A stretch of 64,000 nucleotides of DNA from a virus. Below, one piece after another: positions 1 to 64,000 of the stretch. The stretch's first letter is position 1. The number at the start of each line of letters is the position of its first letter. The stretch spans positions 1 to 64,000 of IMG/VR virus record IMGVR_UViG_3300034418_007971. One strand, given 5' to 3'. The position numbers and the translations under genes were made by a program. The notes beneath the pieces were generated by a model that saw only the letters and a program-made list of their open reading frames with translations, ran no database searches and was not told the origin of the DNA.

Positions 1-1
1 G

Positions 2-757
2 AAATCATATCTTTTTGATACTAGAAAAGAGGCTGAAGAGTCAGGAAAAGAACTCGGTTGTAAGGGAACCCATATACATAGAGAAGAGGGTAAAAAGAAA
101 TTTATGCCCTGTTCAACACACAAACAATTTGAGAAACACCTTAACAAAGAAACCGAAAGTAAAGAAGAAATTGATGAGTTAATCGATTATGACGGTACAA
201 TGAATAATTCTAAAATACCTATTCTTGACCCTATGACAACTGCACCTGGTTTATCTACTATGGATAAAAGAGTGGCTTCAGGTCACCAAACTCAAGACCC
301 ACTAACTAGAGGATATAGAGTTTATTATGGAGAGTCAGTTGTACGAGAAGAAGATATGGAAGACGCTTTTGGTTATGATGAAACAAAATTTATGGACGCT
401 AAAGAAACTATTGAGTATTTCGTTGACGAGCTAGATTTTAGTGAAAGGGATGCTGAGGATAGAGCGTCTGAAATGGGTAAAGACCCCGAATTAGATGATA
501 CTTCTAAATTTAAAAAATTTAAGAATTTTGTCATGAAGGGTAGATTAGTCGAAAAAGAAAGGTCTTTTACCAAAGAAGACGTACAAAAAATGGCAGAAGA
601 AATACTAATCCAAAAATCTGATGATTTAGGAATCACATCAAAAGACGATGAAGATGTTTCACCTATTATAAAAAGAAATATAAAAGCCTTAAAAAACATG
701 GCAGATGCCGAAGGTATCTCAATACCTAAGCTAATTAAGATGTTTAAAAATGAATAA
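2..757 (+). CDS. Partial gene, probable phage virion protein with Cys/His motif
   Basis: The reading frame is open from the first bases of the window, so the start lies upstream; the ATG at 104 is internal. The part before it reads ...ELGCKGTHIHREEG..., followed by MPCSTH, giving a CxxxHxH...CxxH pattern that could bind zinc. The rest is strongly charged and probably helical, rich in Asp, Glu and Lys, with no catalytic motif I recognise. The stop overlaps the next gene by 8 nt, which suggests translational coupling. The Cys/His segment resembles one I associate with T4-like phage structural proteins, but that is recollection and not proof. Function unknown. Confidence 0.7.
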   Translation, partial: KSYLFDTRKEAEESGKELGCKGTHIHREEGKKKFMPCSTHKQFEKHLNKETESKEEIDELIDYDGTMNNSKIPILDPMTTAPGLSTMDKRVASGHQTQDPLTRGYRVYYGESVVREEDMEDAFGYDETKFMDAKETIEYFVDELDFSERDAEDRASEMGKDPELDDTSKFKKFKNFVMKGRLVEKERSFTKEDVQKMAEEILIQKSDDLGITSKDDEDVSPIIKRNIKALKNMADAEGISIPKLIKMFKNE

Positions 758-1214
758 GGATTTATACCATAGAAAGGCAAAACTACCCGATTCATTAAAA
801 AACCATTTACAAAAGTCTTTTGAAATGGTTGAGGGAGATAGTAATACTGAGGGTTATAATCGTAACAAAGAGTTACGAGAGACCGGTATTGTTAGTTACC
901 CTGTCATTAAAAGAATTAAAAATTGGTTTGATTCTTACAATGGTGATGGTAAGGATAGTCCATACATTTTAAATGGTGGTGACAGAATGAATAAATGGTG
1001 TAACCATGTTTTAGATGGGTGGAGAAAAACATTAGACAGTGGAAAAACTGTTAAATCAGATACAGGTATGGAAAATCAATTTATAGATTCCCATGAAAAA
1101 GATGGTATTGTGGTTAACCCTCATGATAAACACGAAAAAGGAATAAATAAATTCGACACCTCAATCACTGAGGAAATAAAAAAAATAAACCAACTATTTA
1201 AATCAATAAAATAA
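750..1214 (+). CDS. Conserved-looking phage protein of unknown function
   Basis: A 154-residue acidic/basic mixed protein without signal peptide or membrane segment. It is rich in Asp, Lys and Asn; the central part (about residues 55-95) contains several aromatic residues (NWFDSY, NKWCNHVLDGW) and is likely the folded core. It overlaps the genes on both sides (8 nt upstream, 1 nt downstream), so it is translated as part of the same unit. I do not recognise the family. Confidence 0.75.
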   Translation: MNKDLYHRKAKLPDSLKNHLQKSFEMVEGDSNTEGYNRNKELRETGIVSYPVIKRIKNWFDSYNGDGKDSPYILNGGDRMNKWCNHVLDGWRKTLDSGKTVKSDTGMENQFIDSHEKDGIVVNPHDKHEKGINKFDTSITEEIKKINQLFKSIK

Positions 1215-1510
1215 TGGCAACTCAAAACGATAGACTAGATTTCGAACAACCGAAAAACCAATTATCTGCAATAGCAGAAGCTGAAAGAGCTAAGTTATTC
1301 CCAAAAAATGATTTCTCACCGAGGTCAGATAAATACTCTCCTGTACACCCTGATGCGGTAGCAGACGGTGATGAAATTGGTAGGGGTACGGGAACATTCT
1401 TAGATGTATATAACGAAAACGCAGGTACGTCCACTGATGTATTTGAAAGAAAAGATGATATAAAAATCAATAAGTATAATTCTAAACAACCGTATACCGT
1501 AGAAGGATGA
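1214..1510 (+). CDS. Small hypothetical protein
   Basis: 98 residues, polar and probably extended rather than globular, with a Gly-rich segment near residue 58 (GRGTGTF). ATG overlaps the preceding stop (ATAATGG junction), and the stop overlaps the next start by 4 nt. Position among small coupled genes suggests a virion or assembly role; function unknown. Confidence 0.7.
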   Translation: MATQNDRLDFEQPKNQLSAIAEAERAKLFPKNDFSPRSDKYSPVHPDAVADGDEIGRGTGTFLDVYNENAGTSTDVFERKDDIKINKYNSKQPYTVEG

Positions 1511-1905
1511 AATTAATAACAACGTTCAAATCTTTATTGACAGAAGTCGCTTCATTGGGGGATATTCAAGACTCAATAAAGAAGAGAATTGTTGTTACAG
1601 TATATTATGATGGTGACATACCCGGCGGTAAAGGTTATAGAAGAATTGAACCCGTATGTGTCGGGTATAGTAAAGCAGGTAACCTTGTGGTTAGGGCTTG
1701 GGATATCGACGGAGCCTCCCATACTGCTTCAATCGGTGAAAAGCCCTTACCTGGTTGGAGATTGTTTAGAGCGGATAAAATATTTACTTACCAACCAACC
1801 GCAGATACCTTTAGTGAAGTAAGACCCAACTATAACCCTAACGGAGATAAAAGTATGGAAAGGGTCATATTAAACGCAAAATTTAACGTAGAACCAGATG
1901 AGTGA
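1507..1905 (+). CDS. Small WYL-like beta-barrel protein, possible virion component
   Basis: 132 residues. After an N-terminal leader MKLITTFKSLLTE, the core (residues about 27-95) has the pattern of a small beta barrel: VVTVYYDGD, RRIEPVCVGYSKAGNLVVRAWDIDG and PGWRLFRADKIF. This order (hydrophobic PV-x-G-x-S, R-A-W, then GWRLFRxDKI) is reminiscent of WYL-type folds, which bind ligands or nucleic acid. The leader ends in LTE, matching the [LI]-x-E cleavage consensus discussed for other proteins in this window. Not enough to assign a role. Confidence 0.65.
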   Translation: MKLITTFKSLLTEVASLGDIQDSIKKRIVVTVYYDGDIPGGKGYRRIEPVCVGYSKAGNLVVRAWDIDGASHTASIGEKPLPGWRLFRADKIFTYQPTADTFSEVRPNYNPNGDKSMERVILNAKFNVEPDE

Positions 1906-2479
1906 TTTAATGCAAAAATTAGCAATGTCTAAAAAAATAATGGATAAACACAATGAAGTTCCTAGAGGGCAGACAGGAGGTTTATCAATGGTTAACGAGA
2001 ATACTAATGCGAAATATAACATACCACAAGACGTATTATCGGAATCTGCACCTCAACAACAACCAAATATCCAAAATACTATCTCAACTAAAACGGTAAC
2101 AAATGATGCAGTACTTAACTCTAAGTTACCCGACGAGATTAAAAAACTTATGCTTGAGAACCCGATTGTACAACCACAAATGAACGGAGCAACACTTTCT
2201 AATGATGTTATAGAAGGAGCAGTAAGACTAATGAACAATGGGACTACAAATACACAAGTAACACAAGAATCTACCAACACAAAAACATCTAATAATGATT
2301 TAAAACAGATGATAAGAGATGTTGTTAGAGACACTGTAAGAGATGTGGTAAAAGAGGAATTAACTAATGCAGGTCTAATAAGTGAAAGTAGTCAAAAAAC
2401 AAATGAAACTTTATCATTAAGAGTGGGTAAACATATTTTTGAGGGTAGAGTCACAAAAATCAAAAAAGTCAAACAATAA
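1898..2479 (+). CDS. Asn/Gln/Thr-rich hypothetical phage protein
   Basis: 193 residues. The N-terminal 120 residues are low in complexity (Asn, Gln, Thr, Pro) and probably disordered. They are followed by a predicted amphipathic helix at about 130-152 (LKQMIRDVVRDTVRDVVKEEL) and a short beta-rich C-terminus (LSLRVGKHIFEGRVTKIKK). The helix plus short beta tail is a common shape for phage assembly proteins. It overlaps the upstream gene by 8 nt and ends a five-gene group; the next gene starts 50 nt later. Function unknown. Confidence 0.65.
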   Translation: MSDLMQKLAMSKKIMDKHNEVPRGQTGGLSMVNENTNAKYNIPQDVLSESAPQQQPNIQNTISTKTVTNDAVLNSKLPDEIKKLMLENPIVQPQMNGATLSNDVIEGAVRLMNNGTTNTQVTQESTNTKTSNNDLKQMIRDVVRDTVRDVVKEELTNAGLISESSQKTNETLSLRVGKHIFEGRVTKIKKVKQ

Positions 2480-2528
2480 CTTTTCTTATAAAACATTATT
2501 TACTATACTTTTTCTAAACTGAATAAGT

Positions 2529-3743
2529 ATGTCAAAAATTAATGTTTTAGTTTTACCATCTGACCGTACAGGTGTTGGTAAATTCAGGTCTGTTGACCCC
2601 CACGTATATCTACAAAACCATTATTCTGAAGAATTCCACGTAGATATTGATTACGAACCAAAAATCAACGATGAAAACTACTGGAAAAAGTACCAAATAG
2701 TACATTTTCACAGAGTTATCGGTAGAGATTACGTAAATTCCCCTAAAATTATTGAACAATTAAGTAAATGGGGAATAGTCACTATTTGTGATATCGACGA
2801 CTATTGGTCTCCAGGTAAAGAACATCCCGCATATGACTTAGTTAAAAAAAATAATTTAGAGTTTCATATACAAGAAAATATAAAAGCGGCTCAGTACGTA
2901 ACTACCACAACTACTTTATTTGCTGAAGAGATTAAAAAAATCAACAAGAACGTATTCGTACTACCAAATGCAGTAGACCCTGAAGAGGAACAATTTAAAT
3001 CAAAGACAGAAGAATCCGAAAAATTACGTTTTGGTTGGTTAGGTGGCTCATCTCACTTACACGATTTAATGTTGTTAGATGGTACGGTCAGTAAATTAAT
3101 TGAATTCAAAAACGAATTTCAAATGTATGTGTGCGGGTTTGACACAAGAGGTACTGTAACTGAAATCAATCCTCAAACGGGAGAACAAAAACAAAGACCT
3201 ATTAAACCACACGAAACTGTGTGGAAGAAATACGAAGAGATTTTCACTAATAATTATAAAACATTAAGTGAAGACCATCACAACTTTTTAATGAGGTTTG
3301 AGGTAGATGGTGATTATTCCGATAAGGACGCATTTTATCACAGAGTGTGGACACAACCCGTCACAAGCTACGCAAAAAACTATTCTAAATTTGATGTGTC
3401 ATTAGCGCCTATTAAAGATACTATGTTTAATAGGATGAAGTCCCAACTTAAAGTTATTGAGGCAGGATTCTATAAAAAAGCGTTAATTGCGTCTGATGTT
3501 GGTCCATACACAATTGATTTAATCCACGCTCTTGATAAAGGAGAATTCACTAATGGTAACGCTCTTGTTGTTGATAAACACAGAAATAAATCTGATTGGG
3601 CAAAATATATTAAAAAGTTAATTAAGAACCCTTCTTTTGCCGAGGATTTGGGGGAGAGGTTGTATGAGACAGTTAATGGAACTTATGACATGAAAACTGT
3701 AACGAAGACTCGTTCAGAAATTTATAAAGAATTAGTAAGATGA
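2529..3743 (+). CDS. GT-B fold glycosyltransferase (GT4-like)
   Basis: 404 residues, cytoplasmic. The N-terminal half has the Rossmann-type opening INVLVLPSDRTGVGKFRSVDP and an early HFHR motif, and the C-terminal half contains FGWLGGSSHLHDL (about residue 168) and a late VIEAGFYKKALIASDVGPY segment. This matches the sugar-nucleotide side of GT-B enzymes, where a Glu in an E-x7-E-like stretch contacts the donor. First of a run of glycosyltransferase genes up to 12039. Its stop overlaps the next start. The acceptor (phage DNA, virion protein or host glycan) cannot be read from sequence. Confidence 0.8.
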   Translation: MSKINVLVLPSDRTGVGKFRSVDPHVYLQNHYSEEFHVDIDYEPKINDENYWKKYQIVHFHRVIGRDYVNSPKIIEQLSKWGIVTICDIDDYWSPGKEHPAYDLVKKNNLEFHIQENIKAAQYVTTTTTLFAEEIKKINKNVFVLPNAVDPEEEQFKSKTEESEKLRFGWLGGSSHLHDLMLLDGTVSKLIEFKNEFQMYVCGFDTRGTVTEINPQTGEQKQRPIKPHETVWKKYEEIFTNNYKTLSEDHHNFLMRFEVDGDYSDKDAFYHRVWTQPVTSYAKNYSKFDVSLAPIKDTMFNRMKSQLKVIEAGFYKKALIASDVGPYTIDLIHALDKGEFTNGNALVVDKHRNKSDWAKYIKKLIKNPSFAEDLGERLYETVNGTYDMKTVTKTRSEIYKELVR

Positions 3744-4441
3744 TTGAAGTACCACTAAATAAACTTTTATTTTTTGATTTAGAAACTGTAGGAATCGAAA
3801 AAGATTATACTACACTAAATAACAAAAATCCTGAGATGGGTCGACTTTTTGAAAGTTACCGTAATTGGTTTGAGAAGAGATACCCCGATGATGTAGGTAA
3901 ATCACTTGATGAAATTTTTACTAATCACGCGGCATTAGTATCTGATTTTTCTAAAATTATCGTAGCGTCATTTTCATTTATAACCCCTAAAGGTGAAATA
4001 CATACAACCACTTTTGCTGAAGACGATGAGAAAAAATTATTGTTAGGTGTAAAAGACTTATTAAACAAAGTTTTAAAATTAGACTTTCACCTTTGTGGAC
4101 ATAACATAAAAGGGTTTGATATGCCGATGTTATCAAAGAGATTTGTAGTTAATGGGATTAAACCACCAAAAATATTACCATCATTAGGTACTAAACCGTG
4201 GGATTTAAAAGCGGTAGATACTAAAGAGTTTTGGCAATTTGGTTCATTTAACTCACCCGCATCTTTGGATTTAATGTGTGTCGCTTTAGACGTACAAAGC
4301 CCAAAAACAGGTGAAGTTTCAGGTAACTTAGTGCATGATACCTACTGGAATTCTAATGGTTTACAACCTATTGCGGATTATTGTGAAAGAGATGTAAAAG
4401 TATTAGTGGATGTAATGAAAAAAATATACGATTTAAAATGA
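3740..4441 (+). CDS. DnaQ-like (DEDDy) 3'-5' exonuclease
   Basis: 233 residues. All three exonuclease motifs are present: Exo I DLE at 13-15, Exo II HNIKGFD at 121-127, and Exo III YCERDV at 214-219. The Tyr four residues before the last Asp makes it the DEDDy subclass, as in PolB-associated proofreading exonucleases. It should remove nucleotides 3'-5' from DNA by two-metal catalysis. It has no polymerase domain, so it is either a free-standing proofreader or a nuclease for DNA turnover. It overlaps both neighbours by 4 nt, so it is co-translated with glycosyltransferase and dUTPase genes. Confidence 0.88.
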   Translation: MIEVPLNKLLFFDLETVGIEKDYTTLNNKNPEMGRLFESYRNWFEKRYPDDVGKSLDEIFTNHAALVSDFSKIIVASFSFITPKGEIHTTTFAEDDEKKLLLGVKDLLNKVLKLDFHLCGHNIKGFDMPMLSKRFVVNGIKPPKILPSLGTKPWDLKAVDTKEFWQFGSFNSPASLDLMCVALDVQSPKTGEVSGNLVHDTYWNSNGLQPIADYCERDVKVLVDVMKKIYDLK

Positions 4442-5040
4442 TAGGAAAATTTAACGAATTTAAAGACAGTTTAAAAACACTTAAGGAACTTGAGTCTAAA
4501 CTAACCAACGTGGACATGTCCGACCCTACTGAAATGCTAAAGAATTTAGGTATAAACATAGATGAGATTGAAAGTAATTTTAACGAGGAGTATGAGATAC
4601 CTAAAATAACTTTAAATTATGTTTACAAATCAGACAATCAAGAACCTGAATACGCATATTCAACAGACTCAGGATTTGATTTAAGGGCTAACGAAACCGT
4701 TAATTTAGAACCTTTCGGTAGAGCGTTAGTACCAACAGGACTATTCTTAGACGTACCCGAAAGATGTGAAATACAAGTGAGACCTAAGAGTGGATTAGCA
4801 ATAAAAAGAGGGTTATCAGTATTAAACACACCTGGTACCGTAGATTATGGTTATACAGGAGAAATTAAAGTTATTATTTTTAATTTTAATAATGAACCAC
4901 AAACAATTTATAAAGGTGATAAAATTGCTCAAGCAGTTGTTTGCCCCGTGGCTCAAGGTAATCAAGTAAATCTAGTTAAAGTAGAGTCAATAAAAGAAAA
5001 AGACCGAAATGATAATGGGTTCGGGTCTACAGGAAATTAA
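4438..5040 (+). CDS. dut: dUTP diphosphatase (trimeric dUTPase) with N-terminal extension
   Basis: 200 residues. Hydrolyses dUTP to dUMP and pyrophosphate, keeping uracil out of phage DNA and supplying dUMP for dTMP synthesis. The conserved motifs are visible: DSGFDLRA at 77-84, RPKSGLA at 115-121, a GTVDYGYTGEI segment at 133-143, and the C-terminal Phe-containing NGFGSTG at 193-199. The first ~50 residues (charged, helical, KEFKDSLKTLKELESKL-like) are an extension beyond the usual 140-150 residue enzyme and may mediate an interaction. Overlaps the exonuclease gene by 4 nt. Confidence 0.95.
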   Translation: MIGKFNEFKDSLKTLKELESKLTNVDMSDPTEMLKNLGINIDEIESNFNEEYEIPKITLNYVYKSDNQEPEYAYSTDSGFDLRANETVNLEPFGRALVPTGLFLDVPERCEIQVRPKSGLAIKRGLSVLNTPGTVDYGYTGEIKVIIFNFNNEPQTIYKGDKIAQAVVCPVAQGNQVNLVKVESIKEKDRNDNGFGSTGN

Positions 5041-5046
5041 TTAATT

Positions 5047-5475
5047 ATGAAAAAAACAATCGAATTAAAGACAACAACAAATGATGAGGGATATGCGAAT
5101 AGTCCTACATTACCCGATGGATTAAAAAACTATCTAATAGATATTGATGGTACAATCACTGATGATGTACCTAACGAGGAACCTGAACGTATGAGACAAG
5201 TAATACCTTATGAGGGGTCGGTTGAGACTTTAAATAGATGGTTTGATGAAGGTCACATTATAACTTTCTTTACTTCACGCACAGAAGAGGTAAGAGAGAT
5301 TACTGAGGAATGGTTGGATAAATGGGGATTTAAATATAGTAATTTATTAATGGGTAAACCTCGTGGTGGTAATTATCATTGGATAGATAATCATATTGTT
5401 AGAGGAACAAGATATAAAGGTCAGTGGACTGAGTTAACACTTAAGACATTAGAAATAGAAGTATTTGATGACTAA
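5047..5475 (+). CDS. HAD-superfamily phosphatase-like protein
   Basis: 142 residues. Motif I is intact (LIDIDGTITDD, residues about 31-41; DxDGT). Motif II is probably TFFTSRTEE (Ser/Thr at the end of a strand). A Lys within GKPRGGNY and a late WIDNH complete a plausible active site. This compact form resembles phage and bacterial HAD proteins acting on small phosphorylated substrates, or the phosphatase half of polynucleotide kinase. Substrate unknown. Lies 7 nt after dUTPase, so a nucleotide-metabolism role is plausible but inferred. Confidence 0.8.
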   Translation: MKKTIELKTTTNDEGYANSPTLPDGLKNYLIDIDGTITDDVPNEEPERMRQVIPYEGSVETLNRWFDEGHIITFFTSRTEEVREITEEWLDKWGFKYSNLLMGKPRGGNYHWIDNHIVRGTRYKGQWTELTLKTLEIEVFDD

Positions 5476-7124
5476 TGATAACCATCGGATTTAGTACGAG
5501 AGAAGTTAGCCCTGATTTTATAGAACACATAAAATCTACATGTGGTCCTAAAAACATTGAAATAATACCCTTTGAAAATAAAGGTACACACTCTTTGTCA
5601 GAGGCTTATAATATAATATTAGAAAAATCTTCTAATGATATTGTAATTTTATGTCATGATGATATATACTTTGATAAAAAGGGTTGGGGTAATAAAATAG
5701 TTAAACATTTTAATAAAAACCCCGATTACGGTATACTTGGTTTAGCTGGTAGTATATCAATGCCCGATACAGGAAGATGGTGGGACGATAATACAAAAAT
5801 GAAAGGTATTGTTAACCATGAGCACGAAGGGAAAAAATGGGAGTCTAAGTACTCAAATAGTTTAGGTAATAAGGTTGAGGAAGTTCTATTAGTTGATGGT
5901 TTATTTATTGCAATAAATAAAAATAATATAGTACATACGTTTGATGAGTCAGTAAATGGGTTTCATTTTTATGATATTTATTTTTCATTTAAAAATCATT
6001 TATCGGGTGTTAAAATAGGTGTGATGTATGATGTTCGAGTAACCCATTTATCGATAGGACAAACCAATGATGAGTGGGAAAAAAACAGAATCTTATTTAC
6101 TGAAAGGTTTAAATCTGATTTACCTAAAAAACTACCTGAGTTATTTGAAAACAAAAAGTTAAAAGTTCTATTAGGAGTTTTAAACTTCCAAGGGCTTACA
6201 GGTTCTGAAATTTCAACTATAGAGTTAGCTAAGGGATTATCTAAAAAAGGATGTGATGTTTCTGTTATATCATTTAACGTAAGTAATCACTTTAAACAAG
6301 TATGTAATAATCACGGAATTAAGACATATCTTATGTCTGAACCACCTGGTTATAAGGTTGGGGATGGGTTATGGTCTATGAAAACCCCAAACGGGTTAAA
6401 GACATCTGAGAAAGGAAAACTATATAGATTAAAGAATGTTAATTTTGACATCATACAAACAAACCACACACCAATAACTGAAAGGTTATTAGAACTTTAT
6501 CCCGAAAAAAAATTCGTAACAATTGTAAGGTCAGAAATTATAGACTTAGAAAATCCTGTTGTTAATGATAATGTAAAAGGGTATATCGCAATAAGACCTT
6601 CAATTAAAGATTACTTAATCAGTGATTTCGATTTAGATAGTGATTCTATTGAGGTTATATATAATCCTTTCGACGATACTCGATTTAAACCAAAAACTAA
6701 ACAGGAAATAAGTAAAAAAATAACCTTATTTGTTGGTACTATGGATTACCTTAGAAAAAGTAGTATTGAAGATTTAATAACATCTTTAGATAAAAGTAAG
6801 GAAGAGTTGTGGTTAGTCGGTAAGGACACCATGGGATATGCGAGTAAATATGGGGAGATGTATGACCACGTAAATTACTACCCTCCGACAGAAAAAATAG
6901 AAGATTTTTATCATCAGTGTGACGTAACCGCAGGTATAATGTTAGGTAGAACTACTATTGAGGGTTACTTATGTGGTAAACCTGGTATAATCTACACTGT
7001 GGATAAGGAAGGAAATATTAAAGGAAAAGATTTTACGGAAGTTCCTTTAGATATTGAAAAATTCAATAAAGAGACAATCATAAATAACTTTAAAAATTTT
7101 TATATAAAAAAAATAAATGAGTAA
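5475..7124 (+). CDS. Two-domain glycosyltransferase (GT2-like plus GT4-like)
   Basis: 549 residues with two catalytic units. The N-terminal ~220 residues look like a GT-A (GT2) domain, with SLSEAYN near 40 and an acidic metal-site triplet HDD at 61-63, and GILGLAGS beyond it. From about 227 a GT-B (GT4) domain begins (KVLLGVLNFQGLTGSEISTIELAKGL), with LFVGTMDYLRKSS and a GRTTIEGYLCGKPGI donor-binding segment in its second half. Bifunctional enzymes of this kind can add two sugars in sequence. The start overlaps the previous stop (TAATGA). The acceptor is unknown. Confidence 0.8.
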   Translation: MITIGFSTREVSPDFIEHIKSTCGPKNIEIIPFENKGTHSLSEAYNIILEKSSNDIVILCHDDIYFDKKGWGNKIVKHFNKNPDYGILGLAGSISMPDTGRWWDDNTKMKGIVNHEHEGKKWESKYSNSLGNKVEEVLLVDGLFIAINKNNIVHTFDESVNGFHFYDIYFSFKNHLSGVKIGVMYDVRVTHLSIGQTNDEWEKNRILFTERFKSDLPKKLPELFENKKLKVLLGVLNFQGLTGSEISTIELAKGLSKKGCDVSVISFNVSNHFKQVCNNHGIKTYLMSEPPGYKVGDGLWSMKTPNGLKTSEKGKLYRLKNVNFDIIQTNHTPITERLLELYPEKKFVTIVRSEIIDLENPVVNDNVKGYIAIRPSIKDYLISDFDLDSDSIEVIYNPFDDTRFKPKTKQEISKKITLFVGTMDYLRKSSIEDLITSLDKSKEELWLVGKDTMGYASKYGEMYDHVNYYPPTEKIEDFYHQCDVTAGIMLGRTTIEGYLCGKPGIIYTVDKEGNIKGKDFTEVPLDIEKFNKETIINNFKNFYIKKINE

Positions 7125-7803
7125 TATTAATATAACAAATAACCCTTATAAATTTTATATAGATAAAATAAACAATAAGGAAAATTTTTCGTTTACGAGA
7201 TGGGGAGATGGTGAGTGGTTTTGTACGTGGGGTGTGTCTGGTCGAAACACTGATAGTCATGAATATTTTCCTGAACTTAGAAGTGGCTTAAATAAGGCAC
7301 TTAAAAACGACAAAGGTTACTACAAGGCAATATGGAATATAACACATGGACAAATTGCAAGAATATTAAATCCACTAACAAATTTTCTAAATCAAGAAAA
7401 TATTATAGTTGACTGGGTTAACGCCGGAATATGGGAAGACCTTGTTTTGAAAGGTGGTATTGAAGAATTGATTGAATCACTAGAAAAAAGAAATTTTGTA
7501 ATAGTTTCTAACGATAGTTTAAGAGATTTAAACGTAAAATATACTGATTTTATCTCAGTTCCTTTAGTAAATTGTTTCTTAGATAAAGAAAGAATTAAAA
7601 AAGAAATGATAGATATCTCAGAAAAATATGACAATGTGGTTTTTGGTATGTCTTCCTCTATGGCAACAAATGTTATAGTGGATGAGTTATATGATGTAAT
7701 AGGTGATAAATGTAGTATGATAGATTTTGGTTCTATATGGGACCCGTTTGTCGGAAGAAATACAAGAGGATACCATAAAGATTATGTAAAAATGAAGTTA
7801 TGA
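7117..7803 (+). CDS. GT-D fold (DUF1792-like) glycosyltransferase candidate
   Basis: 228 residues. The N-terminal segment FSFTRWGDGEWFCTWG carries the R-x-GDGE signature that I associate with the GT-D/DUF1792 family of glucosyltransferases. A Rossmann-like second half follows, with NFVIVSNDSL, NVVFGMSSSMATNVIVDEL and SMIDFGSIWDPFVG. The late D-G-S-x-W-D-P segment is typical of this fold as I recall it. It overlaps the genes on both sides. A transferase adding hexose to a glycan or glycoprotein is the likeliest role; the family call should be verified. Confidence 0.65.
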   Translation: MSNINITNNPYKFYIDKINNKENFSFTRWGDGEWFCTWGVSGRNTDSHEYFPELRSGLNKALKNDKGYYKAIWNITHGQIARILNPLTNFLNQENIIVDWVNAGIWEDLVLKGGIEELIESLEKRNFVIVSNDSLRDLNVKYTDFISVPLVNCFLDKERIKKEMIDISEKYDNVVFGMSSSMATNVIVDELYDVIGDKCSMIDFGSIWDPFVGRNTRGYHKDYVKMKL

Positions 7804-8510
7804 TTAATTGTATACCCTATGGTGGTATATCTAATCGGATGAAATGTATAATTTCGTCAATCGCAGAATATGAAAAAATAAACCTACAGTGGGACACTAA
7901 ACCCTCCGTTGGTGGTGTAAGGTGTGAATTCTCAGATTTGTATGAGAATACTTTTAAATGTGACTATAATGAAAGTGTATCAGATTGTCAGTTTATTCAC
8001 CCTAATATGAACACTCACAACACCAACATTGGAAAGGACGATATAGACTTTAGTATACAACAAAAATACATCGAAGTAATAAATAATCTACGTCCCATAG
8101 ATTATATAAAAGAAAGAGTGTCTATTGAAAAAGATTATTTAGGTGAGTTTGATACTGTATCTGTTAGGACATTTAAAAGTTTTCCAAGAGAATATAAATC
8201 ATGGGGTCATAAATTTAAAATAGAAAAGTTATATAAATATATGGATAATATTAAACACAAAATATTATTAACTTGTGATGATGAGGACACAGTATGTCAT
8301 CTCAAAGAAAGATATGACGTATACACCACTATTAAAAGAACAAAATTTGGAGACTTCTCAAGTGTAGAAGGAATGCAAGATATATTAATTGATTTATATC
8401 TTGGTGGTTTATCTAAAAATATATATGGCACTAAGGAAAGTAGTTTTACAGAAATGCAGTGGTGGTTGGGCCAATGTAAATCTAATTATATAAACATGGA
8501 TTTACATTAA
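7800..8510 (+). CDS. Fucosyltransferase-like glycosyltransferase candidate
   Basis: 236 residues. Begins INCIPYGGISNRMKCIISSIAEYEK, close to the GG-x-GNR-(L/M) nucleotide-binding opening of O-fucosyltransferase/NodZ-like enzymes. It ends with GGLSKNIYGTKESSFTEMQWWLG, which resembles the S-S-F-S-E-x-A donor-site region of the same enzymes. A central VSVRTFK segment could supply the conserved Arg. These two ends together make a GT-B enzyme of that type likely, but the central part is divergent. It overlaps the preceding gene by 4 nt. Confidence 0.55.
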   Translation: MINCIPYGGISNRMKCIISSIAEYEKINLQWDTKPSVGGVRCEFSDLYENTFKCDYNESVSDCQFIHPNMNTHNTNIGKDDIDFSIQQKYIEVINNLRPIDYIKERVSIEKDYLGEFDTVSVRTFKSFPREYKSWGHKFKIEKLYKYMDNIKHKILLTCDDEDTVCHLKERYDVYTTIKRTKFGDFSSVEGMQDILIDLYLGGLSKNIYGTKESSFTEMQWWLGQCKSNYINMDLH

Positions 8511-8542
8511 CTGAAAAAAGATTAAATTTTAAAAAAAATTAC

Positions 8543-9226
8543 ATGCCATACAAAGTAGTTAAAAAAGAAGAGATAAAGAGTATAATTGGGAAAGTTTCAA
8601 GGAAGAAGTTTTTATCTGAAAATCAAAAAGTATATTATAATGAATTAATAGATAATGAAATAACAATATGCTCTGGTCCTGCAGGTGTAGGTAAATCATA
8701 TGTCGCAATGAGGGCGGCTATAGATTTACTAATGGATGATACAAATTCATATGAAAAAATTATTATAGTTAGACCCGCTGTTGAAGCGGAAGAGAAACTA
8801 GGTTCTTTACCTGGTAATTTAGAAGAAAAATTAGACCCGTATATATTTCCATCATATTATCTTTTAAATAAAATAATAGGAAAAGAATCAAGAGAAAAAT
8901 TAAAACAAAATGATGTTATTGAGGTGTTCGCATTGGCATATATGAGAGGTATGAATATAGATAACTCAATATTAATTTTTGAAGAAGCTCAAAACTCAAC
9001 ACCGTCACAAATGAAATTGTTACTTACACGTATTGGGTTTAATTCTAAGTTTTTTATATCTGGTGATGTTGAACAAACTGATAGATATAGAGATAAGACA
9101 CAATCGGGTTTATATGATGCCTTAAATAGATTTCGCGAAATAGAAAGAATAGGTGTGTTTGAGTTTGAGAATAAGGATGTAATTAGAAATCCTTTGATAA
9201 GTAAGATTTTAGATAAGTACGAGTAA
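8543..9226 (+). CDS. phoH: PhoH-family P-loop ATPase
   Basis: 227 residues. Walker A GPAGVGKS at 45-52, the family segment IIIVRPAVEAEEKLGSLPG near 73-91, a YMRGMNIDNS region, Walker B ILIFEEAQN at about 143-151, and the sensor-like FISGDVEQTD. These are the hallmarks of PhoH proteins, which are common in large phages and probably act as RNA helicase/NTPase. It is the short form without RNase or KH domains. Separated by 32 nt from the upstream gene and overlapping the next start by 1 nt. Confidence 0.93.
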   Translation: MPYKVVKKEEIKSIIGKVSRKKFLSENQKVYYNELIDNEITICSGPAGVGKSYVAMRAAIDLLMDDTNSYEKIIIVRPAVEAEEKLGSLPGNLEEKLDPYIFPSYYLLNKIIGKESREKLKQNDVIEVFALAYMRGMNIDNSILIFEEAQNSTPSQMKLLLTRIGFNSKFFISGDVEQTDRYRDKTQSGLYDALNRFREIERIGVFEFENKDVIRNPLISKILDKYE

Positions 9227-9867
9227 TGAAAATTGCATTTGACTTAAATGGTGTAATTAGAGATGTTTTTCTAAAAACTGAGCAAGTTTATACTAAATTC
9301 TATTTAGAGGAAAAAGACGATGAGGTTGTGTCTAAGTACAACGAGGAAACTGAAAAATGGGAAGAAGAAACTAAATCTGATGGTTTCGAGTATGGATTAG
9401 AGTTACCTGTTACTTCCATGAATTTAATAGACCACTTTAAATTTGAGACTCCTGATGATTTATACAACTTTTTTTATGTGGATTTTCCGATGAACATTTT
9501 TGGTCACAGTCCTTCAATAAGCGGTAATACATTTAATATTTTAAACGACTTATATATTGATTATAGAGATGAAAATGAAATTTATATTATATCAGATGAA
9601 ATCGGTAAATCTAAACCAGCAACATTGTTTTTCTTATCCAAATATGGGTGTTTAGTAGAAAACATTAAATTTTATTCTAAGTCTACTTTAGAGCATACTT
9701 TTGATGAGTTTGATATTATTATTACATCAAATCCGGATTTTTTATCAAAAGATTCAAATAGTAAAAAAATTATAAAGGTTAATACAACTTACAATCAGAA
9801 TTATGAATCCGATTTTACGATTGATGATATTTCGGAGGTTAATGATATATTTAAAAAAATAATTTAA
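9226..9867 (+). CDS. HAD-like protein with altered motif I
   Basis: 213 residues. It opens MKIAFDLNGVIRDV, the position of HAD motif I, but the second catalytic Asp is Asn (DxN in place of DxD). Motif II is likely IYIISDEIGKSKP, and a late acidic pair is seen in FDIIITSNPD. The loss of the second Asp, which acts as general acid/base in HAD phosphatases, suggests reduced or changed activity, or a binding role. It might be related to 5'-nucleotidase-like phage HADs. Coupled to phoH by a 1-nt overlap. Confidence 0.65.
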   Translation: MKIAFDLNGVIRDVFLKTEQVYTKFYLEEKDDEVVSKYNEETEKWEEETKSDGFEYGLELPVTSMNLIDHFKFETPDDLYNFFYVDFPMNIFGHSPSISGNTFNILNDLYIDYRDENEIYIISDEIGKSKPATLFFLSKYGCLVENIKFYSKSTLEHTFDEFDIIITSNPDFLSKDSNSKKIIKVNTTYNQNYESDFTIDDISEVNDIFKKII

Positions 9868-9869
9868 TA

Positions 9870-10139
9870 ATGTTAGAAGTTTTAGGTGAACTATATTATA
9901 TAGATTTAGATAATGTTAGTAACACTATCGATATGTCTGATGACAATTTTTCAGGTGAAACTGAACAAACCATAAATTTGGTATCTTTTGAAGTTATAAA
10001 AATGATGTTAGAAATTATAATGACAGAAAGAGAAGAAATAGATAATAATTTGGGCGTACACAATACTAAAGATTTAAGTATTCCTTTTAGGATTGCTTTT
10101 AATACTTTATTAAAACATCAAATATTAAAACATTTATAA
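9870..10139 (+). CDS. Small acidic hypothetical protein
   Basis: 89 residues, acidic and mostly helical, with a stretch LVSFEVIKMMLEIIMTEREEID that probably forms one long helix. No known motif. It starts 2 nt after the HAD-like gene and ends 2 nt before the next glycosyltransferase, so it belongs to the same transcript. Function unknown. Confidence 0.6.
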   Translation: MLEVLGELYYIDLDNVSNTIDMSDDNFSGETEQTINLVSFEVIKMMLEIIMTEREEIDNNLGVHNTKDLSIPFRIAFNTLLKHQILKHL

Positions 10140-10141
10140 AA

Positions 10142-11206
10142 ATGAATGAAGAAACAATATTAAAAGTAGAACAATCTGTTAAAAATTTATCAGATAAAAG
10201 TTGTCGAATTTATTTTTTGTGTCAAGACACAAAAGGTAATGCAAAGGCAGGTGTTAAAATGATATATGATATGGCATTAACACTAAAGAATGATGGTTTT
10301 AATACCATAATAATGCACGAAAAAAATGACTATGCAGGTGTTGAATCTTGGTTAGGTGAGGAGTATATGAATATCCCTCATTCTTCTATTGAAAATCAGG
10401 ATTTGAAAGTGTCTCCTGAAGATTTTATAGTTATTCCTGAGATATATGGGCACGTTATGGAACAGATATCTAAATTATCTTGTGCAAAAATTGTTTTATG
10501 TCAGGCATACGACCACATGTTAGAAACATTACAACCTGGTACATCTTGGACCACACATGGATTTAATAAATGTATAACTACTAACGAAAAACAAAAAGAG
10601 TATGTTGCTGAAATTATGACAAATGTTAGTTTTGACGTAGTTGAGCCGTTAATTAGTGATGAGTTTTCACCTAAAGATTTACCGTCCAAACCAATAGTTT
10701 CGATACACACAAGAGAACAAAGAGATACGATGAAAATAATAAAAACTTTTTACCTAAAGTATCCACAATATAGGTGGATTACTTTTAGAGATATGAGAGG
10801 TTTGTCACCTAAAGAATTTTCAGAGTATTTAAAAGACTCATTTGTATCTGTGTGGGTTGATGATACTTCAGGTTTTGGTACATTCCCGTTAGAGTCTATG
10901 ATTACTAGAACACCTGTTATTGGAAAAGTTCCTAATCTTAAACCTGAGTGGTTAAATGATGAGAATGGTGTTTGGACATATGAACAAAACAACATTCACG
11001 ATATTTTAGCAGAGTTCATTCAAAATTGGTTGGAAGATAATATTAATGAGGATTTATATGATAAAGGTGTTGAGACCTCTCAAAAATATAATAACAAAGA
11101 GGATTTTGATAGTAAGGTTATATCTCTGTTTGATACATATATCTCTCAAAGAAAAGAGGTCTTTGAGAGTCAGTTAGAAAAAATAAAAGTTGAAGAAGAA
11201 GGATAA
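10142..11206 (+). CDS. GT-B glycosyltransferase-like protein
   Basis: 354 residues. The N-terminal half has a Rossmann core (RIYFLCQDTKGNAKAGVKMIYDMALTL, then DFIVIPEIYG and KIVLCQAYDHML). The second half has PIVSIHTREQRD and a donor-binding-like segment DDTSGFGTFPLESMITRTPVIG. The Glu in FPLESM sits where GT4 enzymes have their E-x7-E donor contacts. Fourth GT-B-type gene of the cluster. Substrate and acceptor unknown. Confidence 0.7.
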   Translation: MNEETILKVEQSVKNLSDKSCRIYFLCQDTKGNAKAGVKMIYDMALTLKNDGFNTIIMHEKNDYAGVESWLGEEYMNIPHSSIENQDLKVSPEDFIVIPEIYGHVMEQISKLSCAKIVLCQAYDHMLETLQPGTSWTTHGFNKCITTNEKQKEYVAEIMTNVSFDVVEPLISDEFSPKDLPSKPIVSIHTREQRDTMKIIKTFYLKYPQYRWITFRDMRGLSPKEFSEYLKDSFVSVWVDDTSGFGTFPLESMITRTPVIGKVPNLKPEWLNDENGVWTYEQNNIHDILAEFIQNWLEDNINEDLYDKGVETSQKYNNKEDFDSKVISLFDTYISQRKEVFESQLEKIKVEEEG

Positions 11207-11208
11207 AA

Positions 11209-12039
11209 ATGGAAAATTTAAATATATCTGTAGTATTACCAATAGAGTCGTCAAAACATAAAAATTTTGATTTACTTTTCAAATCTTGTATTACATCAAT
11301 CAGTAATCAAGTTAAAGAATGCCCTAAAAGAGGAAAGTGTGTGGAGGATATTGAGTTAGTCCTTGTGCACTCAGGAGAAGAGTCCTTAGAGTCATATATA
11401 AGTAATTTTGATTTTAGTGGTATAACTACTAATATCATACATAATACAGGTGAAACCGACTTTTGTAGTCAAATAAACTTGGGTGTTGAAAAATCAACTC
11501 ATGAATGGGTAAGTATTTTTGAATTTGATGATGAGTACTCAAGTATTTGGTTTAAGAATGTTTCTAGATATATCGATTCATACCCTGAGGTTAAAGCGTT
11601 TTTACCTTTAGTTGTTGATACCGATGAGAAAGGGGTGTTCGCTGGATTCACAAATGAAGCTACGTTTGCCGCCAACATGAATAGTGAGATTGGATATCTA
11701 ACAAACGAAGTTTTGTTAAACTATCAAAATTTTCAAACAAGTGGTATGGTATTTAAAAAGTCACTATTCGATGATTTTGGAGGGTTTAAAAAATCAATTA
11801 GGTTAACTTTTGTATATGAGTTATTATTAAGATTAACTTATAATTCAACAAAAATTATGACTATTCCAAGAATAGGGTATAAACATTCTAATATGAGAGA
11901 AGGTTCAGTATTTTGGAACTACAAATTTGGTTCTACTCCGCTTACAGAAGATGAGGTCGCTTTTTGGATTGATTCAGCTAAAAAAGAACATTTCTTTAAA
12001 GAAGATAGAAATATAAAGTATGAATTAGGTGAAGTTTAA
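11209..12039 (+). CDS. GT2-family (GT-A) glycosyltransferase
   Basis: 276 residues. NISVVLPIESSKHKNFDLLFKSCITSI is a typical GT2 N-terminus, and the metal-binding acidic motif is visible as FEFDDEYS near residue 106. A mid-protein FQTSGMVFKKSLFDDFGGFKKSIR corresponds to the acceptor-side region of GT2 enzymes (commonly G-x-x-x-R-x-x-x-x-x-x-G-G-F-D/K). No membrane segment is seen, so it acts in the cytoplasm. It overlaps the sigma-like gene by 1 nt. Confidence 0.8.
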   Translation: MENLNISVVLPIESSKHKNFDLLFKSCITSISNQVKECPKRGKCVEDIELVLVHSGEESLESYISNFDFSGITTNIIHNTGETDFCSQINLGVEKSTHEWVSIFEFDDEYSSIWFKNVSRYIDSYPEVKAFLPLVVDTDEKGVFAGFTNEATFAANMNSEIGYLTNEVLLNYQNFQTSGMVFKKSLFDDFGGFKKSIRLTFVYELLLRLTYNSTKIMTIPRIGYKHSNMREGSVFWNYKFGSTPLTEDEVAFWIDSAKKEHFFKEDRNIKYELGEV

Positions 12040-12782
12040 TGACGATTTCTGGAGATAATAAAAATTCCGAAGTCAAAAAACGGGGGAGAAAGGCTAAGGC
12101 TCAAAATTATTTTGATGTGAGGGAAGAAAAAGCAGTAAGAATGTTTCTTACTGCTTCTACGTGGAATGAAAAAAATCAAATTTATAATGAGTATTTAAGG
12201 GCTCCTTTAGACAAAATGATTGAGTCTATTATTAGGAGATATAAGTTATATCGAAAAAATATGGATTTTGTTGATATCCACAATGATACTCATTCATTTT
12301 TAATGACTAAAGTTGAAAAGTTCAAACCCGACAAAAACAAAAAAGCCTATTCCTATTTTGGTACTATATGTAAAAATTATCTTATGGGTCAAATTATTAA
12401 AGACCAAAAAGAACAAAATAGAAAAATATCGTATGAGGATATTACAACTAAGTTAGAGAGTAGACCTGATATGATATATTATTTGGAGTACGAAAAAGTA
12501 ACTGCGGAACAAGTAATAAAAGAGTTTTTAAAAGAACTAGAAAAATTTATAGAAGATTCTTCTTTAAATAATAATGAAATAAAATTAGGATATGCTCTAT
12601 TAGAGTTATTTGATAATTATGAAGAAATTTTTATAGGTACTGACAATAATAAGTTTAATAAAAACATTATCTTACTTTCTTTGCGTGAAATGACTAATAT
12701 GAGTACTAAAGAGATTAGAACTTCTATGAAAAAATTTAAAAATTTGTATTTTGATTTAACAGTTAAGCTTAATAATTTATAA
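12039..12782 (+). CDS. 55: T4 gp55-like late sigma factor candidate
   Basis: 247 residues. Residues about 55-125 (LDKMIESIIRRYKLYRK... DIHNDTHSFLMTKVEKFKPDKNKKAYSYFGTICKNYLMGQIIKDQKE) match the sigma region 2 pattern of small alternative and phage late factors. The aromatic-rich YSYFGTICKNYLM stretch sits where the -10 element is melted. A C-terminal region with SLREMTNMSTKEIRTSMKKF could be a rudimentary helix-turn-helix. It has a Lys/Arg-rich N-terminus (KKRGRKAKA). Lies directly before the baseplate cluster, whose first gene has the phage-type ATATTTATA box 5 nt from its start. I infer it directs late transcription. Confidence 0.65.
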   Translation: MTISGDNKNSEVKKRGRKAKAQNYFDVREEKAVRMFLTASTWNEKNQIYNEYLRAPLDKMIESIIRRYKLYRKNMDFVDIHNDTHSFLMTKVEKFKPDKNKKAYSYFGTICKNYLMGQIIKDQKEQNRKISYEDITTKLESRPDMIYYLEYEKVTAEQVIKEFLKELEKFIEDSSLNNNEIKLGYALLELFDNYEEIFIGTDNNKFNKNIILLSLREMTNMSTKEIRTSMKKFKNLYFDLTVKLNNL

Positions 12783-12795
12783 AACCCATATTTAA

Positions 12796-12804
12796 ATATT
12801 TATA
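12796..12804 (+). promoter_or_regulatory. Phage late-type motif ATATTTATA
   Basis: Exact ATATTTATA ending 5 nt before the ATG at 12810, on the coding strand. One of about 20 such motifs placed before late genes in this window. The short distance would give an almost leaderless mRNA if this is a -10 element. Confidence 0.5.
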
Positions 12805-12809
12805 GTATT

Positions 12810-13181
12810 ATGGGAAGACCTAAGAAAAAAGAAATTGTTTTAAGTAAAGACTCTGTGTTGAGTTTAATGCAAGAGATTTATAATGAACTTGTTGAGCAAA
12901 GGGCCACGGCAATAAGGATACAGAATAAAATGTTAGGGTTGTTGAAAGGTGCTGAAGATATGGCAGTTATTGGTCCTGTTATTAAAGAACAACAGAAAAT
13001 CATAAACGACACTATCGAAAAAAAATTATCTTTATCTAAGTTACAATCATCTATATGGGAAAAATCGTCAAATACGTCTGAAGAGGAATTTAATTTATCA
13101 GAGATGGATGACGATGTTTTACAAGCCCTAATACAAAAAGATTTAGACAAAGAAAATGATGATGGTTATAAAATGACTTAA
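12810..13181 (+). CDS. Small coiled-coil phage protein
   Basis: 123 residues with a basic start (MGRPKKKEIV), a long helix at about 15-75 and an acidic tail. The MGRPKKK-type opening and helical body are seen in some phage small terminase subunits, but they are also common in other assembly proteins, so I do not assign one. Opens the baseplate/tail block and is 2 nt from the next gene. Confidence 0.6.
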   Translation: MGRPKKKEIVLSKDSVLSLMQEIYNELVEQRATAIRIQNKMLGLLKGAEDMAVIGPVIKEQQKIINDTIEKKLSLSKLQSSIWEKSSNTSEEEFNLSEMDDDVLQALIQKDLDKENDDGYKMT

Positions 13182-13183
13182 TC

Positions 13184-15130
13184 ATGGCAATAGACGTAAA
13201 ACAGGGTTATAGAGACGCCACAACAAAGATTAACTCATATAACACCACAATTTCAACGCAAGCGACAGAAAAAACTCTTAAAAAACTATCTTTAGGAGAT
13301 AATTTTGAATTATCTAAAAGTGAATCGTTAAAACAACTTAACGATATTGGGGACACCCAACAAAGACTTCAAGCTGAAATTAAAAATCAATATGAAGAGT
13401 TAATTGATTTAGTAAAAACATCATTACCTAGTAAGCCTACAAGTAATTCTAATACTATTAATTTTTTAGTAAAACAGGTTTTAACTGCGTCTCAAAATAC
13501 TAAAAGTAGAATTTCTGAGGTCGTTGTTGAGGAAAGTTTAAAAGTTGCTGGTTGTTCTCAAGAACAAACGTTTGTTGGTAACGATGATAATTCGGGACCT
13601 AATAAAATTTACGTTAGGTTAAATCAAATCGACTTATTTAAATTACTTAAGAAAGACCCCTCTGAAGGGTATAATAAAATTCTTTATGAAAAAGAAGACC
13701 CTGTAACAGGAATGATTCCATTTCCAATGGATAAAGAATTATATAATAGGTTACAAAATGAAGGAGTGTCATTAAGTGATGAGTTTGGAAGTGATTATAT
13801 TGGAGCGTCTGGTAGACAAATAATGGACGTTAAATACGTTACAGAATATGTACAAAACGGAACAACCTATTATGGGGACTTTTACGAAATTACTTTACGT
13901 AATAGACCAAACTTAAATAGAGTTTCAGACTTTCTTAGAGATTATTATAAATCAATCGATATGTTAAATTTTGATGGGTTAATGGTAAAAATTATGAATT
14001 CTTTAACTGAGTTTATTGACATATCAGGAGGACTAACCACCTCAGACAAAGAGGAACAATCTAAGTTTGAAAAGATAATACAAAGAATTTTAGGTTTATG
14101 TTTTGATAGTAATAAGGAAATTGATGTTTCGGGTACCGCAAAATTGTCAACATTAGATAATTTAGATGATTCATTTTTTGAAATGACTACTGCAGATTTA
14201 CGTAATATTGAAAATCAAATTAATAATATGGTTTTAGGCGTTACTGAATTTGAAGATTGCGGAAATGTTAAATTACCTGTTAATACTCAAGCAATATTTG
14301 AAGATATAAATGAAATACGAGACTTACCTGAAAATGAAAAAGTTGACGCATTTATAGAAAAAATTGAAAAATTAGGTAAGGATGAGAATTGGAAACTTCA
14401 ATTACCTGATGGCATCAATATCGATATCGCGATTAAAGATGGTTTATTAAAGGTAATACCTAGAGCTGTTGCGATGACGATACTCTCTCCCAAAGTATTA
14501 CTAGGTCTTATGATTATATTGAAGTCATTAGGTAGTGCCATAATAAATGAAATCGAAGATTTTGCGACCTTCATGAAAAATATGAAAACTTATTTGGTAA
14601 ATATGATAAGTAGAATCGCATCTATTTTTGTTGAGGAGTTATTTAAATTACTTAAGAAGAATATTAGACGGTTGGTTGAAACTCTGATGGTAGAAATTAT
14701 AAAGGAGTCTAAAAATGCTCAGTTAAAAGTAATAACAGGTATAGTTTATGTATTACTTCAATTGGCTTCTGCAGTTGTGGACTGGAGACAATGTAAAAGT
14801 GTAGTTGATGAAATATTAAACCTTCTTAATTTAGCTATACCGGGAGGTAGTAGACCTCCAACATTTGCATTAGCGGCGGCAGGATTATTACCTGGAGGTT
14901 CACCCACAAGAGCACAAGCTAACATCACTGAAAACATTCAAAAATTAGGACTCCCGACAGGGGATATGCCTGATGGTTCACCTAACTTATCACTACCCTC
15001 CATATTCCAACAAATAAAAGGTAGTAAAGACGAAGATTTAGAAAATGGAGTGGTCCATAGTTGGTGTGCGCCAGTAGCTGTAGGCCTTGTAGTCACCGGA
15101 CCGATAAGATGTACAGGAAAAAGTATGTAA
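13184..15130 (+). CDS. Large baseplate or tail-associated structural protein
   Basis: 648 residues. The first ~120 residues are helical and coiled-coil-like. Then comes a beta-rich region that includes NKIYVRLNQIDLFKLLKKDP and a GTTYYGDFYEITLRNRPN segment. A long hydrophobic/amphipathic helical region follows at about 425-535 (VIPRAVAMTILSPKVLLGLMIILKSLG, then LITGIVYVLLQLASAVVDW-like), and the protein ends in a Gly/Pro-rich tail with two late Cys. The hydrophobic helices could contact membrane or be buried in the baseplate. It precedes the gp5-like gene, which supports a baseplate role. I do not recognise the family. Confidence 0.65.
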   Translation: MAIDVKQGYRDATTKINSYNTTISTQATEKTLKKLSLGDNFELSKSESLKQLNDIGDTQQRLQAEIKNQYEELIDLVKTSLPSKPTSNSNTINFLVKQVLTASQNTKSRISEVVVEESLKVAGCSQEQTFVGNDDNSGPNKIYVRLNQIDLFKLLKKDPSEGYNKILYEKEDPVTGMIPFPMDKELYNRLQNEGVSLSDEFGSDYIGASGRQIMDVKYVTEYVQNGTTYYGDFYEITLRNRPNLNRVSDFLRDYYKSIDMLNFDGLMVKIMNSLTEFIDISGGLTTSDKEEQSKFEKIIQRILGLCFDSNKEIDVSGTAKLSTLDNLDDSFFEMTTADLRNIENQINNMVLGVTEFEDCGNVKLPVNTQAIFEDINEIRDLPENEKVDAFIEKIEKLGKDENWKLQLPDGINIDIAIKDGLLKVIPRAVAMTILSPKVLLGLMIILKSLGSAIINEIEDFATFMKNMKTYLVNMISRIASIFVEELFKLLKKNIRRLVETLMVEIIKESKNAQLKVITGIVYVLLQLASAVVDWRQCKSVVDEILNLLNLAIPGGSRPPTFALAAAGLLPGGSPTRAQANITENIQKLGLPTGDMPDGSPNLSLPSIFQQIKGSKDEDLENGVVHSWCAPVAVGLVVTGPIRCTGKSM

Positions 15131-15131
15131 A

Positions 15132-15329
15132 ATGGATGATAAAATTAAAAATATAATTAATGATTATAAATCTCTACCAAATAAAGATTTAGAATTTGGT
15201 TTAAATCAAATTAGTGAAGATTTTGAAGATACTAAAAAGTTGATAGTTAGATTAACACATCATTTAGATTCGTTAGAAAATAGTTATAATAATATTTTAA
15301 AAGAGTATAAATCTCGTAATGCTAAATGA
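15132..15329 (+). CDS. Small coiled-coil protein in the baseplate block
   Basis: 65 residues, almost entirely one predicted helix with heptad-like Leu/Ile spacing (KIKNIINDYKSLPNKDLEF... KKLIVRLTHHLDSLENSYNNILKEY). It starts 2 nt after the upstream gene and overlaps the next start by 4 nt. Possibly a chaperone or small connector; unknown. Confidence 0.6.
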   Translation: MDDKIKNIINDYKSLPNKDLEFGLNQISEDFEDTKKLIVRLTHHLDSLENSYNNILKEYKSRNAK

Positions 15330-16912
15330 TTGGTAAAGAAGATAATAGTAGAGAACTCAGGAGGGGTCAAATAATTTACAAAGGTCAGTGTATTGACAGT
15401 AACGACCCTATGCGTTTAGGTCGTATTCGCGCCATATTAAAAACAGAAAACCAATCTGACAGGGAAATTGCAAATGAAAACTATGGTAAGAAGACTTATC
15501 GTAATTGGGATGAAAGAGACCCTTTTGTATTCAAACCATTATTACCTTTTTTTATTAATACTCCCCCTAAAAAAGATGAGTATGTCCACTTGTTTTACAA
15601 TAATATATCAAGAAAAGGGGATAAAGATAAATTTTACATAGGAGGAGTATATAGTTCACCAACAACATCTGAATATGAAAGATATGATTCCGCAGTAACT
15701 AATTTTGATGAGGGTTCTAGAAATAAACCATTTACTAACTTACTTAATGATGACGGTGAATATTTCTATGAAGACGTTAAAGGTGTATACTCAGAACCTC
15801 AAGACGTTACATTATATGGTAGAGGTACCTGTGACATTGTAATTAAAGATGATACAGTATTATTAAGAGCCGGTAAAAACAAAGACTTTAAAAGAGGTCA
15901 AGTACCAAGAAGAAATGAAAAAAGGGCGTTTATACAACTGTCAAAATTTAATCAAAGAACTGTATATGGGGATGCTCAGAAAAAACTTATCTTTAATTTC
16001 CAACACCAAAACATAAAAAAAATAGTCGAGTATAATATCATTAATCCTGAAAATTCTCAGAATGTTTTTACAGGTAATATATACATATACAACATAGCAC
16101 AAAAAGATGGATTATCTTTAAGTACAGAAGTAGTTAATGTTGATACTCAAGTACCTGAAACCTCAAAGTCTTTACAAACCACAGTATCATTTAGTAGTAA
16201 AAGCTTATCAGAGGTCATTAAATTAATTAATGACACATTAGAAGGGTTAATTAAAGGTAATATAGGAAGTATAGTAAACCAAGAGGTGTCTAATGTGAGT
16301 ATAAGTGGGCCGCAAAGATTCGACCAGGGTAATACATTCCCATTTTATTTCAGACCCCAAAGTAGTCTATTTAACAAATATGGTGGAGTTTCCCCAACCA
16401 CAAACATGCAAGAACAATATAATTTAGGTGTTCTTTTTAATGGAGTTAAAGTGGTTACTCTAGATTTAAGCCCTGGTTATGGATTGGTTTATGATAAAAA
16501 TAAGACTGATAGTGTTCCATTTAAACCTACAAAACAAAATCTAATACCAAAAACTACAAAACCTTTTGATAAATCAGTTGGTTTAATCGGAGGTGATGAA
16601 ATATACCTACTTTCTCACCTATCACAGAAAACAGATGGGGGTGGTAGAATTGATTTAACCAATACGTTATATGGTATAGATGAGAATAGAATTGCTGATG
16701 AGATAGAACCAAAAACATCCTCGTTAGTAAGGGGTGAAGAATTATTAGACTTAATAAACTTAATAATTAGATATTTGGTAGGTCACGTACATGCATATCA
16801 TGGTTTACCTCCTGTACCACAAAGTATTGATGGTGTTAAAGTGGATGATTTACTTAAAGAGCTATTAGATGCACAGGATAAGATATTGAATAAGAATATT
16901 CGAATTAACTGA
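15326..16912 (+). CDS. gp5-like baseplate hub protein (OB-fold)
   Basis: 528 residues. The N-terminal part (about 14-110) reads RGQIIYKGQCIDSNDPMRLGRIRAILKT... FKPLLPFFINTPPKKDEYVHLFYNN, the arrangement of a T4 gp5/VgrG-type OB-fold (D-P-x-x-x-GRI-R followed by a segment ending in a channel-facing loop). The central and C-terminal regions are beta-rich. There is no obvious lysozyme active site, so it may be an OB-fold hub without lytic domain. It overlaps the small coiled-coil gene by 4 nt. Confidence 0.65.
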   Translation: MIGKEDNSRELRRGQIIYKGQCIDSNDPMRLGRIRAILKTENQSDREIANENYGKKTYRNWDERDPFVFKPLLPFFINTPPKKDEYVHLFYNNISRKGDKDKFYIGGVYSSPTTSEYERYDSAVTNFDEGSRNKPFTNLLNDDGEYFYEDVKGVYSEPQDVTLYGRGTCDIVIKDDTVLLRAGKNKDFKRGQVPRRNEKRAFIQLSKFNQRTVYGDAQKKLIFNFQHQNIKKIVEYNIINPENSQNVFTGNIYIYNIAQKDGLSLSTEVVNVDTQVPETSKSLQTTVSFSSKSLSEVIKLINDTLEGLIKGNIGSIVNQEVSNVSISGPQRFDQGNTFPFYFRPQSSLFNKYGGVSPTTNMQEQYNLGVLFNGVKVVTLDLSPGYGLVYDKNKTDSVPFKPTKQNLIPKTTKPFDKSVGLIGGDEIYLLSHLSQKTDGGGRIDLTNTLYGIDENRIADEIEPKTSSLVRGEELLDLINLIIRYLVGHVHAYHGLPPVPQSIDGVKVDDLLKELLDAQDKILNKNIRIN

Positions 16913-16921
16913 ATATTTATT
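16913..16921 (+). promoter_or_regulatory. Phage late-type motif ATATTTATT
   Basis: Overlaps the end of the gp5-like gene region and ends 13 nt before the ATG at 16935, coding-strand orientation. Confidence 0.4.
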
Positions 16922-16934
16922 ATAAAAACTTAGT

Positions 16935-18443
16935 ATGTCTCTTTACAGGTCTTATTTTAGCAAGAACGATACCCTAATTTATAATTCGTATACTAATACT
17001 GCGAGAAACCCTGTTGTAGAACTATTCTACGGTAATGTAGATAATACAATATCAAGTAAAGGGTTCACAAGGTTTATTTTTGATTTAGACCTTAATGATT
17101 TAGAAACTAAATTATCTAATGGTGAGATTTCTACTGGGTGTAGTTACAATCTTAAACATACTTTAAGAATGACCAACACATCGTCCTTTGATAAGGAGTT
17201 AATCAATACTAAGTGGTCGAATGGTAGACGGAGAGCGTCTTCATTTGATTTAGTTTTATTTAGAATACCTAAAACATCTGGTACAACAGGTAACCCCCAA
17301 ACATGGGATGAAGGTGTAGGTCAAGACTATTATAAAGGGAGTCCGATAGGTACTTCAAATACTGTCGCAGTTAAAAATGTTGTTGAGACTGACAACTCAT
17401 ACTCAGACAGACCCGTAAACTGGTTTCAAAGGTCCACAGTAAAAGATTGGACTGAAGATGGTATCTATGACAACTCAAACTCTTTAACGTCCTTAACGGG
17501 TCTTAATTACAGTGCAATAACTATTGTAGACACTCAACACTTTGAGTTTGGTAATGAGGATATAGAATTTGATATGACAAATGAAATAAATGATATTTTA
17601 ACAGGTGGTACTACGGGTTCTACAGGTTGGGGTATCGCTTTTGTCCCTGATGTAGAAAATATTACAGGGTTAACTGAGAACTACTCGGTTGGTTTCTTCT
17701 CAAGACACACCCAAACATTTTACGAGCCATTCTTGGAAACGTCATTTAATGATTTAATTCAAGATGATAGAAACACATTCTACGAAAAAAGAAACAATAA
17801 ATTATATCTTTATTCTTTTAGGTATGGGGTACCTCAAAGTTTCGACAGTAACCCAACAGTCGATATATTAGATTCTAATGGTGATGCAGTTGCAGGATTT
17901 ACAGGATTAACAACTTGTCAAATACAAAAAGGGGTCTATGAGGTTAGTGTAAGTGGTTTAACCTCATCTACTATACCTTGTGTGTTTTATGATAACTGGA
18001 AAGGTATATCGATTAACGGTGTCTCATTGAACACTGTTGAAAATCAATTTATTGTTAACCCTCTTTCTGACTTATATCAGATTGGTATGGAAGATAATGA
18101 GCCGAGTCTGTATGGTTTTGATTTCTACGGAATAAAACAGGACGAAAAAATATTAAATACTGACACTAGAAAAGTTAATGTCGTATTAAAGAAAGCATAT
18201 ACAACTAATGAAGTTTTAACTCAAGTAGACGCGTATTATAGAGTTTACGTTAGAGAAGGTCAAACAGAAGTTCAAGTTGAAGATTGGACACCTATAAACA
18301 GAACCCCTAATGGTTATTACTTTATTTTTGAAACTAAAGACAAAATTCCGAATGAATATTTCATTGATATCAAGGTCATTACAGACCGGGAGGTTAATAC
18401 CTATAAACGAGAGTTAAAGTTCCAAATAGTAAACAAAAAGTAA
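16935..18443 (+). CDS. Beta-rich virion protein, probable tail or fibre component
   Basis: 502 residues, strongly beta, rich in Asn, Thr, Ser and aromatic residues. The first ~170 residues (MSLYRSYFSKNDTLIYNSYTNTARNPVVELFYG... FTRFIFDLDL) form a module reminiscent of carbohydrate- or partner-binding jelly-roll domains. The C-terminal half looks like repeated Ig-like strands (VDILDSNGDAVAGFTGLTT, RKVNVVLKKAYTTNEV). No signal peptide. Location after the baseplate hub gene suggests a tail or baseplate structural role. Confidence 0.65.
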   Translation: MSLYRSYFSKNDTLIYNSYTNTARNPVVELFYGNVDNTISSKGFTRFIFDLDLNDLETKLSNGEISTGCSYNLKHTLRMTNTSSFDKELINTKWSNGRRRASSFDLVLFRIPKTSGTTGNPQTWDEGVGQDYYKGSPIGTSNTVAVKNVVETDNSYSDRPVNWFQRSTVKDWTEDGIYDNSNSLTSLTGLNYSAITIVDTQHFEFGNEDIEFDMTNEINDILTGGTTGSTGWGIAFVPDVENITGLTENYSVGFFSRHTQTFYEPFLETSFNDLIQDDRNTFYEKRNNKLYLYSFRYGVPQSFDSNPTVDILDSNGDAVAGFTGLTTCQIQKGVYEVSVSGLTSSTIPCVFYDNWKGISINGVSLNTVENQFIVNPLSDLYQIGMEDNEPSLYGFDFYGIKQDEKILNTDTRKVNVVLKKAYTTNEVLTQVDAYYRVYVREGQTEVQVEDWTPINRTPNGYYFIFETKDKIPNEYFIDIKVITDREVNTYKRELKFQIVNKK

Positions 18444-18445
18444 CT

Positions 18446-18688
18446 ATGATAAGATTGACAGAAGACCAGTTAGTTGAAATGATACAACAGATTATAACTG
18501 AAAAGAAGAAAAAAAAGAAAAAGAAAAATACTTTATGTGCTAGAGGAAAATCAGCAGCTAAGGCTAAATATGATGTATATCCATCAGCCTACGCCAATGG
18601 TTACGCTGTTCAAGTTTGTAAAGGTACTAAACCTGGTTTAGATGGTAAAAAAAGATGTTCAGGAAAATATTGTTCGGGTAAAAAATAA
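18446..18688 (+). CDS. Lys-rich Cys protein with capsid-targeting-like leader
   Basis: 80 residues. The first 19 residues (MIRLTEDQLVEMIQQIITE) form an amphipathic helix ending in ITE, followed at once by a run of eight Lys. This fits the [LI]-x-E protease consensus and would release a very basic peptide. The rest has CARGKSAAKAKYDVYPSAYANGYAVQVCKG and a CSGKYCSGK end, a pattern known to me from DUF5872-like phage proteins. Basic charge suggests binding to packaged DNA. It starts 2 nt after the upstream stop. Confidence 0.7.
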   Translation: MIRLTEDQLVEMIQQIITEKKKKKKKKNTLCARGKSAAKAKYDVYPSAYANGYAVQVCKGTKPGLDGKKRCSGKYCSGKK

Positions 18689-18700
18689 ACCCTATATTTG
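18670..18700 (+). promoter_or_regulatory. Host-type (Bacteroidota) promoter
   Basis: TTG at 18670-18672, 20 nt spacer, TATATTTG at 18693-18700. Exact form of the Bacteroidota sigma-A promoter. It ends 17 nt before the small gene at 18718. Confidence 0.75.
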
Positions 18701-18717
18701 TAACAAACTTCCTGAAA

Positions 18718-18891
18718 ATGAATCAAGTTAATTACTACACATATCAACTTTTTAAAGAAGATAGACTAATAGCGGAGACTGAAGCAGCCACATTTGATAG
18801 AGCAATCGATTATTTTTTCGATACTCACCCTAAGGCTTACAGCGACTCAACTTATTCTTTTAAAAAAGTTAAAATGTCTCACGAACGTTAA
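18718..18891 (+). CDS. Small gene, 57 residues, unknown function
   Basis: An ATG at 18718 opens a 57-residue frame (MNQVNYYTYQLFKEDRL... VKMSHER) ending with TAA at 18889-18891. It is supported by a well-formed host-type promoter immediately upstream and by compact, non-repetitive composition (aromatic and charged, with AATFDRAIDYFFDTHP in the middle). It overlaps the 3' end of the convergent cupin-like gene by 4 nt. Function unknown. Confidence 0.7.
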   Translation: MNQVNYYTYQLFKEDRLIAETEAATFDRAIDYFFDTHPKAYSDSTYSFKKVKMSHER

Positions 18892-19151
18892 TACTCCTCT
18901 ATAAGTATTACCAAGTCCGTAGTACCCTTTATAACTCTATGAAAGGTTTCTTTCGGTATATCAAAAGTCACACCCTTTTTTAAAGGTATAGGTAATTTAT
19001 TATCCATCTGAAAATACCAATCGGTATCTTCGAGAACTTCTACTAAACGATTCTCCTTATCTCTATGCCAAACGAGTTCTTTCTCAGGAATATCTTGAGA
19101 AAAAACTCGTTTGAATTTATTAGATGATATATTTTCTTGTGAGTATATCAT
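18888..19151 (-). CDS. Small cupin-like protein
   Basis: 87 residues from the ATG at 19151; a longer frame begins with TTG and is not needed. The sequence has a double-stranded beta-helix pattern: ELVWHRDKENRLVEVLE, then LPIPLKKGVTFDIPKETFHRVIKGTTDLVILIEEY. The His in the first strand and the late TFHRV could bind metal. The start overlaps the stop of the upstream gene by 1 nt. Small cupins of this form are common in phage genomes; substrate unknown. Confidence 0.75.
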   Translation of the reverse strand: MIYSQENISSNKFKRVFSQDIPEKELVWHRDKENRLVEVLEDTDWYFQMDNKLPIPLKKGVTFDIPKETFHRVIKGTTDLVILIEEY

Positions 19152-20062
19152 CACCAAAATCTACCTGAAACATTTTTACCGAAATCTTTATGGGCTCTAC
19201 ACGCCCAATACCCCGCCTTTGTCTTATCTTTTTTCTTTGCACACTGATGTCGAGCCGCAAATGACTTTCTTGCATCAGGGTCATTCCACTTAGCGGTCAT
19301 TGTAGGTGAGCCATAACTAACTTTCTTTATTTTACCTGTTTTAGGATTTCTAACGTACACATACCACTTTTTAGAACCACCTGATTTAGGTTTATTAAGA
19401 GACACTTCTTTACCTTTATATTCGGCCTCATTTAAAGTTTCATATTCAAAAGGGAAATCTAACGCCACTGTTTTACCACTTGTTAATTTTACAAAAGTAC
19501 CCGCATCAGAATTTAAAATCTCCTCATCAAAATTATTAAATCTATATCCTTCTTTATATAGTTCTCTAGCCTCATTAATAAGGTCAAAGTATTTTTCACT
19601 ACCATGTCTAAATGCGTTATCTGTAATAGATAAATTATTATCAAAGTGATATTGTAGTTCTTCAGAGATTTGTATTTTATTTAATATAGACTTATTAATA
19701 CTTTCTCTAATTATATCTTTTATATACATAGATTCATTCTTTTTTTTCTTTTTATAGTTTTTAACTTTAATACGAGTAGGTTTTTTACCTTTGGTATCTT
19801 TTGAACGTCCTTTTTCTTTTTCCCTTTTTCTTCTACAAGCAGAATCTTTAGCTGATTGAGACATTTTACCAGCAACACCTGCCGCTCTACATACAGGATA
19901 ACCTCCTTTATCACTATCACTTCTACCACAAGAAGGGTGACCACCTCCTTTTTTCTTTTTACAGATATTAACCCATGGACCTTTAGGTTGTTTTGAACCC
20001 TTCTTTTTTTTCTTTTTACCAAACCATACGGCTAAATCTTCTGATAAAATATACTTATCCAT
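19151..20062 (-). CDS. Lys/Cys-rich phage protein, probable packaged or head protein
   Basis: 303 residues. Starts MDKYILSE, an [LI]-x-E site at residue 8, followed by Lys-rich blocks. Residues about 30-75 hold a Cys motif region (NICKKKKGGGHPSCGRSDSDKGGYPVCRAAG), resembling the DUF5872-type motif also seen in the 80-residue protein at 18446. The C-terminus (SYGSPTMTAKWNDPDARKSFAARHQCAKKK... GYWACRAHKDFG) is a second Cys/His module that I associate with T4-like phage proteins. The high positive charge suggests nucleic acid contact inside the capsid. A late-type motif lies 20 nt upstream. Confidence 0.7.
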   Translation of the reverse strand: MDKYILSEDLAVWFGKKKKKKGSKQPKGPWVNICKKKKGGGHPSCGRSDSDKGGYPVCRAAGVAGKMSQSAKDSACRRKREKEKGRSKDTKGKKPTRIKVKNYKKKKKNESMYIKDIIRESINKSILNKIQISEELQYHFDNNLSITDNAFRHGSEKYFDLINEARELYKEGYRFNNFDEEILNSDAGTFVKLTSGKTVALDFPFEYETLNEAEYKGKEVSLNKPKSGGSKKWYVYVRNPKTGKIKKVSYGSPTMTAKWNDPDARKSFAARHQCAKKKDKTKAGYWACRAHKDFGKNVSGRFW

Positions 20063-20082
20063 TTGACTTTATGTTACTTTTT

Positions 20083-20091
20083 TATAAATAT
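20083..20091 (-). promoter_or_regulatory. Phage late-type motif ATATTTATA
   Basis: Reads ATATTTATA on the minus strand, 20 nt before the start at 20062. Confidence 0.45.
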
Positions 20092-20110
20092 TAGGTAAAA
20101 CTCATTTATC

Positions 20111-20359
20111 ATGGAAGAAAATAACGAAAACGTAAACACTCTATTTAATACTATTAATTACAAAGAACCACACGAACTAAATAAGTTTATAGATGAAATG
20201 AATGTAGACCAAGCGTTATTTTGTTTGGTTCATGCCACTCGACATGCACACAACCGTGGTTTGTACAATATTGAAGAATCTGAAGTTGTGTCTAAAGCTA
20301 TAAGAACTCTGACTACACCCCAACCTTTACCAAAGGAAGAGTCTAATGACGAAGGATGA
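20111..20359 (+). CDS. Small hypothetical protein
   Basis: 82 residues, acidic, helical, with a His-rich helix (FCLVHATRHAHNRGLYNIEE). Divergent from the Lys/Cys-rich gene. It overlaps the next gene by 14 nt. Function unknown. Confidence 0.65.
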   Translation: MEENNENVNTLFNTINYKEPHELNKFIDEMNVDQALFCLVHATRHAHNRGLYNIEESEVVSKAIRTLTTPQPLPKEESNDEG

Positions 20360-20549
20360 ATTAACGAGTAGAATTATTATTCTACAGTCTGAAATAACAG
20401 ATGCGATTTTAAGTGGTCACAAAGCACATGATGAAGATGAATTTAAATCACATAGAATCGAATTAATGATACTTCGTTGTATGTTATATGGTGAAGATTC
20501 TAAAATCTGTAAAACTGAAAAGGCAAATTGTAGAAATTGTAAGAAATAA
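20346..20549 (+). CDS. Small hypothetical protein with C-terminal Cys cluster
   Basis: 67 residues, helical, ending in CKTEKANCRNCKK, three Cys that could bind a metal. Overlaps the preceding gene and is followed directly by a strong terminator. Function unknown. Confidence 0.65.
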   Translation: MTKDELTSRIIILQSEITDAILSGHKAHDEDEFKSHRIELMILRCMLYGEDSKICKTEKANCRNCKK

Positions 20550-20580
20550 AAAAGGGAGACCGAAGTCTCCCTTTTCTTTT
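20550..20580. terminator. Bidirectional intrinsic terminator
   Basis: Stem AAGGGAGAC / GTCTCCCTT with a CGAA loop and U-tracts on both strands. Separates the small plus-strand genes from the capsid gene on the minus strand and can serve both. Confidence 0.85.
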
Positions 20581-20598
20581 TATGTTTAAGATATAATA

Positions 20599-22383
20599 TT
20601 ATCTTAACTCTCTTAGGTCGAATGTTCTAACACCATCAACTGTAATCTTACCGTAGAAACGGTTGTTCACCATCTTCTTAGCGTATCTTGTCATGATACC
20701 CTTGATTGGTGTAAAGTTGAATGGGTTGTACATTGTTGGAGTCAACTGTAGAGGTACGTATGGAGCGTATACATATCCTGTGTCAAGTAATGATGAACCC
20801 TTGTGTCCCAACAATACTGTGTTTGGTGGGAAGTATGGGTCACGGTAAACTTGATATCTACCTGATAATGTACCAACTCTTTCGATACCCATGTTGTAGT
20901 TGTCCTGGTCAGGAGCCGCGTTTGAAACGTGGAAGTACTCAAGGTCATCGAAGATTGCTGAAATCTCTGAAGATACAACAATCCAGTTAGCACCACCTCT
21001 TAGAGTTGATTTATGGATTTGTGCAGAAATCTGATTGATTGCAGTAATCAATGTCTGATTCCAATCCTTTTGGTTGTAGTTGACAGAACCGTTAGATACT
21101 CTCTTCCAACCGTTGTAGTCCCATCTTAATGACCAAGCTGCACCTTTTCTTAAGTCTCTTAAAATCTCACGGTCAATCTCTGCAGCTACCTGCTCTGACA
21201 ACAATGCTGTCAATTCAGCTTCCGCGTCGATGTTGTGGAATGCAGAGACGTCTTGTGCGAGTTCTGGTGACCACTGAGCTCTTAACTTTCTTTCTGTAAC
21301 AGAAACAGTAACAGCTTCTAAGTCGAATGAAACTTCACCGATAGCGTCTTCAAATTCTAATGTCTCATAAACTCTGTATGAACCAACGAAGGTATCTCCT
21401 GATGCAATTGTTGAACCTGTGTATCCGTCTAATGACTGTGTTCCAATCTCAACTGGAGTTGAGAAATCAACCTCCAAGTAGATTTTACCTTCAACATCAC
21501 ATACATTGTCGTACTTTCCGCCAGGACCAGGGTAAGAACCACTATAGAAAGTAGTCTGTTGCTCGTTACCATAGTTAACGATACCCTTACCGTACTTCTG
21601 AGTTACAACTCTAAAGTTATAATAAGTGTCAGTAGCGCCGGTTTTGTAAGTTTCTAATGATGCTAAGAAGTCCTCAGTATCCATTTCTTGTCCGTCAGGA
21701 CCTATTAATTTACTAGCACCTGCTGATGAGAATCCTGTCATCATAAAGATTAATGACCTTACGTTTGCACTTGCTGCAGTACCTGTACCACCAGACGCGT
21801 AACTTAAAGCAACATCTAGTGTAGTTGCGGTTAAAACACCGTTGTTCCATCTAACAGGAACTAATGTTGGTGTTTGCTCTGCGTAAGCACCCTTCGAGTA
21901 ATCGAACAACCCAGCTGGGTCTGAATTTGGTGTACTACCTTCGTAGAAACGGTCATATAAGTTAGTTGAATTTGTGTAACCTGAATCTGTTGTTGATGGA
22001 CCGTTTGGTGCTCCGAATGGAGGAATGTGAGTTCCATCAGCGTTTCTGTTCTGAATCTTTGGAACAAAGTAGAACAACTTACCGATTGGTAGGTTCATAG
22101 CTTGAACTGAAACGATGTCGTTAGCCAATAACTTAGAGAAAACTCTTCTTACGATTGGGAAAACAACTGTTTCGAAAGAACCTGAACTGTCAGATGCCGC
22201 CGCTTCGTTTATCAAATATGATGCTTGGTTCTCATATAACTGAGCCATATTTTCTTTAGTGTGGCCTTTAAGACCATCGAGGAACCCTAATTTGTCCCAC
22301 TTGTTAATTGTGTCCTCCTTGATAACCTTAAGGTGCTTAAGACCGATGTTACCAACTAGACCTGATTCTAATAATGCTCCCAT
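20599..22383 (-). CDS. 23: Major capsid protein (T4 gp23-like)
   Basis: 594 residues. HK97-fold capsid subunit of T4 type. The first 60 residues form a helical propeptide (KEDTINKWDKLGFLDGLKG... NMAQLYENQASYLINE) ending at LINE|AAAS, which matches the [LI]-x-E cleavage site of the prohead protease and the position of the gp23 processing site. Downstream, VVFPIVRRVFSKLLANDIVSVQAMNLPIGKLFYFVPK corresponds to the T4 gp23 segment around VRRAIPNLIAFDICGVQPM. The C-terminal half contains the YNGWKRV and RYQVYRDPYFPPN strands. Last gene of the head module, 28 nt after the scaffold gene; codon use is less AT-biased than its neighbours, as expected for high expression. Confidence 0.93.
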   Translation of the reverse strand: MGALLESGLVGNIGLKHLKVIKEDTINKWDKLGFLDGLKGHTKENMAQLYENQASYLINEAAASDSSGSFETVVFPIVRRVFSKLLANDIVSVQAMNLPIGKLFYFVPKIQNRNADGTHIPPFGAPNGPSTTDSGYTNSTNLYDRFYEGSTPNSDPAGLFDYSKGAYAEQTPTLVPVRWNNGVLTATTLDVALSYASGGTGTAASANVRSLIFMMTGFSSAGASKLIGPDGQEMDTEDFLASLETYKTGATDTYYNFRVVTQKYGKGIVNYGNEQQTTFYSGSYPGPGGKYDNVCDVEGKIYLEVDFSTPVEIGTQSLDGYTGSTIASGDTFVGSYRVYETLEFEDAIGEVSFDLEAVTVSVTERKLRAQWSPELAQDVSAFHNIDAEAELTALLSEQVAAEIDREILRDLRKGAAWSLRWDYNGWKRVSNGSVNYNQKDWNQTLITAINQISAQIHKSTLRGGANWIVVSSEISAIFDDLEYFHVSNAAPDQDNYNMGIERVGTLSGRYQVYRDPYFPPNTVLLGHKGSSLLDTGYVYAPYVPLQLTPTMYNPFNFTPIKGIMTRYAKKMVNNRFYGKITVDGVRTFDLRELR

Positions 22384-22410
22384 TTTAATATTTTTTAAGG
22401 AAATTTATTT

Positions 22411-23802
22411 TTATTTTAATTTACTCATTAAATCTCTCATTCTTAAGAACTGAGGATTTTCATAAGTTTTACTTTCGATAAGATTGTTTGCTGAACCTTT
22501 AGTTGGAGTTTTAGTAACTTTAGATTGTACTGATTCAGTAACAACGTTAGTTTCTTTTCCACCTAAATCTTCTTTAACTGTCTTATATAAAGATTTTGAT
22601 TCTTTAAGAGTCTCGACACCATCGAAACGTCTTAAAATATTTATTTTCTCTTGCTTCGTAGTAGAATGCTCAGTGAATAAACGAGTAGCGTAAGCTAAAT
22701 TAGAGTTGAAAACAGCCACTTCGTTAAGCTTCTCTTTGAAAACATTAAGTGCCTTACGGTACTCTTCATTCTTTTCTCTAAGTTGTTTAACTTCTGCTTT
22801 TAATTCTTCATTTTCTCTTACCGCGGGTCTTAATCTACCCTTAGCATAAGTTCTCACCTCTTCAGGTGCAGATTTAGCGTTTGGGTACTTTCGTAAAGAC
22901 GCATTAGTTCTAGCAGTTTCAGTGGTTTCACCTTCGTTACTTTCGTAATCTCTGTGTGACTTAGACTCATCGCCTTTGTTCCCACCGTAATCACCTTCGT
23001 TAGTTTCGTAATCTCTGTGTGACTTAGACTCATCGCCTTTGTTCCCACCGTAATCACCTTCGTTAGTTTCGTAATCTCTGTGTGACCTAGACTCATCGCC
23101 TTTGTTCCCACCGTAATCACCTTCACTCATTTCTTCTTCGTCAGCTTCTTCTTCACCAATCTCGATTTCATATACCACTTCTTCTTCTTCTTCCATGTGG
23201 TCTTCTTCTGTGTACTCACCTTCATATGCTTCTTCTTCTGATTCACCTAACTGAATAACGTATTCAGCATCGGTCTCTTCGTCTGATAAATGAACGTCAC
23301 CACCGTCTTGCTTTACAATGATACCGTCTTCTTCACCCATAGCTTTAAATACCTTTAGTATTTCGTCATCAGAAGCTGCGGTTAAATCGAGAGGTAAAAG
23401 AACCTCTTCTTCATCATCAACTTCCAAGTCGTCACCAGGTAAATCGGTCATTAACATTTCCTCATCACCCAAGTCTAACTCTTCGTCGTTATCAGATTCC
23501 ATATCGTCACCCATATCAAGACCTAAGTCTTCAAGAGCGTCTTCCATGTCACCTTCTGCGTCATCAACTTCAACCTCATCTTCAACGTCAATTTCTTCCT
23601 GTTCGGACATTTCAACATTTTCTTCTTCAGTTTCTGTTTCAGACATTTCAACCTCTTCTTCACTAAGAGATTCTTTTACTAATTCACTGATTTCTTCCTT
23701 CATAGTAGAAGCAAGTATTCCTTTTGCATTATTAGTTATGGCTTCTTGTAGATTTTCCATCTGCAATAAAGCTTCTTCAACTAGGTTTTTTTTGTCTGCC
23801 AT
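22411..23802 (-). CDS. Prohead scaffold/core protein (gp22-like)
   Basis: 463 residues from ATG at 23802 (a TTG 15 nt earlier is not needed). Extremely acidic residues 35-240 (runs such as EEEVEMSETETEEENVEMSE), a repeat region (three 21-residue units around DYGGNKGDESKSHRDYE), and a C-terminal coiled coil (ENEELKAEVKQLREKNEEYRKALNVFKEKLNEV). Together with its place between protease and capsid genes, this matches the role of T4 gp22, which forms the inner core and is degraded by the protease. Several internal [LI]-x-E sites are present. No sequence homology can be claimed by eye. Confidence 0.75.
   Translation of the reverse strand: MADKKNLVEEALLQMENLQEAITNNAKGILASTMKEEISELVKESLSEEEVEMSETETEEENVEMSEQEEIDVEDEVEVDDAEGDMEDALEDLGLDMGDDMESDNDEELDLGDEEMLMTDLPGDDLEVDDEEEVLLPLDLTAASDDEILKVFKAMGEEDGIIVKQDGGDVHLSDEETDAEYVIQLGESEEEAYEGEYTEEDHMEEEEEVVYEIEIGEEEADEEEMSEGDYGGNKGDESRSHRDYETNEGDYGGNKGDESKSHRDYETNEGDYGGNKGDESKSHRDYESNEGETTETARTNASLRKYPNAKSAPEEVRTYAKGRLRPAVRENEELKAEVKQLREKNEEYRKALNVFKEKLNEVAVFNSNLAYATRLFTEHSTTKQEKINILRRFDGVETLKESKSLYKTVKEDLGGKETNVVTESVQSKVTKTPTKGSANNLIESKTYENPQFLRMRDLMSKLK
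22931..23119 (-). repeat. Three tandem 63-nt repeats inside the scaffold gene
   Basis: Unit starts at 22931, 22994 and 23057, each encoding a 21-residue block containing DYGGNKGDES and SHRDYE. The second and third copies differ at very few positions, indicating recent duplication in frame. Confidence 0.9.
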
Positions 23803-23838
23803 ATTATTTTTTTGCAAAAAAGTTTATTATAGTTATCA

Positions 23839-23847
23839 TATAAATAT
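23839..23847 (-). promoter_or_regulatory. Phage late-type motif ATATTTATA
   Basis: Reads ATATTTATA on the minus strand, 36 nt before the scaffold start at 23802. It lies just after the terminator of the upstream gene, so the scaffold and capsid genes can be transcribed separately. Confidence 0.5.
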
Positions 23848-23885
23848 GTTAAATATGAAAAAAGTGTTTTTTTAATAACTTTAAG

Positions 23886-23914
23886 CAAAAAAAAATCGGG
23901 GATAACCCCGATTC
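23886..23914 (-). terminator. Intrinsic terminator after the DUF4494-like gene
   Basis: On the minus strand: AATCGGGG / CCCCGATT stem with a TTAT loop, then nine T. Lies between the small gene ending at 23937 and the scaffold gene. Confidence 0.85.
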
Positions 23915-23936
23915 AAAAATCTTTTTTTATTTTAAA

Positions 23937-24146
23937 TTACTCATACACCTCGTCGATTTTACTCTCAACACACGCTGTGATTCTCCAATCGTAAACAAAA
24001 TCCTTAAAGCTTTGAGTAACTTTAGCTTCAACGTCAGTTACGTTAAAACCCTTAACAAGTTTTTCTTCTCTAACTTTTTTAATTTTACCTGAGTTTTCAT
24101 CAGGGAGGTCATACTGAACTTTTGCCACAAAATACTTTTCGTCCAT
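23937..24146 (-). CDS. Small DUF4494-like protein
   Basis: 69 residues. YFVAKVQYDLPDENSGKIKKVREEKLVKGFNVTDVEAKVTQSFKDF... matches my recollection of the Bacteroidota DUF4494 family (two strands, K-V-x-E-x-x-L-V, then T-x-A/V-E-A-x-V). Its role is unknown. It sits in the head module 19 nt downstream of the protease gene. Confidence 0.6.
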   Translation of the reverse strand: MDEKYFVAKVQYDLPDENSGKIKKVREEKLVKGFNVTDVEAKVTQSFKDFVYDWRITACVESKIDEVYE

Positions 24147-24165
24147 GTTTTTTTATTTAAAAGGT

Positions 24166-24888
24166 TTAATAACCTAAATAATCGGAAAGTCTTTTCATTA
24201 AGTCAACACTTTTACCTAAACCACCATCAATCTTTGGTTCTTGTGACCTTAACTGAGTCTCTTCCTCTAAACTTTCTTCATACTTACCCTTATCATTTTT
24301 ATCTAAGAATAGATATGCACCTGGTGTAGATGGAGATGAAACTAAATCAAAACAGATTAATTCAAAATCGTCTTGTACTTCATTTCTTTCACCTTTCTTT
24401 ACTAATGAGCCAACACCACGAGAAGAAACACCCATAGTGACTCCTTGTCTCATTAAATTAGCCGCTTGGTCACCTGGACACGAAACTACACCCTCTGTAT
24501 GAAATCCAGGTGATGTCAATAATTTAATCTTTCCCATAAGTGTGTTACCTTCCCACCATACGTCTGTGATTAAGTGTGAGACACGGTCCAAATCTATCAA
24601 AGATGATTCAGGGTGGTTAAGTTCAGATATTGATAATCCTTTTTCGATTGCTTTTTTATAAACGTCAGCTTCTCTACGTAAAATCTTTTCAGGATACACT
24701 CTACCGTTTCTATTGGGGGTATCGTATTTTTGTAACGTCGCGTAAAACTCAAATGGTTTTGAATGGTCTAATTGACCATAAGACTCTTTTATAACTTGTG
24801 AATTACGGCTATCGTTAGGATTTACAAATCCGGCATCCCACTCTACTAAGATACCTTTACCTGAATCGTTTGGTCCTAAAATCTTCAT
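24166..24888 (-). CDS. 21: Prohead maturation protease (gp21-like)
   Basis: 240 residues. The T4-type serine protease pattern is visible: catalytic His in SELNHPESS (about 95), catalytic Ser in GVTMGVSSRGVGS (about 153-158), and a further conserved block ELICFDLVSSPSTPGAYL. Preceding strands FEFYATLQKYDTPNRNGRVYP are typical of the fold. It should cleave scaffold, capsid protein and packaged proteins after [LI]-x-E during head maturation. Position between portal and scaffold matches T4 gene order. A late-type motif lies 10 nt upstream. Confidence 0.9.
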   Translation of the reverse strand: MKILGPNDSGKGILVEWDAGFVNPNDSRNSQVIKESYGQLDHSKPFEFYATLQKYDTPNRNGRVYPEKILRREADVYKKAIEKGLSISELNHPESSLIDLDRVSHLITDVWWEGNTLMGKIKLLTSPGFHTEGVVSCPGDQAANLMRQGVTMGVSSRGVGSLVKKGERNEVQDDFELICFDLVSSPSTPGAYLFLDKNDKGKYEESLEEETQLRSQEPKIDGGLGKSVDLMKRLSDYLGY

Positions 24889-24898
24889 GTTTTTTCTT

Positions 24899-24907
24899 TA
24901 TAAATAT
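24899..24907 (-). promoter_or_regulatory. Phage late-type motif ATATTTATA
   Basis: Minus-strand ATATTTATA ending 10 nt before the protease start at 24888. No TTG lies about 20 nt upstream, so it lacks the host -33 element. Confidence 0.5.
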
Positions 24908-24908
24908 A

Positions 24909-25352
24909 TCAGACCACTTCTTTTGTCGTTTTACTCTTGTGTATTTCAAAATACTTCATACCTCTTAAGCAATCGGTATACACTGCTTGAATGACTTTTT
25001 TAATATTTTCTTTTAGTTTTGTTGATTTAAAATCTAAGTGATTTTTAAGATATAAGGTGATTTCTAAGTTCATAAAACTTCTTTTACCTCTTTGTATTCC
25101 ACTACTTCTTAAATCTAAATCCACTATATTATGTTTTTCGAAAACTTCGGTATTTAAAACTTCTAATAAGACGTGTTTAATATTACGCTCCATAGTCCCT
25201 GTCGCTCTATCCCAATTCTCAAACTCTTTTATGGGTTCTACCCATGATTGTAAAACAATATAAACTGTTTTTAAATTTTTGGCATCTACTGTACCGTAAT
25301 AACATTTTGAGTCATTGAATATTTTTAATTGTGACGTTTTTCCTTTTTTCAT
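24909..25352 (-). CDS. Unknown protein in the head module
   Basis: 147 residues, mixed alpha/beta, basic N-terminus (MKKGKTSQLKIFNDSKCYYG). Contains LKTVYIVLQSWVEPIKEFENWDRATG and a long charged strand SFMNLEITLYLKNHLDFKSTKL. Lies between the bS21 gene (opposite strand) and the protease gene. I do not recognise it; a small head or assembly protein is plausible from position. Confidence 0.6.
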   Translation of the reverse strand: MKKGKTSQLKIFNDSKCYYGTVDAKNLKTVYIVLQSWVEPIKEFENWDRATGTMERNIKHVLLEVLNTEVFEKHNIVDLDLRSSGIQRGKRSFMNLEITLYLKNHLDFKSTKLKENIKKVIQAVYTDCLRGMKYFEIHKSKTTKEVV

Positions 25353-25424
25353 ATAAATTCATACTTACAAAGTTTATTGATTTGTATTAAATATACTATA
25401 TTTGTAGTTATATGTCAAAAACAT

Positions 25425-25433
25425 ATATTTATA
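25425..25433 (+). promoter_or_regulatory. Phage late-type motif ATATTTATA
   Basis: Plus-strand ATATTTATA 17 nt before the bS21 start. A host-like TATATTTG also occurs at 25397-25404 but without a TTG at the right distance. Confidence 0.4.
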
Positions 25434-25450
25434 GATAAACAAATTTATAT

Positions 25451-25636
25451 ATGCTAATTATTAAGGTGAAAAATAAGAATATAGAGGCGGCTCTTAAAAA
25501 CTACAAATATAAAGTTTACAAGACTAAGCAACTTCAGAACCTTAATAAAAATAAGGAGTACACAAAGGATTCAGTGGAAAAAAGAGAAAAAATGAAAAAA
25601 GCAATTTATGTGAATAAGAAGAGAAACGACCTTTAA
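25451..25636 (+). CDS. rpsU: Phage-encoded ribosomal protein bS21 (Bacteroidota type)
   Basis: 61 residues. MLIIKVKNKNIEAALKNYKYKVYKTKQLQNLNKNKEYTKDSVEKREKMKKAIYVNKK follows the Bacteroidota bS21 pattern (MLIIxIK, N-I-x-x-AL-K-x-YK-x-K-x-x-KT, SV-x-KR, K-A-x-Y). bS21 sits beside the anti-Shine-Dalgarno end of 16S rRNA and, in this phylum, helps to hide it. A phage copy could replace the host protein and change which mRNAs are translated. It is placed alone on the plus strand inside the minus-strand head module. Its own leader shows no Shine-Dalgarno sequence. Confidence 0.88.
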   Translation: MLIIKVKNKNIEAALKNYKYKVYKTKQLQNLNKNKEYTKDSVEKREKMKKAIYVNKKRNDL

Positions 25637-25649
25637 GAGTTAGAATACA

Positions 25650-25880
25650 TTATTCTTCAACTCCTTTACTTCTTGAAAATTTTTCAAGTGTGGTAAATCC
25701 TAACCCCGCACCTACAATATACATCATACCGTCCCACACATATTTTTGTAACGGTATATCCATAAAAATGTTAGCAACAAAGGCAATACACATCATGAAA
25801 AATGCGATTATGGTAACAAACCTTTTTGATGACTTTTGACCATCAACGTCACCTAATAATGATGTAAAAAATCTTTTCAT
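25650..25880 (-). CDS. Small two-TM membrane protein, holin candidate
   Basis: 76 residues. Two hydrophobic segments: VTIIAFFMMCIAFVANIFM (about 22-40) and WDGMMYIVGAGLGFTTL (about 49-65), with a charged C-terminus. Size and layout fit a class II holin, but such proteins also occur as structural membrane proteins. It overlaps the upstream gene by 1 nt. Another candidate of the same kind is at 44892. Confidence 0.55.
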   Translation of the reverse strand: MKRFFTSLLGDVDGQKSSKRFVTIIAFFMMCIAFVANIFMDIPLQKYVWDGMMYIVGAGLGFTTLEKFSRSKGVEE

Positions 25881-26614
25881 TATAACCCCTTTTCTAATTG
25901 CTTAAGTCTATAAAGAGATGTAAGGGTATAATCAGTTTCGTTTATTTTATTTAAAGTTTTTTGAATCTTTTCTTTAAGTTCGTTATCGTTAGATTCATTT
26001 AAATTATTACTTAATTTACTATAGACAGATTTCTTAGACTTATCTATTTCCTCTATTAATTGGTTCTTATTTAGTGACGTAAAAAATTTAAACTCCTTTT
26101 TCTCTTCCTCATTAAGTGAAGAAAACTCTTTATTAAATGTTTTAGTGGCAATCTGTAACATAGAAGAAATAGGTATATTCAAACTAGATTCATTTATTTC
26201 AACTATATCATTACTTAATAAATTTTTCTTAATTCTATTTTTAGATTCTAATAATGACTCTAGATTTTTAGTTACATTTTTAGTATAAACTTGAATATCG
26301 ATATCACTGTAATTGTTATTAGTTTCAATAACTAATTGGTTAATCCACTGACTAATCTTATTAATTTCATTTTGGTTATCATCAATTAAACTTCTTAGTT
26401 GTTCAAACGATTCAGAGATATACTCGTCTACAATAGTTTCGTTTAAACCTTTTTTAGATGATAATTCATCGTAAATAAAATATACTTCACATAAGTCACT
26501 ATTTTCAAGTATCATAGATTTAAATGACTTAATATGAGTTTTAAAATCTTGTTTTCCGTAAGTTGATTCGAATAACTTTTCAATCTTGGTTTTGATGATT
26601 CCGAATGATGTCAT
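25880..26614 (-). CDS. Helical coiled-coil protein of unknown function
   Basis: 244 residues, nearly all helical, rich in Lys, Asn, Glu and Ser (KIEKLFESTYGKQ... SKSKKSVYSKLSNNLNESNDNELKEKIQKTL). No motif recognised. Downstream of the portal gene and preceded by a late-type motif; could be a head-associated internal protein. Several LLE, LNE and INE tripeptides are present but no clear leader. Confidence 0.6.
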   Translation of the reverse strand: MTSFGIIKTKIEKLFESTYGKQDFKTHIKSFKSMILENSDLCEVYFIYDELSSKKGLNETIVDEYISESFEQLRSLIDDNQNEINKISQWINQLVIETNNNYSDIDIQVYTKNVTKNLESLLESKNRIKKNLLSNDIVEINESSLNIPISSMLQIATKTFNKEFSSLNEEEKKEFKFFTSLNKNQLIEEIDKSKKSVYSKLSNNLNESNDNELKEKIQKTLNKINETDYTLTSLYRLKQLEKGL

Positions 26615-26626
26615 GATATTTTTTTA

Positions 26627-26635
26627 TATAAATAT
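26627..26635 (-). promoter_or_regulatory. Phage late-type motif ATATTTATA
   Basis: Minus strand, 12 nt before the start at 26614. Confidence 0.45.
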
Positions 26636-26659
26636 CATGTAAGTAGTATTATTCACAAT

Positions 26660-28540
26660 TTAGTCATTTAGAAGTGAATTCAACTTTTTTTCTATTTCAC
26701 CTAAAGACTGTCTACCTTTAGATAAGTCTAATATACTTTTACCTTTTATTAAGTCGTCCTCGACTAATAAATCTAAGTCTTTATTTCTTACTAGTCTTTC
26801 GGTTGGAGTTTCTTCGGGCGCAGTGTCTCCCCCTCCTTCATCACCACCTAAATCACCACCTAAATCACCACCTAAATCACCACCTAAGTCACCACCTAAG
26901 TCACCACCTAAGTCACCACCTAAGTCACCACCTAAATCACCTGTACCTGAATCAGTTGTTTCATCACCTAATGGGTCACCTCCTTCACCTGGTTTATTAC
27001 CATATAGTTTATCTATATTTGCGAATACACCAGTTTTACTAATAACTTCGGATGTCTTTTCAAGTTCGGCAGCAACCGCTTTTTCGATTCTTTGTTGTTG
27101 TAAGTCTAATTTAATTTCCTCGTCACTAAAACCAAGTATGTGCTTCTTAGCCCAAGATGAGGAAACGGGTAAGATACCAGTTCCTGGGTCAGTAACAGCA
27201 TCTCTATATAATTGAATTTTTTGTTGCCATTGCTCAACTTTGAGTAAGTCCGCTTGTGTAGAAGGATTAGTAAGACCTAAAGTAAAATTACCTAATTCAT
27301 CTTCAAAACCTAAAAGGTAAAGGTGTATAATTGCAATTTTATTTAGTTCTTGAATCATCGACTTTTGAATTCTGTTTATAGTTCTAGCAAATCTTATATC
27401 CTGTAATGATAAGTTTTTACCGTCACCAACAACCTCTTCAAATCCTAAGAATGCTTTGGGTACTCTTAGAGATGTTAAAAGTTTCTTCTGAATGTATTCT
27501 ATATCTGCAATTTCAGATAGGTTTTGTGCACCTGGCAATGTATCTATAGGGTTAGGTGCGTTAGGGTCTCTAACGGGAATAAAATAGTCTTGGTCGACCG
27601 CCATTTGATTGTATCTTAAATCGACATTTCCGTTACTCGAATCTACAACTTGGTCTCTCTTAAATTTGTTTGCCACTCTATTTACGTATGGTTCAACATC
27701 CTTGTCGTCCATATTTCCAACAAATACTTTAAATACTCTTCTTTCAGGTGCTCGCGATGTTCTATAGATTAACATGGCATCTTCTGATAGTATTAACTGT
27801 TTCCAAATTCTTCTACCTTTTTCCAACATAGATGTCCCGTATGGTAGTTTTCTATCGTCACCTAATAATCTAAAGTGAGCAATCTCCCAAGTATTAAATT
27901 CCATGTCTTTATTTTGCCATAAAAACTTTAGCGCATCATTCTCCGTATTTGTTGAGTTACGTTCAGGCTTCATTTTCATACCTCTCTCCTGTCTATTAAT
28001 CTCAATATTAGGTAGTTGTTGTGCACCCATAATACCTTTTTCAGGGTCTAATTTCAGATAAACAAAATTGTCACCATACTTACATGTATTTCTTGTCCAC
28101 ATAGGTAAGTTAGTATTAATATCTAATCTGTTATTAAACAAATCACCTAAAACAGATTTAATTCTTTTACTTTCCGAATATATCTGTAACATATAACCGT
28201 CTTCATCGGGAGTAGTAGATTCTTCTGAGTATATATCTAAGGCGGCGGAAATTTCAGGAGTATACTCCATACTTTCATAATCATAAAAGGAGGCTAAACG
28301 AGTTGGTTCATAATAAACTGCTTGTGTATAAAGATTGTTTTCAATCTTTTGCCATTGTTGACCTAAATAAAGGGTTTGTTGTGCTTGTAACTTCTCTCTC
28401 TCATACTCTTGTTTATTAGTTGTCTTGAGTATTTGTTTTTTGTCGAAGTTATATACGGGTGGTTGTTGGTCCAAAGTTGAATCGGGACCAAATACTCTTG
28501 TTAACCTTTGCCAAATCGTATAATTATTCTTTTCCGCCAT
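26660..28540 (-). CDS. 20: Portal protein (gp20-like) with Gly-Asp-Leu repeat tail
   Basis: 626 residues. Dodecameric portal through which DNA enters the head. The T4 gp20-type core covers about residues 40-510, with blocks such as PTRLASFYDYESMEYTPEISAALDIYSEEST, GDNFVYLKLDPEKG, WEIAHFRLLGDDRKLPYGTSMLEKGRRIWKQLILSEDAMLIYRTSRAPERRVFKVFVGNM and LLTSLRVPKAFLGFEE. From about 538 to 570 the chain is a repeated GGDL tetrapeptide tail followed by an acidic C-terminal region (LVEDDLIKGKSILDL). The repeat is not part of the portal fold. Confidence 0.92.
   Translation of the reverse strand: MAEKNNYTIWQRLTRVFGPDSTLDQQPPVYNFDKKQILKTTNKQEYEREKLQAQQTLYLGQQWQKIENNLYTQAVYYEPTRLASFYDYESMEYTPEISAALDIYSEESTTPDEDGYMLQIYSESKRIKSVLGDLFNNRLDINTNLPMWTRNTCKYGDNFVYLKLDPEKGIMGAQQLPNIEINRQERGMKMKPERNSTNTENDALKFLWQNKDMEFNTWEIAHFRLLGDDRKLPYGTSMLEKGRRIWKQLILSEDAMLIYRTSRAPERRVFKVFVGNMDDKDVEPYVNRVANKFKRDQVVDSSNGNVDLRYNQMAVDQDYFIPVRDPNAPNPIDTLPGAQNLSEIADIEYIQKKLLTSLRVPKAFLGFEEVVGDGKNLSLQDIRFARTINRIQKSMIQELNKIAIIHLYLLGFEDELGNFTLGLTNPSTQADLLKVEQWQQKIQLYRDAVTDPGTGILPVSSSWAKKHILGFSDEEIKLDLQQQRIEKAVAAELEKTSEVISKTGVFANIDKLYGNKPGEGGDPLGDETTDSGTGDLGGDLGGDLGGDLGGDLGGDLGGDLGGDLGGDEGGGDTAPEETPTERLVRNKDLDLLVEDDLIKGKSILDLSKGRQSLGEIEKKLNSLLND
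26841..26940 (-). repeat. 12-nt tandem repeat encoding GGDL units
   Basis: About eight copies of a 12-nt unit (plus-strand form TCACCACCTAAA/G), with only A/G variation at one position. A coding microsatellite in the portal gene that could expand or contract without loss of frame. Confidence 0.95.
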
Positions 28541-28549
28541 AGTTTTTTA

Positions 28550-28558
28550 GATAAATAT
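28550..28558 (-). promoter_or_regulatory. Phage late-type motif ATATTTATC
   Basis: Minus strand, ends 9 nt before the portal start; one mismatch from ATATTTATA. Confidence 0.4.
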
Positions 28559-28583
28559 AAACTTTACCCGAATTAATTAAAGG

Positions 28584-30359
28584 TTATCTTCTTCTACCTC
28601 CAAATAACCAGTTATATTGTTCGTAATCTTGTTTTGTGATTCCATTTGGTCGGTAGTGATTGTTATTGTTTGGCATGACGGGTAAACCAGGATTAAAGTC
28701 TTTAGATGAATTTTTAACAGGAGTTTCATTGACCATCCAACTCTCCATCATCGCCTTGGTCTGTTCAGTAACCTTTTCAAGTTGTGTAAATGAGTTTTCA
28801 CCAACATATATCGCCATAGCCATTGCCATGATAAGGTCGTCGTGTTGCCCTTTAATGTGGTCAGGTCTTCCGTTAATATATACAAACGTATTTAATTCAT
28901 TCATTAAACGAGAAGAACGAACAATAAAGTTATGTCTTAAGGCTTCTTCAAATGACGCAACAATTTGAACACGTTTTGAATTAAAATTAAGACCTGGTAT
29001 TTTTTCTATCGCTTTTGGGTTGTATTTCCATTTGTCAGCAGCATTTATACCATCAACATACAAATCCTTATAATTCATTTCCTGAAGTTTACGAGCGGTA
29101 GAAACTCCCATACCCCCAGTGATATCAATCACAACAAACGCAGAATACATAGTCGCCCATTTAAACGCGACTTCAGCGGCAACATCAGGTGGTACCTTAC
29201 CCAAATACTCTAGTACCTGTTCTCTCTCATCAAAATCTATAATACAGAATGTTGTAAAGTCCTCACTATCACCACGAGAAACATCAATACCCATAATATA
29301 TTTGTGACCCACCACAGGTTCTTTCCATTGCCATAACGCACCCCCCATAAATTTGTTTTCAGGTTCACGAATAAAGTTTTCCTTAATTTTTTCTACCGTA
29401 TCAGAAGGAATAACATTGTCACCCGAACCCAAGAAATTACACTCTAATTCCTGTGCAATCTTACGTCTGTCAAACTTAAGTTTTTTAGCCATACCCTCAA
29501 ACCATGATGAATATGGTTTGTACCCATCCAAGAAATGTGTTTTTATTTCTTCAAAATCCCTTTCCATGGGATTTATATGTGAATAATCTAATGTTATCTC
29601 TTCATCTTTATAGTCTTCTCTATTCAACATATAATGAACAATATCATTACACTTAATTAATTTTAAATCTCTTGCATATCGAGGGTCACGGTACCAAAAC
29701 ATTTCGGTAATCTTAAAGTCATTCATACCTCGTAATGATTGGTCATAAATAGAGTAATATATACGGTCAAAACCGTTAGGTGTTGATATCACAATCACTT
29801 TACCACCTGTAGAAAGTGATGCCATACACGCAGACCAAAAATCGTTATCCGCTTCAATAAACGCGGCCTCATCAAACACAAGTATCGTGGGGGTATATCC
29901 ACGAAGTGCGTCTTTAGAAGTTGCCACTGACTTTACCTCACAACCATTAGTAAGTTTGTAATGCCTTTGTGAATTCTTTTCATTAGAAAAATCAACACCG
30001 AACCAAGAAGGCCATTGCTCTATAAACGCACGAATTTTACCCGCCATCTCGACAGAGGTATCAAGTTTGTTAGCGATTATAAGTATTTTCTCAGGTTTAC
30101 TTTTAGATGCGGTTACTAATTTCTTTGATACCCATGCAGATGTTACTGTTGATACACCCGCTTGTCGATACTTTAATGCTATATTCTCTTCAAACTTATC
30201 ATAATCCTTAATTAAACTTTCTTGGTCAGGAAATAATCTTAAAGGTACATATTTTGACTGTGTATTGTCATAAGTCTGTAGATATGTTCTTAACGCATAC
30301 GAGGTGTCTTTAACACACCTCGCATACTCTAATAATACTTTTTCTCTAGTTAACGCCAT
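28584..30359 (-). CDS. 17: Terminase large subunit (gp17-like)
   Basis: 591 residues. DNA packaging ATPase and nuclease. Walker A variant RQAGVST at 65-71 (the classic phage R-Q-x-G form), Walker B ILVFDEA at about 159-165, followed by the coupling segment VIVISTPNG. The nuclease half has YIMGIDVSRGDSEDFTTFCIID (first acidic residue), VVIDITGGMGVS, and GQHDDLIMAMAMAIY with the last Asp. This is a complete motif set. First gene of the portal-capsid group in transcription order, following the acidic protein at 30380. Confidence 0.96.
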   Translation of the reverse strand: MALTREKVLLEYARCVKDTSYALRTYLQTYDNTQSKYVPLRLFPDQESLIKDYDKFEENIALKYRQAGVSTVTSAWVSKKLVTASKSKPEKILIIANKLDTSVEMAGKIRAFIEQWPSWFGVDFSNEKNSQRHYKLTNGCEVKSVATSKDALRGYTPTILVFDEAAFIEADNDFWSACMASLSTGGKVIVISTPNGFDRIYYSIYDQSLRGMNDFKITEMFWYRDPRYARDLKLIKCNDIVHYMLNREDYKDEEITLDYSHINPMERDFEEIKTHFLDGYKPYSSWFEGMAKKLKFDRRKIAQELECNFLGSGDNVIPSDTVEKIKENFIREPENKFMGGALWQWKEPVVGHKYIMGIDVSRGDSEDFTTFCIIDFDEREQVLEYLGKVPPDVAAEVAFKWATMYSAFVVIDITGGMGVSTARKLQEMNYKDLYVDGINAADKWKYNPKAIEKIPGLNFNSKRVQIVASFEEALRHNFIVRSSRLMNELNTFVYINGRPDHIKGQHDDLIMAMAMAIYVGENSFTQLEKVTEQTKAMMESWMVNETPVKNSSKDFNPGLPVMPNNNNHYRPNGITKQDYEQYNWLFGGRRR

Positions 30360-30379
30360 ATAGACATTTTAGTAAGAAT

Positions 30380-31678
30380 TTATGTTAAAGAAATACCTAA
30401 ATCACCTAATAAGTCTGAAAGACCACTATCATCATCGTCATCGTCATCATCACTGTATTGTGACATCGCGTCTTCATATTCGTATCCCTTTAACTCGTCA
30501 ATAATTTCATCGACCATTTTTGACACTAAGTTTTTACCTTCATCTGAACCTGATAGAATCATTTTAGCTACCTCAAAAAATTCATCAGTAGATAATGATG
30601 AAAATCTTGAGAATAAATAATTTTGTATTTCTCTCATATCATCCTCATATAATTTATCAGGATATGATTGTGTGAATTTATCCCATATTACAGGACCTAA
30701 CCTTAAATCCCAAACCTCATAAGGTAAAGTGTCTGTTTGACCCATAACCATTTCGGCAGCTTTAGGGTCATCTGGTAGACCTTGTGTACCTAAAACCTCA
30801 TAAACACCTTTTATAAGTTCGTGAACCAACACAGGAAAGAATAAACCTTTAGCCTTAATTGTTGGTGGGTCTGTAGTATCATCTACTTCTTCTGAGCCTT
30901 GTACTCCTTCTCCACTACTCGCGGCACCCATAATCATTTGGTCAGGCATAATCCAATATAAAAGGTCATTAATTGACATTAATACTCCATAAAGATTCAA
31001 TAGTCGAGGGTTAATAGTGTTTAATTGTTCCTCAACTAAATGAAACATATAATGACCTTTTTTAGACGCACCTTGTATTAAAGAATTAATAAATCTTCTT
31101 TTAGCCTTTTCTAAATCGAATTTTTCAAAAGCTGCCATAAAATTTTCTAAATCATCTTCAGCTTCATCAGAACTTATACCAAACTGTTGTTGTACCTCTT
31201 CATCATCAATTTCTTCAGGTTCTGATATCATTTGTGAAGTATCTATTTGACCTGGCATCGATGTTAGTTCGACATCATATTGAAAAGCATCGTCGGGTAT
31301 AGATAATTCTTTCTTAACTAAATCAACAGCTAACTGTTCTAAAAATCCTTCATTATTGGATTCTATAGACTTTACCTCTTGTACTGACTGCATCAACATC
31401 ATCTGAAGTTGCATAAATGCGTTTTGACCTGATATGTCCTCCATACCAGTATAACGCTTTACCTTTTCAACTACCTGTTTAAATCTTTCTGAGGCTACCA
31501 ATTCGGCAAACGAATTATCAAATTCATCTTCTTCTTTTCCTGGTAATGCAGGATTATCTGATAAAGGAGTTTCACCACTAGAAATCTTTCTTTCTATTTC
31601 TCTGTCCATTCTTTCAGGACCATCATATTCTATCTGTTCTTTGATAGAATTAATAATATTTTTTGTCAACTTACTCAT
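30380..31678 (-). CDS. Large acidic protein upstream of terminase
   Basis: 432 residues, acidic overall, with a long helical centre (LVKKELSIPDDAF... DLENFMAAFEKFDLEKAKRRFINSLIQGASKKGHYMFHLVEEQL) and an Asp-rich C-terminal run of eight Asp followed by a short hydrophobic end (LSDLLGDLGISL). The central NLYGVLMSINDLLYWIMPDQMIMG is hydrophobic. Overlaps the preceding gene by 8 nt. Position suggests a head or neck protein; I cannot assign it. The Asp-rich tail with terminal hydrophobic motif could be a docking peptide. Confidence 0.6.
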   Translation of the reverse strand: MSKLTKNIINSIKEQIEYDGPERMDREIERKISSGETPLSDNPALPGKEEDEFDNSFAELVASERFKQVVEKVKRYTGMEDISGQNAFMQLQMMLMQSVQEVKSIESNNEGFLEQLAVDLVKKELSIPDDAFQYDVELTSMPGQIDTSQMISEPEEIDDEEVQQQFGISSDEAEDDLENFMAAFEKFDLEKAKRRFINSLIQGASKKGHYMFHLVEEQLNTINPRLLNLYGVLMSINDLLYWIMPDQMIMGAASSGEGVQGSEEVDDTTDPPTIKAKGLFFPVLVHELIKGVYEVLGTQGLPDDPKAAEMVMGQTDTLPYEVWDLRLGPVIWDKFTQSYPDKLYEDDMREIQNYLFSRFSSLSTDEFFEVAKMILSGSDEGKNLVSKMVDEIIDELKGYEYEDAMSQYSDDDDDDDDSGLSDLLGDLGISLT

Positions 31679-32534
31679 CTCTGAATTTAATATTTAAGTT
31701 GTTAAACTTAAGGAATTCAGGTAAACCTTGTTCCTCACCAGCCTTCGGTTTTGGACTGTGTTTTGGTTTGTATGGCGTACCTCTCTCCGGTTTAACTCCT
31801 GGTTTAACTGTTGGTCTTGCAGGTTTAACTTCCGTACCCGCTTTAGGTTTTGGACTGTGTTTTGGTTTGTACGGAGTACCTCTTTCAGGTCTAACTCCAG
31901 GTTTAACTGTTGGTTTCACAGGTGCAATGCTTGGTCCCTGCTCAAGAATATCTTTCTTAGTAAACATCTTACCTTGTGATTTATTAATCAAAGATAAGAT
32001 ACTTTCTTCAATCTGTCTAACCTTTTCTTCTGTTTCTTCGAACATACCTAATGTAGTAATAGGTGTTTTCATTTTTTTCTTCGAACTACCGAATAATTCT
32101 TCTAATACTTCATCTTCATTTATATCTCCAAAGAACTCTTCGTTAGACATCATTTTTCTATTATTATCAGAATCATCATCCATACCATCAGGAGCCATAT
32201 CATCCGCATCATGAGGCATTTCTTGACCTGTAGCTGTTTGCATCGCTAATTTACCTAATGCATTAGATGAGTCAATTTCTTCTTCCATTTGTTTTGTTAC
32301 AGTAACTGAACCATCCTCATTAGGTATAACTGTACCATTAACATTAAGACCCCCATCTCTTTTCAGTTTATCAATTTCAGTTTTACTATACGTTGTCTTT
32401 TCTACAGTAGTAGTTTCCGCTTCTTCAATACTTTCGTATATCTTATTAATATGTAAATTAGACATCTTTTTAATAGTTTCATATGAGAAACCCTCCTCAA
32501 GAAGTCTTACGATTTTTTTTTCTTTATTCTTCAT
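31671..32534 (-). CDS. Protein with Pro/Lys-rich tandem repeat, probable virion component
   Basis: 287 residues. The N-terminal ~50 residues look like a helix-turn-helix-type bundle (VRLLEEGFSYETIKKMSNLHINKIYESIEE), the middle is acidic, and the last third contains two near-identical 33-residue repeats rich in Pro and Lys (VKPGVRPERGTPYKPKHSPKPKAG). Such PK-rich linkers are found in extended virion proteins. It overlaps both neighbours. Function unknown. Confidence 0.6.
   Translation of the reverse strand: MKNKEKKIVRLLEEGFSYETIKKMSNLHINKIYESIEEAETTTVEKTTYSKTEIDKLKRDGGLNVNGTVIPNEDGSVTVTKQMEEEIDSSNALGKLAMQTATGQEMPHDADDMAPDGMDDDSDNNRKMMSNEEFFGDINEDEVLEELFGSSKKKMKTPITTLGMFEETEEKVRQIEESILSLINKSQGKMFTKKDILEQGPSIAPVKPTVKPGVRPERGTPYKPKHSPKPKAGTEVKPARPTVKPGVKPERGTPYKPKHSPKPKAGEEQGLPEFLKFNNLNIKFRDE
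31747..31922 (-). repeat. Two 99-nt direct repeats encoding Pro/Lys-rich blocks
   Basis: Copies begin at 31747 and 31846 on the plus coordinate; each encodes PTVKPGV(R/K)PERGTPYKPKHSPKPKAG. The copies differ mainly at third positions. Confidence 0.85.
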
Positions 32535-32934
32535 GGTTTACAAAACTTTTCTCATATGAAAGGACAATATCTCTTTCATATAATTTATCTTCTACGGATT
32601 TAATTGTATCTCCATACCTGAAGACCAATCTTTTATAGTTACTATCAACTACAAACTCAGAATCGGATTTTTCCCATCCTAAAGATATAACACCTTCCAC
32701 TGCGTCATAAACAGAAAAAAAGTCGGAGTTTTGAACTAGTTCCAACTCAATATCTGAGTTTCTCAAAACACCAACTTTTTTAATATATTCAATATTGGGA
32801 GGTAAAGGTTTTCCTGAAGCTGGTTCAGAGTCCCAATCTTCACCCCACACTTCTTCTACGTCAGAGAATATAAACTCATAGATATTATCCCCTTTATAGT
32901 TGGGACCCAATTCGTTGACGTAGACTAACCTCAT
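32524..32934 (-). CDS. Hypothetical phage protein
   Basis: 136 residues, mixed alpha/beta with YEFIFSDVEEVWGEDWDSEPASGKPLPP near the N-terminus and a C-terminal KRLVFRYGDTIKSVEDKLYERDIVLSYEK. The pattern suggests a small globular protein conserved in T4-like phages, but I cannot name the family. Overlaps both neighbouring genes by a few nt. Confidence 0.65.
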   Translation of the reverse strand: MRLVYVNELGPNYKGDNIYEFIFSDVEEVWGEDWDSEPASGKPLPPNIEYIKKVGVLRNSDIELELVQNSDFFSVYDAVEGVISLGWEKSDSEFVVDSNYKRLVFRYGDTIKSVEDKLYERDIVLSYEKSFVNHEE

Positions 32935-34118
32935 AATAATTCCCCATTAGGTGATACTTTCAACTGTTTACCGTCAACCTCAAATACTAAGTTACTTTTG
33001 TTTGTTTTACCTAAAAACTTAGAATTTTTATTTTCTTTCATGATAAACTCTGAAGTTAATTCTTGCTCTAAAGTTTCAGACATTTCTTTAACTTCAGACT
33101 TAACTTTAACTTTATTTACTTTTTCTGTGATAAACTTTTTTATGTTTTTTGACTCAGTTTCTTTTTTTTCTTCTTCTGAAATTATGAAATACTTTGATAT
33201 TACCTTATCAATCTTAGATTCAGTAAAGACTTCGTCTAAAACATTATTAATTCCATGACCTTCGCCTAATTCTTCATCACCCACAGGTTCTTCTTCCATA
33301 TCTAAGTCTAAATCTAACTCATCACCTTCTTCATCACCTGCTTCTATATCAAGTTCTCCCTCAACTCCGTAATCAATTTCCTCATCCTCAAAATTAGCTA
33401 AAACATCCTCCAAGTCTTCTTCTGATAAGTTTTCTAAATTCACGGCAGATATAACTGAATTTAAAACATACTTAATGTCTTCAGAAGATAGTCCTTCTTG
33501 AGAATCTAATGTTCTTAACTTTTGACCTAACTTCCCTGTTAGTTTTTGAATTAATTTAAAAGAAATATCTTCTTCCTCTCCTTCAACGCCCTCAGGTTCT
33601 GACTCATCACCTAAATCCATATCTAAATCTAACTCTTCGTCACCTTCAGGAGTATCTAAATCCAAGTCTAAATCTAAATCTTCACCACCCTCTTCAGGTG
33701 CGGGTAATGCCTCAGGTGCATCTCCCATGTCGCTCATTTCAGATTCAGGTGTTTTTAAAACAAACTTTTTTTGCTCACCGATTAAATTAATATTTTCACT
33801 ATGTTCATGTAGTCTATTTAATTCACCAGCTAAAAGGTTTATTTGTTTCATTGCCTGAGAATATGACCTGTGGTATTTTCTGTTTTTCATTGGTTCACGA
33901 TAATCCATTTCGGATTCGTTAATTCCTGACTTTACAATGTATCCATTTTTTTCATTTACAATACCGTAATAATTACCGTCAGCTAATTGAATTGTATAGT
34001 CGGCTTTACTTTCATTTATATTTTGTGAAGGCTCGTTATAACGAGCAATTTCAAGGATACGGTTAATTTTCTCCATACCTTGTAATTTTTCACTTCCTAA
34101 AGGGTTTAAATCTGCCAT
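32931..34118 (-). CDS. Acidic repetitive protein, probable head/core component
   Basis: 395 residues. N-terminal basic/mixed domain with YTIQLADGNYYGIVNEKNGYIVKSGIN, then long acidic runs (DLDLDLDLDTPEGDEELDLDMDLGDE), a helical middle (FKLIQKLTGKLGQKLRTLDSQEGLSSEDIKYVLNSVISAV), and a C-terminal Lys-rich part ending KSNLVFEVDGKQLKVSPNGELL. Composition resembles prohead core proteins. Several [LI]-x-E tripeptides are present (LIGE, INES), consistent with processing, but unproven. Confidence 0.6.
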   Translation of the reverse strand: MADLNPLGSEKLQGMEKINRILEIARYNEPSQNINESKADYTIQLADGNYYGIVNEKNGYIVKSGINESEMDYREPMKNRKYHRSYSQAMKQINLLAGELNRLHEHSENINLIGEQKKFVLKTPESEMSDMGDAPEALPAPEEGGEDLDLDLDLDTPEGDEELDLDMDLGDESEPEGVEGEEEDISFKLIQKLTGKLGQKLRTLDSQEGLSSEDIKYVLNSVISAVNLENLSEEDLEDVLANFEDEEIDYGVEGELDIEAGDEEGDELDLDLDMEEEPVGDEELGEGHGINNVLDEVFTESKIDKVISKYFIISEEEKKETESKNIKKFITEKVNKVKVKSEVKEMSETLEQELTSEFIMKENKNSKFLGKTNKSNLVFEVDGKQLKVSPNGELL

Positions 34119-34143
34119 ATTTTTGTTTTTTAAAATTCGTTAA

Positions 34144-34326
34144 TTACATAAAGACACCATTTCCTCCAAGTTTCACGCTTCCACATTGAATTCTTTCTTG
34201 AGTCTCCCAAGTATTACCTGAGACGTATACTTCCACAGTTGCCACTGAATGTACTGTGGGTGTACTACCTGAATATAAGTTATACGTTGTTGACGCGCTT
34301 TGGGTACATGCTGTAAAACCTGCCAT
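34144..34326 (-). CDS. Small beta-rich protein, possible capsid decoration
   Basis: 60 residues, Thr/Ser/Val-rich with two Cys (MAGFTACTQSASTTYNLYSGSTP... TQERIQCGSVKLGGNGVFM). Entirely beta-like with no charge clusters; could be a small surface or decoration protein. Upstream lies a long AT motif with two overlapping late-type boxes. Low certainty of function. Confidence 0.6.
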   Translation of the reverse strand: MAGFTACTQSASTTYNLYSGSTPTVHSVATVEVYVSGNTWETQERIQCGSVKLGGNGVFM

Positions 34327-34337
34327 GATGATATTTT

Positions 34338-34350
34338 TATAAATAAATAT
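34338..34350 (-). promoter_or_regulatory. Overlapping phage late-type motifs
   Basis: On the minus strand reads ATATTTATTTATA, containing two overlapping versions of the motif, 11 nt before the start at 34326. Confidence 0.4.
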
Positions 34351-34385
34351 GTGATAAATTAGTATTTTCTAATATTTACTATCTA

Positions 34386-35126
34386 TTACTTTAAATTTTC
34401 TTGTATTGATAGACTCTTATCTATCAAATTATTTTTATAATCAAAAAGTTTTTGGATATACCCGTTACGTCTTAAAAATTTAAAAACTAAATTTTCGTAA
34501 GAATATTCACCTCCTTTTTCAAGACCACTCGTCCTAAACTTTTTTATTTTATCTTTAACCGAGTCTAGTTTTTCAACAGAGTCGTCTAAATCACCAACTT
34601 CCAAATCTTCAATAGTATTATCGATAATTTCCATCCAATGATGTGATTTATCTTCTATTTTTTTTCTGTCTATTTTAACTTCTTTTGCTACTGGTTGTTT
34701 TAACCATTCATCATATAATACTGAATAGACACCTGTAGACATATGTGGTTCATTCATATCTTGAACATATAATTCAACTTCATAACCTTTTACTGTAATA
34801 TCGTGTTGGGAATTAAAAACAGTTCTTTTTAAATTAAATAAGTCTTTAAATAGTTCTTCTTGTTCTCCCGACTCTTTAAAATCATAAATTATGTGTAAGT
34901 CGATATCAGAATACTCTGACCAGTTAAAATTAGCTAAAGAACCCGTCATTGTTACGTCCTGTATAAAAATATCAAAACCTAAAAATTCTACGAATTTATT
35001 CGCAATATCTAATAACCCATCTCTTATTTCTGGTTTCATTTCTGATGACTCTACGTCAGCATAATTTTCCCAAATCTCAGGATTCAAAGTATCTTTAACA
35101 AAAAAACTACTAATTATATTATCCAT
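34386..35126 (-). CDS. Pol-beta superfamily nucleotidyltransferase
   Basis: 246 residues. TGSLANFNWSEYSDIDLHIIYD gives the superfamily signature: G62-S63, then D74-x-D76; a third acidic residue is likely in YEVELYVQDMN. The C-terminal half is helical. It should transfer a nucleotide to a protein, small molecule or RNA. This minimal form is common in large phages but the substrate is not known. Overlaps the KTSC-domain gene by 8 nt. Confidence 0.8.
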   Translation of the reverse strand: MDNIISSFFVKDTLNPEIWENYADVESSEMKPEIRDGLLDIANKFVEFLGFDIFIQDVTMTGSLANFNWSEYSDIDLHIIYDFKESGEQEELFKDLFNLKRTVFNSQHDITVKGYEVELYVQDMNEPHMSTGVYSVLYDEWLKQPVAKEVKIDRKKIEDKSHHWMEIIDNTIEDLEVGDLDDSVEKLDSVKDKIKKFRTSGLEKGGEYSYENLVFKFLRRNGYIQKLFDYKNNLIDKSLSIQENLK

Positions 35127-35373
35127 TTTTTTCTATTTTATTGTAAGTAAATTTTCTTGCAACTTCTTTATTAAAGAAACTACCTTGGGATTCTGCCATT
35201 CTAAACTTAGTAAAAACTGAGTGTGGAACATCCTCATATTCATACTGAATATCTCCTTTGAATGTTACTAGTAACTTCCTATTTGAGGTGTCGTACTCAA
35301 CTTTTCTAAGTGTCGTCGAATCAATCTCACAGATTATTTTTTTACCTATTATTCTTTCCGTTTTTATACTCAT
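35119..35373 (-). CDS. KTSC-domain protein
   Basis: 84 residues. STTLRKVEYDTSNRKLLVTFKGDIQYEYEDVPHSVFTKFRMAESQGSFFNKEVARKFTY shows the KTSC pattern (S-x-x-L-x-x-V-x-YD, then Y-x-Y-x-x-VP, then S-x-G-x-F-N). The name comes from the lysyl-tRNA synthetase C-terminal region where it was first noted, and free-standing copies occur in phages. Molecular role unknown; nucleic-acid contact is possible. Confidence 0.85.
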   Translation of the reverse strand: MSIKTERIIGKKIICEIDSTTLRKVEYDTSNRKLLVTFKGDIQYEYEDVPHSVFTKFRMAESQGSFFNKEVARKFTYNKIEKNG

Positions 35374-35378
35374 AAATA

Positions 35379-35912
35379 TTATTTTCTATCAGATTTATCA
35401 TTATCATCCATCCACGCACCTATTATAGTATTATCAATTCTAAATTTACATACATATGCATCTTCTTCTGTACCCGAAGTGGTCATTATTTTAGTACCAT
35501 CCTTTTTACCATAACCATCCATAGTACCAAACTGTATTAACGTTTTAAATGTTGAACCTCCTTCTGGTCTACAATGTGATAGGGCGTGATATAATGTACT
35601 ACATGCTATGTTCGCGTCTATAGATTTTTTAGAAAAGACGGTTTCTTTCGGACCAATAAAATACTCCATCCCACACACCGTCGGTACATTAATGTTCTCA
35701 TTTTCAATCTCAACTTCTGTATTAACAGTGCTTGGTTCTTCTACCGTTTTAAATTTACTTAACCTGTCTTTAATAAATTCTTTACCTTTTTCAAAACCTT
35801 TTTTTATACCATCTCTTATTCCTCTTAAAAACCCTTGCTCATCAAGTTCCGATTCTGTAATACCCATTAACTCACGATTACGTCTTACTTCATTTAAAAT
35901 ATGTTTGTTCAT
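35379..35912 (-). CDS. Protein with capsid-targeting-like leader
   Basis: 177 residues. Leader MNKHILNEVRRNRELMGITE|S, with an amphipathic helix and an ITE site at residue 20. After it, a positively charged helix (RGIRDGIKKGFEKGKEFIKDRLSKF) and a C-terminal globular part with four Cys (VCGMEYFIGPKETV... ACSTLYHALSHCRPEGGSTF... YVCKFRIDNTIIGAWMDDND). The leader resembles those of the proteins at 51294, 52689 and 54257. Preceded by a late-type motif. Probably packaged in the head; activity unknown. Confidence 0.7.
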   Translation of the reverse strand: MNKHILNEVRRNRELMGITESELDEQGFLRGIRDGIKKGFEKGKEFIKDRLSKFKTVEEPSTVNTEVEIENENINVPTVCGMEYFIGPKETVFSKKSIDANIACSTLYHALSHCRPEGGSTFKTLIQFGTMDGYGKKDGTKIMTTSGTEEDAYVCKFRIDNTIIGAWMDDNDKSDRK

Positions 35913-35935
35913 AATAACATTTTACTATAAATACT

Positions 35936-35944
35936 TAGGAGAAT
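35936..35944 (-). promoter_or_regulatory. Phage late-type motif GTATTTATA
   Basis: Minus strand, 23 nt before the start at 35912; one mismatch. Confidence 0.4.
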
Positions 35945-35947
35945 AAA

Positions 35948-35974
35948 AAACCCCTCAGTTTGTATGAGGGGTTA
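35948..35974 (-). terminator. Intrinsic terminator after the UVR-domain gene
   Basis: On the minus strand, AACCCCTCA / TGAGGGGTT with a short loop, then a T-rich tract. Lies 4 nt after the stop of the gene at 35979. Confidence 0.8.
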
Positions 35975-35978
35975 TTTA

Positions 35979-36419
35979 TTAGGAGTTATACTTCTTAATT
36001 TTATCTCGAAGTTTGATTGCTTTTTCAAAATCTTGTTTAGAAACTGCTTCATCTAATTGTGATTGTAATTCCTGAATCTTTTCTTTATTAGATTCGATAG
36101 AATTAATCTTATCTCTCAGTTGAGCTGCAGTTTCGTAGTCTTGTGATTCTACAGCTTTGTTCATTTTATCTTTTAATACTGAAACCTCACTTGAATCTTT
36201 TTTAGGTGCTGTGTTACCATAACGGTAAATGGAAGTTACCTGATAGGTTCCATCTTCTGATGTAAATGTTTCTTTTGTCCAAGCACCATTCTCATCTTCA
36301 CCACTATCAACATCTTTTTTACCTCTTACGACCATAGGGTTGTTATAGGAACCGAATCCATCAAATAATGAGTCAAACTCAGAGAACAAGTCATTAAAAT
36401 TAAATTTTCTACGTAACAT
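35979..36419 (-). CDS. UVR-domain protein, possible Clp adaptor
   Basis: 146 residues. The N-terminal third is Phe-rich (FNFNDLFSEFDSLFDGFGSYNNP). The second half contains two UVR motifs, LKDKMNKAVESQDYETAAQLRDKI and LQSQLDEAVSKQDFEKAIKLRDKI. UVR motifs occur in UvrB/C, in ClpC itself and in McsA-type adaptors of ClpC. It is divergently placed 180 nt from a ClpC-like gene across a region with two palindromes, so a ClpC partner role is a reasonable inference. No zinc Cys pairs typical of McsA are present. Confidence 0.75.
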   Translation of the reverse strand: MLRRKFNFNDLFSEFDSLFDGFGSYNNPMVVRGKKDVDSGEDENGAWTKETFTSEDGTYQVTSIYRYGNTAPKKDSSEVSVLKDKMNKAVESQDYETAAQLRDKINSIESNKEKIQELQSQLDEAVSKQDFEKAIKLRDKIKKYNS

Positions 36420-36500
36420 TTTTGGTTTTTTTATTTAAGTTTATTAATTTTACACTCATATTATGAATATCGTGCCAAACGATAAATTATACCATTACAC

Positions 36501-36544
36501 TGACATTATGTCATACAAATTAAAAATGAACTGACAAAATGTCA
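36501..36544. promoter_or_regulatory. Twin palindromic operator-like sites
   Basis: Two perfect 13-nt palindromes: TGACATTATGTCA at 36501-36513 and TGACAAAATGTCA at 36532-36544, both preceded by AC. Their centres are 31 nt apart, close to three helical turns. They lie between the divergent UVR and ClpC-like genes, and the second ends just upstream of the -33 element of the ClpC promoter. Likely a regulator binding pair; the regulator is unknown. Confidence 0.7.
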
Positions 36545-36548
36545 ATAG

Positions 36549-36580
36549 TTGATTTAGTGGTATAATCTTTACTATAATTG
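36549..36580 (+). promoter_or_regulatory. Host-type promoter of the ClpC-like gene (one mismatch)
   Basis: TTG at 36549-36551, 21-nt spacer, TATAATTG at 36573-36580 (consensus TAnnTTTG). Ends 19 nt before the ATG. It abuts the second palindrome, so binding there could block or assist polymerase. Confidence 0.5.
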
Positions 36581-36599
36581 AACTAAATAATTTTTAAAT

Positions 36600-38621
36600 A
36601 TGATAGAATCAGTAGACCCAAACGATAAAGGACCAAGAAAAAAGAAAGAACAACAAAGTTCATCTAAGACCCCTGTACTAGACAATTTTTCGAGGGACTT
36701 GGTGAAACTAGCTTCAGAAGGAAGACTTGACCCTGTAATTGGTAGGGACAGTGAGATTAAAAGAATCGCTCAAATTCTTTCTCGTAGGAAGAAGAATAAC
36801 CCAATTATTATTGGTGAGCCAGGTTGTGGTAAAACCGCAATTGTAGAAGGTTTAGCTATGAAAATTTTTGAGGGTGATTGCCCTCAAAATCTATGTGATA
36901 AACGACTCGTTTCTTTGGATATGACATCTATTGTTGCAGGTACTAAGTACCGTGGACAATTTGAGGAAAGACTTAAGGTAATTCTTGATGAACTTCAAGA
37001 TAATCATGATATTATTATTTTTATCGATGAAATTCACACAATTATTGGTGCAGGTAATACCTCAGGTTCTTTAGATGCATCCAACATCTTTAAACCCGCA
37101 TTGGCTCGAGGTGAACTACAATGTGTAGGTGCAACCACCCTCGATGAATACCGTGAGAATATCGAGAAGGATGGTGCTTTGGAACGTAGATTTCAAAAGG
37201 TAATGGTTGACGGTTCAACTCCTGATGAGACTTTAGAAATTCTTCAGAACTTGAAGTCTCGTTATGAGGACCACCACAAGGTCGTGTACACAGATAAGGC
37301 ACTTCAGACGTGTGTAACACTTGCGGACCGTTATGTTACCGATAGGGAATTCCCTGACAAAGCAATCGATATTATGGATGAGGTTGGTGCTCGTGCACAA
37401 ATCAACGTTAAACTTCCTGAAATCATCGAAGAACTTCGAGCAGAAGCCCTTGAAATTAAAGATAAGAAGATTCAGGTTGTAAAGAGTCAGAAGTACGAGG
37501 AAGCTGCTCAACTACGTGACCGAGAACGTAAGATTATCGAAAAACTTGAATATGAGAAAGAAAAGTTTGATTCAAGAAAAGATGAGGAGCGTAAAGAAAT
37601 CACCGAAGAAATGATTTACGATGTAGTTTCACATATGACTAAGATTCCTTTATCTAAATTAAATGCAGACGATAAGGAGAGTCTGTTGGATTTGGAGAGT
37701 AACCTTAACTCATCTGTAATTGGTCAAGAAGCCGCGGTTAAGACGATTTCAAAAGCAATTCGTAGAAACCGTGTGGGTATTAAAGACCCAAGTCGTCCAA
37801 TCGGTTCGTTTATCTTCTTGGGCTCCACAGGTATTGGTAAGACACACTTAGCCAAACAATTGGCAAAAGAAATTTTTGGTGATGAGGATTCGTTAATCCG
37901 TGTTGACATGTCTGAATACCAAGAGAAATTCTCTATGAGTAGATTGATTGGTTCCCCTCCTGGTTATGTTGGATATGACCAAGGTGGTCAGTTGACCGAA
38001 GCAGTCAAAAACAAACCATACTCAGTAGTATTGTTTGATGAGATTGAAAAGGCAAATAAAGACATCTTCTCAATCCTCCTACAAATGATGGATGACGGTC
38101 ACCTAACAGACTCTTTCGGTAGAAAGATTAATTTCAGAAACTGTCTGATTATTATGACTTCCAATCTTGGTGTTAAGAAACTACAGGACTTCGGTTCAGG
38201 TGTTGGATTCGACACTACAACACGAATCTCAAATAACGAAGCAATGAAGAAGGCTTTGTTGGAGAAAGAGTTGAAAAATCACTTCACTCCTGAGTTCTTG
38301 AATCGCGTAGATGAGGTAGTAATCTTCAACCCACTAAGAGAAAATGAAGTTGAGCAAATCGTAGAGATTGAATTGTCTAAACTAGACCGTAGACTCGACC
38401 GTCTCGGATATGAAGTGACCATCGACAATAAAGTTAAGAAGTTCTTATCAGAAGTAGGTTTTGATGAAAAATATGGGGCAAGACCAATTAAACGAGCAAT
38501 TCAAGAGAAAATCGAAGATTTGATTTCAGAAGAAGTTCTTAGAGGTAATATCACAGAAGGCGTACCTTGTAAACTGAAAATGAAAGGAAAAGAAGAAGTA
38601 GTTTTAGAAAAGGGGAAATAA
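36600..38621 (+). CDS. ClpC-like Hsp100 AAA+ unfoldase lacking the N-domain
   Basis: 673 residues with two AAA+ modules. D1: Walker A GEPGCGKT at 72-79, Walker B FIDEIH at 141-146, arginine-finger region ALERRF. D2: Walker A GSTGIGKT at 408-415, Walker B LFDEIEKA at 478-485. A UVR motif ([18 protein letters not shown]) occupies 292-309, the place of the ClpC middle domain. The tripeptide VGF at 535-537 sits where ClpC/ClpA carry the ClpP-docking loop, so it can probably dock on host ClpP. The usual ~140-residue N-domain, which binds adaptors, is missing and replaced by a short polar start. It should unfold proteins for degradation, perhaps with altered choice of substrate. Confidence 0.9.
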
Positions 38622-38636
38622 TTCCCCTTTTTTTTG
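38609..38636 (+). terminator. Intrinsic terminator of the ClpC-like gene
   Basis: AAGGGGAA / TTCCCCTT stem around the stop codon region, followed by a run of T. Confidence 0.8.
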
Positions 38637-38664
38637 TTTTTACGAAAAAAGTTTTTTATATTTG
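38634..38664 (+). promoter_or_regulatory. Host-type promoter of the peptidase gene
   Basis: TTG at 38634-38636, 20-nt spacer, TATATTTG at 38657-38664; ATG follows at 38684. A clean match to the Bacteroidota sigma-A consensus. Confidence 0.75.
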
Positions 38665-38683
38665 TATTCAAATCAACCACAAA

Positions 38684-39754
38684 ATGAAAAACGAACAGCT
38701 CAATCGTCTTAAAGAAGTTCTCTCAGTTCCCACAAAAACCTATAAGGAAGATGGGATGGTAGACTACATTATTAGTGTTCTTGAGACGATTGATGGAGTG
38801 ACGTATTACAATGACCCAATGAACAACGTTTATGCCACTAAAGGTACGCTACCTGATGGTGAGTTTTACCCGATGTTTGTTGCTCACACAGATACGGTTC
38901 ATGAGTTGGTTGATGACATTGTTGTAGAGGAGGAAAATCTCGAAAAACCCCCCACTTTTGGTCGAACGTTTACTGAAGAACTAAACTTATCTCTAAAGGG
39001 ATATACACCACAAGGGAATCCAACGGGAATCGGTGGTGACGATAAATGTGGTGTTTTTTTGGCACTCGAACTCCTTCGCACTTTGTCACATGTAAAGGTC
39101 GGTCTTTTCGTATCAGAAGAGACTGGGTGTCACGGCTCGAAAGAGTGTGATGTTGAGTTCCTCAAGGATGTGGGATATGCGATTCAATTTGACGCACCTG
39201 GAAATCATTTGGTTACCGAAGTTTGTTCGGGGGTTCGTTTGTTTGAAAGTAAAGGTGATTTTATTAATCGCATTATCCCCGTCTTTGAAAACTCTATGGG
39301 TGTGTCCCCATACCTTCAATCCCATCCATACACTGATGTATCTCAAATTAAGATGAAAGGAGATTTCTCTTGTATTAATTTCTCTTGTGGGTACTACAAC
39401 ATGCATACCTCTTCTGAGTTTGTTGTTGTGAAGGACGTAGAGGATGCGTTTAACTTGGCTGTCGGCGTTGTTAAGGAGCTTGGTAATACGAAGTATGAGT
39501 ACACTTATGTCCGTCCTACATATGACTACTACGGTCAAGGTAACTTGTTTACTAATTACGAAGACGAAGATGATGACTACAACTACAAGGAAACTGATTG
39601 GGTTGATGGTGATAACCACTACTTTCACATCAGTGAGGACGAGATTGAGATTGAATCTAAGTCGACTGGTGATGTAATCTCTCTGAGTCTAAAGGATATG
39701 GGTGATTTGTATCTCCTTATCCGTGAACGTTTGTTGGAAAACGAGGAGTTTTAA
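38684..39754 (+). CDS. M20-family (peptidase T-like) metallopeptidase
   Basis: 356 residues. FVAHTDTVHE (first His, Asp), GIGGDDKCGVFLALELLRT (bridging Asp), and FVSEETGCHGS (catalytic Glu-Glu pair) are the metal-site motifs of M20 exopeptidases. DAPGNHLVTEV and the late NMHTSSEFV give the remaining ligands. In peptidase T the same order releases N-terminal residues from tripeptides. The C-terminal ~80 residues are Tyr/Asp-rich (YDYYGQGNLFTNYEDEDDDYNYKETD) and atypical. It could recycle peptides from Clp proteolysis or nutrients. It runs separately from the ClpC-like gene but next to it. Confidence 0.85.
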   Translation: MKNEQLNRLKEVLSVPTKTYKEDGMVDYIISVLETIDGVTYYNDPMNNVYATKGTLPDGEFYPMFVAHTDTVHELVDDIVVEEENLEKPPTFGRTFTEELNLSLKGYTPQGNPTGIGGDDKCGVFLALELLRTLSHVKVGLFVSEETGCHGSKECDVEFLKDVGYAIQFDAPGNHLVTEVCSGVRLFESKGDFINRIIPVFENSMGVSPYLQSHPYTDVSQIKMKGDFSCINFSCGYYNMHTSSEFVVVKDVEDAFNLAVGVVKELGNTKYEYTYVRPTYDYYGQGNLFTNYEDEDDDYNYKETDWVDGDNHYFHISEDEIEIESKSTGDVISLSLKDMGDLYLLIRERLLENEEF

Positions 39755-41592
39755 AATGGGGAAAACAGTGTGTAGTTGTTCAACAGTTTAATTATTGTTG
39801 ACAACTTCGCACTACCCATTTTTTTCTCACCATCTTTGTGGACTAAAATAAAATTAATTTTAGAATTTTTTGGGTTAACTCCTTTAAATATAATTTCTGT
39901 ACCATCATCTGATGTTTTAATCGGATATGGTTTATCTAACCCAAAATTCTTAGATATATAGTTTAGTATCCTTCTATACTCACTAGCATCTGACACCACT
40001 TCGTCATCAGATTCCATTTCCTCTAAAACATTTTCCAAAAGATTAGTCATCTCACTATCAAACATTTCACTGAACACTTCATGGTCCTGATATTCGTGGT
40101 AGATTTCTAAAATATGTTCATTAAGGTCTATATTTCTATGTATATAATTCTCTAAGACTTGTTGTATAGATAAATCTTTATGATACTCCAAGTCATCTTC
40201 ATACATTTCCAATAATCTATCTACACTTATTTTGTATTGGTCAAAACAACTACTATCATCTACACTTGTTAGTCCCACATCGTCATAAAGGTTACATACA
40301 TTTTCATCAATATACTTTTTTACTCCCTCATGTATGGATGTATCTTCGGCTTGTGAGTATAAGTAACTAAATTCTTCATAAAATTTAGGAAGTCTTTCTT
40401 CTATAAACTTAGCCAATATCACATCTCCATCACCATTTCTAATTATTGTATCACCATCAAAGTACTTTAATAATTCTGGCTCCATAATCTCAACGATAGA
40501 ACGTAATAAACCAACGTGTTCCTCGTTTAGGGTATATAAAGGATAACCTTCTTTCATATCATCATCAAATCTATAAGTTTCATAAAAGAAATCACCGTTT
40601 GGATTTTCATAAGCCCAATTGTAATGACTTATAACGTCTTCACCTATCTCTTCCTCCATTAACTTTAAAAAGTTTGTCAATTCATCACTAAAATTAAGTA
40701 TTACATCTTCACCATCAAAACGGTCAAAGAAATCAGAATTTAAAGATTCATACATCGATAGTTTAGGATTACCCTTAACCTTTTTTAGGGTTTCATAATC
40801 ATCACCCTTTTCAGTCAATTTTTGAATTTCATCTTTAATAGGTGCAAATCTTTCTAATAAGAACGTATATCTTTCACCACCGTCTTGTTGATTATATACT
40901 TCTGGTGTACCGTTACCAAACGGTATTAAAAGCGCCATCTTCCCATAAGTCCTATCTGAGGACTTTTTATCAATTATGTAATATAACTTACCTTTTGATG
41001 TATATCTGTTAAAGTAGTCTTCGTTATCTCGTGTAGTAGTACACCATTTGGTGTTTGCTCCGTAATAACAAGATGATGTATGTGATAATGGTCTAATAAT
41101 TAAAAATCTATCATCCTCATATAACTTTTCAGATTCCTTTTTACTTTTCTCTTCTTGGTCTGAAAGAAATTGAAATTTATCGTAAAAATTTAAAAATTTC
41201 TGTAACTCATATACAGTATCGAAAGAGTTTATATCTTTTGGACTTCTTAAAACTTTATTTTTAGAATCTTCAGAGTAAAATATCGTTTCGCTCTCATCTT
41301 CGTCCATCATTTTTTCAACTTTTTCTTTAGAGAGTCTATCGACTATACTGTGATAATTTTTAACAATTTCACTAATTTCATCTGTGGTATGTCGTAATGA
41401 CGATACCCTATTACCTATAGTTATAAACTTTTTAATCGCCCACTCAGAGTACTTCTTAGTTACACTAGGGTCATTATCTATAATTTGTTCTGCAAGTGAT
41501 ATAGCATCATCAGACAGACCCTCAAGTTGTGGTCTGAACTTATCTATTATACGTTCCTTTTTACCTTCTATTAATAGAGTTATAAACTTCAT
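39751..41592 (-). CDS. Large acidic protein with leader MKFITLLIE|G
   Basis: 613 residues. The leader ends LIE|G at residues 9-10, the best match in this window to the T4 internal-protein cleavage site. Residues about 165-240 contain a distinctive block, SCYYGANTKWCTTTRDNEDYFNRYTSKGKLYYIIDKKS and GKMALLIPFG, with conserved Cys, Thr, Trp and Tyr; I know a similar G-x-x-TKWC pattern from many phage proteins of unknown function. The rest is acidic and helical. A late-type motif is 7 nt upstream. Probably packaged in the virion; activity unknown. Confidence 0.7.
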   Translation of the reverse strand: MKFITLLIEGKKERIIDKFRPQLEGLSDDAISLAEQIIDNDPSVTKKYSEWAIKKFITIGNRVSSLRHTTDEISEIVKNYHSIVDRLSKEKVEKMMDEDESETIFYSEDSKNKVLRSPKDINSFDTVYELQKFLNFYDKFQFLSDQEEKSKKESEKLYEDDRFLIIRPLSHTSSCYYGANTKWCTTTRDNEDYFNRYTSKGKLYYIIDKKSSDRTYGKMALLIPFGNGTPEVYNQQDGGERYTFLLERFAPIKDEIQKLTEKGDDYETLKKVKGNPKLSMYESLNSDFFDRFDGEDVILNFSDELTNFLKLMEEEIGEDVISHYNWAYENPNGDFFYETYRFDDDMKEGYPLYTLNEEHVGLLRSIVEIMEPELLKYFDGDTIIRNGDGDVILAKFIEERLPKFYEEFSYLYSQAEDTSIHEGVKKYIDENVCNLYDDVGLTSVDDSSCFDQYKISVDRLLEMYEDDLEYHKDLSIQQVLENYIHRNIDLNEHILEIYHEYQDHEVFSEMFDSEMTNLLENVLEEMESDDEVVSDASEYRRILNYISKNFGLDKPYPIKTSDDGTEIIFKGVNPKNSKINFILVHKDGEKKMGSAKLSTIIKLLNNYTLFSPF

Positions 41593-41599
41593 GTTATTT

Positions 41600-41608
41600 T
41601 ATAAATAC
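41600..41608 (-). promoter_or_regulatory. Phage late-type motif GTATTTATA
   Basis: Minus strand, ends 7 nt before the start at 41592. Confidence 0.4.
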
Positions 41609-41647
41609 TTTAGTTTGGAATAACTGTGATACTTTACTATAATAGTT

Positions 41648-41656
41648 ATATTTATA
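41648..41656 (+). promoter_or_regulatory. Phage late-type motif ATATTTATA
   Basis: Plus strand, 18 nt before the ATG at 41675; forms a divergent pair with the motif at 41600. Confidence 0.45.
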
Positions 41657-41674
41657 TGATATAAGTTTAAAATT

Positions 41675-42970
41675 ATGAATCAATTTAGTATAAATGATGA
41701 AGAAAGAAAAAGAATTTTAAATCTTCATGAAAATGCGACAAAAAGACAGTATTTAAAAGAACAATCTAATACTATTAAATACGGTAATTGTGTTGGTAAA
41801 GTACCTGTTAGTGACGCATCGGGGATGATACGTACTATAGAAAAGTCTGGAAATCGATACACTGCAGAATTTAGTTTAACGGCATATTTCTCAGCTACAG
41901 AATCTACTGATGAAGGTTACAGGTCCGCATTAAGTAAACTTAAAAAAAGTATTGACGCACAAATCAAAAAAAGAGGATTAGAAAATGAAGGTTTACAGTT
42001 TGCTAAAATAATTAATATATCTGATATTGAAGGAAGTGCAAGTAACTATTTAGGAGGTTCTCTTAAACCAACTAACGATAAATACGGTAAACCATTTTCT
42101 ACAGAAGCATTAGAACAACCACCTTATGACAGTTTACCAGGAAAAGGTAGTCCTGACTGGGATAAAAACTTAGGATATGCGAATAGTAGATGGAGTAGTA
42201 TGGTTAATTTTATTATTAATAATGGGGATTCAGTAGGATTCAAAGTTAATCCTAATGTTAAACCAGAAAACATAATATCTATCATTAGAGATACTGGTGG
42301 TTGTATCGACGAAAAAAGAGACACTAAAAATTATCCTGCAGCAGGACAATATGTTAAAGTGCAGGGCACTGTACAATTAACAAAAGGTGAAGAAGAGGAA
42401 CCCGAAGAAGACATAATTAGTTGTGCCGATGGTCTTAAAATAATTATTGGTTATTTCCCAGAATCAATTAACCTCGCAGGAATTGAGTTTAAAAATTCAA
42501 GGTCCAGCCACACATGTAACTATGCTACTTATGATATATTTTTAAATGGGGTTAAAATAGGTATTTCTAATATGAATAATGATAAAGGAAATCGTCGCAT
42601 TTTTGATAGTCGTGAAGCTAGTTTAGGTAAAGATGAACCGGGATATCGTGGACCAATACGTAGCGGTGCTCGTGTATATACTATTTTTGATGTTCCATCT
42701 TCAGAAATAGAAGAAATTGCTAAAAGAAGTGAGTCAGGTGAGATAACAATATCCATGCAAGGTACTGATGGTGCACTTAGAAAAAATGGTGAAATGCATG
42801 GAGACGCTCCATTAGTTTGTGCTATTGTTGAAGAAGAAGATGGAAATAATAGAGTCGTATACGGACCTAAGGAACCATTTAAAAATAATAGTGGTTTTAA
42901 CAAACCGACATTTAGAGAATTAGGTACTTTTGACCCTTGTAATGAGGTTCGAGTAATACCTAAGATTTAA
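41675..42970 (+). CDS. Unknown protein with capsid-targeting-like leader
   Basis: 431 residues. Leader MNQFSINDEERKRILNLHEN... ending YLKE|QSNT (residue 29), or earlier at LHE|N. The mature part has a beta/alpha domain (TAEFSLTAYFSATESTDEGYRSALSKLKKSIDAQIKKRG) and a C-terminal domain with NYATYDIFLNGVKIGISNMNND and SGEITISMQGTDG that looks like a small beta sandwich. No signal peptide for export. Leader class resembles that of the EF-hand protein at 58611 (DEExxxILxxH). Activity unknown. Confidence 0.65.
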   Translation: MNQFSINDEERKRILNLHENATKRQYLKEQSNTIKYGNCVGKVPVSDASGMIRTIEKSGNRYTAEFSLTAYFSATESTDEGYRSALSKLKKSIDAQIKKRGLENEGLQFAKIINISDIEGSASNYLGGSLKPTNDKYGKPFSTEALEQPPYDSLPGKGSPDWDKNLGYANSRWSSMVNFIINNGDSVGFKVNPNVKPENIISIIRDTGGCIDEKRDTKNYPAAGQYVKVQGTVQLTKGEEEEPEEDIISCADGLKIIIGYFPESINLAGIEFKNSRSSHTCNYATYDIFLNGVKIGISNMNNDKGNRRIFDSREASLGKDEPGYRGPIRSGARVYTIFDVPSSEIEEIAKRSESGEITISMQGTDGALRKNGEMHGDAPLVCAIVEEEDGNNRVVYGPKEPFKNNSGFNKPTFRELGTFDPCNEVRVIPKI

Positions 42971-42974
42971 GTTA

Positions 42975-43058
42975 TTAATTTTCTTCTATTATTGTATCAG
43001 GAGGTGTTGTTAATAGTCTAATATCTTTTGACACGAGTTGACCATGGTACTTATCCAT
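42975..43058 (-). other. Short minus-strand frame, possible gene remnant
   Basis: An ATG at 43058 opens 27 residues (MDKYHGQLVSKDIRLLTTPP...). Upstream in the same frame there is a further ~30 protein-like residues (KYFLKFLNLLLGDKKERL) without a start; a T-tract of eight lies near the only possible upstream ATG, in another frame. This looks like either a very small gene or the tail of a decayed one. The rest of 42971-43158 holds only the promoter of the next gene. Confidence 0.3.
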
Positions 43059-43123
43059 TAGTCGTTCCTTTTTATCCCCAAGTAGTAAATTTAAGAATTT
43101 CAAAAAATATTTTTTATAAGTAT

Positions 43124-43154
43124 TTGGTTTAACGAAAAAAAATTCATATATTCA
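43124..43154 (+). promoter_or_regulatory. Host-like promoter of the CAP-domain gene
   Basis: TTG at 43124-43126, 20-nt spacer, TATATTCA at 43147-43154 (two mismatches from TAnnTTTG). ATG at 43159 follows after only 4 nt, so the transcript would be nearly leaderless if this box is used. Confidence 0.4.
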
Positions 43155-43158
43155 TAAT

Positions 43159-43713
43159 ATGAAAAAACTACTTACTATCCCATTATTTATAATTTTTCTA
43201 ACCGCATACTCCCAAGGATTTACATTAGTAGAAACTTGTTTTGTAGAAGACCTTAATGGGAACTTAATTGAAATTGATTGTAAAGATTTGATACCAAACA
43301 TCAGTAACATTGATTCTATTTGTTGGGAAATGGAGAAACGTTTTGTAAATACATTAAATGAATGGAGACGAAATCATGGAATTAGTGAATTAGAGTACGA
43401 TTATGACATGCAATCACTATTGACAGTTCCTTGGAATGAAAGTCAAGTACAATCAGGTAAGATTAGTCACGGTGAAGGTTATAACAGTTTAAGAAATAGG
43501 AGTAATAGAGTCGGTATTGGTGGTGTAGGTGAGTGTTGTGCATATAATAGTAGGTCTGATATTGGAGAAGTGTCACAATTTTTTATTCAGTATAAGAATA
43601 GTCCTTTACACTGGAAAATTTTAACTGATGAAGACTACCACTATATTGCAGTCTCAGTACTATACAACCAAGAAAAAAATCGGTATTATTCTGTAGTAAA
43701 TGTTAGGTGGTGA
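43159..43713 (+). CDS. Secreted CAP/SCP-domain protein
   Basis: 184 residues. Sec signal peptide MKKLLTIPLFIIFLTAYSQG (cleavage near 18-19). Then a CAP fold: FVNTLNEWRRNHGISELEYDYDMQSL, SGKISHGEGYN (His-Gly-Glu), GVGECCAYN (with the conserved Glu), FFIQYKNSPLHWKILTDEDYHYIAVSVLY and YYSVVNVRW. CAP proteins are secreted and act on lipids, polysaccharides or membranes, often without known catalysis. For a phage gene this means export to the periplasm or surface. Exceptional among phage genes, with its signal peptide suggesting surface modification or lysis support. Confidence 0.8.
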   Translation: MKKLLTIPLFIIFLTAYSQGFTLVETCFVEDLNGNLIEIDCKDLIPNISNIDSICWEMEKRFVNTLNEWRRNHGISELEYDYDMQSLLTVPWNESQVQSGKISHGEGYNSLRNRSNRVGIGGVGECCAYNSRSDIGEVSQFFIQYKNSPLHWKILTDEDYHYIAVSVLYNQEKNRYYSVVNVRW

Positions 43714-43714
43714 G

Positions 43715-43745
43715 TTGTTTATTTAAATAAAAGTATTTATCTTTG
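43715..43745 (+). promoter_or_regulatory. Host-type promoter of the tmRNA gene
   Basis: TTG at 43715-43717, 20-nt spacer, TATCTTTG at 43738-43745, which matches TAnnTTTG. The tmRNA begins 20 nt after the box, leaving a short 5' extension for RNase P processing. Confidence 0.75.
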
Positions 43746-43764
43746 TAGTGTTCTTTGAAAATAT

Positions 43765-44150
43765 GGGGGCGTTTTTGGATTTGACTGGTACAGTCAGGCA
43801 CAGAGTGCACGTAGTGAGAGGTTACCTATCACTTTAATACATGGTTACAAAACACAAACGGCGAAACTTTCGCAAAACTTCAGGCAGTCGGTTTACTCCG
43901 CACTGAAGAGGTTTACGCAGCCTAAGGCTCCGTTTACCGCGGGTCGGTCAGGACATATACCTAGGAACAGAAGTCCGTTGTTGAGGTGGAAAGGTGACTA
44001 AACCCTAAATTGAGTCACACATCTGTTGGTGGTAGAGGATGTTAAAATTCAACCACATATTTCGGATTGTTGAGAATCAATAATGACCTAAACGTGTAGT
44101 ACTCTCTGTTTGGGGTATACAGGACGGGAGTTCGAGTCTCCCCGCTTCCA
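43765..44150 (+). ncRNA. ssrA: tmRNA (transfer-messenger RNA)
   Basis: 386 nt, normal for tmRNA. The ends form a 7-bp acceptor stem: GGGGGCG at 43765 pairs with CGCTTCC near the 3' end (two G-U), followed by the discriminator A. The 3' part carries a T arm GGGAG-TTCGAGT-CTCCC, and the 5' end has the GGATTTGACTGG segment of tmRNA D-like regions. A reading frame from GGC at 43860 to TAA at 43923-43925 gives a 21-residue tag starting GETFAK and ending EEVYAA. Bacteroidota tags start with GE and end in AA, but are normally about half this length. CCA is not encoded in full (CTA follows). Rescues stalled ribosomes and tags the product for proteolysis. Confidence 0.93.
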
Positions 44151-44157
44151 CTAAAAT

Positions 44158-44194
44158 AAATCCTCGATTGTTTTGGCAGTCGAGGATTTTTTAT
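44158..44194 (+). terminator. Intrinsic terminator of the tmRNA gene
   Basis: AAATCCTCGA / TCGAGGATTT stem, 12-nt loop, T-rich tail. Starts 8 nt after the tmRNA 3' end. Confidence 0.85.
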
Positions 44195-44202
44195 TATATT
44201 TG
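44173..44202 (+). promoter_or_regulatory. Host-type promoter of the zinc-finger gene
   Basis: TTG at 44173-44175 (in the terminator loop), 19-nt spacer, TATATTTG at 44195-44202; ATG at 44233. The promoter is nested in the tmRNA terminator. Confidence 0.65.
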
Positions 44203-44232
44203 TACTGTAATCATCACATAAACATCATCACC

Positions 44233-44820
44233 ATGACACAAGAAGAAGTAACTAAAGAAGTTGAAAACTATAACGGAACTAATAGTTTCATGAATTCGCT
44301 CAAAAAAGGACTTAAGAAATACGGTTCCCTTACTGATAACCAAACTTCTGCAGCTATTCGTGTTATTGAAGGTGCTCGTCGACATGAACAAGCGCAAAAA
44401 CGGATGAATATCACTTTGGTTGGTGATACCATTAAGATTGGTCGTAAGATTGCTTTGGGTATTAAAGAAGAGTATGGTCTTGAGTTTCACCCTATTCTTA
44501 TCGATGTGACCGCAGTTACAGGTATGACGGACCGAGCACTTCGTATTAAAGGTAAGTTGACTAAAGAAAACGGAGGTATTTGCCGTTGTTGTGCTAAAAC
44601 CCTTACGGATGATATTTCTAAAGTCACCGGTATCGGCCCTATTTGTTCTAAGTATGTCGGAGTACCCCATCCCCGTAACCTCTATGACACTAACGAAATT
44701 GAGACCTATAAGAAGAATATGTCTGAAAAGATTGATTCAATCGGGGAGTTTGAATTTTGGATTCCAAAGAAAGCAATTGTGAAATGGAATGGTATGGGGG
44801 GAGTGATGGTTAAGATGTAA
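44233..44820 (+). CDS. Zinc-ribbon-like phage protein (DUF6011-like)
   Basis: 195 residues from ATG at 44233; an earlier in-frame TTG would place the start inside the tmRNA terminator and is rejected. N-terminal part helical and basic (NSFMNSLKKGLKKYGSLTDNQTSAAIRVIEGARRHEQAQKRM). A Cys motif CRCCAKTLTDDISKVTGIGPICSKY resembles the DUF6011 form (C-x-x-C...S-x-x-x-GIGP-x-C). Its centre carries RIKGKLTKENGGICR strands. Possibly nucleic-acid binding. Has its own host-type promoter and a strong terminator. Confidence 0.7.
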   Translation: MTQEEVTKEVENYNGTNSFMNSLKKGLKKYGSLTDNQTSAAIRVIEGARRHEQAQKRMNITLVGDTIKIGRKIALGIKEEYGLEFHPILIDVTAVTGMTDRALRIKGKLTKENGGICRCCAKTLTDDISKVTGIGPICSKYVGVPHPRNLYDTNEIETYKKNMSEKIDSIGEFEFWIPKKAIVKWNGMGGVMVKM

Positions 44821-44821
44821 G

Positions 44822-44850
44822 AAAAGGGGGGTAATCCCCCTTTTCCCTTT
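44822..44850 (+). terminator. Strong intrinsic terminator
   Basis: AAAAGGGGG / CCCCCTTTT stem with a GTAAT loop and T-rich tail, 2 nt after the preceding stop. Confidence 0.9.
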
Positions 44851-44856
44851 TAGGTG

Positions 44857-44891
44857 ATATTTATAGTAATAAACTGTAAAAAATATTTATT
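44857..44891 (+). promoter_or_regulatory. Two phage late-type motifs
   Basis: ATATTTATA at 44857-44865 and ATATTTATT at 44883-44891, the second touching the ATG at 44892. The first gives a normal leader; the second is too close to act as a promoter for the same start. Confidence 0.45.
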
Positions 44892-45119
44892 ATGGGAACA
44901 GCAGAAGTTAAAAGTTTAATTAGACACGCATTGACCGCTATTGGTACTTTATTAGTACTTACAGGTCTAAACACATGGATACCTTTGGTAGACTTATTAA
45001 CGGAGAATTTAGATTCAGTGGTAAACGCTATCGAAGTCCTCGTAGGTTTAGGAGTGGCGGTATTTGGATTCTTCCGGAACAAAGAAAGATTCAAATTAGT
45101 TGAAGAGGCCCAACAGTAA
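44892..45119 (+). CDS. Small two-TM protein, holin candidate
   Basis: 75 residues. Hydrophobic segments LTAIGTLLVLTGLNTWIPLV (about 14-33) and VVNAIEVLVGLGVAVFGFF (about 42-60), with a basic/acidic C-terminal tail (RNKERFKLVEEAQQ). This layout is typical of phage holins. It stands alone between two terminators and behind late-type motifs, which also suits a lysis gene. No endolysin was recognised next to it. Confidence 0.6.
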   Translation: MGTAEVKSLIRHALTAIGTLLVLTGLNTWIPLVDLLTENLDSVVNAIEVLVGLGVAVFGFFRNKERFKLVEEAQQ

Positions 45120-45132
45120 AACCCCCGAAATT

Positions 45133-45165
45133 AAAACCCCCGACCAAAAATCGGGGGTTTTTTTT
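45133..45165 (+). terminator. Intrinsic terminator
   Basis: CCCCCGA / TCGGGGG stem with a 7-nt loop and an eight-T tail. A second copy of the left arm (ACCCCCGAA) occurs 15 nt earlier and could form an alternative hairpin. Confidence 0.9.
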
Positions 45166-45205
45166 GACATGTAAAATAAAGTGTCTTATAATTTAAAAAA
45201 AAAGA

Positions 45206-45703
45206 ATGAACAATGTGTTAGTACTAAATGCAGACTATTCACCTCTGAATATCACTAGTCTTCAGAGAGGGTTTGTTTTAGTAGATAAGGGAAAGGCTGA
45301 GATAATAAAAAGTGGAGAAAAAGACATTATCACAACTATAGGTAATTTTGTTAGACCAGTTATTATACGGTTACTAAACTTTATACGGTATAGACCAAAA
45401 AACATTAAAGTTAATCGAAGAAGAATTTTTAAAAGAGATAAATCAACTTGTCAGTACTGTGGGTCTAAAAAACACTTGACTATCGACCACGTTATGCCTC
45501 GTTCTCGTGGTGGTGGTAATACATGGACAAATTTGGTTACATGTTGTTCAGGATGTAATGTTTATAAGGGTAATAAAACTCCAAAAGAGGCTGGTATGAA
45601 GTTAATTAATAGACCTTATGAGCCCTCTATTTTCTCTTCTGTTTTTTATGAAGAAGCTGAAGATATTTGGAACGATTTTAAGTTATCGTTTAAATCTTAT
45701 TAA
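45206..45703 (+). CDS. HNH endonuclease
   Basis: 165 residues. The N-terminal half (VLVLNADYSPLNITSLQRGFVLVDKGKAEII) is typical of small bacterial and phage HNH proteins. The catalytic module is CQYCGSKKHLTIDHVMPRSRGGGNTWTNLVTCCSGCNVYKGNKTP, with two Cys pairs, the His of IDH, and the Asn of the HNH fold. It is free-standing with no intron boundary in view. May be a homing nuclease or act in phage DNA processing or host DNA breakdown. Confidence 0.9.
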   Translation: MNNVLVLNADYSPLNITSLQRGFVLVDKGKAEIIKSGEKDIITTIGNFVRPVIIRLLNFIRYRPKNIKVNRRRIFKRDKSTCQYCGSKKHLTIDHVMPRSRGGGNTWTNLVTCCSGCNVYKGNKTPKEAGMKLINRPYEPSIFSSVFYEEAEDIWNDFKLSFKSY

Positions 45704-45713
45704 CCATTTTTAA

Positions 45714-45722
45714 CTATTTATA
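45714..45722 (+). promoter_or_regulatory. Phage late-type motif CTATTTATA
   Basis: Plus strand, 39 nt before the ATG at 45762; one mismatch from ATATTTATA. Confidence 0.4.
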
Positions 45723-45761
45723 GGTAGTAGTTCTTCAATAAACAAGTAAACCTATAAATGT

Positions 45762-48700
45762 ATGCTTTTAACTTTTTTAAGGAATTTATTCCTTCTTACA
45801 CTCCCCCTGTTCCTATTTAATGGTAACTTAGGGGCTCAATGTGACGTTTTTATAGAACAAGGTTCTGTAGTCGTTACTGATAATGGTAGTGGTGTCAAAT
45901 TTCAGTTTGATGTTACTAACAATTCAGGTAGTGAATGGGAAGGGGATGTACTTAAAATGTATTGGTCACTTAATTCAAGTGCACCTATATGGACCATAGA
46001 TTATACCTCAAACAACAATGTTGGACCCTTACCTCCTGGACAAACTAGGACAATAACCACCCCATGGTTCGACATTCCAAATCTCCCTTCATGGTTTCCT
46101 GAAGACCCCGGTCCGGGTGGTGACTTGGACGATTATTGGGTCGAGGCTTTAGAATGGCCTTATTGGTCTGCAAATCCAAACGGTTTTGATGGGACGTGGT
46201 CGCAAATGAATCTACGTCTCGGAAGTTGTGGTTTGGGTGATGGTGCGTGGGTATATAACGATAACGGTGACCCTTATTATGGTCCTTTTAATAGTGATTG
46301 TCCCGATGTAAATAATGATGCGTTTTGTGATTGTGATGTTAATTTTCTTGGGTTTGACCCCGAAACGTATGATGTTAGTGTTGAGGTAGTATCTCACTGG
46401 AATTGTGGTACTTCTTTAAATACCAGTGGTTTTTCGAGTGAAATGGATTATGTCAATATGATTCAAATCGGTGCTCATGTACCTGGTTGGGATTATCCGT
46501 GGGGTTGTACTGCAGCTCAGTACCATTTAGGATGGACGTTTGATAATCCTGTAGCTTTTGAAGAGTTTTATGCTGGTGACACAATTAATTATAATATGTT
46601 TTCAGACGATACATTCTATGATGATTGTTTTCAGGAAATATTAGAAAGTGATACTTTAACTTCATGTTTAGAGATTGTTTTATGGCAAATTAATTATTCT
46701 GAAACCGCGATTGTCGGTGAGATAGATGGTGGATGGGCGGCAACATGTGGTACTTGCGCGAACCAAACTCAATTTTACCCTGATATGTCTATGGAGTTAA
46801 ACTCAATGAATATTTGTAATGCACCACCTCCATTGTATCCTGGTTGTATGGATTCAGATGCTGAAAATTATAACCCTAATGCGGGATATGATGATGGTTC
46901 GTGTACATATCCTCCCATTCTTGGGTGTATGAATCCAATTGCATGTAATTATGATGTTAATGCAACTGAAAACTATGGATGTATAACTTGTGAAACACCT
47001 TATGAAGAAGGTCTTGCGTGTAATGAGTTTCAAAATTCATCTAGCTATTGGGATTGGTATTTATCTGTTTTTAACTGTAACCAAGGATGTACAGACCCTG
47101 AAGCAATTAATTATGATGAAAATGCTGAAAATGATGATGGGTCATGTGAGTACGATACGATAACTTCACCTGACGCAAGTGGATACGTATCATTTTTAGG
47201 TACTATATGTAATAACGGTATACCATCTAACGAAGTTAATATATTGGTGATTAACCCCGATACGGGTAGTTTTGACGCTACTGATACCTTATTTAACTAC
47301 TGTGTTGAAGTACCTGAATTAGGGTTGGATAGTTGTCTGTACGGTGATGTTAACGCTTCCGATTATATGTTACCAGGTGAAGGTCAGGTAGTATGGAATG
47401 TTATTGTACCTAACTATATAACACAATTAACAGTAAATGCGTATTATGCTGAAGGTGAGATTGATGAAAACTCTTCTAATAATACTTACTTTTATTCAAA
47501 TCTTATTCAAGACCCCGATGTATGTCCCGTATTAGGGTGTACTGACCCTATTGCTGAAAATTATAATCCGTTGGCAACTGAAGATAATGGTAGCTGTGAA
47601 TATATGGTCGACCTATCATTAGATAGTGTAACTATAAACGAATACTGTGACGGATTTACCCCATACTGGATTCCTACAATACATCTTAACAATTTAACTA
47701 ACCCTGCAATAAATGAGTACTGTATTAAAATTCAAGTCTTAGGACAAACAAACGATACTATCTGTTTTAATGCAATGGGTACAACAATTAATTCATTCGG
47801 TGATATTTCATTAGAATGGCCCGAACCAATATACTCATATGGTACTGTTAGTATTCATGTTTTAGATGTTAATGGTGAAAGTCCTAACTCATGGGAAGAT
47901 TTCGGAGAAGATGATAACATCAGTAATAACATGTTAGTTTTGACTATCGGTAACCCTACTATTAATTGTGACGTTTTAGGATGTATAGATGAAACCGCTA
48001 ATAATTTTAATCCTAACGCAAATATAGATGATGGAAGTTGTACCTATGATATTACAGAATTAAATTATTTAGGGTCAGAATGTACGGTATATTGTGACCA
48101 AACAGGTCCTTACTATTACGTCACCTCCACCTTTCAAAATACGGGTAATGTTACAATTACTGATTTTTGTGCTGAGTGGAATGTAATTGGGGGTGAGGAA
48201 GAGATAGAGTGTTTTAATGGAGTTTTAGAACCTAATCAAACAGTAACTTTAGAATATGGTCCTATATACACTGATGGTAGTGGTGTTGTATGGGTCTATT
48301 TACAAGAACTAAATGGTGTTGTTTTAAACCCTGAAATAGGATTTACAGAAACATTGTTCTGTTTATCAGAAGCTGAATCAATTTGTATTTATGGTTGTAC
48401 AGATAATGAAGCGAACAATTACAACCCTGATGCGGACTTGGATGATGGGTCTTGTCAATATGATGTCTTTGGTTGTACGGACCCTGAAGCTAACAATTAC
48501 GACTCGACCGCTAACGTGGACGATGGCTCTTGTACTTATGACGTATTCGGTTGTACAGACCCAACCGCAAATAATTATAACCCCTTGGCTACGACCGATG
48601 ATGGAAGTTGTACTTATGATATCTATGGGTGTACTGATTCAAATGCAAATAACTTTAACCCGAACGCAAACGTGGATGACGGTTCTTGTGAATATGATGT

Positions 48701-49160
48701 ATTTGGGTGTACTGATGAAAGTGCTAATAATTATAATCCGTTGGCTAACGTAGATGATGGTTCATGTGAATATGACGTTTATGGATGTACGGACATGAAT
48801 GCTATTAACTACAACAGTGATGCAAATATAGATAACGGAACTTGTATTTATCCTGGTCCTTGTGATGAGTTCGATGGTCAAGCGTTCGCACCAAACGCAT
48901 TTAGTCCGAATAATGATGGTTTGAACGATTCTTGGGGTGTCATTACAGATGAAGAGTGTTGGAACTCATGGGAAGTGTTAATCTTTAACAGATGGGGTCA
49001 AATAATATATGAGATGAATAACCCATCTGATAGATGGGATGGTAGTTTTAGAAATGGTGAGTATTATGTTGAAGACGGTGTATATGCTTATACGTTACGA
49101 GCTGTGGCATGGAATTTGGAGACTATAGAAACTACAGGTTTCATAACCGTTCTCAGATAA
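45762..49160 (+). CDS. Type IX secretion cargo, CHU_C type B sorting domain, Cys-repeat adhesin-like
   Basis: 1132 residues. A Sec signal peptide (MLLTFLRNLFLLTLPLFLFNGNLGAQ) is followed by a Trp-rich beta region (to ~350). From 361 there are eleven copies of a Cys motif of the form GCTDxxAxNYNPxAxxDDGSCxY; the last six are in tandem at 878-1031. Residues about 1041-1132 are a CHU_C/gliding-motility type C-terminal domain (FAPNAFSPNNDGLNDSWGV, WEVLIFNRWGQIIYE, DGVYAYTLRAVAW, ending GFITVLR), the signal for export through T9SS. The same Cys motif occurs in exported proteins of Bacteroidota. It should end on the infected-cell surface or be shed. A phage copy is striking. Confidence 0.88.
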   Translation: MLLTFLRNLFLLTLPLFLFNGNLGAQCDVFIEQGSVVVTDNGSGVKFQFDVTNNSGSEWEGDVLKMYWSLNSSAPIWTIDYTSNNNVGPLPPGQTRTITTPWFDIPNLPSWFPEDPGPGGDLDDYWVEALEWPYWSANPNGFDGTWSQMNLRLGSCGLGDGAWVYNDNGDPYYGPFNSDCPDVNNDAFCDCDVNFLGFDPETYDVSVEVVSHWNCGTSLNTSGFSSEMDYVNMIQIGAHVPGWDYPWGCTAAQYHLGWTFDNPVAFEEFYAGDTINYNMFSDDTFYDDCFQEILESDTLTSCLEIVLWQINYSETAIVGEIDGGWAATCGTCANQTQFYPDMSMELNSMNICNAPPPLYPGCMDSDAENYNPNAGYDDGSCTYPPILGCMNPIACNYDVNATENYGCITCETPYEEGLACNEFQNSSSYWDWYLSVFNCNQGCTDPEAINYDENAENDDGSCEYDTITSPDASGYVSFLGTICNNGIPSNEVNILVINPDTGSFDATDTLFNYCVEVPELGLDSCLYGDVNASDYMLPGEGQVVWNVIVPNYITQLTVNAYYAEGEIDENSSNNTYFYSNLIQDPDVCPVLGCTDPIAENYNPLATEDNGSCEYMVDLSLDSVTINEYCDGFTPYWIPTIHLNNLTNPAINEYCIKIQVLGQTNDTICFNAMGTTINSFGDISLEWPEPIYSYGTVSIHVLDVNGESPNSWEDFGEDDNISNNMLVLTIGNPTINCDVLGCIDETANNFNPNANIDDGSCTYDITELNYLGSECTVYCDQTGPYYYVTSTFQNTGNVTITDFCAEWNVIGGEEEIECFNGVLEPNQTVTLEYGPIYTDGSGVVWVYLQELNGVVLNPEIGFTETLFCLSEAESICIYGCTDNEANNYNPDADLDDGSCQYDVFGCTDPEANNYDSTANVDDGSCTYDVFGCTDPTANNYNPLATTDDGSCTYDIYGCTDSNANNFNPNANVDDGSCEYDVFGCTDESANNYNPLANVDDGSCEYDVYGCTDMNAINYNSDANIDNGTCIYPGPCDEFDGQAFAPNAFSPNNDGLNDSWGVITDEECWNSWEVLIFNRWGQIIYEMNNPSDRWDGSFRNGEYYVEDGVYAYTLRAVAWNLETIETTGFITVLR
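48393..48854 (+). repeat. Six tandem GCTD...DDGSC repeats in the T9SS cargo
   Basis: Six units of about 26 residues each, joined by short YDVF/YDIY-type linkers. Third-position divergence between units is high, so these are old duplications, unlike the near-identical repeats in the portal and scaffold genes. Confidence 0.9.
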
Positions 49161-49178
49161 ACAATCGATAAATAAATT

Positions 49179-49206
49179 AGGTGACCTTCGGGTCACCTTT
49201 TTTATA
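49179..49206 (+). terminator. Intrinsic terminator of the T9SS cargo gene
   Basis: AGGTGACC / GGTCACCT stem, TTCG loop, then a run of T. It lies 18 nt after the stop. Confidence 0.9.
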
Positions 49207-49210
49207 CAAG

Positions 49211-49240
49211 AAAAAAGGACTGACACCGTCAGTCCTTTTC
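49211..49240 (-). terminator. Intrinsic terminator facing the minus-strand operon
   Basis: AAAAGGACTGAC / GTCAGTCCTTTT stem with an ACC loop and T-tract on the minus strand. It lies downstream of the gene ending at 49275. Confidence 0.8.
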
Positions 49241-49274
49241 GTAGATAATATTAACCCCCTTTTTTTAAAAAAGT

Positions 49275-49910
49275 TTATGAAAGTACACTATCTCTAATGC
49301 CTTTCAGTTTCGAGTCCATGTTAGACTCTATTGAATCCAATAAGGAATCCAATGCTATTGTGAACTTATCCTCTAGTTCTCTTTTAAAATCTTCGTTATC
49401 TATTCGGTTCATTAATAACTCCCTTGTCATGTCTGTTAAACCATTTAAATATTTCTCCCCAAATTCTCTTATGAATGTATCTGTGATAATTCTGGCTAAA
49501 AATCTCTTATCTGAAAATACTTGTGGGAATTCATCTTCTTCTAATTCTAATATAGATTGTTTTAAGACTTCCTTTTCGAAAGAATCCATATCTAATTTTG
49601 ACTCTAAATAAGTTATTAATCTATCTTTAAGGGTATCTATCACTTGAGAGTTTTTATCTCCCATAAGACCCTTTAAAACCATTATAAGGTCCTCATTAAT
49701 AGTGTTAGTAGATATACCCATATCCACTAAGTTCTTTGACTCCACAAAGAGTTTGTTAAAAAATTTAGTTGTTTGAATTCTTGAATTAAGGTTTACAGAT
49801 TCAGAAATAATACCAAAACGTCCCTTAACAATTTTTGATTCTGTGAGTTTTGTAACCTTGACAGTCTTTGTGTCGTTTAGGTTCTTTTTTACTATCTTCT
49901 TTAGACTCAT
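49275..49910 (-). CDS. Helical protein with LTE|S leader
   Basis: 211 residues starting MSLKKIVKKNLNDTK at 49910, chosen because it begins 1 nt after the upstream stop; a start at 49934 would overlap the upstream gene. A basic N-terminal segment ends VTKLTE|S (residue 24), with a possible second site GIISE|S. The rest is helical and charged (VLKGLMGDKNSQVIDTLKDRLITYLESKLDMDSFEKEVLKQSILELEED). Last gene of a three-gene minus-strand unit of leader-bearing proteins. Activity unknown. Confidence 0.6.
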   Translation of the reverse strand: MSLKKIVKKNLNDTKTVKVTKLTESKIVKGRFGIISESVNLNSRIQTTKFFNKLFVESKNLVDMGISTNTINEDLIMVLKGLMGDKNSQVIDTLKDRLITYLESKLDMDSFEKEVLKQSILELEEDEFPQVFSDKRFLARIITDTFIREFGEKYLNGLTDMTRELLMNRIDNEDFKRELEDKFTIALDSLLDSIESNMDSKLKGIRDSVLS

Positions 49911-49911
49911 C

Positions 49912-51294
49912 TTAATTCTTTGGTCTCCACGCATTTATTGATTCGTTGAATTCCTTACTATTAATCCTCACTCTTTCATAAATATCTGCGTTTTCTGGTT
50001 TGTCAAACTTAAATCCTTTTTTTTTTAAATTTTCTAACATTTCCTTCTGACGCTTTGTGAGTTCATTTGTAAGACCTTCCCCGTCCAATAATGATTGTAA
50101 ACCTTTCTTCTCTTTTGTCTTCATAACCTCTTCAAATGGTTCATCTTTCTCCATTTCTTGATTATGTGTATTAACATAAGTATCAGTCTGTATTTCTTCC
50201 TTTTCTTTATCGTTAAAATCTACTTCAGGTATCTTGTCTCCACCGACTATCTTAAAGTCCCTGTAATCAGGTCCTTCGTTGTTTAAGACAGTAAAGTATA
50301 CTATACCACCGTCGAGTAATTTACCGAGACCATTCATTTGTGAGTTAAATGGTAATTCGATATTCGCGTTGTTATAGTATGAACCCAATCTAACGATAGG
50401 TTCACCTGTCTTTTTATCTTCACCTTTTGCAATAACAACTGACCTGATGAATGCAATATCCTCAGGGTATTTTTTGATAAGGTCATCGAACTCTTTACTT
50501 ATTTCTTCTCTATCTTCATCAGTAAAGACTACTTTTTGTTTCCCTTTGTCATTGGCTGTGTAAAAGTTAAATTCCTTTAACTTATCATCTATCATCTCAG
50601 GTAAAGAGTTATTCATTTCTTCTTCTTTTATTATATTCATTAATCCTTTAGATTCGTTTAATTTTTTATACGCATCAAATTCAGTCCACCGACCATTAGG
50701 GTCAATTTCATCGTCTATCCATCCCCATGGTCCACTTGTTCCATTTTTTCTTTCTACTTTATACATTCTTGGTTTATTTTCTGATAAGTTTCTACCCCAT
50801 AAAACAATTCTTTCTTTACCGTCAGGGGCACCTCCACTACCTGTATCCGGCCATTGTATTCTTAACATTTTAGCAACATATCTATTTTGAGGTTGCTCTG
50901 TTGTACCTGTTCTTAAATCATCATACAATTGTTTAAATTCTTTTTCTACCTCAGAGTTACTACTTTTACTATTAACATGTAAATTTAGGTTGTGATACAT
51001 GTCTTTAATTTGACTTTGGAAGTCTCCTGTAAGTACTACTCCACCGGCTGAACCTGTAGAAGGTGTAGGTGCAGGTGTGGGTGCGGGTGCGGGTGCAGGA
51101 GTTGGTGTCGCAGTAATGGGACATTTATAATATTCCTTAGGGGGCGTTCCAAGAGTAACAGACTCTAACTCACTTTCTGAACATCCACCACTACTGGCAG
51201 CAGCACTTTTATTGTGTTTCCATCCATTATTTCTAGCATCAATAGGGCTAGTGGGTGTAGGATTTGTATTACTCTGTTCGTTTAATAAATTCAT
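49912..51294 (-). CDS. Unknown protein with LNE|Q leader and Pro/Thr linker
   Basis: 460 residues. Very short leader MNLLNE|QSNTNPTPTSP, then a Ser/Cys segment and a Pro/Ala/Thr linker (TPTPAPAPAPTPAPTPST). A globular part follows with RYVAKMLRIQWPDTGSGGAPDGKERIVLWGRNLSENKPRMYKVERK, probably beta-rich, and a long acidic helical C-terminus (EKKGLQSLLDGEGLTNELTKRQKEMLENLKKKGF). ATG overlaps the upstream stop by 1 nt. Probably head-packaged by its leader; function unknown. Confidence 0.6.
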   Translation of the reverse strand: MNLLNEQSNTNPTPTSPIDARNNGWKHNKSAAASSGGCSESELESVTLGTPPKEYYKCPITATPTPAPAPAPTPAPTPSTGSAGGVVLTGDFQSQIKDMYHNLNLHVNSKSSNSEVEKEFKQLYDDLRTGTTEQPQNRYVAKMLRIQWPDTGSGGAPDGKERIVLWGRNLSENKPRMYKVERKNGTSGPWGWIDDEIDPNGRWTEFDAYKKLNESKGLMNIIKEEEMNNSLPEMIDDKLKEFNFYTANDKGKQKVVFTDEDREEISKEFDDLIKKYPEDIAFIRSVVIAKGEDKKTGEPIVRLGSYYNNANIELPFNSQMNGLGKLLDGGIVYFTVLNNEGPDYRDFKIVGGDKIPEVDFNDKEKEEIQTDTYVNTHNQEMEKDEPFEEVMKTKEKKGLQSLLDGEGLTNELTKRQKEMLENLKKKGFKFDKPENADIYERVRINSKEFNESINAWRPKN

Positions 51295-52634
51295 TAGTCT
51301 AATCCAATTTTTTCCAAAAACTTATTAATTACACTCTCTTTATCATCATTTTCAACTGGACTTGCGTGTATGGTATTTGTCATTTTCATTATTACATAAT
51401 CACTATCTCTATTTTCGTCTTCACTGAAATTAATCATATCTACATAGTTTTGATTTTCATCCTCTTTAGTAAAAATATATTCGTTTTTTGAGTCTTTAAG
51501 TTGATTCGACAAATTTTCTTCCGCCCATTTTTCCGCGTCTTCCACACTAATATAAGTTAATTCTCGTTTTGTTTGAGAAACCAAAGTTCCTCCAACCGAA
51601 AGTACAGTAGAAACGAACCACGGAACTACACCGAGGTAGTATTCTGATTGAGGGTCATCATATTCACCCATTAACCAATTGGAAAAATTACCCAAAACGA
51701 TATCAACAAGAGCGGCATTAAGAAATGCACCTCCAGGACCATATAATACGGATTGAGCCTTGTTGTAACCTTTGTCGCGCTTTACTGAATATCCGTATTT
51801 ACCTTTGTACCAATCTCTTAATCTTTTTAAATTTGCAAGAACCTTAGGGTCATCAGCATATTTTTCACGAGAGGCAATTTTTTCGGCTAAAACATCACTT
51901 TTAGCCAATACATCGTCTATACTTTTTTGTAACTGTTCCTCTATCTCTTTTTCGGTTTTACCCCTACTACTTCTAATAAAATTTTTCATTCTACTTTCAA
52001 AGTTAGGTAATCGGGTCAACATTTTTCTAGACTTCTCATCTTTTACTACCAAAGTTAATAACGCGTTTACGTCCAATGATTTAGTTATCCCATGTTCTAA
52101 ATTATACTTACCTCTACTAGCGGATTCGGCCATGTCATCAATTTGGTTGTACATATTATCTTTAAGTCCAGGTATATCATCTAAACCTTCAATCTCATCT
52201 AACTGTCCTTTTAAGTCAGTAACTAATGAATCAACATCTACTTTTTTACCGCTTGCTATTAAATTATCTACCTTAGTAAATAATGTATCGATACTTTCAC
52301 CTATTTTTGTTGCCCTTATAACAAATCCTGCAAATGCATCTGGGTCCTTAGCTCTTAAAAGAAGTTCAATTTCTTCATCAGTCATGTTTTTTACAGCATC
52401 ATCACCAAATTTTGAAATATCATCTTTTAAATTACTCAATTTATTTTTAGTTTGTGGATTACTTCTAAATATGGTATCGAATTCATCTAAAAATCTTTCA
52501 CCACCCATTTTTTGAATGCCACTTCTAATATATTCTCGACCGTATCTAACCCCTTTCGCCGTTATTCCCCCATGTTCTTTTAACAACATTATTTCTTTAA
52601 TCCTGTTAACTTCTGTTATTAACTTATTATTCAT
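51294..52634 (-). CDS. Unknown protein with LKE|H leader, packaged candidate
   Basis: 446 residues. Leader MNNKLITEVNRIKEIMLLKE|HGG, the clearest example of the EVNRIK-x-(I/L)-M helix. The mature part is helical and basic/acidic with a coiled-coil centre (AKDPDAFAGFVIRATKIGESIDTLFTKVDNLIASGKKVDVDSLVTDLKGQLDEIEG), then a hydrophobic segment near 345-365 (LGVVPWFVSTVLSVGGTLVS) that could insert in a membrane, and an acidic C-terminus. A late-type motif lies 13 nt upstream. Fits a capsid-internal protein that is ejected with DNA; activity unknown. Confidence 0.65.
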   Translation of the reverse strand: MNNKLITEVNRIKEIMLLKEHGGITAKGVRYGREYIRSGIQKMGGERFLDEFDTIFRSNPQTKNKLSNLKDDISKFGDDAVKNMTDEEIELLLRAKDPDAFAGFVIRATKIGESIDTLFTKVDNLIASGKKVDVDSLVTDLKGQLDEIEGLDDIPGLKDNMYNQIDDMAESASRGKYNLEHGITKSLDVNALLTLVVKDEKSRKMLTRLPNFESRMKNFIRSSRGKTEKEIEEQLQKSIDDVLAKSDVLAEKIASREKYADDPKVLANLKRLRDWYKGKYGYSVKRDKGYNKAQSVLYGPGGAFLNAALVDIVLGNFSNWLMGEYDDPQSEYYLGVVPWFVSTVLSVGGTLVSQTKRELTYISVEDAEKWAEENLSNQLKDSKNEYIFTKEDENQNYVDMINFSEDENRDSDYVIMKMTNTIHASPVENDDKESVINKFLEKIGLD

Positions 52635-52647
52635 AGATTATTTTTTA

Positions 52648-52656
52648 TATAAATAT
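52648..52656 (-). promoter_or_regulatory. Phage late-type motif ATATTTATA
   Basis: Minus strand, 13 nt before the start at 52634. Confidence 0.45.
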
Positions 52657-52688
52657 AGTGTTTATTATTAAATGGTATATTAGTTTTT

Positions 52689-53972
52689 TTACTTAATCAC
52701 ATAATCGTTTATATCAATAGAATTAAGTACCTTCTCGACTTCTTTTATCGTCGCTTCTTCACTTTCATTTATAGTTTTTATCTGAACTGTTGCTCTTTCG
52801 GTCAATTCTGCGTTAGCCTCTTTTACCAATACGTCATCAGGAACAGCTAACTGTTCTTCAGTTAATGTCGGTTTAGGTCCCCATTGTTCTTCCCACTTTA
52901 TATCATAATACTGAGTTAGTCTATATAATAGTTCATCTCCCATAAATAATACACCACCTATTCTAATAGACCATTTTAATGTAAAAATAGATAACCTAGA
53001 TAGGTTAAGTAATAATATTGTAATACCTCTTAAACCCATTGACATTAAGGTTGCTGCATTTTTAGCGATAGTAGTATATCTAACTGATAATTTATACAAT
53101 TCATCTTGTTGTTCGGCAATTTCATTAACCACCTTTGTTTCGGCAGCATTTAAAGGAAGTCCATCATATACCTTCTTAAGTAAATTACCAATTGCACCTT
53201 CACCAGCTTCTTTGATTAGTCTTTTTACTCCCGGAATTCTACTTATTAACACCCCACCAGGAATAGCCATAAAAATCGTAGCTAATGCGGCTGTTGTAGT
53301 ATCACCTTCTCTGTAATACATATATGCATCTGCAGCTTCTAACACACCAGCAAGAACAATACCTGCCACACCACCTGTAGCTATACTAACAATTATAGCA
53401 GCTATCGGTAAAAAATAATGATGAAAACCCTCTAAATCATATGTTTGTCTATCTTCCCATTCTTTCAAATCTTTTTCATAAATGTCCCATACATCTTGTT
53501 TATATTTACCTTTTAAAAGTATGAATGGAGGTATTCCTGATGAGGAGGGGTTTTCGGTTTCCCTTTTATTAAGGTCGAGATAAGGTTTGATAATATTTTT
53601 GTAATATTTTTCATATCTTGGAGAATCATATGTTATGAACCAGTAACCATTTGGGTTTTTGTGATTTCCATTTCCATCTAAGTAGTAACCCTCTCCTCGT
53701 TTTGGTGTGGGTTCTGTAGGTTTTGTATTTCCTGTGTATCTCATAGCCTCCGATTCATATTGCGTTTTCACCCAATCATCTATTCCCATTTTATCTATAT
53801 CATTTTTTATGGGATTATATCGGTTATTTGCAAAATGGTCTTGATAACCATGTTGTGAATAATCAATATTAGACAAATCATAGTCATTTGTCTGTTCTAA
53901 CAGAGTTTTAGACCTATCATAGTTCATAAGTCTATTAACTTCGTTTAAACTAATTATTAATTTATTATCCAT
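52689..53972 (-). CDS. Multi-helix membrane protein with LLE|Q leader
   Basis: 427 residues. Leader MDNKLIISLNEVNRLMNYDRSKTLLE|Q (residue 26). After a hydrophilic Tyr/Asn-rich domain (to ~185) come at least three strongly hydrophobic segments: FLPIAAIIVSIATGGVAGIVLAGVLEAA, ALATIFMAIPGGVLIS, and LMSMGLRGITILLLNLSRLSIFTLKWSIRIGGVLFMG. No N-terminal signal peptide, so insertion would occur late, perhaps after ejection into the host. The combination of a capsid-type leader and Gly-rich membrane helices suits a protein forming a channel for genome entry. Inference only. Confidence 0.65.
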   Translation of the reverse strand: MDNKLIISLNEVNRLMNYDRSKTLLEQTNDYDLSNIDYSQHGYQDHFANNRYNPIKNDIDKMGIDDWVKTQYESEAMRYTGNTKPTEPTPKRGEGYYLDGNGNHKNPNGYWFITYDSPRYEKYYKNIIKPYLDLNKRETENPSSSGIPPFILLKGKYKQDVWDIYEKDLKEWEDRQTYDLEGFHHYFLPIAAIIVSIATGGVAGIVLAGVLEAADAYMYYREGDTTTAALATIFMAIPGGVLISRIPGVKRLIKEAGEGAIGNLLKKVYDGLPLNAAETKVVNEIAEQQDELYKLSVRYTTIAKNAATLMSMGLRGITILLLNLSRLSIFTLKWSIRIGGVLFMGDELLYRLTQYYDIKWEEQWGPKPTLTEEQLAVPDDVLVKEANAELTERATVQIKTINESEEATIKEVEKVLNSIDINDYVIK

Positions 53973-53987
53973 GATAATAGTTTTTAT

Positions 53988-53996
53988 TATAAATAT
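53988..53996 (-). promoter_or_regulatory. Phage late-type motif ATATTTATA
   Basis: Minus strand, 15 nt before the start at 53972. It abuts the TTG of the host-type promoter on the opposite strand. Confidence 0.45.
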
Positions 53997-54027
53997 TTGT
54001 TTAATTAAAAAATTGCGCCTATATTTG
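53997..54027 (+). promoter_or_regulatory. Host-type promoter
   Basis: TTG at 53997-53999, 20-nt spacer, TATATTTG at 54020-54027; ATG follows at 54032, 4 nt later. Confidence 0.6.
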
Positions 54028-54031
54028 TGTC

Positions 54032-54265
54032 ATGGATAAATCAAATACACATTGGGATTTTTATAATTCAATTGAGAATAAAGTATTACTTAGTAGTAAT
54101 ACGACAGATGAGTTTTTACTAAGAATGAAAAAGGTTGATTTATTCTTTGGTGATTTTGAACGTATAGTTGATGATATTAGTGTAACTATTAAAAATATTG
54201 ACGTTAATCAATACATTATCAAAGAAACTATTTTTGAAAAGATTAAATCTTATTTTTTACGTTAA
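54032..54265 (+). CDS. Small hypothetical protein
   Basis: 77 residues, acidic and helical with a basic C-terminal end (FEKIKSYFLR). Preceded by a host-type promoter. It overlaps the 3' end of the convergent metalloprotease gene by 9 nt. Function unknown. Confidence 0.65.
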   Translation: MDKSNTHWDFYNSIENKVLLSSNTTDEFLLRMKKVDLFFGDFERIVDDISVTIKNIDVNQYIIKETIFEKIKSYFLR

Positions 54266-54958
54266 AGTGTTAGCTTTACCTCTACTAATACCTGATTCCC
54301 ATTTACTATTTTGGTCAATCATGTTTCCCTTACCTCTATTAACATTATCTGTCCACACGGTTATGGTTATTTGATTGGCTGGTCCGCGAGTTAATCCTGT
54401 TTCCCATGTAGTAACACCCGCATTTGTGGATGATGAGTCACCTCCTGCATCTCCACCTGTGTCTCCACCACCTTCTTCTTGTTCTGTTACTTCTTCATCC
54501 GCCGGAAATCCTTCTTCACCATATATTTCAGGATGTTGCAATCCGTACTTCTTAAGTAATTCACCTGCAACTGCATTTGCTTCATCTTCTATAGGACCAC
54601 CAACATTTTGTATTTTACCTTTCAATTCACCTTCTTCATTTTGATGATGATGTACTAACTCATGAGCCACTGACCTCATAATGTCTTGTAACGCCCTTTC
54701 TTTGGTATAGACGGTGACCTCCGCATTTTCTATATCTGCATTTTCACCATCTTCGTACCTATAAACTGCTGTTGTATCTACTTTAGACTTGTCTTCCGTG
54801 TAGTCAATATTAACCTCATTTTCTATACCTAACTCTTTTACAACTAAATCAACAAAATTTTCCAAATGTCTTTTATCCTCTGAAGGAAATAAAGATTCAC
54901 CTTCAGTAATGTTCATAAGGGTTTTAATACGATTAATATTTTCGTGTAATAGACTCAT
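54257..54958 (-). CDS. HExxH zinc metalloprotease with ITE|G leader
   Basis: 233 residues. Leader MSLLHENINRIKTLMNITE|GES, ending ITE|G at 19/20, matching the strict [LI]-x-E|G form. The catalytic core is MRSVAHELVHHHQNEEGEL (HExxH) with a downstream IEDEANAVAGELL whose Glu would be the third zinc ligand of a gluzincin-like site. The C-terminal ~80 residues are Gly/Ser-rich and then contain a pair of similar repeats, WETGLTRGPANQITIT and WESGISRGKANTLT. It looks like a proteolytic effector packaged in the head and activated or released by maturation. Strong candidate for ejection into the host. Confidence 0.75.
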   Translation of the reverse strand: MSLLHENINRIKTLMNITEGESLFPSEDKRHLENFVDLVVKELGIENEVNIDYTEDKSKVDTTAVYRYEDGENADIENAEVTVYTKERALQDIMRSVAHELVHHHQNEEGELKGKIQNVGGPIEDEANAVAGELLKKYGLQHPEIYGEEGFPADEEVTEQEEGGGDTGGDAGGDSSSTNAGVTTWETGLTRGPANQITITVWTDNVNRGKGNMIDQNSKWESGISRGKANTLT

Positions 54959-54982
54959 ATATCATAAGTATCATCAAAAATA

Positions 54983-55975
54983 TTATTGGAACGTACAAGA
55001 TGGTGGATAAGTACACGGAGGTGGAGTAATACTACTTTTTCTTTCTCTTTGTCTTACTCTTATTATTGTCGATATTTCATGTGCACCACCCGAACCAGGT
55101 CCTAATTGTGATGTGGTTAAATCATATGAGTAGTGAAATACCAAATCACCCGTATCAACCCCAAAGTTAAATATCACAACATCTCTATATGAGTATCCTT
55201 CAACAAACCTAAACCCTGCACCAAATAAAAACTTATCTAAATTAATGTTATTATTTACCGTTAATTGTGAAAATTCACCTTGTTTTAAAAAAGAAAACGA
55301 AGGCATATAAGTTACATTTCTTCTAACATACGCGTATTTGTTTTTACTTATATGACCCCCACCATGTAGTCCATATTTTACTGGTAAATAACTTTCACCG
55401 AAAATTAATGATTGGTTGGGTGTATTAACGTGATTTGAGGCAAACCCAAAAAACCATTTATCGGAAAATAATAATAAACCAGAACTTAAGTCAAAATAAT
55501 GAACTTTCAAACCATTCATAAAAGGCTCATTAGTAATTAATGAGAATGATGTTCCGTTAAATGAGTCTTCAAAAAATAGTTTGTTATTATCGATAAAGTT
55601 TTGCTTATACCCTAACTCCAATCCGAATTTAATATTTAGTTTTGGAGAAAGACGTTGTTGATTACTATAAAATGTCGATATTGAGTTAAGTGAGTATATA
55701 CCGTTACCTGACCTATCATTCATTAGTGTGACGCCGAATCCACTATTTAAAGATGGGTCATATTCTTCGTAACTCAAAAAACTTGTGACAAATTGATTTC
55801 CTAACGCCGGCCATTGGTTTCTATATGACATCGTTAATTCGGGATTACTGGTTGAACCCGCAAAGGCAGGATTCAAATACAACTTATTGTTGTTAATTTG
55901 CGAAAAAGATACGTCCTGAGATATTCCAATAAATGAAAACAGGAGAAATAAGACTGATAATGTGTACTTAATCAT
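54983..55975 (-). CDS. PorP/SprF-family outer membrane protein
   Basis: 330 residues. Signal peptide MIKYTLSVLFLLFSFIGISQ. The PorP/SprF pattern is clear: QINNNKLYLNPAFAGSTSNPELTMSYRNQWPALGNQF, then SGFGVTLMNDRSGNGIYSLNSISTFYS, and a beta-barrel body with alternating strands to ~310. The protein ends with a basic stretch and a Pro/Cys-rich tail (ITPPPCTYPPSCTFQ). In Bacteroidota, SprF is needed to export SprB, a cargo with a type B C-terminal domain. The phage cargo at 45762 carries the same type of domain, so the two may work as a pair. Late-type motif 3 nt upstream. Confidence 0.9.
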   Translation of the reverse strand: MIKYTLSVLFLLFSFIGISQDVSFSQINNNKLYLNPAFAGSTSNPELTMSYRNQWPALGNQFVTSFLSYEEYDPSLNSGFGVTLMNDRSGNGIYSLNSISTFYSNQQRLSPKLNIKFGLELGYKQNFIDNNKLFFEDSFNGTSFSLITNEPFMNGLKVHYFDLSSGLLLFSDKWFFGFASNHVNTPNQSLIFGESYLPVKYGLHGGGHISKNKYAYVRRNVTYMPSFSFLKQGEFSQLTVNNNINLDKFLFGAGFRFVEGYSYRDVVIFNFGVDTGDLVFHYSYDLTTSQLGPGSGGAHEISTIIRVRQRERKSSITPPPCTYPPSCTFQ

Positions 55976-55978
55976 ACT

Positions 55979-55987
55979 TATAAATAT
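55979..55987 (-). promoter_or_regulatory. Phage late-type motif ATATTTATA
   Basis: Minus strand, 3 nt before the SprF-like start; if it is a promoter the mRNA is nearly leaderless. Confidence 0.4.
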
Positions 55988-56006
55988 AAATTTTAACCAT
56001 TAAAAT

Positions 56007-56037
56007 TTGTGCAATTAACAAAAATAGATTATATTTG
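56007..56037 (+). promoter_or_regulatory. Host-type promoter of the lipoprotein gene
   Basis: TTG at 56007-56009, 20-nt spacer, TATATTTG at 56030-56037, 4 nt before ATG at 56042. This placement decides the start, since an upstream ATG at 56009 would lie inside the promoter. Confidence 0.7.
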
Positions 56038-56041
56038 TTAT

Positions 56042-56566
56042 ATGAAAAATCTTCTTTACCTCCTCACCCTAACTATCTTTACTACAGGATGTTATCAATA
56101 CTCAGAACCATCTTACCCGACATTGGATGGCACATATATTCTTCGTAGTATTACGGTTAACTCAACAGATATCCTTGGCTCCGAACTTACAGATGAAACA
56201 CACGATGACCCAATGACCGTTGTCTACCCAAACCCAATCGGTCCTTTGGATACCATGAAAGTAGGTAAAACACGTATTAGTATTAGTGGTAATCGTCTAT
56301 ATGTTGGGTATTATTTGGAAAATGGTGGTGACCACTGGAGAGAAAATTATGATATTAACATTACACAGGATTTTATTACGGGTCGATGGATAAACATGAA
56401 CGTAACATATACACCTGAAGGTATTGATTGGCAGACATACCGTCATTATCTAATTATTGAGGATGGTCTTGAGTATATGGTACTTGAATGTCCTAAACAA
56501 TATGAAGATGGTGTATATGGTAATGAGTATAGTTACTCTCTAACTTTTTATCGAGAAGGTCCATAA
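56042..56566 (+). CDS. Predicted lipoprotein of unknown function
   Basis: 174 residues from ATG at 56042. MKNLLYLLTLTIFTTGCYQY is a lipoprotein signal peptide with a lipobox IFTTGC; the Cys would be lipidated. The mature part is a compact beta protein (YPTLDGTYILRSITVNSTDILGSELTDE, DTMKVGKTRISISGNRLYVGYYLENGG, ITGRWINMNVTYTPEG, YRHYLIIEDGLEYMVLECP), resembling a small lipocalin-like or beta-sandwich domain. Anchored in the envelope of the infected cell. A superinfection-exclusion role is possible, as for lipoproteins of other phages, but unproven. Confidence 0.75.
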   Translation: MKNLLYLLTLTIFTTGCYQYSEPSYPTLDGTYILRSITVNSTDILGSELTDETHDDPMTVVYPNPIGPLDTMKVGKTRISISGNRLYVGYYLENGGDHWRENYDINITQDFITGRWINMNVTYTPEGIDWQTYRHYLIIEDGLEYMVLECPKQYEDGVYGNEYSYSLTFYREGP

Positions 56567-56596
56567 AAAAAGAGGTCTTATGACCTCTTTTTATTT
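56566..56596. terminator. Bidirectional intrinsic terminator
   Basis: AAAAAGAGGTC / GACCTCTTTTT with a TTAT loop, T-rich on both strands, between convergent genes. Confidence 0.85.
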
Positions 56597-57112
56597 TAAA
56601 AGTTTTTTTATCCGTTCTATATTTTCCATAAATTTCTCAGGATTATCTTTTGCCCAATCTTTAACAAAATCAGGTAAACCTGAGTTAACTATTTCTTCAT
56701 TAACGTTAACTTTAACCTTTTTTGATTCAGTCATAACGTCAGTTACCATAACATCACCAAAACTTATATGTAATCTTGATTTAAGTTGTGGTGTCGGTGC
56801 AACAAAAGTTATTTCAAACCCGTTATCTTTAGCCCATTGTTTAGCTATCTCAGGGTCTAAAATATCTTGTCTTTTTTGTGGATATCTTTCAGACCATTTT
56901 TTAGGTGAAGAAATTACTGAAGCTATTTTATAAGATGGGGTCACAATAATTACCATTTTTTGTACATCCAATCCGAAAAAACTTTCTTTTCTAAAAATAA
57001 CTTTACCAAGTAACTTTGTGATAAACTCTTCAAAGTTACTTTTTTCTCTTTCTTTTTTATCTGGTAGATTAAAAGAAGCCGATTCGTTATTTATGTGTTT
57101 GTTTTTCCCCAT
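56591..57112 (-). CDS. Hypothetical phage protein
   Basis: 173 residues from ATG at 57112, which has a late-type motif just upstream; an ATG at 57130 overlapping the previous stop is an alternative. Contains a central strand-helix pattern (KMVIIVTPSYKIASVISSPKKWSERYPQKRQDILDPEIAKQWAKDNGFEITFVAPTPQ) and a C-terminal helical segment rich in Asp, Glu and Lys. No family recognised. Confidence 0.55.
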   Translation of the reverse strand: MGKNKHINNESASFNLPDKKEREKSNFEEFITKLLGKVIFRKESFFGLDVQKMVIIVTPSYKIASVISSPKKWSERYPQKRQDILDPEIAKQWAKDNGFEITFVAPTPQLKSRLHISFGDVMVTDVMTESKKVKVNVNEEIVNSGLPDFVKDWAKDNPEKFMENIERIKKLLK

Positions 57113-57115
57113 ATC

Positions 57116-57124
57116 TATAAATAG
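57116..57124 (-). promoter_or_regulatory. Phage late-type motif CTATTTATA
   Basis: Minus strand, 3 nt before the ATG at 57112. Confidence 0.35.
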
Positions 57125-57126
57125 TA

Positions 57127-57429
57127 TCATCTATAATCTGCGTCAGGTAATCTACCCTCATAAATTAAATAATATTCATTTAAAAAAGACATCATGTCTT
57201 CTTCATCGATAAAAAAATCTTCATCATCAAAATCAAATCCAAAATCGTCACTATCCTCAAATAAATCAGACGGAATAAAATGACTACCATAACCAAAATC
57301 ATTCAGATGGTGAAATTCTATGGTATCTATTCTAACCATATCCTCATCGTCCTGTCTAAGTCTAAACTCTACTTCAACAACATTGTTGTCTTTATTGATA
57401 AAGTTTGATATTATTTCTATAACTTCCAT
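57127..57429 (-). CDS. Small acidic protein, paralogue-like partner of 57480
   Basis: 100 residues, acidic, with a strand pattern VEVEFRLRQDDEDMVRIDTIEF and a C-terminal MMSFLNEYYLIYEGRLPD that resembles the end of the divergent gene product (LNFLDYYYKTNKVPEP). Function unknown. Confidence 0.6.
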   Translation of the reverse strand: MEVIEIISNFINKDNNVVEVEFRLRQDDEDMVRIDTIEFHHLNDFGYGSHFIPSDLFEDSDDFGFDFDDEDFFIDEEDMMSFLNEYYLIYEGRLPDADYR

Positions 57430-57446
57430 GTAATTATACTAAAATT

Positions 57447-57455
57447 TTATTTATA
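57447..57455 (+). promoter_or_regulatory. Phage late-type motif TTATTTATA
   Basis: Plus strand, 24 nt before the ATG at 57480; one mismatch. Confidence 0.3.
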
Positions 57456-57479
57456 TTACATACAGATATCTAAAAAACA

Positions 57480-57791
57480 ATGAAAAGACAAATTTTATTA
57501 GATGAATACGAGTTTTCTGACGGAGAACTTAGAGTTGTATTTACCTTTGATAGAAAAGAATACATCGAGGATTATATAGATGAAAATACTTTTGAAGATT
57601 ATATTAATGATTCAGGTCGTTTGGAGTTTTTTGAAGATAGATGGGATGGTTATAGTGAATCTCATTATACTAAAGAATATATAATCGATTATTCAGATTG
57701 GAGAAATGAATATTGTGAAAATAGTGACATTTTAAATTTTCTTGATTATTATTATAAGACGAATAAAGTTCCTGAACCGATAGAAGAGTGA
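57480..57791 (+). CDS. Small acidic protein, divergent partner of 57127
   Basis: 103 residues. ELRVVFTFDRKEYIEDYID, and the C-terminal DILNFLDYYYKTNKVPEP correspond in position and pattern to the other gene. Probably an old duplication placed head to head. It overlaps the RmlC-like gene by 4 nt. Function unknown. Confidence 0.6.
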   Translation: MKRQILLDEYEFSDGELRVVFTFDRKEYIEDYIDENTFEDYINDSGRLEFFEDRWDGYSESHYTKEYIIDYSDWRNEYCENSDILNFLDYYYKTNKVPEPIEE

Positions 57792-58429
57792 AATTAATAT
57801 CTACATCCTTTGATAACGTTTATCTAATTGAAGAACCTTCTTTTGAAGATGAAAGAGGTTACTTTATGGAAACGTGGAATGAATTAGCGTATTCTAATAA
57901 GAAACTACTTAATGATATTCCGTCCCTTAAAGCCATACAAAACGATAATTCGTTATTCTCTACTTTGTTTGTACAAGATAATTTATCTGTCAGTAAAAAA
58001 GGAGTATTTAGAGGATTACACTACCAAGTGGGTAACTTTTCTCAAGCCAAACTTGTTAGAGTGTTGAGAGGTTCCGTTGTTGATTTCATAGTTGACCTAA
58101 GAGAGCAATCAAAAACTTATGGTAAGTTTGAGTTTTTTGAATTAAACGAAAAAAATAAATTATCCTTGTTCGTTCCACCATATTTTGCACATGGTTTTCT
58201 ATCTTTAGAGGACGATACAATTTTTACATATAAATGTGGTAACTATTATCACAAAGAAAGTGAAGGAAGTGTTAACTATTCCGACAACGTAATTAGACAC
58301 ATTCAAAACAATAAAGATACAATATCCGATGTTATTCAACTATTTATACCCTATGAAACCGAAATGGACCTCATTATTTCTGAAAAAGACAGGAATGCGC
58401 CGAAATTCTTACATAGACGACATGGATGA
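57788..58429 (+). CDS. rfbC: dTDP-4-dehydrorhamnose 3,5-epimerase-like protein (RmlC/RfbC)
   Basis: 213 residues, cupin fold. PSFEDERGYFMETWNE, FVQDNLSVSKKGVFRGLHYQVGNFSQAKLVRVLRGSVVDFIVDLREQSKTYGKF, and FVPPYFAHGFLSLEDDTIFTYKC follow the RmlC order: the RG-x-H-x-Q dyad (catalytic His in GLHYQ), then PxxxAHGF. The partner Asp is likely VDFIVDLR. RmlC makes the 3,5-epimerised sugar in dTDP-L-rhamnose synthesis. The other three enzymes of that route are not in the window, so host enzymes would have to supply the substrate. Confidence 0.85.
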   Translation: MKLISTSFDNVYLIEEPSFEDERGYFMETWNELAYSNKKLLNDIPSLKAIQNDNSLFSTLFVQDNLSVSKKGVFRGLHYQVGNFSQAKLVRVLRGSVVDFIVDLREQSKTYGKFEFFELNEKNKLSLFVPPYFAHGFLSLEDDTIFTYKCGNYYHKESEGSVNYSDNVIRHIQNNKDTISDVIQLFIPYETEMDLIISEKDRNAPKFLHRRHG

Positions 58430-58598
58430 ATATGAATTATTTTGTCACTGTGAAAAAATAATAGATTCTGTAACTGAAGAAAAACAATATAATTCTACTT
58501 TACGTTATATAGAATTATATTATAATAAAACTGAAAACTTTGTCTTATACAATACGTTATTGAGGAAGCTTAATAACAAAAAACCCCTCTTAAACTGA
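58422..58598 (+). CDS. Small hypothetical protein
   Basis: 58 residues from ATG at 58422, overlapping the preceding stop by 8 nt. Acidic, Tyr-rich and helical (YELFCHCEKIIDSVTEEKQYNSTLRYIELYYNKTENFVLYNTLLRKL). Its last codons lie inside the terminator stem. A longer frame from 58329 overlaps the epimerase gene and is not supported. Confidence 0.55.
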   Translation: MDEYELFCHCEKIIDSVTEEKQYNSTLRYIELYYNKTENFVLYNTLLRKLNNKKPLLN

Positions 58599-58612
58599 GG
58601 GGTTTTGTTTTT
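58580..58612 (+). terminator. Intrinsic terminator overlapping the gene end
   Basis: AAAACCCCTC / GAGGGGTTTT stem with a 7-nt loop containing the stop region of the upstream gene; T-rich tail. Also usable by the minus-strand gene ending at 58611. Confidence 0.85.
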
Positions 58613-59627
58613 ATAGGAATTTTTTAAACCTATTAAACATTTCTGTTATTCGTTCTTTATCTTCAATAAATGATTCTTTTAAATCTTCGTCTATTTCTTC
58701 ATACATAGAACCTGAACCACATTCTAAACATTCACCTTCCCTCATTTCGCTACCACACTGTTCACAGGTTTCTTTTTCCATAACTTCACCTTCATACATA
58801 GAACCTGAACCACATTCTAAACATTCACCTTCCCTCATTTCGCTACCACACTGTTCACAGGTTTCTTTCTCATCTAAATGACTTTTTATATGGTCATCAT
58901 ACTCGTCGGGAGTTACTTTACCATCTCCATCTTCGTCAAAATGTTTATGTAATTCGTTTTTTGAAATTGTTCCGTTATCATTTTCATCCGCACCTTCATA
59001 TAAATCGGTGTCCATAGCACCTTCTGAGTCAAATTGGTAAGCCGGTACCTCATCATCATAATCTGCAGTTATACTACCATCAAACATAGACATTATTGAG
59101 TCAATATCCATTCCGTATGAATCTTCTGAGTATGTCATGTCTTCGTCACCGAATTGGTCTGGACCTCCTGATTCAAAGTCATAAGCAGCTTCTACATCTG
59201 ATACATCCATATCATCGGCAGCATATTCTTTAACTTCTTCACTAACACTTGCGTGGTATGCATCTAAAGCTTCTTCTGCGTCCTTTTCACTTTTAAAACC
59301 ATCTCTGAAAATTCCACCTTTTTTGTTATTCATGATTACCCACTCATCACCTTCTTTCTTAATACACCCTGAACCACCTTCAGATTTTGCACATCCTTTA
59401 CCTTTCTGTTTGCTGACTACAGACTCATTAACCAAATGATTTCTGTATTGACCCACTTCACCTCTGTTGTTCACAGTAATACCTTGTGAGTCTGATGGAC
59501 CTTCGTCCTGTAATAATGGTTGTGGACCTGATGGAATATTACCGGTAGCATATCCGTTGTAGAATGCTGAGTGTTGTTGAAGGATTGAATTTTTCTCTTC
59601 GTCTGACATTGTAGAATAACCTCTCAT
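58611..59627 (-). CDS. EF-hand plus tandem zinc-ribbon protein, packaged candidate
   Basis: 338 residues from ATG at 59627, chosen because a late-type motif lies 13 nt upstream. The leader region STMSDEEKNSILQQHSAFYNGY resembles the leader of the protein at 41675 (DEExxxILxxH). A central KGCAKSEGGSGCIKKEGDEWVIMNNKKGGIFRDGFKSEKDAEEALDAYHA block follows. Then come two EF-hand loops (DENDNGTISKNEL at ~214-226, DEDGDGKVTPDEY at ~231-243), and two perfectly repeated CxxC...CxxC ribbons (TCEQCGSEMREGECLECGSG). Both calcium and zinc sites look intact. A rare combination in a phage protein; activity unknown. Confidence 0.75.
   Translation of the reverse strand: MRGYSTMSDEEKNSILQQHSAFYNGYATGNIPSGPQPLLQDEGPSDSQGITVNNRGEVGQYRNHLVNESVVSKQKGKGCAKSEGGSGCIKKEGDEWVIMNNKKGGIFRDGFKSEKDAEEALDAYHASVSEEVKEYAADDMDVSDVEAAYDFESGGPDQFGDEDMTYSEDSYGMDIDSIMSMFDGSITADYDDEVPAYQFDSEGAMDTDLYEGADENDNGTISKNELHKHFDEDGDGKVTPDEYDDHIKSHLDEKETCEQCGSEMREGECLECGSGSMYEGEVMEKETCEQCGSEMREGECLECGSGSMYEEIDEDLKESFIEDKERITEMFNRFKKFL
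58697..58869 (-). repeat. 93-nt direct repeat encoding the zinc-ribbon twice
   Basis: Two copies offset by 93 nt, identical over about 80 nt (58697-58776 and 58790-58869), each with four Cys. Perfect identity implies a very recent duplication or gene conversion. Confidence 0.9.
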
Positions 59628-59640
59628 GACTGTTTTTTTA

Positions 59641-59649
59641 TATAAATAT
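59641..59649 (-). promoter_or_regulatory. Phage late-type motif ATATTTATA
   Basis: Minus strand, 13 nt before the start at 59627. Confidence 0.45.
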
Positions 59650-59692
59650 GTTTTAGTTACCAAATAATTTGACATTCTAAATAAACATTAAT

Positions 59693-59956
59693 ATGTTTAA
59701 AACAAAAATGGATAAAACTAAATACTTCGATTTTGCGGAAGGAGCAGTAATGTTAGACGGTTTTGATGACTGTGTAGTCGGTGTCTCTGAATCTTTCGGA
59801 GAAGAACCTCGTCTGATATACTCTAAAATACAAATAATAAAAAAGTTAATGGAGGATATGACAGAAGACGATGCTGTTGAATATTACTATTACAATATAG
59901 TCGGAGGTTATTTCGGAACACAGAACCCGATTTTTATTCAAGATAATTTGGATTGA
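59693..59956 (+). CDS. Conserved phage protein of unknown function
   Basis: 87 residues (a second ATG at 59708 is possible). FAEGAVMLDGFDDCVVGVSESFGEEPRLIYSKIQIIKKLMEDMTEDDAVEYYYYNIVGGYFGTQNPIFI has a pattern I have seen in many phage proteins (LDGFDxCxxG, then DAxEYxxxNIxGxYxGxxxPxFI), but no function is known to me. Confidence 0.75.
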   Translation: MFKTKMDKTKYFDFAEGAVMLDGFDDCVVGVSESFGEEPRLIYSKIQIIKKLMEDMTEDDAVEYYYYNIVGGYFGTQNPIFIQDNLD

Positions 59957-59978
59957 TTGATATAAAATCGTATATTTG
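59948..59978 (+). promoter_or_regulatory. Host-type promoter
   Basis: TTG at 59948-59950, 20-nt spacer, TATATTTG at 59971-59978; ATG at 59999. Confidence 0.75.
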
Positions 59979-59998
59979 TTTTCACAAAAGAGAACATT

Positions 59999-60412
59999 AT
60001 GACCGTACACGAAATCAGTAACTACTTCAATCAGTGCCCAAACATGGAAAAGGCTTATAAAGAGCACAAAAACATTGGTCGGTTGATTCGTAGTAACGTA
60101 TTTAAGCACACTAGCAATCGTCACTGGGATAATATGGACTTACTTTACAAAATCACATATATTAAGGTCAGTCGTAATGATGACTTGTTGGTCAACATCA
60201 AAGTCTCAGGTACTATGGGTCGTTCTTCTTGGCGTAGTAAGGAAAATACTTGTGTTACTGATTACGTTAAAATTAATCACTCAACCTCTCGTCGTCGTAA
60301 TGACGATATTCGTCGGGCAGTTCGAGACGATGTTCAAAAGTTTTTCCGTCTTTTCGGTATGGATACTTACAAGATTGAGATTGGTAAAGTTAAAGTGTGT
60401 AAGGAACTTTAA
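59999..60412 (+). CDS. Basic hypothetical protein
   Basis: 137 residues, basic (KVSRNDDLLVNIKVSGTMGRSSWRSKENTC, SRRRNDDIRRAVRDDVQKFFRLFG). The Arg-rich centre suggests nucleic acid or protein binding. It has its own host-type promoter and more C/G-rich codons than most neighbours. Convergent with the PPK2-fusion gene, overlapping by 4 nt. Function unknown. Confidence 0.6.
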   Translation: MTVHEISNYFNQCPNMEKAYKEHKNIGRLIRSNVFKHTSNRHWDNMDLLYKITYIKVSRNDDLLVNIKVSGTMGRSSWRSKENTCVTDYVKINHSTSRRRNDDIRRAVRDDVQKFFRLFGMDTYKIEIGKVKVCKEL

Positions 60413-62970
60413 AGTTTCATCATAAAGTACCTCAGTGCTAATGGACCTAATTTCCTTAATTCTCGATTAATATTATTAGTACTTAGTTCTTGTTCCTTAT
60501 CCTGTAGGTTTCTAAACGCCGCAGATATCATAACCTGTTGTGACTTCTCCGCAAGTTGTAACAGGTTTTCTTTTTCATCTTCATCTTCAATCTGTTGGTA
60601 ACTATCCTGTAGTTCTTGTATCTTTAAGTATTTTTCCAAGAAGTCTCTACCACTCCAAGTAAAATCAGGCGATTGCATCATATTAACAATACCACTGTCT
60701 CTTAACGCTATTAAGAAATTAAAGATGTGACCACCATCATCGGATTGTAAAATCGGTAATAATGGTTTCATATCGTCAATAAAATTTTCATTAATAGTTG
60801 TAATAGATTCAGGGTATGTATCACCTATAGTACCCTCATTCTTATCAGGGTAATCTGAATTTTTTAATATATGTCTCAGTAAGTTCAAAGAACCAATTCT
60901 TTTGTCGTTAGTGTCTACAACTGTCCATGGAACTTCACCTTTAGCTAAATCAAAAACTTTTTCTTTATACTCAGTGTAATCATCCCATTTCTCTAAAGAC
61001 TTTTCATCGTTAGGTGAGAACTTCCAATATTTTAGTGGAGATGACTTCCTTAAGTCAAATCTTTTTTCTTGAGTTCTGGGAGTTATTGACAACCAAAATT
61101 TATATAAATCCACACCTTTACTAACCAATGACTTCTCAAAATCGTTTACAGTGTTCATAAACTCTTCATATTCCCCTTCTTCACTATAACCCATAACAGG
61201 TTCCACAATTCCTCTATTATACCAACTACGGTCAAAGAATGTGATTTTACCGGGTTCTATATGTTGTGAATATCTACCAAACCAATCTTTTCTCTCTTCG
61301 GGAGTTGGAATCCCTAATGCAACCACATTGTAGTATTTTGGGTCTAAGTATTTTGTAATGGTTCTAATAGTTGAACCCTTACCTGCGGTGTCTCTACCTT
61401 CAAAAACTACTGCAATAGATTTACCAGTTTCTTTAATATGTTCTTGTAGTTTTAATAACTCAACCTGTAAGGGTAACAATTCTTTTTTAAATTGTTTTCT
61501 ACCAATCGAAGATACTTCAGGTTCTTCACCCCCATATACCAACTCGTCTTCAACACTATAATCGTCATCTTCAAATTCTGAGGATTGTCTTTTACCAATA
61601 GAGTTAATTAATATTTCTAAGTATTCTCTGGCGTTCGTCCTTGGGTTACCTGACTTTAGAAATTTTCTTTCTAAGTTTCTTATCACTAATTCGTTTATAT
61701 CCTCGTCTTTTAATTGTGATAATAAATCTTCCATTTCTGAGGGGTCTATGTCGTTACTTCTAAGAACGTCTGATAAGTCTTTTTTAGATTCATCCATTTG
61801 ACCGGGTAAATCAATCAATCCTTTTTCTTTCATAATTCTGGCCAATCTGTCCCCATATAAATCAATAACTCTTTTTAAGAACAGGTCAGGATTTTTTCTA
61901 ATATATTGAATTATATCGAATCTAATATTTTTAGCATAACTACCAAATAAATCAGATATTCTATCATCTTTTCGTGAGGAATCTTTTCTATAATGTAAGT
62001 TTTTAATTTCTTTATTAGTTACCTTTGGAAAAGTAATTCTATTGCAGAGTCCCCCTACTTTGTCTTGTGGTATTGAAATAGTATAATTACCCTTACCTGA
62101 TTTGTAATTTTCAATAATTCTATTTATTAGACTGTCAGTGTCAATAACACAATATGAAATATCATCCTCATTTAAAACCGAAAAAACCCAATTAAGTGAC
62201 TTAGAGGGGTCTTCTCCAACTACAAAAGAAGTTTTTAACATTAAAATTTTATACTCATCAAACTCACTACCCATATTCATTAAATCTATAGGTCTTTTTA
62301 AATCATCTATCTCATACCCATCTTCAATAAGTTCTATCTTAGCCGCTTCAAAACCGTTTGATAACGAACCTAAGTCAAATCTTTCTCCTGGTTGTGTTAA
62401 TTTAACCGAATAATAGTCTTCACCTATTTTTATATCTTCTTTCCTTTGTGATATTATTGGCTTTCCTCCTGTTAATCCCGCCAATAAACCTTCAAAATTA
62501 AAACCTCTACCATCTTTATCTCTTTTAAAAGATATGAAATACTCGTAAAATCTAATTTTATCTACTAATCTTTTTAGTGTACTATTTAAATCAATTCCGT
62601 CATTTAAGTTAAAAAATGGAATCCCCTCACTTCTAAGAATTCTTTTTATTACGTTACTTGATGACATCTTTGTTTTAGGAATAGGTCCGATAGTCGACAT
62701 TATTTTACTTAATGATGTGGATGTTGCACCAACCTCCTCTTTTATTATGGATTCGTCATCTTTTACCCAAACATCGGTATCACCAATAAGATTCATAAAT
62801 CGGTTATTATCCCAGTCAACATAATATATGGGCTCAACACTCCATGGGTCACTACCAACACCTTTTACTGTTCCTTTAGTACCTACAGTAACCGGTGAGT
62901 ATGGGTCACTCATAACGATTAGAATGATTCTATCACCAACTTCAAGTTTAGGATTGATTTTTGAATTCAT
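60409..62970 (-). CDS. Large protein with polyphosphate kinase 2 (PPK2) domain
   Basis: 853 residues. The N-terminal ~70 residues are an SH3-like domain (LEVGDRIILIVMSDPYSPVTVGTKGTVKGV... VDWDNNRF) of DUF4314-like form. Residues ~100-480 are unknown; FEGLLAGLTGG then KEDIKIGEDYYSVKL could be a nuclease-like site, weak. The PPK2 domain spans ~491-705: Walker A FEGRDTAGKGS at 523-533, FFDRSWYNRG at ~578-587, and SPLKYWKFSPNDEKSLEKWDDYTEYKEKVF. These are the core motifs of PPK2 enzymes, which move phosphate between polyphosphate and nucleotides. The C-terminal ~140 residues are helical. A late-type motif (ATATTTATG) is 17 nt upstream, so it may be a virion protein. Confidence 0.85.
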   Translation of the reverse strand: MNSKINPKLEVGDRIILIVMSDPYSPVTVGTKGTVKGVGSDPWSVEPIYYVDWDNNRFMNLIGDTDVWVKDDESIIKEEVGATSTSLSKIMSTIGPIPKTKMSSSNVIKRILRSEGIPFFNLNDGIDLNSTLKRLVDKIRFYEYFISFKRDKDGRGFNFEGLLAGLTGGKPIISQRKEDIKIGEDYYSVKLTQPGERFDLGSLSNGFEAAKIELIEDGYEIDDLKRPIDLMNMGSEFDEYKILMLKTSFVVGEDPSKSLNWVFSVLNEDDISYCVIDTDSLINRIIENYKSGKGNYTISIPQDKVGGLCNRITFPKVTNKEIKNLHYRKDSSRKDDRISDLFGSYAKNIRFDIIQYIRKNPDLFLKRVIDLYGDRLARIMKEKGLIDLPGQMDESKKDLSDVLRSNDIDPSEMEDLLSQLKDEDINELVIRNLERKFLKSGNPRTNAREYLEILINSIGKRQSSEFEDDDYSVEDELVYGGEEPEVSSIGRKQFKKELLPLQVELLKLQEHIKETGKSIAVVFEGRDTAGKGSTIRTITKYLDPKYYNVVALGIPTPEERKDWFGRYSQHIEPGKITFFDRSWYNRGIVEPVMGYSEEGEYEEFMNTVNDFEKSLVSKGVDLYKFWLSITPRTQEKRFDLRKSSPLKYWKFSPNDEKSLEKWDDYTEYKEKVFDLAKGEVPWTVVDTNDKRIGSLNLLRHILKNSDYPDKNEGTIGDTYPESITTINENFIDDMKPLLPILQSDDGGHIFNFLIALRDSGIVNMMQSPDFTWSGRDFLEKYLKIQELQDSYQQIEDEDEKENLLQLAEKSQQVMISAAFRNLQDKEQELSTNNINRELRKLGPLALRYFMMKL

Positions 62971-62987
62971 AAAAAAATACTATTTAC

Positions 62988-62996
62988 CATAAATAT
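62988..62996 (-). promoter_or_regulatory. Phage late-type motif ATATTTATG
   Basis: Minus strand, 17 nt before the start at 62970; divergent with the motif at 63010. Confidence 0.4.
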
Positions 62997-63009
62997 ACTA
63001 ACAATCCTA

Positions 63010-63018
63010 ATATTTATT
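63010..63018 (+). promoter_or_regulatory. Phage late-type motif ATATTTATT
   Basis: Plus strand, 17 nt before the ATG at 63036. Same distance from its gene as the divergent motif on the other side. Confidence 0.4.
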
Positions 63019-63035
63019 GTTGTAATATTAGTTTA

Positions 63036-63662
63036 ATGAAAGTTATCTTAACGGAAAGTCAATATAAGAAATTATTAAAGGAACAATACAAGGATAGTGT
63101 AAGTAATACCCTATCAAAAATTAGTGATTTTACTTTTAATGTAATTAAAGATGCTTCCAATCAACTAAAGTTCGATTTTAGATTCTTATTAACTTATGGT
63201 GCAGGAATCGGAGCTATTCTACAATCAGTTTTTGACTATCTACAGGGTACGTTTACTAATTTAGATACTAACCAGATTGCAGGTCTTACTGTTATGGCAA
63301 TAGCAGTTGTATTTTATGAAAATAAAGACTTAAAAGAATTATTAAATAAAATGAGAGGTAATGAATTGTCTAACGCAATTTCATATACCGAAAAAATTAA
63401 AAATAAATTTTCACATTTATTAAAAGTTTTAGGATTATCAATCCATAGAACATCTAATATAGTATCATATAGCTTCTTAGTACCTGTTTTGTCTATCCTT
63501 ATTGATGTTGTGACTAAACATGGTATTGACTCAGAACAATTTGAAATGTTGTTAGAGGCTTTATCTACCTCAGCATTAATTGCAATACCAGGTGTTGCGA
63601 TAAGAGATGTTTTAATTAAAGCGGCTGAGATGGTCGAGTCTAAAAAAATCAGTCAAACGTAA
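63036..63662 (+). CDS. Membrane protein with LKE|Q leader, packaged candidate
   Basis: 208 residues. Leader MKVILTESQYKKLLKE|Q (residue 16), the LTESQYxxLL class of leader. After a hydrophilic part come hydrophobic segments: FRFLLTYGAGIGAILQSVFDYL, TNQIAGLTVMAIAVVFY, SYSFLVPVLSILIDVV, and ALSTSALIAIPGVAIRDVL. No N-terminal signal peptide. Like the protein at 52689 it combines a capsid-type leader with membrane helices. Overlaps the convergent SAP-domain gene by 14 nt. Confidence 0.65.
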   Translation: MKVILTESQYKKLLKEQYKDSVSNTLSKISDFTFNVIKDASNQLKFDFRFLLTYGAGIGAILQSVFDYLQGTFTNLDTNQIAGLTVMAIAVVFYENKDLKELLNKMRGNELSNAISYTEKIKNKFSHLLKVLGLSIHRTSNIVSYSFLVPVLSILIDVVTKHGIDSEQFEMLLEALSTSALIAIPGVAIRDVLIKAAEMVESKKISQT

Positions 63663-63957
63663 AACTACTATCAACCAGATAGTAATGGACATCCATTGCC
63701 CAATACATAAATTTTACTTTTCCTTTCTCTCTTTCTTTACCAATTTTTTGTGATTTTTCTTTATCACCCATAACTACACCTACAATTTTTTTACCTTTAG
63801 GAAGGTCTAAGTGTTTGTGAGTATTAATTGATATGGGGGTTGGTTTTTCAAAATCCTCTAATCTTTTGAGTAGTTGTTTCTTACTTCCACTGTAAGGTAG
63901 TCTACGGTTTTTACAGATGTTTTTTAATTCTACAAGTGATAGTTTATCGTAATCCAT
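63649..63957 (-). CDS. SAP-domain protein
   Basis: 102 residues. The N-terminal ~35 residues, KLSLVELKNICKNRRLPYSGSKKQLLKRLEDF, form a SAP motif (helix-turn-helix with L-x-x-x-C and G-x-K-x-x-L-x-x-R-L), which binds DNA. The C-terminal part has KGKKIVGVVMGDKEKSQKIGKEREKGKVKFMYWAMDVHYYLVDSS, two basic strands. Likely a small DNA-binding protein. The last 43 bases of the window (63958-64000) contain no further gene start I can support. Confidence 0.75.
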   Translation of the reverse strand: MDYDKLSLVELKNICKNRRLPYSGSKKQLLKRLEDFEKPTPISINTHKHLDLPKGKKIVGVVMGDKEKSQKIGKEREKGKVKFMYWAMDVHYYLVDSSFTFD

Positions 63958-64000
63958 AAAGCTAATTTAAGGATTTAATATTACAAATCCAAATCCTTTC

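Follow-up and report, generated by a model that had tools for sequence, protein, structure and literature searches.

In ribosomes of Bacteroidota, the anti-Shine-Dalgarno (anti-SD) sequence lies in a bS21/bS18/bS6 pocket, where Tyr54 of bS21 stacks on A1534 (PMC9976891). Ribosomes without bS21 read rpsU better and start poorly on mRNAs that have no Shine-Dalgarno sequence (SD) (PMC9976891). Autoregulation of rpsU depends on an extended SD, and depletion of bS21 in Flavobacterium johnsoniae leaves reporters without SD unaffected (PMC9976891). Bacterial bS21 in Flavobacterium decides whether the ribosome reads an SD, and host rpsU is coupled to the bS21 state. A phage bS21 gene wired differently would be a natural test of viral takeover of translation by a swap of bS21, and a phage-driven exchange has been put forward as a speculation by McNutt et al. 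(PMC9976891).

Genes encoding bS21 are known from freshwater myoviruses of Bacteroidetes. According to Chen et al. 2022 (PMC9723584), these phages express bS21 together with structural genes, keep the aromatic residue at position 54, have complete genomes of 293-331 kb and carry a conserved neighbour of bS21 on the opposite strand (bS21_CN, fam498). The bS21 of pelagiphage HTVC008M enters E. coli ribosomes, where translation is impaired rather than redirected (Mizuno et al. 2019, PMC6375957).

The window analysed here is a stretch of 64,000 nt from an IMG/VR virus record of 71,488 bases (IMGVR_UViG_3300034418_007971). Its bS21 locus merits follow-up because of the comparison across phages: a host-type SD is never present, a promoter-like box is found instead, and one sub-group of relatives carries a short SD specific to bS21.

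A bS21 gene of Bacteroidota type in a phage head module

The open reading frame (ORF) at 25451-25636 on the plus strand (61 aa, ATG start, TAA stop) is a real, selected bS21 gene of Bacteroidota type, as the original prediction had it. Its translation, MLIIKVKNKNIEAALKNYKYKVYKTKQLQNLNKNKEYTKDSVEKREKMKKAIYVNKKRNDL, matches the Pfam profile PF01165 (Ribosomal_S21) with an E value of 5.6e-9 and 36 bits against a curated cut-off of 27, residues 4-55 aligning with positions 2-54 of the 55 in the profile. The closest relatives of solved structure are ribosomal bS21 proteins of Bacteroidota (9i5v and 7jil, the latter from F. johnsoniae). Alignment with host-type bS21 gives 39-43% identity and places Tyr53 on Tyr54 of F. 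johnsoniae, the aromatic that stacks on the anti-SD. The predicted model has two helices (residues 11-33 and 40-60), with a pLDDT of 82.7 and a pTM of only 0.40. The ORF is not a chance one, since relatives of 73-100% identity are kept in 39 IMG/VR contigs and purifying selection is strong: the median dN/dS is about 0.04 in the 14 measurable pairs among nine close relatives, with synonymous sites saturated or nearly so in most pairs. Invariant or nearly invariant in 30 sequences are A14, L15, K16, K19, K21, T25, K39, R45, K50, A51 and Y53.

On both sides of bS21 lie head genes on the minus strand, namely the terminase large subunit (terL, 28584-30359; phrog_2, E 1.8e-38), the portal protein (26660-28540; phrog_213, E 2.6e-65), the prohead protease (Peptidase_S77, 24166-24888; Pfam and PHROG) and the major head protein (MCP, 20599-22383; phrog_138, E 1.8e-66). 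The gene had been described as alone on the plus strand in this module, which is nearly the case, but two small plus-strand ORFs lie in the same module at 20111-20549. The first of them (82 aa) is kept in the relatives L013 and L020, with a dN/dS of about 0.05 against L020. A bS21 relative with 82% identity sits on a 270-kb contig.

The convergent neighbour (25650-25880, minus strand, 76 aa) shows weak Pfam and PHROG matches only and has no assigned function; a downstream neighbour on the minus strand is found for 76 of 87 distinct bS21 proteins. The divergent neighbour (24909-25352, minus strand, 147 aa), also of no assigned function, is conserved and adjoins bS21 in 257 of 285 phage loci, the others being mostly contig ends or more distant phages. 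Its protein follows the pattern M.KGK...YGTVD...LKS.Y...IVDLDLR.SGI...KSFMNLE and gives a confident predicted mixed alpha/beta model (pLDDT 88). Profile searches assigned it to no Pfam or PHROG family, and Foldseek gave no clear fold match (best E 6.5e-3, poor overlap). A type III secretion chaperone fold, the top match of a second fold comparison, was considered and rejected, as the values obtained (Z 8.3, rmsd 3.7, 99 aligned residues) are in the range common for unrelated folds.

Elsewhere in the window, a phage tmRNA lies at 43765-44153 on the plus strand (RF00023, 99.4 bits against a gathering cut-off of 47). Its tag of 21 aa, GETFAKLQAVGLLRTEEVYAA as read by ARAGORN, is unlike the Flavobacterium host tag GENNYALAA. 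A tmRNA is also present in 16 of 23 long related phage records, and wherever ARAGORN gives a reading the phage tag is conserved (GETFAKLQSIGLIQTEEVYAA and the like); a narrow literature search returned nothing on phage-encoded tmRNA tags. Near the tmRNA, a Clp-type double AAA+ ATPase is encoded at 36600-38621 on the plus strand (phrog_4871, E 9e-246; ClpB_D2-small, AAA_2). Together with the tmRNA and bS21 it makes up a set of translation and protein-quality genes, and it bears on a speculation in the literature, namely a possible degradation of host bS21 by phages. A protein of 1132 aa (45762-49160, plus strand) has at its end a CHU_C domain, a type IX secretion signal (63 bits); such a domain is not expected in a protein of a phage and fits a host from the Bacteroidota.

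Leaders and promoters of phage and host bS21 genes

For the detection of SDs, the 25 nt upstream of each start were paired with the 3' end of 16S rRNA from Flavobacterium (UCACCUCCUUUCU). This is the stretch 1532-1544 as used in McNutt et al. 2023 (PMC9976891). A pairing of -13 kcal/mol, the published mark of autoregulated rpsU, served as the threshold for a host-type SD. No SD precedes the bS21 gene of the window, in agreement with what had been predicted: the best pairing in the 25 nt upstream is -0.4 kcal/mol, and -1.8 kcal/mol with an alternative anti-SD of the UCUCA type. The leader RNA shows no unusual or stable structure (z -0.04). Among 92 distinct protein/leader combinations from phages, a number that includes the probable host DNA L309, none is at or below -13 kcal/mol and eight reach -7. 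L309 was discarded as phage evidence, since its bS21 groups with host proteins in the tree (77% identity to F. johnsoniae bS21) and the tmRNA on its record has a tag resembling that of hosts. Within the window, 69 of 73 genes are weaker than -7 kcal/mol (median -0.9), so that SD-less starts are the rule in this phage and not a special device. As a control, the same pairing measure taken 60 nt further upstream gave 8 by chance.

Host rpsU was claimed to depend on an SD and on feedback, a premise that holds for Flavobacterium but not for the order as a whole. Leaders of rpsU in Flavobacterium are strong in 55 of 55 distinct cases (-18.4 to -21.6 kcal/mol). In a wider sample of the order, rpsU reaches -13 kcal/mol in 17 of 70 genes, which is no population estimate, the sample being partly hand-picked (30 best-scoring genes and 40 chosen from a list, with genomes of endosymbiont size left out). 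The SD premise is therefore lineage-dependent, and the host of the window phage may be one without an SD-controlled rpsU. Six further genes of the sample carry TGAGATG before rpsU, which fits the alternative anti-SD known from relatives of Chryseobacterium. In this same non-random sample, many Flavobacteriales with small genomes (L367-L436) are without a strong rpsU SD (53 of 70), and strong SDs are fewer than one would expect from the roughly 80% of the order given in the literature.

Upstream of the phage gene, at 25426-25433 on the plus strand, motif statistics point to the box TATTTATA as a probable -10-like element of a phage promoter for bS21. The SD-less, unstructured stretch between box and ATG (25434-25450) measures 17 nt, which is also the median distance from the end of TATTTAT to the ATG across distinct upstream regions of bS21. 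Of 75 such regions, 62 contain TATTTAT, its spacing to the ATG being nearly constant; shuffles give 13, and the other strand gives 5. Throughout the window there are 21 copies of TATTTATA; it stands within 50 nt upstream of 16 of 74 genes, against 1.5 in shuffles and 3 in reverse orientation. Sense copies shortly before an ATG are found on both strands (e.g. at 20083, 23839, 24899, 25426, 26627, 41649, 52648 and 53988), and head genes, including the protease and the gene in scaffold position, are preceded by the box. As a statistical motif, the box is a putative phage-specific promoter element, probably a late one. None of the window proteins searched was recognised as a phage sigma factor, and nothing usable on promoters of Bacteroidota phages was found in the literature.

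On the opposite strand, the divergent neighbour has a promoter with TTGACA as -35 (25413-25418) and, after a spacer of 17 bp, TATATT as -10 (25390-25395). The arrangement TTGAY (TTGAC in the window), 17 bp, TAnnnT is present in 70 of 75 distinct spacers between the two genes. As the spacer diverges while the hexamers and their distance hold, promoter selection is favoured over mere recent common ancestry. The GTCAAAA conserved upstream of bS21 is the reverse complement of TTTTGAC at this -35, which explains its conservation, and we rejected it as an element of the bS21 mRNA. By the same token, a role of the upstream block TATGTCAAAAACATATATTTATA in bS21 regulation, be it as a leader peptide (MSKTYIYR) or as an RNA operator, is highly improbable. 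The block is kept in close relatives, and some of its changes are silent in the MSKTYIYR frame; however, this frame is broken in L007 and L040 and altered by insertions in L036 and L038, GTCAAAA shifts relative to box and ATG in distant relatives, and the structure of the leader RNA is ordinary.

A sub-group of relatives, with 65-80% identity to the window bS21 over the matched part, carries AGGAG at the right distance before bS21, with pairing of -7.3 to -9.5 kcal/mol (L036, L037, L083, L105-L107 and L108-L110; genes e.g. at 2071-2256 in L036, 671-853 in L083, 626-811 in L105, 1108-1293 in L107 and 2501-2686 in L108). Pairing this strong is seen in 0.3-2.7% of shuffled leaders. Among 36 other genes on these contigs one reaches -7, as compared to 5 of 5 distinct bS21 leaders (Fisher p 8e-6, the five leaders being related). 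In L038 the upstream block is as in the sub-group and the leader is shorter by about the SD stretch, and in L119 the AGGAG is degraded to AAGAG; gain or loss of the SD has thus taken place inside a single phage group. The tree of these 61-residue proteins is weakly resolved, and we make no claim on gain versus loss or on the number of events. Since close relatives of the window phage carry a short bS21 SD, its absence is not a fixed trait, and freedom from feedback cannot therefore be essential to the phage strategy.

Phage bS21 and the host feedback

We favour, as moderately probable, a phage bS21 expressed from its own promoter, without SD and free of feedback, which replaces the host protein and keeps the anti-SD hidden. 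Transcription would start from the TATTTATA box at 25426, which is shared with head genes, and the short SD-less mRNA would be started on by ordinary, replete host ribosomes. Such a message would lie outside the SD-dependent feedback by which Flavobacterium keeps rpsU in check, and phage bS21 would be made whatever the number of ribosomes already equipped with bS21. This escape is an expected consequence of the behaviour of SD-less reporters in F. johnsoniae, which ignore bS21 depletion. The bS21 site of the 30S subunit is exchangeable, and the phage and host proteins would most likely compete for it. Conservation of the C-terminal region speaks for an anti-SD that is kept hidden rather than freed; together with Tyr53 this region would keep the 16S tail sequestered, SD-less phage mRNAs would still be started efficiently, and ribosomes carrying phage bS21 would damp host rpsU.

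The reading of SD absence as an escape from feedback, as originally predicted, stands in so far as the extended SD needed for rpsU autoregulation is missing, but it is weakened by the fact that SD-less starts are the default both in this phage and in Bacteroidota. On this ground, bS21 might be ordinary cargo that tops up the protein when many ribosomes are needed, SD-less like nearly every phage and Bacteroidota gene, its lack of feedback a by-product without selective meaning. With -0.4 kcal/mol the gene is close to the window median, and a strong rpsU SD is absent in most sampled members of the order as well. However, rpsU is the exception in Flavobacterium, and a phage copy acquired from there would have lost its very strong SD; none of the 92 leaders reaches the host type, and a sub-group that regained or kept an SD specific to bS21 suggests selection on the SD signal. 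We regard the cargo explanation as rather unlikely. The sub-group leads to a further proposal, which we make tentatively and hold to be more doubtful still: the family may be split, most of its bS21 genes being SD-less, driven by a phage promoter and indifferent to the bS21 state of the ribosome, and the AGGAG of the sub-group serving to sense or exploit bS21-free ribosomes, which could read it best.

Specialised ribosomes, in which an altered N-terminal helix of phage bS21 would shift mRNA choice to phage messages, appear unlikely. In the alignment the window protein differs from that of F. johnsoniae at Arg21 (Y), Phe23 (V), Asp24 (Y) and Thr28 (Q), positions that overlap divergent ones named by Chen et al. 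2022 (PMC9723584). These positions vary between phage clades, however, and phage leaders have no feature besides the missing SD, which is common to host mRNAs. The SD-less and SD-bearing leaders of bS21 among close relatives are a ready-made pair for reporters in F. johnsoniae.

Comparison with known bS21 systems

The gene and its setting are of a known kind, since the same arrangement was described by Chen et al. 2022 (PMC9723584). Its phages share with the window a bS21 of Bacteroidota type with an aromatic at position 54, encoded antisense to terL, portal, protease and MCP within their module. By its position on the opposite strand beside bS21, the conserved divergent neighbour is a candidate counterpart of bS21_CN. 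The leader and SD of phage bS21, in contrast, are examined here and not in the part of the earlier study cited here. The control sequences of phage bS21 have apparently not been compared across such phages before, and no link between the idea of bS21 exchange and phage leader sequences was found in the literature searched.

Pelagiphage HTVC008M (PMC6375957) likewise encodes its own bS21, for which entry into E. coli ribosomes was shown. The two differ in that HTVC008M infects a host of another phylum and E. coli ribosomes use SDs. With the autoregulated rpsU of F. johnsoniae (PMC9976891), the phage gene shares the protein family and the conserved C-terminal Tyr. Unlike rpsU, it is without an extended SD (-0.4 as compared to -18 to -22 kcal/mol) and has a phage-type box of its own, and the autoregulatory element is therefore missing from phage bS21.

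Follow-up and report, generated by a model that had tools for sequence, protein, structure and literature searches.

A class I PPK2 kinase module in a putative head-targeted cargo polyprotein of a T4-like phage

Class I PPK2 polyphosphate kinases, such as those of Francisella tularensis (5LLB/5LL0) and Sinorhizobium meliloti (SMc02148, 6DZG), have Walker A and B motifs, a lid region, and an Asn residue after RSWY that is the signature of this NDP-preferring class (PMC8776046, PMC11641546). PPK2 is already known on viral contigs as a phosphorus-cycling auxiliary gene (PMC13188868, with reference to Li et al. 2025, Water Research; PMC9636769), whereas modules, cleavage and packaging, which figure prominently below, are not mentioned in the available parts of those two reports. 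The internal proteins of phage T4 carry a capsid targeting sequence and are processed by gp21, which cleaves after Glu in the motif L/I-X-E (PMC9026906). Polyvalent proteins combine several effector domains in one chain and many are predicted to be packaged and ejected (PMC5512222); neither PPK2 nor polyphosphate occurs in the text of that paper. Searches of the open-access literature turned up no description of PPK2 as a cargo of the phage head and none of modules being exchanged at prohead-protease motifs; they gave no mechanistic precedent for polyphosphate in phage infection either, and a term search of a jumbo-phage review found neither polyphosphate nor prohead protease.

The gene described here lies in a window of 64,000 nucleotides, which is part of a 71,488-bp IMG/VR virus record (IMGVR_UViG_3300034418_007971), and is an intact ORF with an ATG start that codes for 853 residues (Table 1). 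The contig is that of a true tailed phage: a T4-type major capsid protein, a portal, a large terminase and a prohead protease are encoded on it, all on the same strand as the PPK2 gene; because the strand is shared with these head genes, we infer that the ORF is a late one. Full-length relatives with 84% identity occur on four further viral contigs, the longest of 270 kb; together with the genes for capsid, portal and terminase found beside the ORF's own PPK2, this rules out an assembly artefact or host contamination. The record also encodes a homologue of the type IX secretion protein PorP/SprF, suggesting that the phage has a Bacteroidota host.

Table 1. Coordinates of the PPK2-containing ORF, its parts, and the related head genes in the window.
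Feature	Residues	Coordinates	Strand	Basis or remark
Whole ORF, proposed cargo polyprotein with PPK2		60409..62970	minus	84% full-length relatives
DUF4314, SH3-like N-terminal domain	10-66	62773..62943	minus	PF14192 E=1.9e-6 (barely above gathering cut-off); five modelled strands
Candidate cleavage site 1, IIKE78/E	75-78	62737..62748	minus	Disordered linker, conserved
PD-(D/E)XK nuclease-like module (lead)	79-394	61789..62736	minus	Model, structure matches, alignment
Candidate cleavage site 2, QMDE394/S	391-394	61789..61800	minus	Left border of L160 replacement
Helical domain common to viral PPK2 clade	~395-490	61501..61788	minus	Alignments, core model
PPK2 catalytic domain	491-711	60838..61500	minus	Pfam, PDB, class I signature N585
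Walker A, EGRDTAGKG	524-532	61375..61401	minus	Kept in 69/69 distinct viral relatives
Walker B, DRSWYNR	580-586	61213..61233	minus	Kept in 69/69 distinct viral relatives
Candidate cleavage site 3, TINE728/N	725-728	60787..60798	minus	Right border of L160 swap
C-terminal helical domain	729-853	60412..60786	minus	Joined to DUF4314 in PPK2-free proteins
gp21-type prohead serine protease	240 aa	24166..24888	minus	PF03420 E=2.5e-22; proposed processing enzyme
T4-type major capsid protein		20599..22383	minus	phrog_138 E=1.8e-66
Propeptide-like site LINE60/A in capsid protein		codons 22204-22215	minus

A PPK2 with intact motifs had been proposed from the sequence, and profile and structure comparisons bear this out. 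The Pfam profile PF03976 matches at near full length (positions 4-227 of 229) with E=7.4e-70, solved PPK2 structures match the protein in sequence comparison with the PDB (E down to 3.6e-66), and an AlphaFold2 model superimposes on the Francisella enzyme 5LLB with a TM-score of 0.93 over the target, an rmsd of 1.9 and 44% identity. The fold is thus shared with the class I enzymes at about 40-44% identity, and D580 aligns with Francisella D117, the residue mutated in 5LLF. No motif loss was found in related phages, Walker A and DRSWYNR both being retained throughout the 69 distinct viral relatives, and a decayed PPK2 is therefore ruled out. PHROGs contains no good family for PPK2, the best match being to phrog_761, thymidylate kinase, with E=8e-4.

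The residue directly after RSWY is N585, and it is likewise Asn in every one of these 69 relatives. Because this is the class I signature, the phage enzyme is predicted to be of class I and to convert ADP and GDP to ATP and GTP. Activity on NMPs of the class II/III type was considered, and the signature residue points to class I. The original prediction allowed for production of either NTPs or dNTP precursors; regeneration of energy and NTPs (ATP and GTP) is favoured by the class I residue over synthesis of dNTP precursors from monophosphates.

The regions flanking the kinase can be divided further. The SH3-like domain expected at the N-terminus corresponds to DUF4314, with five strands in the model and a Pfam match (E=1.9e-6) barely above the gathering cut-off, and the helical C-terminus is likewise seen in the AlphaFold2 model. 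What had been regarded as one large unknown region between DUF4314 and the kinase is in fact two parts. The first is modelled with a mean pLDDT of 85 and resembles the restriction endonucleases 3NDH, NhoI, MspI, PvuII and HinP1I; enzymes of this kind make up most of its structure matches, with Z of about 7, which is in the borderline range, so that 'nuclease-like' is a lead rather than an assignment. A Foldseek match of restriction-endonuclease type has E=3.7e-3, and a PDB sequence search with this module gave nothing credible. Residues E160, D179, S188 and K190 are invariant in an alignment of ten relatives, with SxK standing where PD-(D/E)XK nucleases have (D/E)xK; relative L015 has a different sequence at the middle-module position. 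The second part is a helical domain of ~95 residues that precedes the kinase as an extra element in the viral PPK2 clade, seen both in alignments and in a model of the 69 viral proteins; it distinguishes this clade from the described class I enzymes, as does the placement of the viral kinases behind leaders or within larger proteins.

The relatives point to a modular organization. In seven loci where a PPK2 gene is also present, DUF4314 and the C-terminal helical domain are joined in a single protein of 179-219 aa that lacks PPK2; in the 853-residue protein the nuclease-like module and PPK2 sit inside the linker of this small DUF4314-helical protein. Relative L160 retains DUF4314 along with the middle module (at 79%) and the C-terminal domain (at 76%), but in place of PPK2 it has an unrelated module whose borders fall precisely at ...LPGEMDE|S and ...DAINE|G. 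In L165-L170 the nuclease-like module stands by itself, preceded by the leader MKIKITESQYKLYLQE|, and a similar leader, MKVILTESQYKKLLKEQ, is carried at the start of the gene at 63036 in the window. In L026 the PPK2 is inserted into a metalloprotease-like protein, the borders coinciding with [LIVM]xE or lying a few residues away, and a PPK2-free homologue of that protein is located near the PPK2 gene studied here, just past the end of the window (L008:4372-5232). Comparison of the multi-module relatives L028, L030 and L022 reveals indels of 250, 486 and 256 columns (aa), whose borders are also at [LIVM]xE or a few residues from it.

Among the distinct relatives PPK2 is found either nearly alone (344-413 aa), the commonest form being a stand-alone protein of ~365 aa, or within longer proteins, which range from 541 aa to over 2,377 aa and combine it with, among others, lysozyme domains of phage and tail type (L084, L148), metalloprotease-like proteins (L026, L041) and the long multi-module proteins (L022, L028, L030). 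The modules occur apart and in differing orders. A fused multidomain enzyme is not the best description of the protein, since the swap, the insertion and the stand-alone relatives indicate exchangeable modules between putative cleavage sites, and since PPK2 occurs in several different larger architectures. 'Fusion' is probably the wrong word for this arrangement. A single bifunctional nuclease-kinase enzyme was also considered; the swap in L160 and the stand-alone modules speak against a need for covalent linkage.

A search with two PPK2 peptide patterns identified 348 viral loci, and three huge phages (635, 642 and 735 kb) have related PPK2s of about 390-404 aa. In a tree of 51 sequences, for which the cellular PPK2s were drawn from the best 80 matches with identities of at most about 49%, the 26 viral representatives taken from T4-like and huge phages are all united in a single group (100/100). 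A Neomarinimicrobiota sequence (L251), from a locus that appears cellular by inspection, joins the viral group on a long branch, and the PPK2s of a Moraxella phage and a faecal phage contig group among the bacterial sequences.

The borders between modules carry motifs of the type cleaved by gp21. IKE78 and INE728 fit L/I-X-E and are conserved, whereas MDE394, at the border preceding PPK2, is a weaker candidate with Met at P3; relatives carry LTE, LNE, LSE, LGE or IME at this place. An [LI]xE motif is present in the DUF4314 linker of 16/16 proteins with or without PPK2, and after PPK2 in all ten non-redundant C-extended relatives (null mean 2.4, with 0/5000 trials as high), these border counts being descriptive rather than exact probabilities, as the relatives are not independent. 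The motif is a short one, and 12 copies occur in the 853-residue protein, ten of them in ordered, folded regions; only E78 and E728 are in segments with pLDDT<50, which are the predicted disordered linkers at residues 73-80 and 728-731.

The phage encodes both a gp21-type protease and a capsid protein with a matching site. LINE60|A stands ahead of the conserved region of the capsid protein, LINE|[AS] is kept in 7/7 T4-like capsid proteins compared, and T4 gp23, a gp21 substrate according to its annotation, shows FLTE|A in a comparable position, as judged by reading the two sequences side by side, a MAFFT alignment misplacing the cleavage region. Matches to the gp21-type protease were obtained in nine of 12 records checked; the match is absent in two of eight T4-like contigs, which may be fragments, and the three huge phages have a weak one that nonetheless lies ~3 kb from the capsid gene. 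The Moraxella phage has neither an [LI]xE leader on its PPK2 nor a gp21-type protease match.

The same motif also recurs near N-termini. The stand-alone PPK2s have N-terminal leaders such as MRNLLTEVSKMKNMMGLQE that end in [LI]xE, and the N-terminus of the huge-phage PPK2s, MINNFIKFINE|E, resembles MKTYQEFIAE|A of T4 IPIII/IPII. On the minus strand of the record 22 of 31 genes have [LI]xE in their first 32 residues, where 10.8 would be expected (0/3000 trials as high); for plus-strand genes below 19 kb the figure is seven of 20, with 6.7 expected. In the 195 gene clusters that surround PPK2 loci there is a peak of the motif with its Glu at positions 8-11 (25, against a background expectation of ~10). 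A short leader of the kind that serves as capsid targeting sequence in T4 is absent from the 853-residue protein, which begins with DUF4314.

These observations suggest a model, which we consider moderately probable, in which the product of the gene is a cargo polyprotein targeted to the head, whose PPK2 is cut free in the prohead, ejected with the DNA, and makes ATP and GTP. PPK2 identity, the class I signature, modularity at motif-bearing junctions, the protease, and the matching capsid site are all evident at the sequence level, and the remaining steps are proposed from them. A small DUF4314-helical protein bearing the nuclease-like module and a class I PPK2 in its linker would be enclosed as a precursor in the prohead during head assembly; as the 853-residue protein is without a short leader, its targeting must come from elsewhere, either DUF4314 or the precursor as a whole. 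The gp21-type serine protease would then cut after Glu at IKE78|, MDE394| and INE728|, and the freed PPK2 of about 334 aa would be kept in the capsid and ejected into a new host along with the genome. There it could use host polyphosphate with ADP and GDP to generate ATP and GTP ahead of phage gene expression, this being the presumed direction of the reaction in vivo. The original suggestion of possible delivery in the virion gains independent support at the sequence level from the gp21-type motifs at the borders, the T4-type leaders of stand-alone relatives, and the prohead protease.

PPK2 could instead be an ordinary late auxiliary enzyme, the whole protein acting in the cytoplasm to make ATP and GTP from polyphosphate, with the junction motifs being simply acidic flexible linkers. 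Two reports (PMC13188868, PMC9636769) treat viral ppk2 as an auxiliary gene and describe transcripts that derive from active viruses, the majority of relatives are stand-alone proteins of ~365 aa, and packaging is not necessary for the enzyme to function. However, this explanation, which we regard as rather unlikely, accounts neither for the phage's own protease motif at borders in independent lineages nor for the motif-ending leaders on stand-alone copies, and leaves the recurrence of the motif at the capsid-protein site unexplained.

A packaged protein might also remain uncut, with the nuclease-like module and PPK2 ejected as one chain and acting jointly on host DNA and nucleotide pools. Packaged multi-effector proteins are known, and the virion RNA polymerase of N4 enters the particle without being processed (PMC5512222); the PD-(D/E)XK nuclease resemblance of the middle module would also fit. 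That the modules are found separately and in varying orders, that the junctions in predicted disorder match the cognate protease motif, and that the phage encodes a gp21-type protease all argue against it, and we think it quite improbable. Less probable still is that PPK2 works in the opposite direction to produce polyphosphate, which might serve as a phosphate store or DNA counter-ion. Some class I PPK2s do favour polyphosphate synthesis, notably with Mn2+ (PMC8776046), but the Francisella and Sinorhizobium class I enzymes, the closest structural type, are described as dependent on Mg2+ and as phosphorylating ADP and GDP.

The cargo polyprotein that we propose has counterparts in known phage systems, and differs from each of them. 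With the T4 internal proteins (IPII, IPIII and Alt) it shares a gp21-type protease and, at two of its three module borders, the L/I-X-E motif, and the short leaders of the T4 proteins match those of the stand-alone PPK2 relatives. Unlike them, the presumed cargo is a metabolic kinase, forming a module of a multi-site polyprotein without a short leader of its own, for which packaging is predicted. The 853-residue protein would thus act like a T4-type capsid-targeted internal protein, although we do not file it as a member of that group because the short leader is absent. Its number of domains also fits the polyvalent proteins, from which it differs by the phage head-protease motif at the module borders and by the proposed processing by that protease. 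A broader interpretation is that T4-like and huge phages have a general cargo-polyprotein system, in which swappable protease-bounded modules are inserted into other phage proteins, separated inside the head, and then ejected, with one widespread module being a polyphosphate-fuelled ATP/GTP generator that would give the infecting genome energy without a need for phage gene expression. This is a more tentative proposal, and on the sequence comparisons presented here we hold it to be plausible but somewhat doubtful.

If the model is correct, these phages would bring with them an enzyme that taps host polyphosphate at the onset of infection, before phage genes are expressed, and an energy-regenerating enzyme would join the RNA polymerases, ADP-ribosyltransferases and anti-restriction proteins known as packaged cargo. 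The junction rule, by which module borders lie at the phage's own head-protease motif, would enable prediction of packaged cargo in uncultured T4-like and huge phages from sequence alone. Viral ppk2 genes would then also need to be read differently in phosphorus ecology.

The open frames of two viral loci that encode long relatives of the PPK2 protein, L028 (IMGVR 3300012928_001820; 1,668 aa) and L030 (IMGVR 3300025127_006147; >2,377 aa), are made up of many modules set apart by LNE/INE-type motifs, and these include PPK2 and a kinase-like first module. Among the huge phages carrying a related PPK2, gp21-like matches in LR745206, LR756502, and LR756501 lie within open frames of ~700–811 aa; gp21 itself, the prohead protease of T4, is much shorter. 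The largest of the three, LR756501, also encodes a second PPK2 separate from the first, and its capsid-protein match reads through one in-frame TAA.

Features of the window and of the 735-kb phage LR756501
Feature	Genome	Coordinates	Strand	Details
Clp-like ATP-dependent protease ATPase	window	36600-38621	+	phrog_4871, E=9e-246
tmRNA gene	window	43765-44151	+	encoded tag peptide GETFAKLQAVGLLRTEEVYAA
1,132-aa protein	window	45762-49160	+	no PHROG match at E<=0.001
M78/IrrE-like metalloprotease candidate	window	54257-54958	-	AHELVHHH; weak Pfam match
Gene for a membrane protein of the PorP/SprF family (type IX secretion)	window	54983-55975	-	PF11751, E=1.6e-45
354-aa protein	window	58611-59675	-	
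Capsid-protein match	LR756501	77465-78169		
Second PPK2	LR756501	447874-448578		~291 aa, E=2e-66

Within the window, the metalloprotease candidate bears an N-terminal leader of the [LI]xE type, MSLLHENINRIKTLMNITEG. The start of the 1,132-aa protein resembles a signal peptide, and the 354-aa protein contains an EF-hand-like stretch together with a repeated zinc-ribbon-like segment, CEQCGSEMREGECLECGSGSMYE.

The PorP/SprF family gene is unusual content for a phage, and its presence suggests a Bacteroidota host for the window phage.
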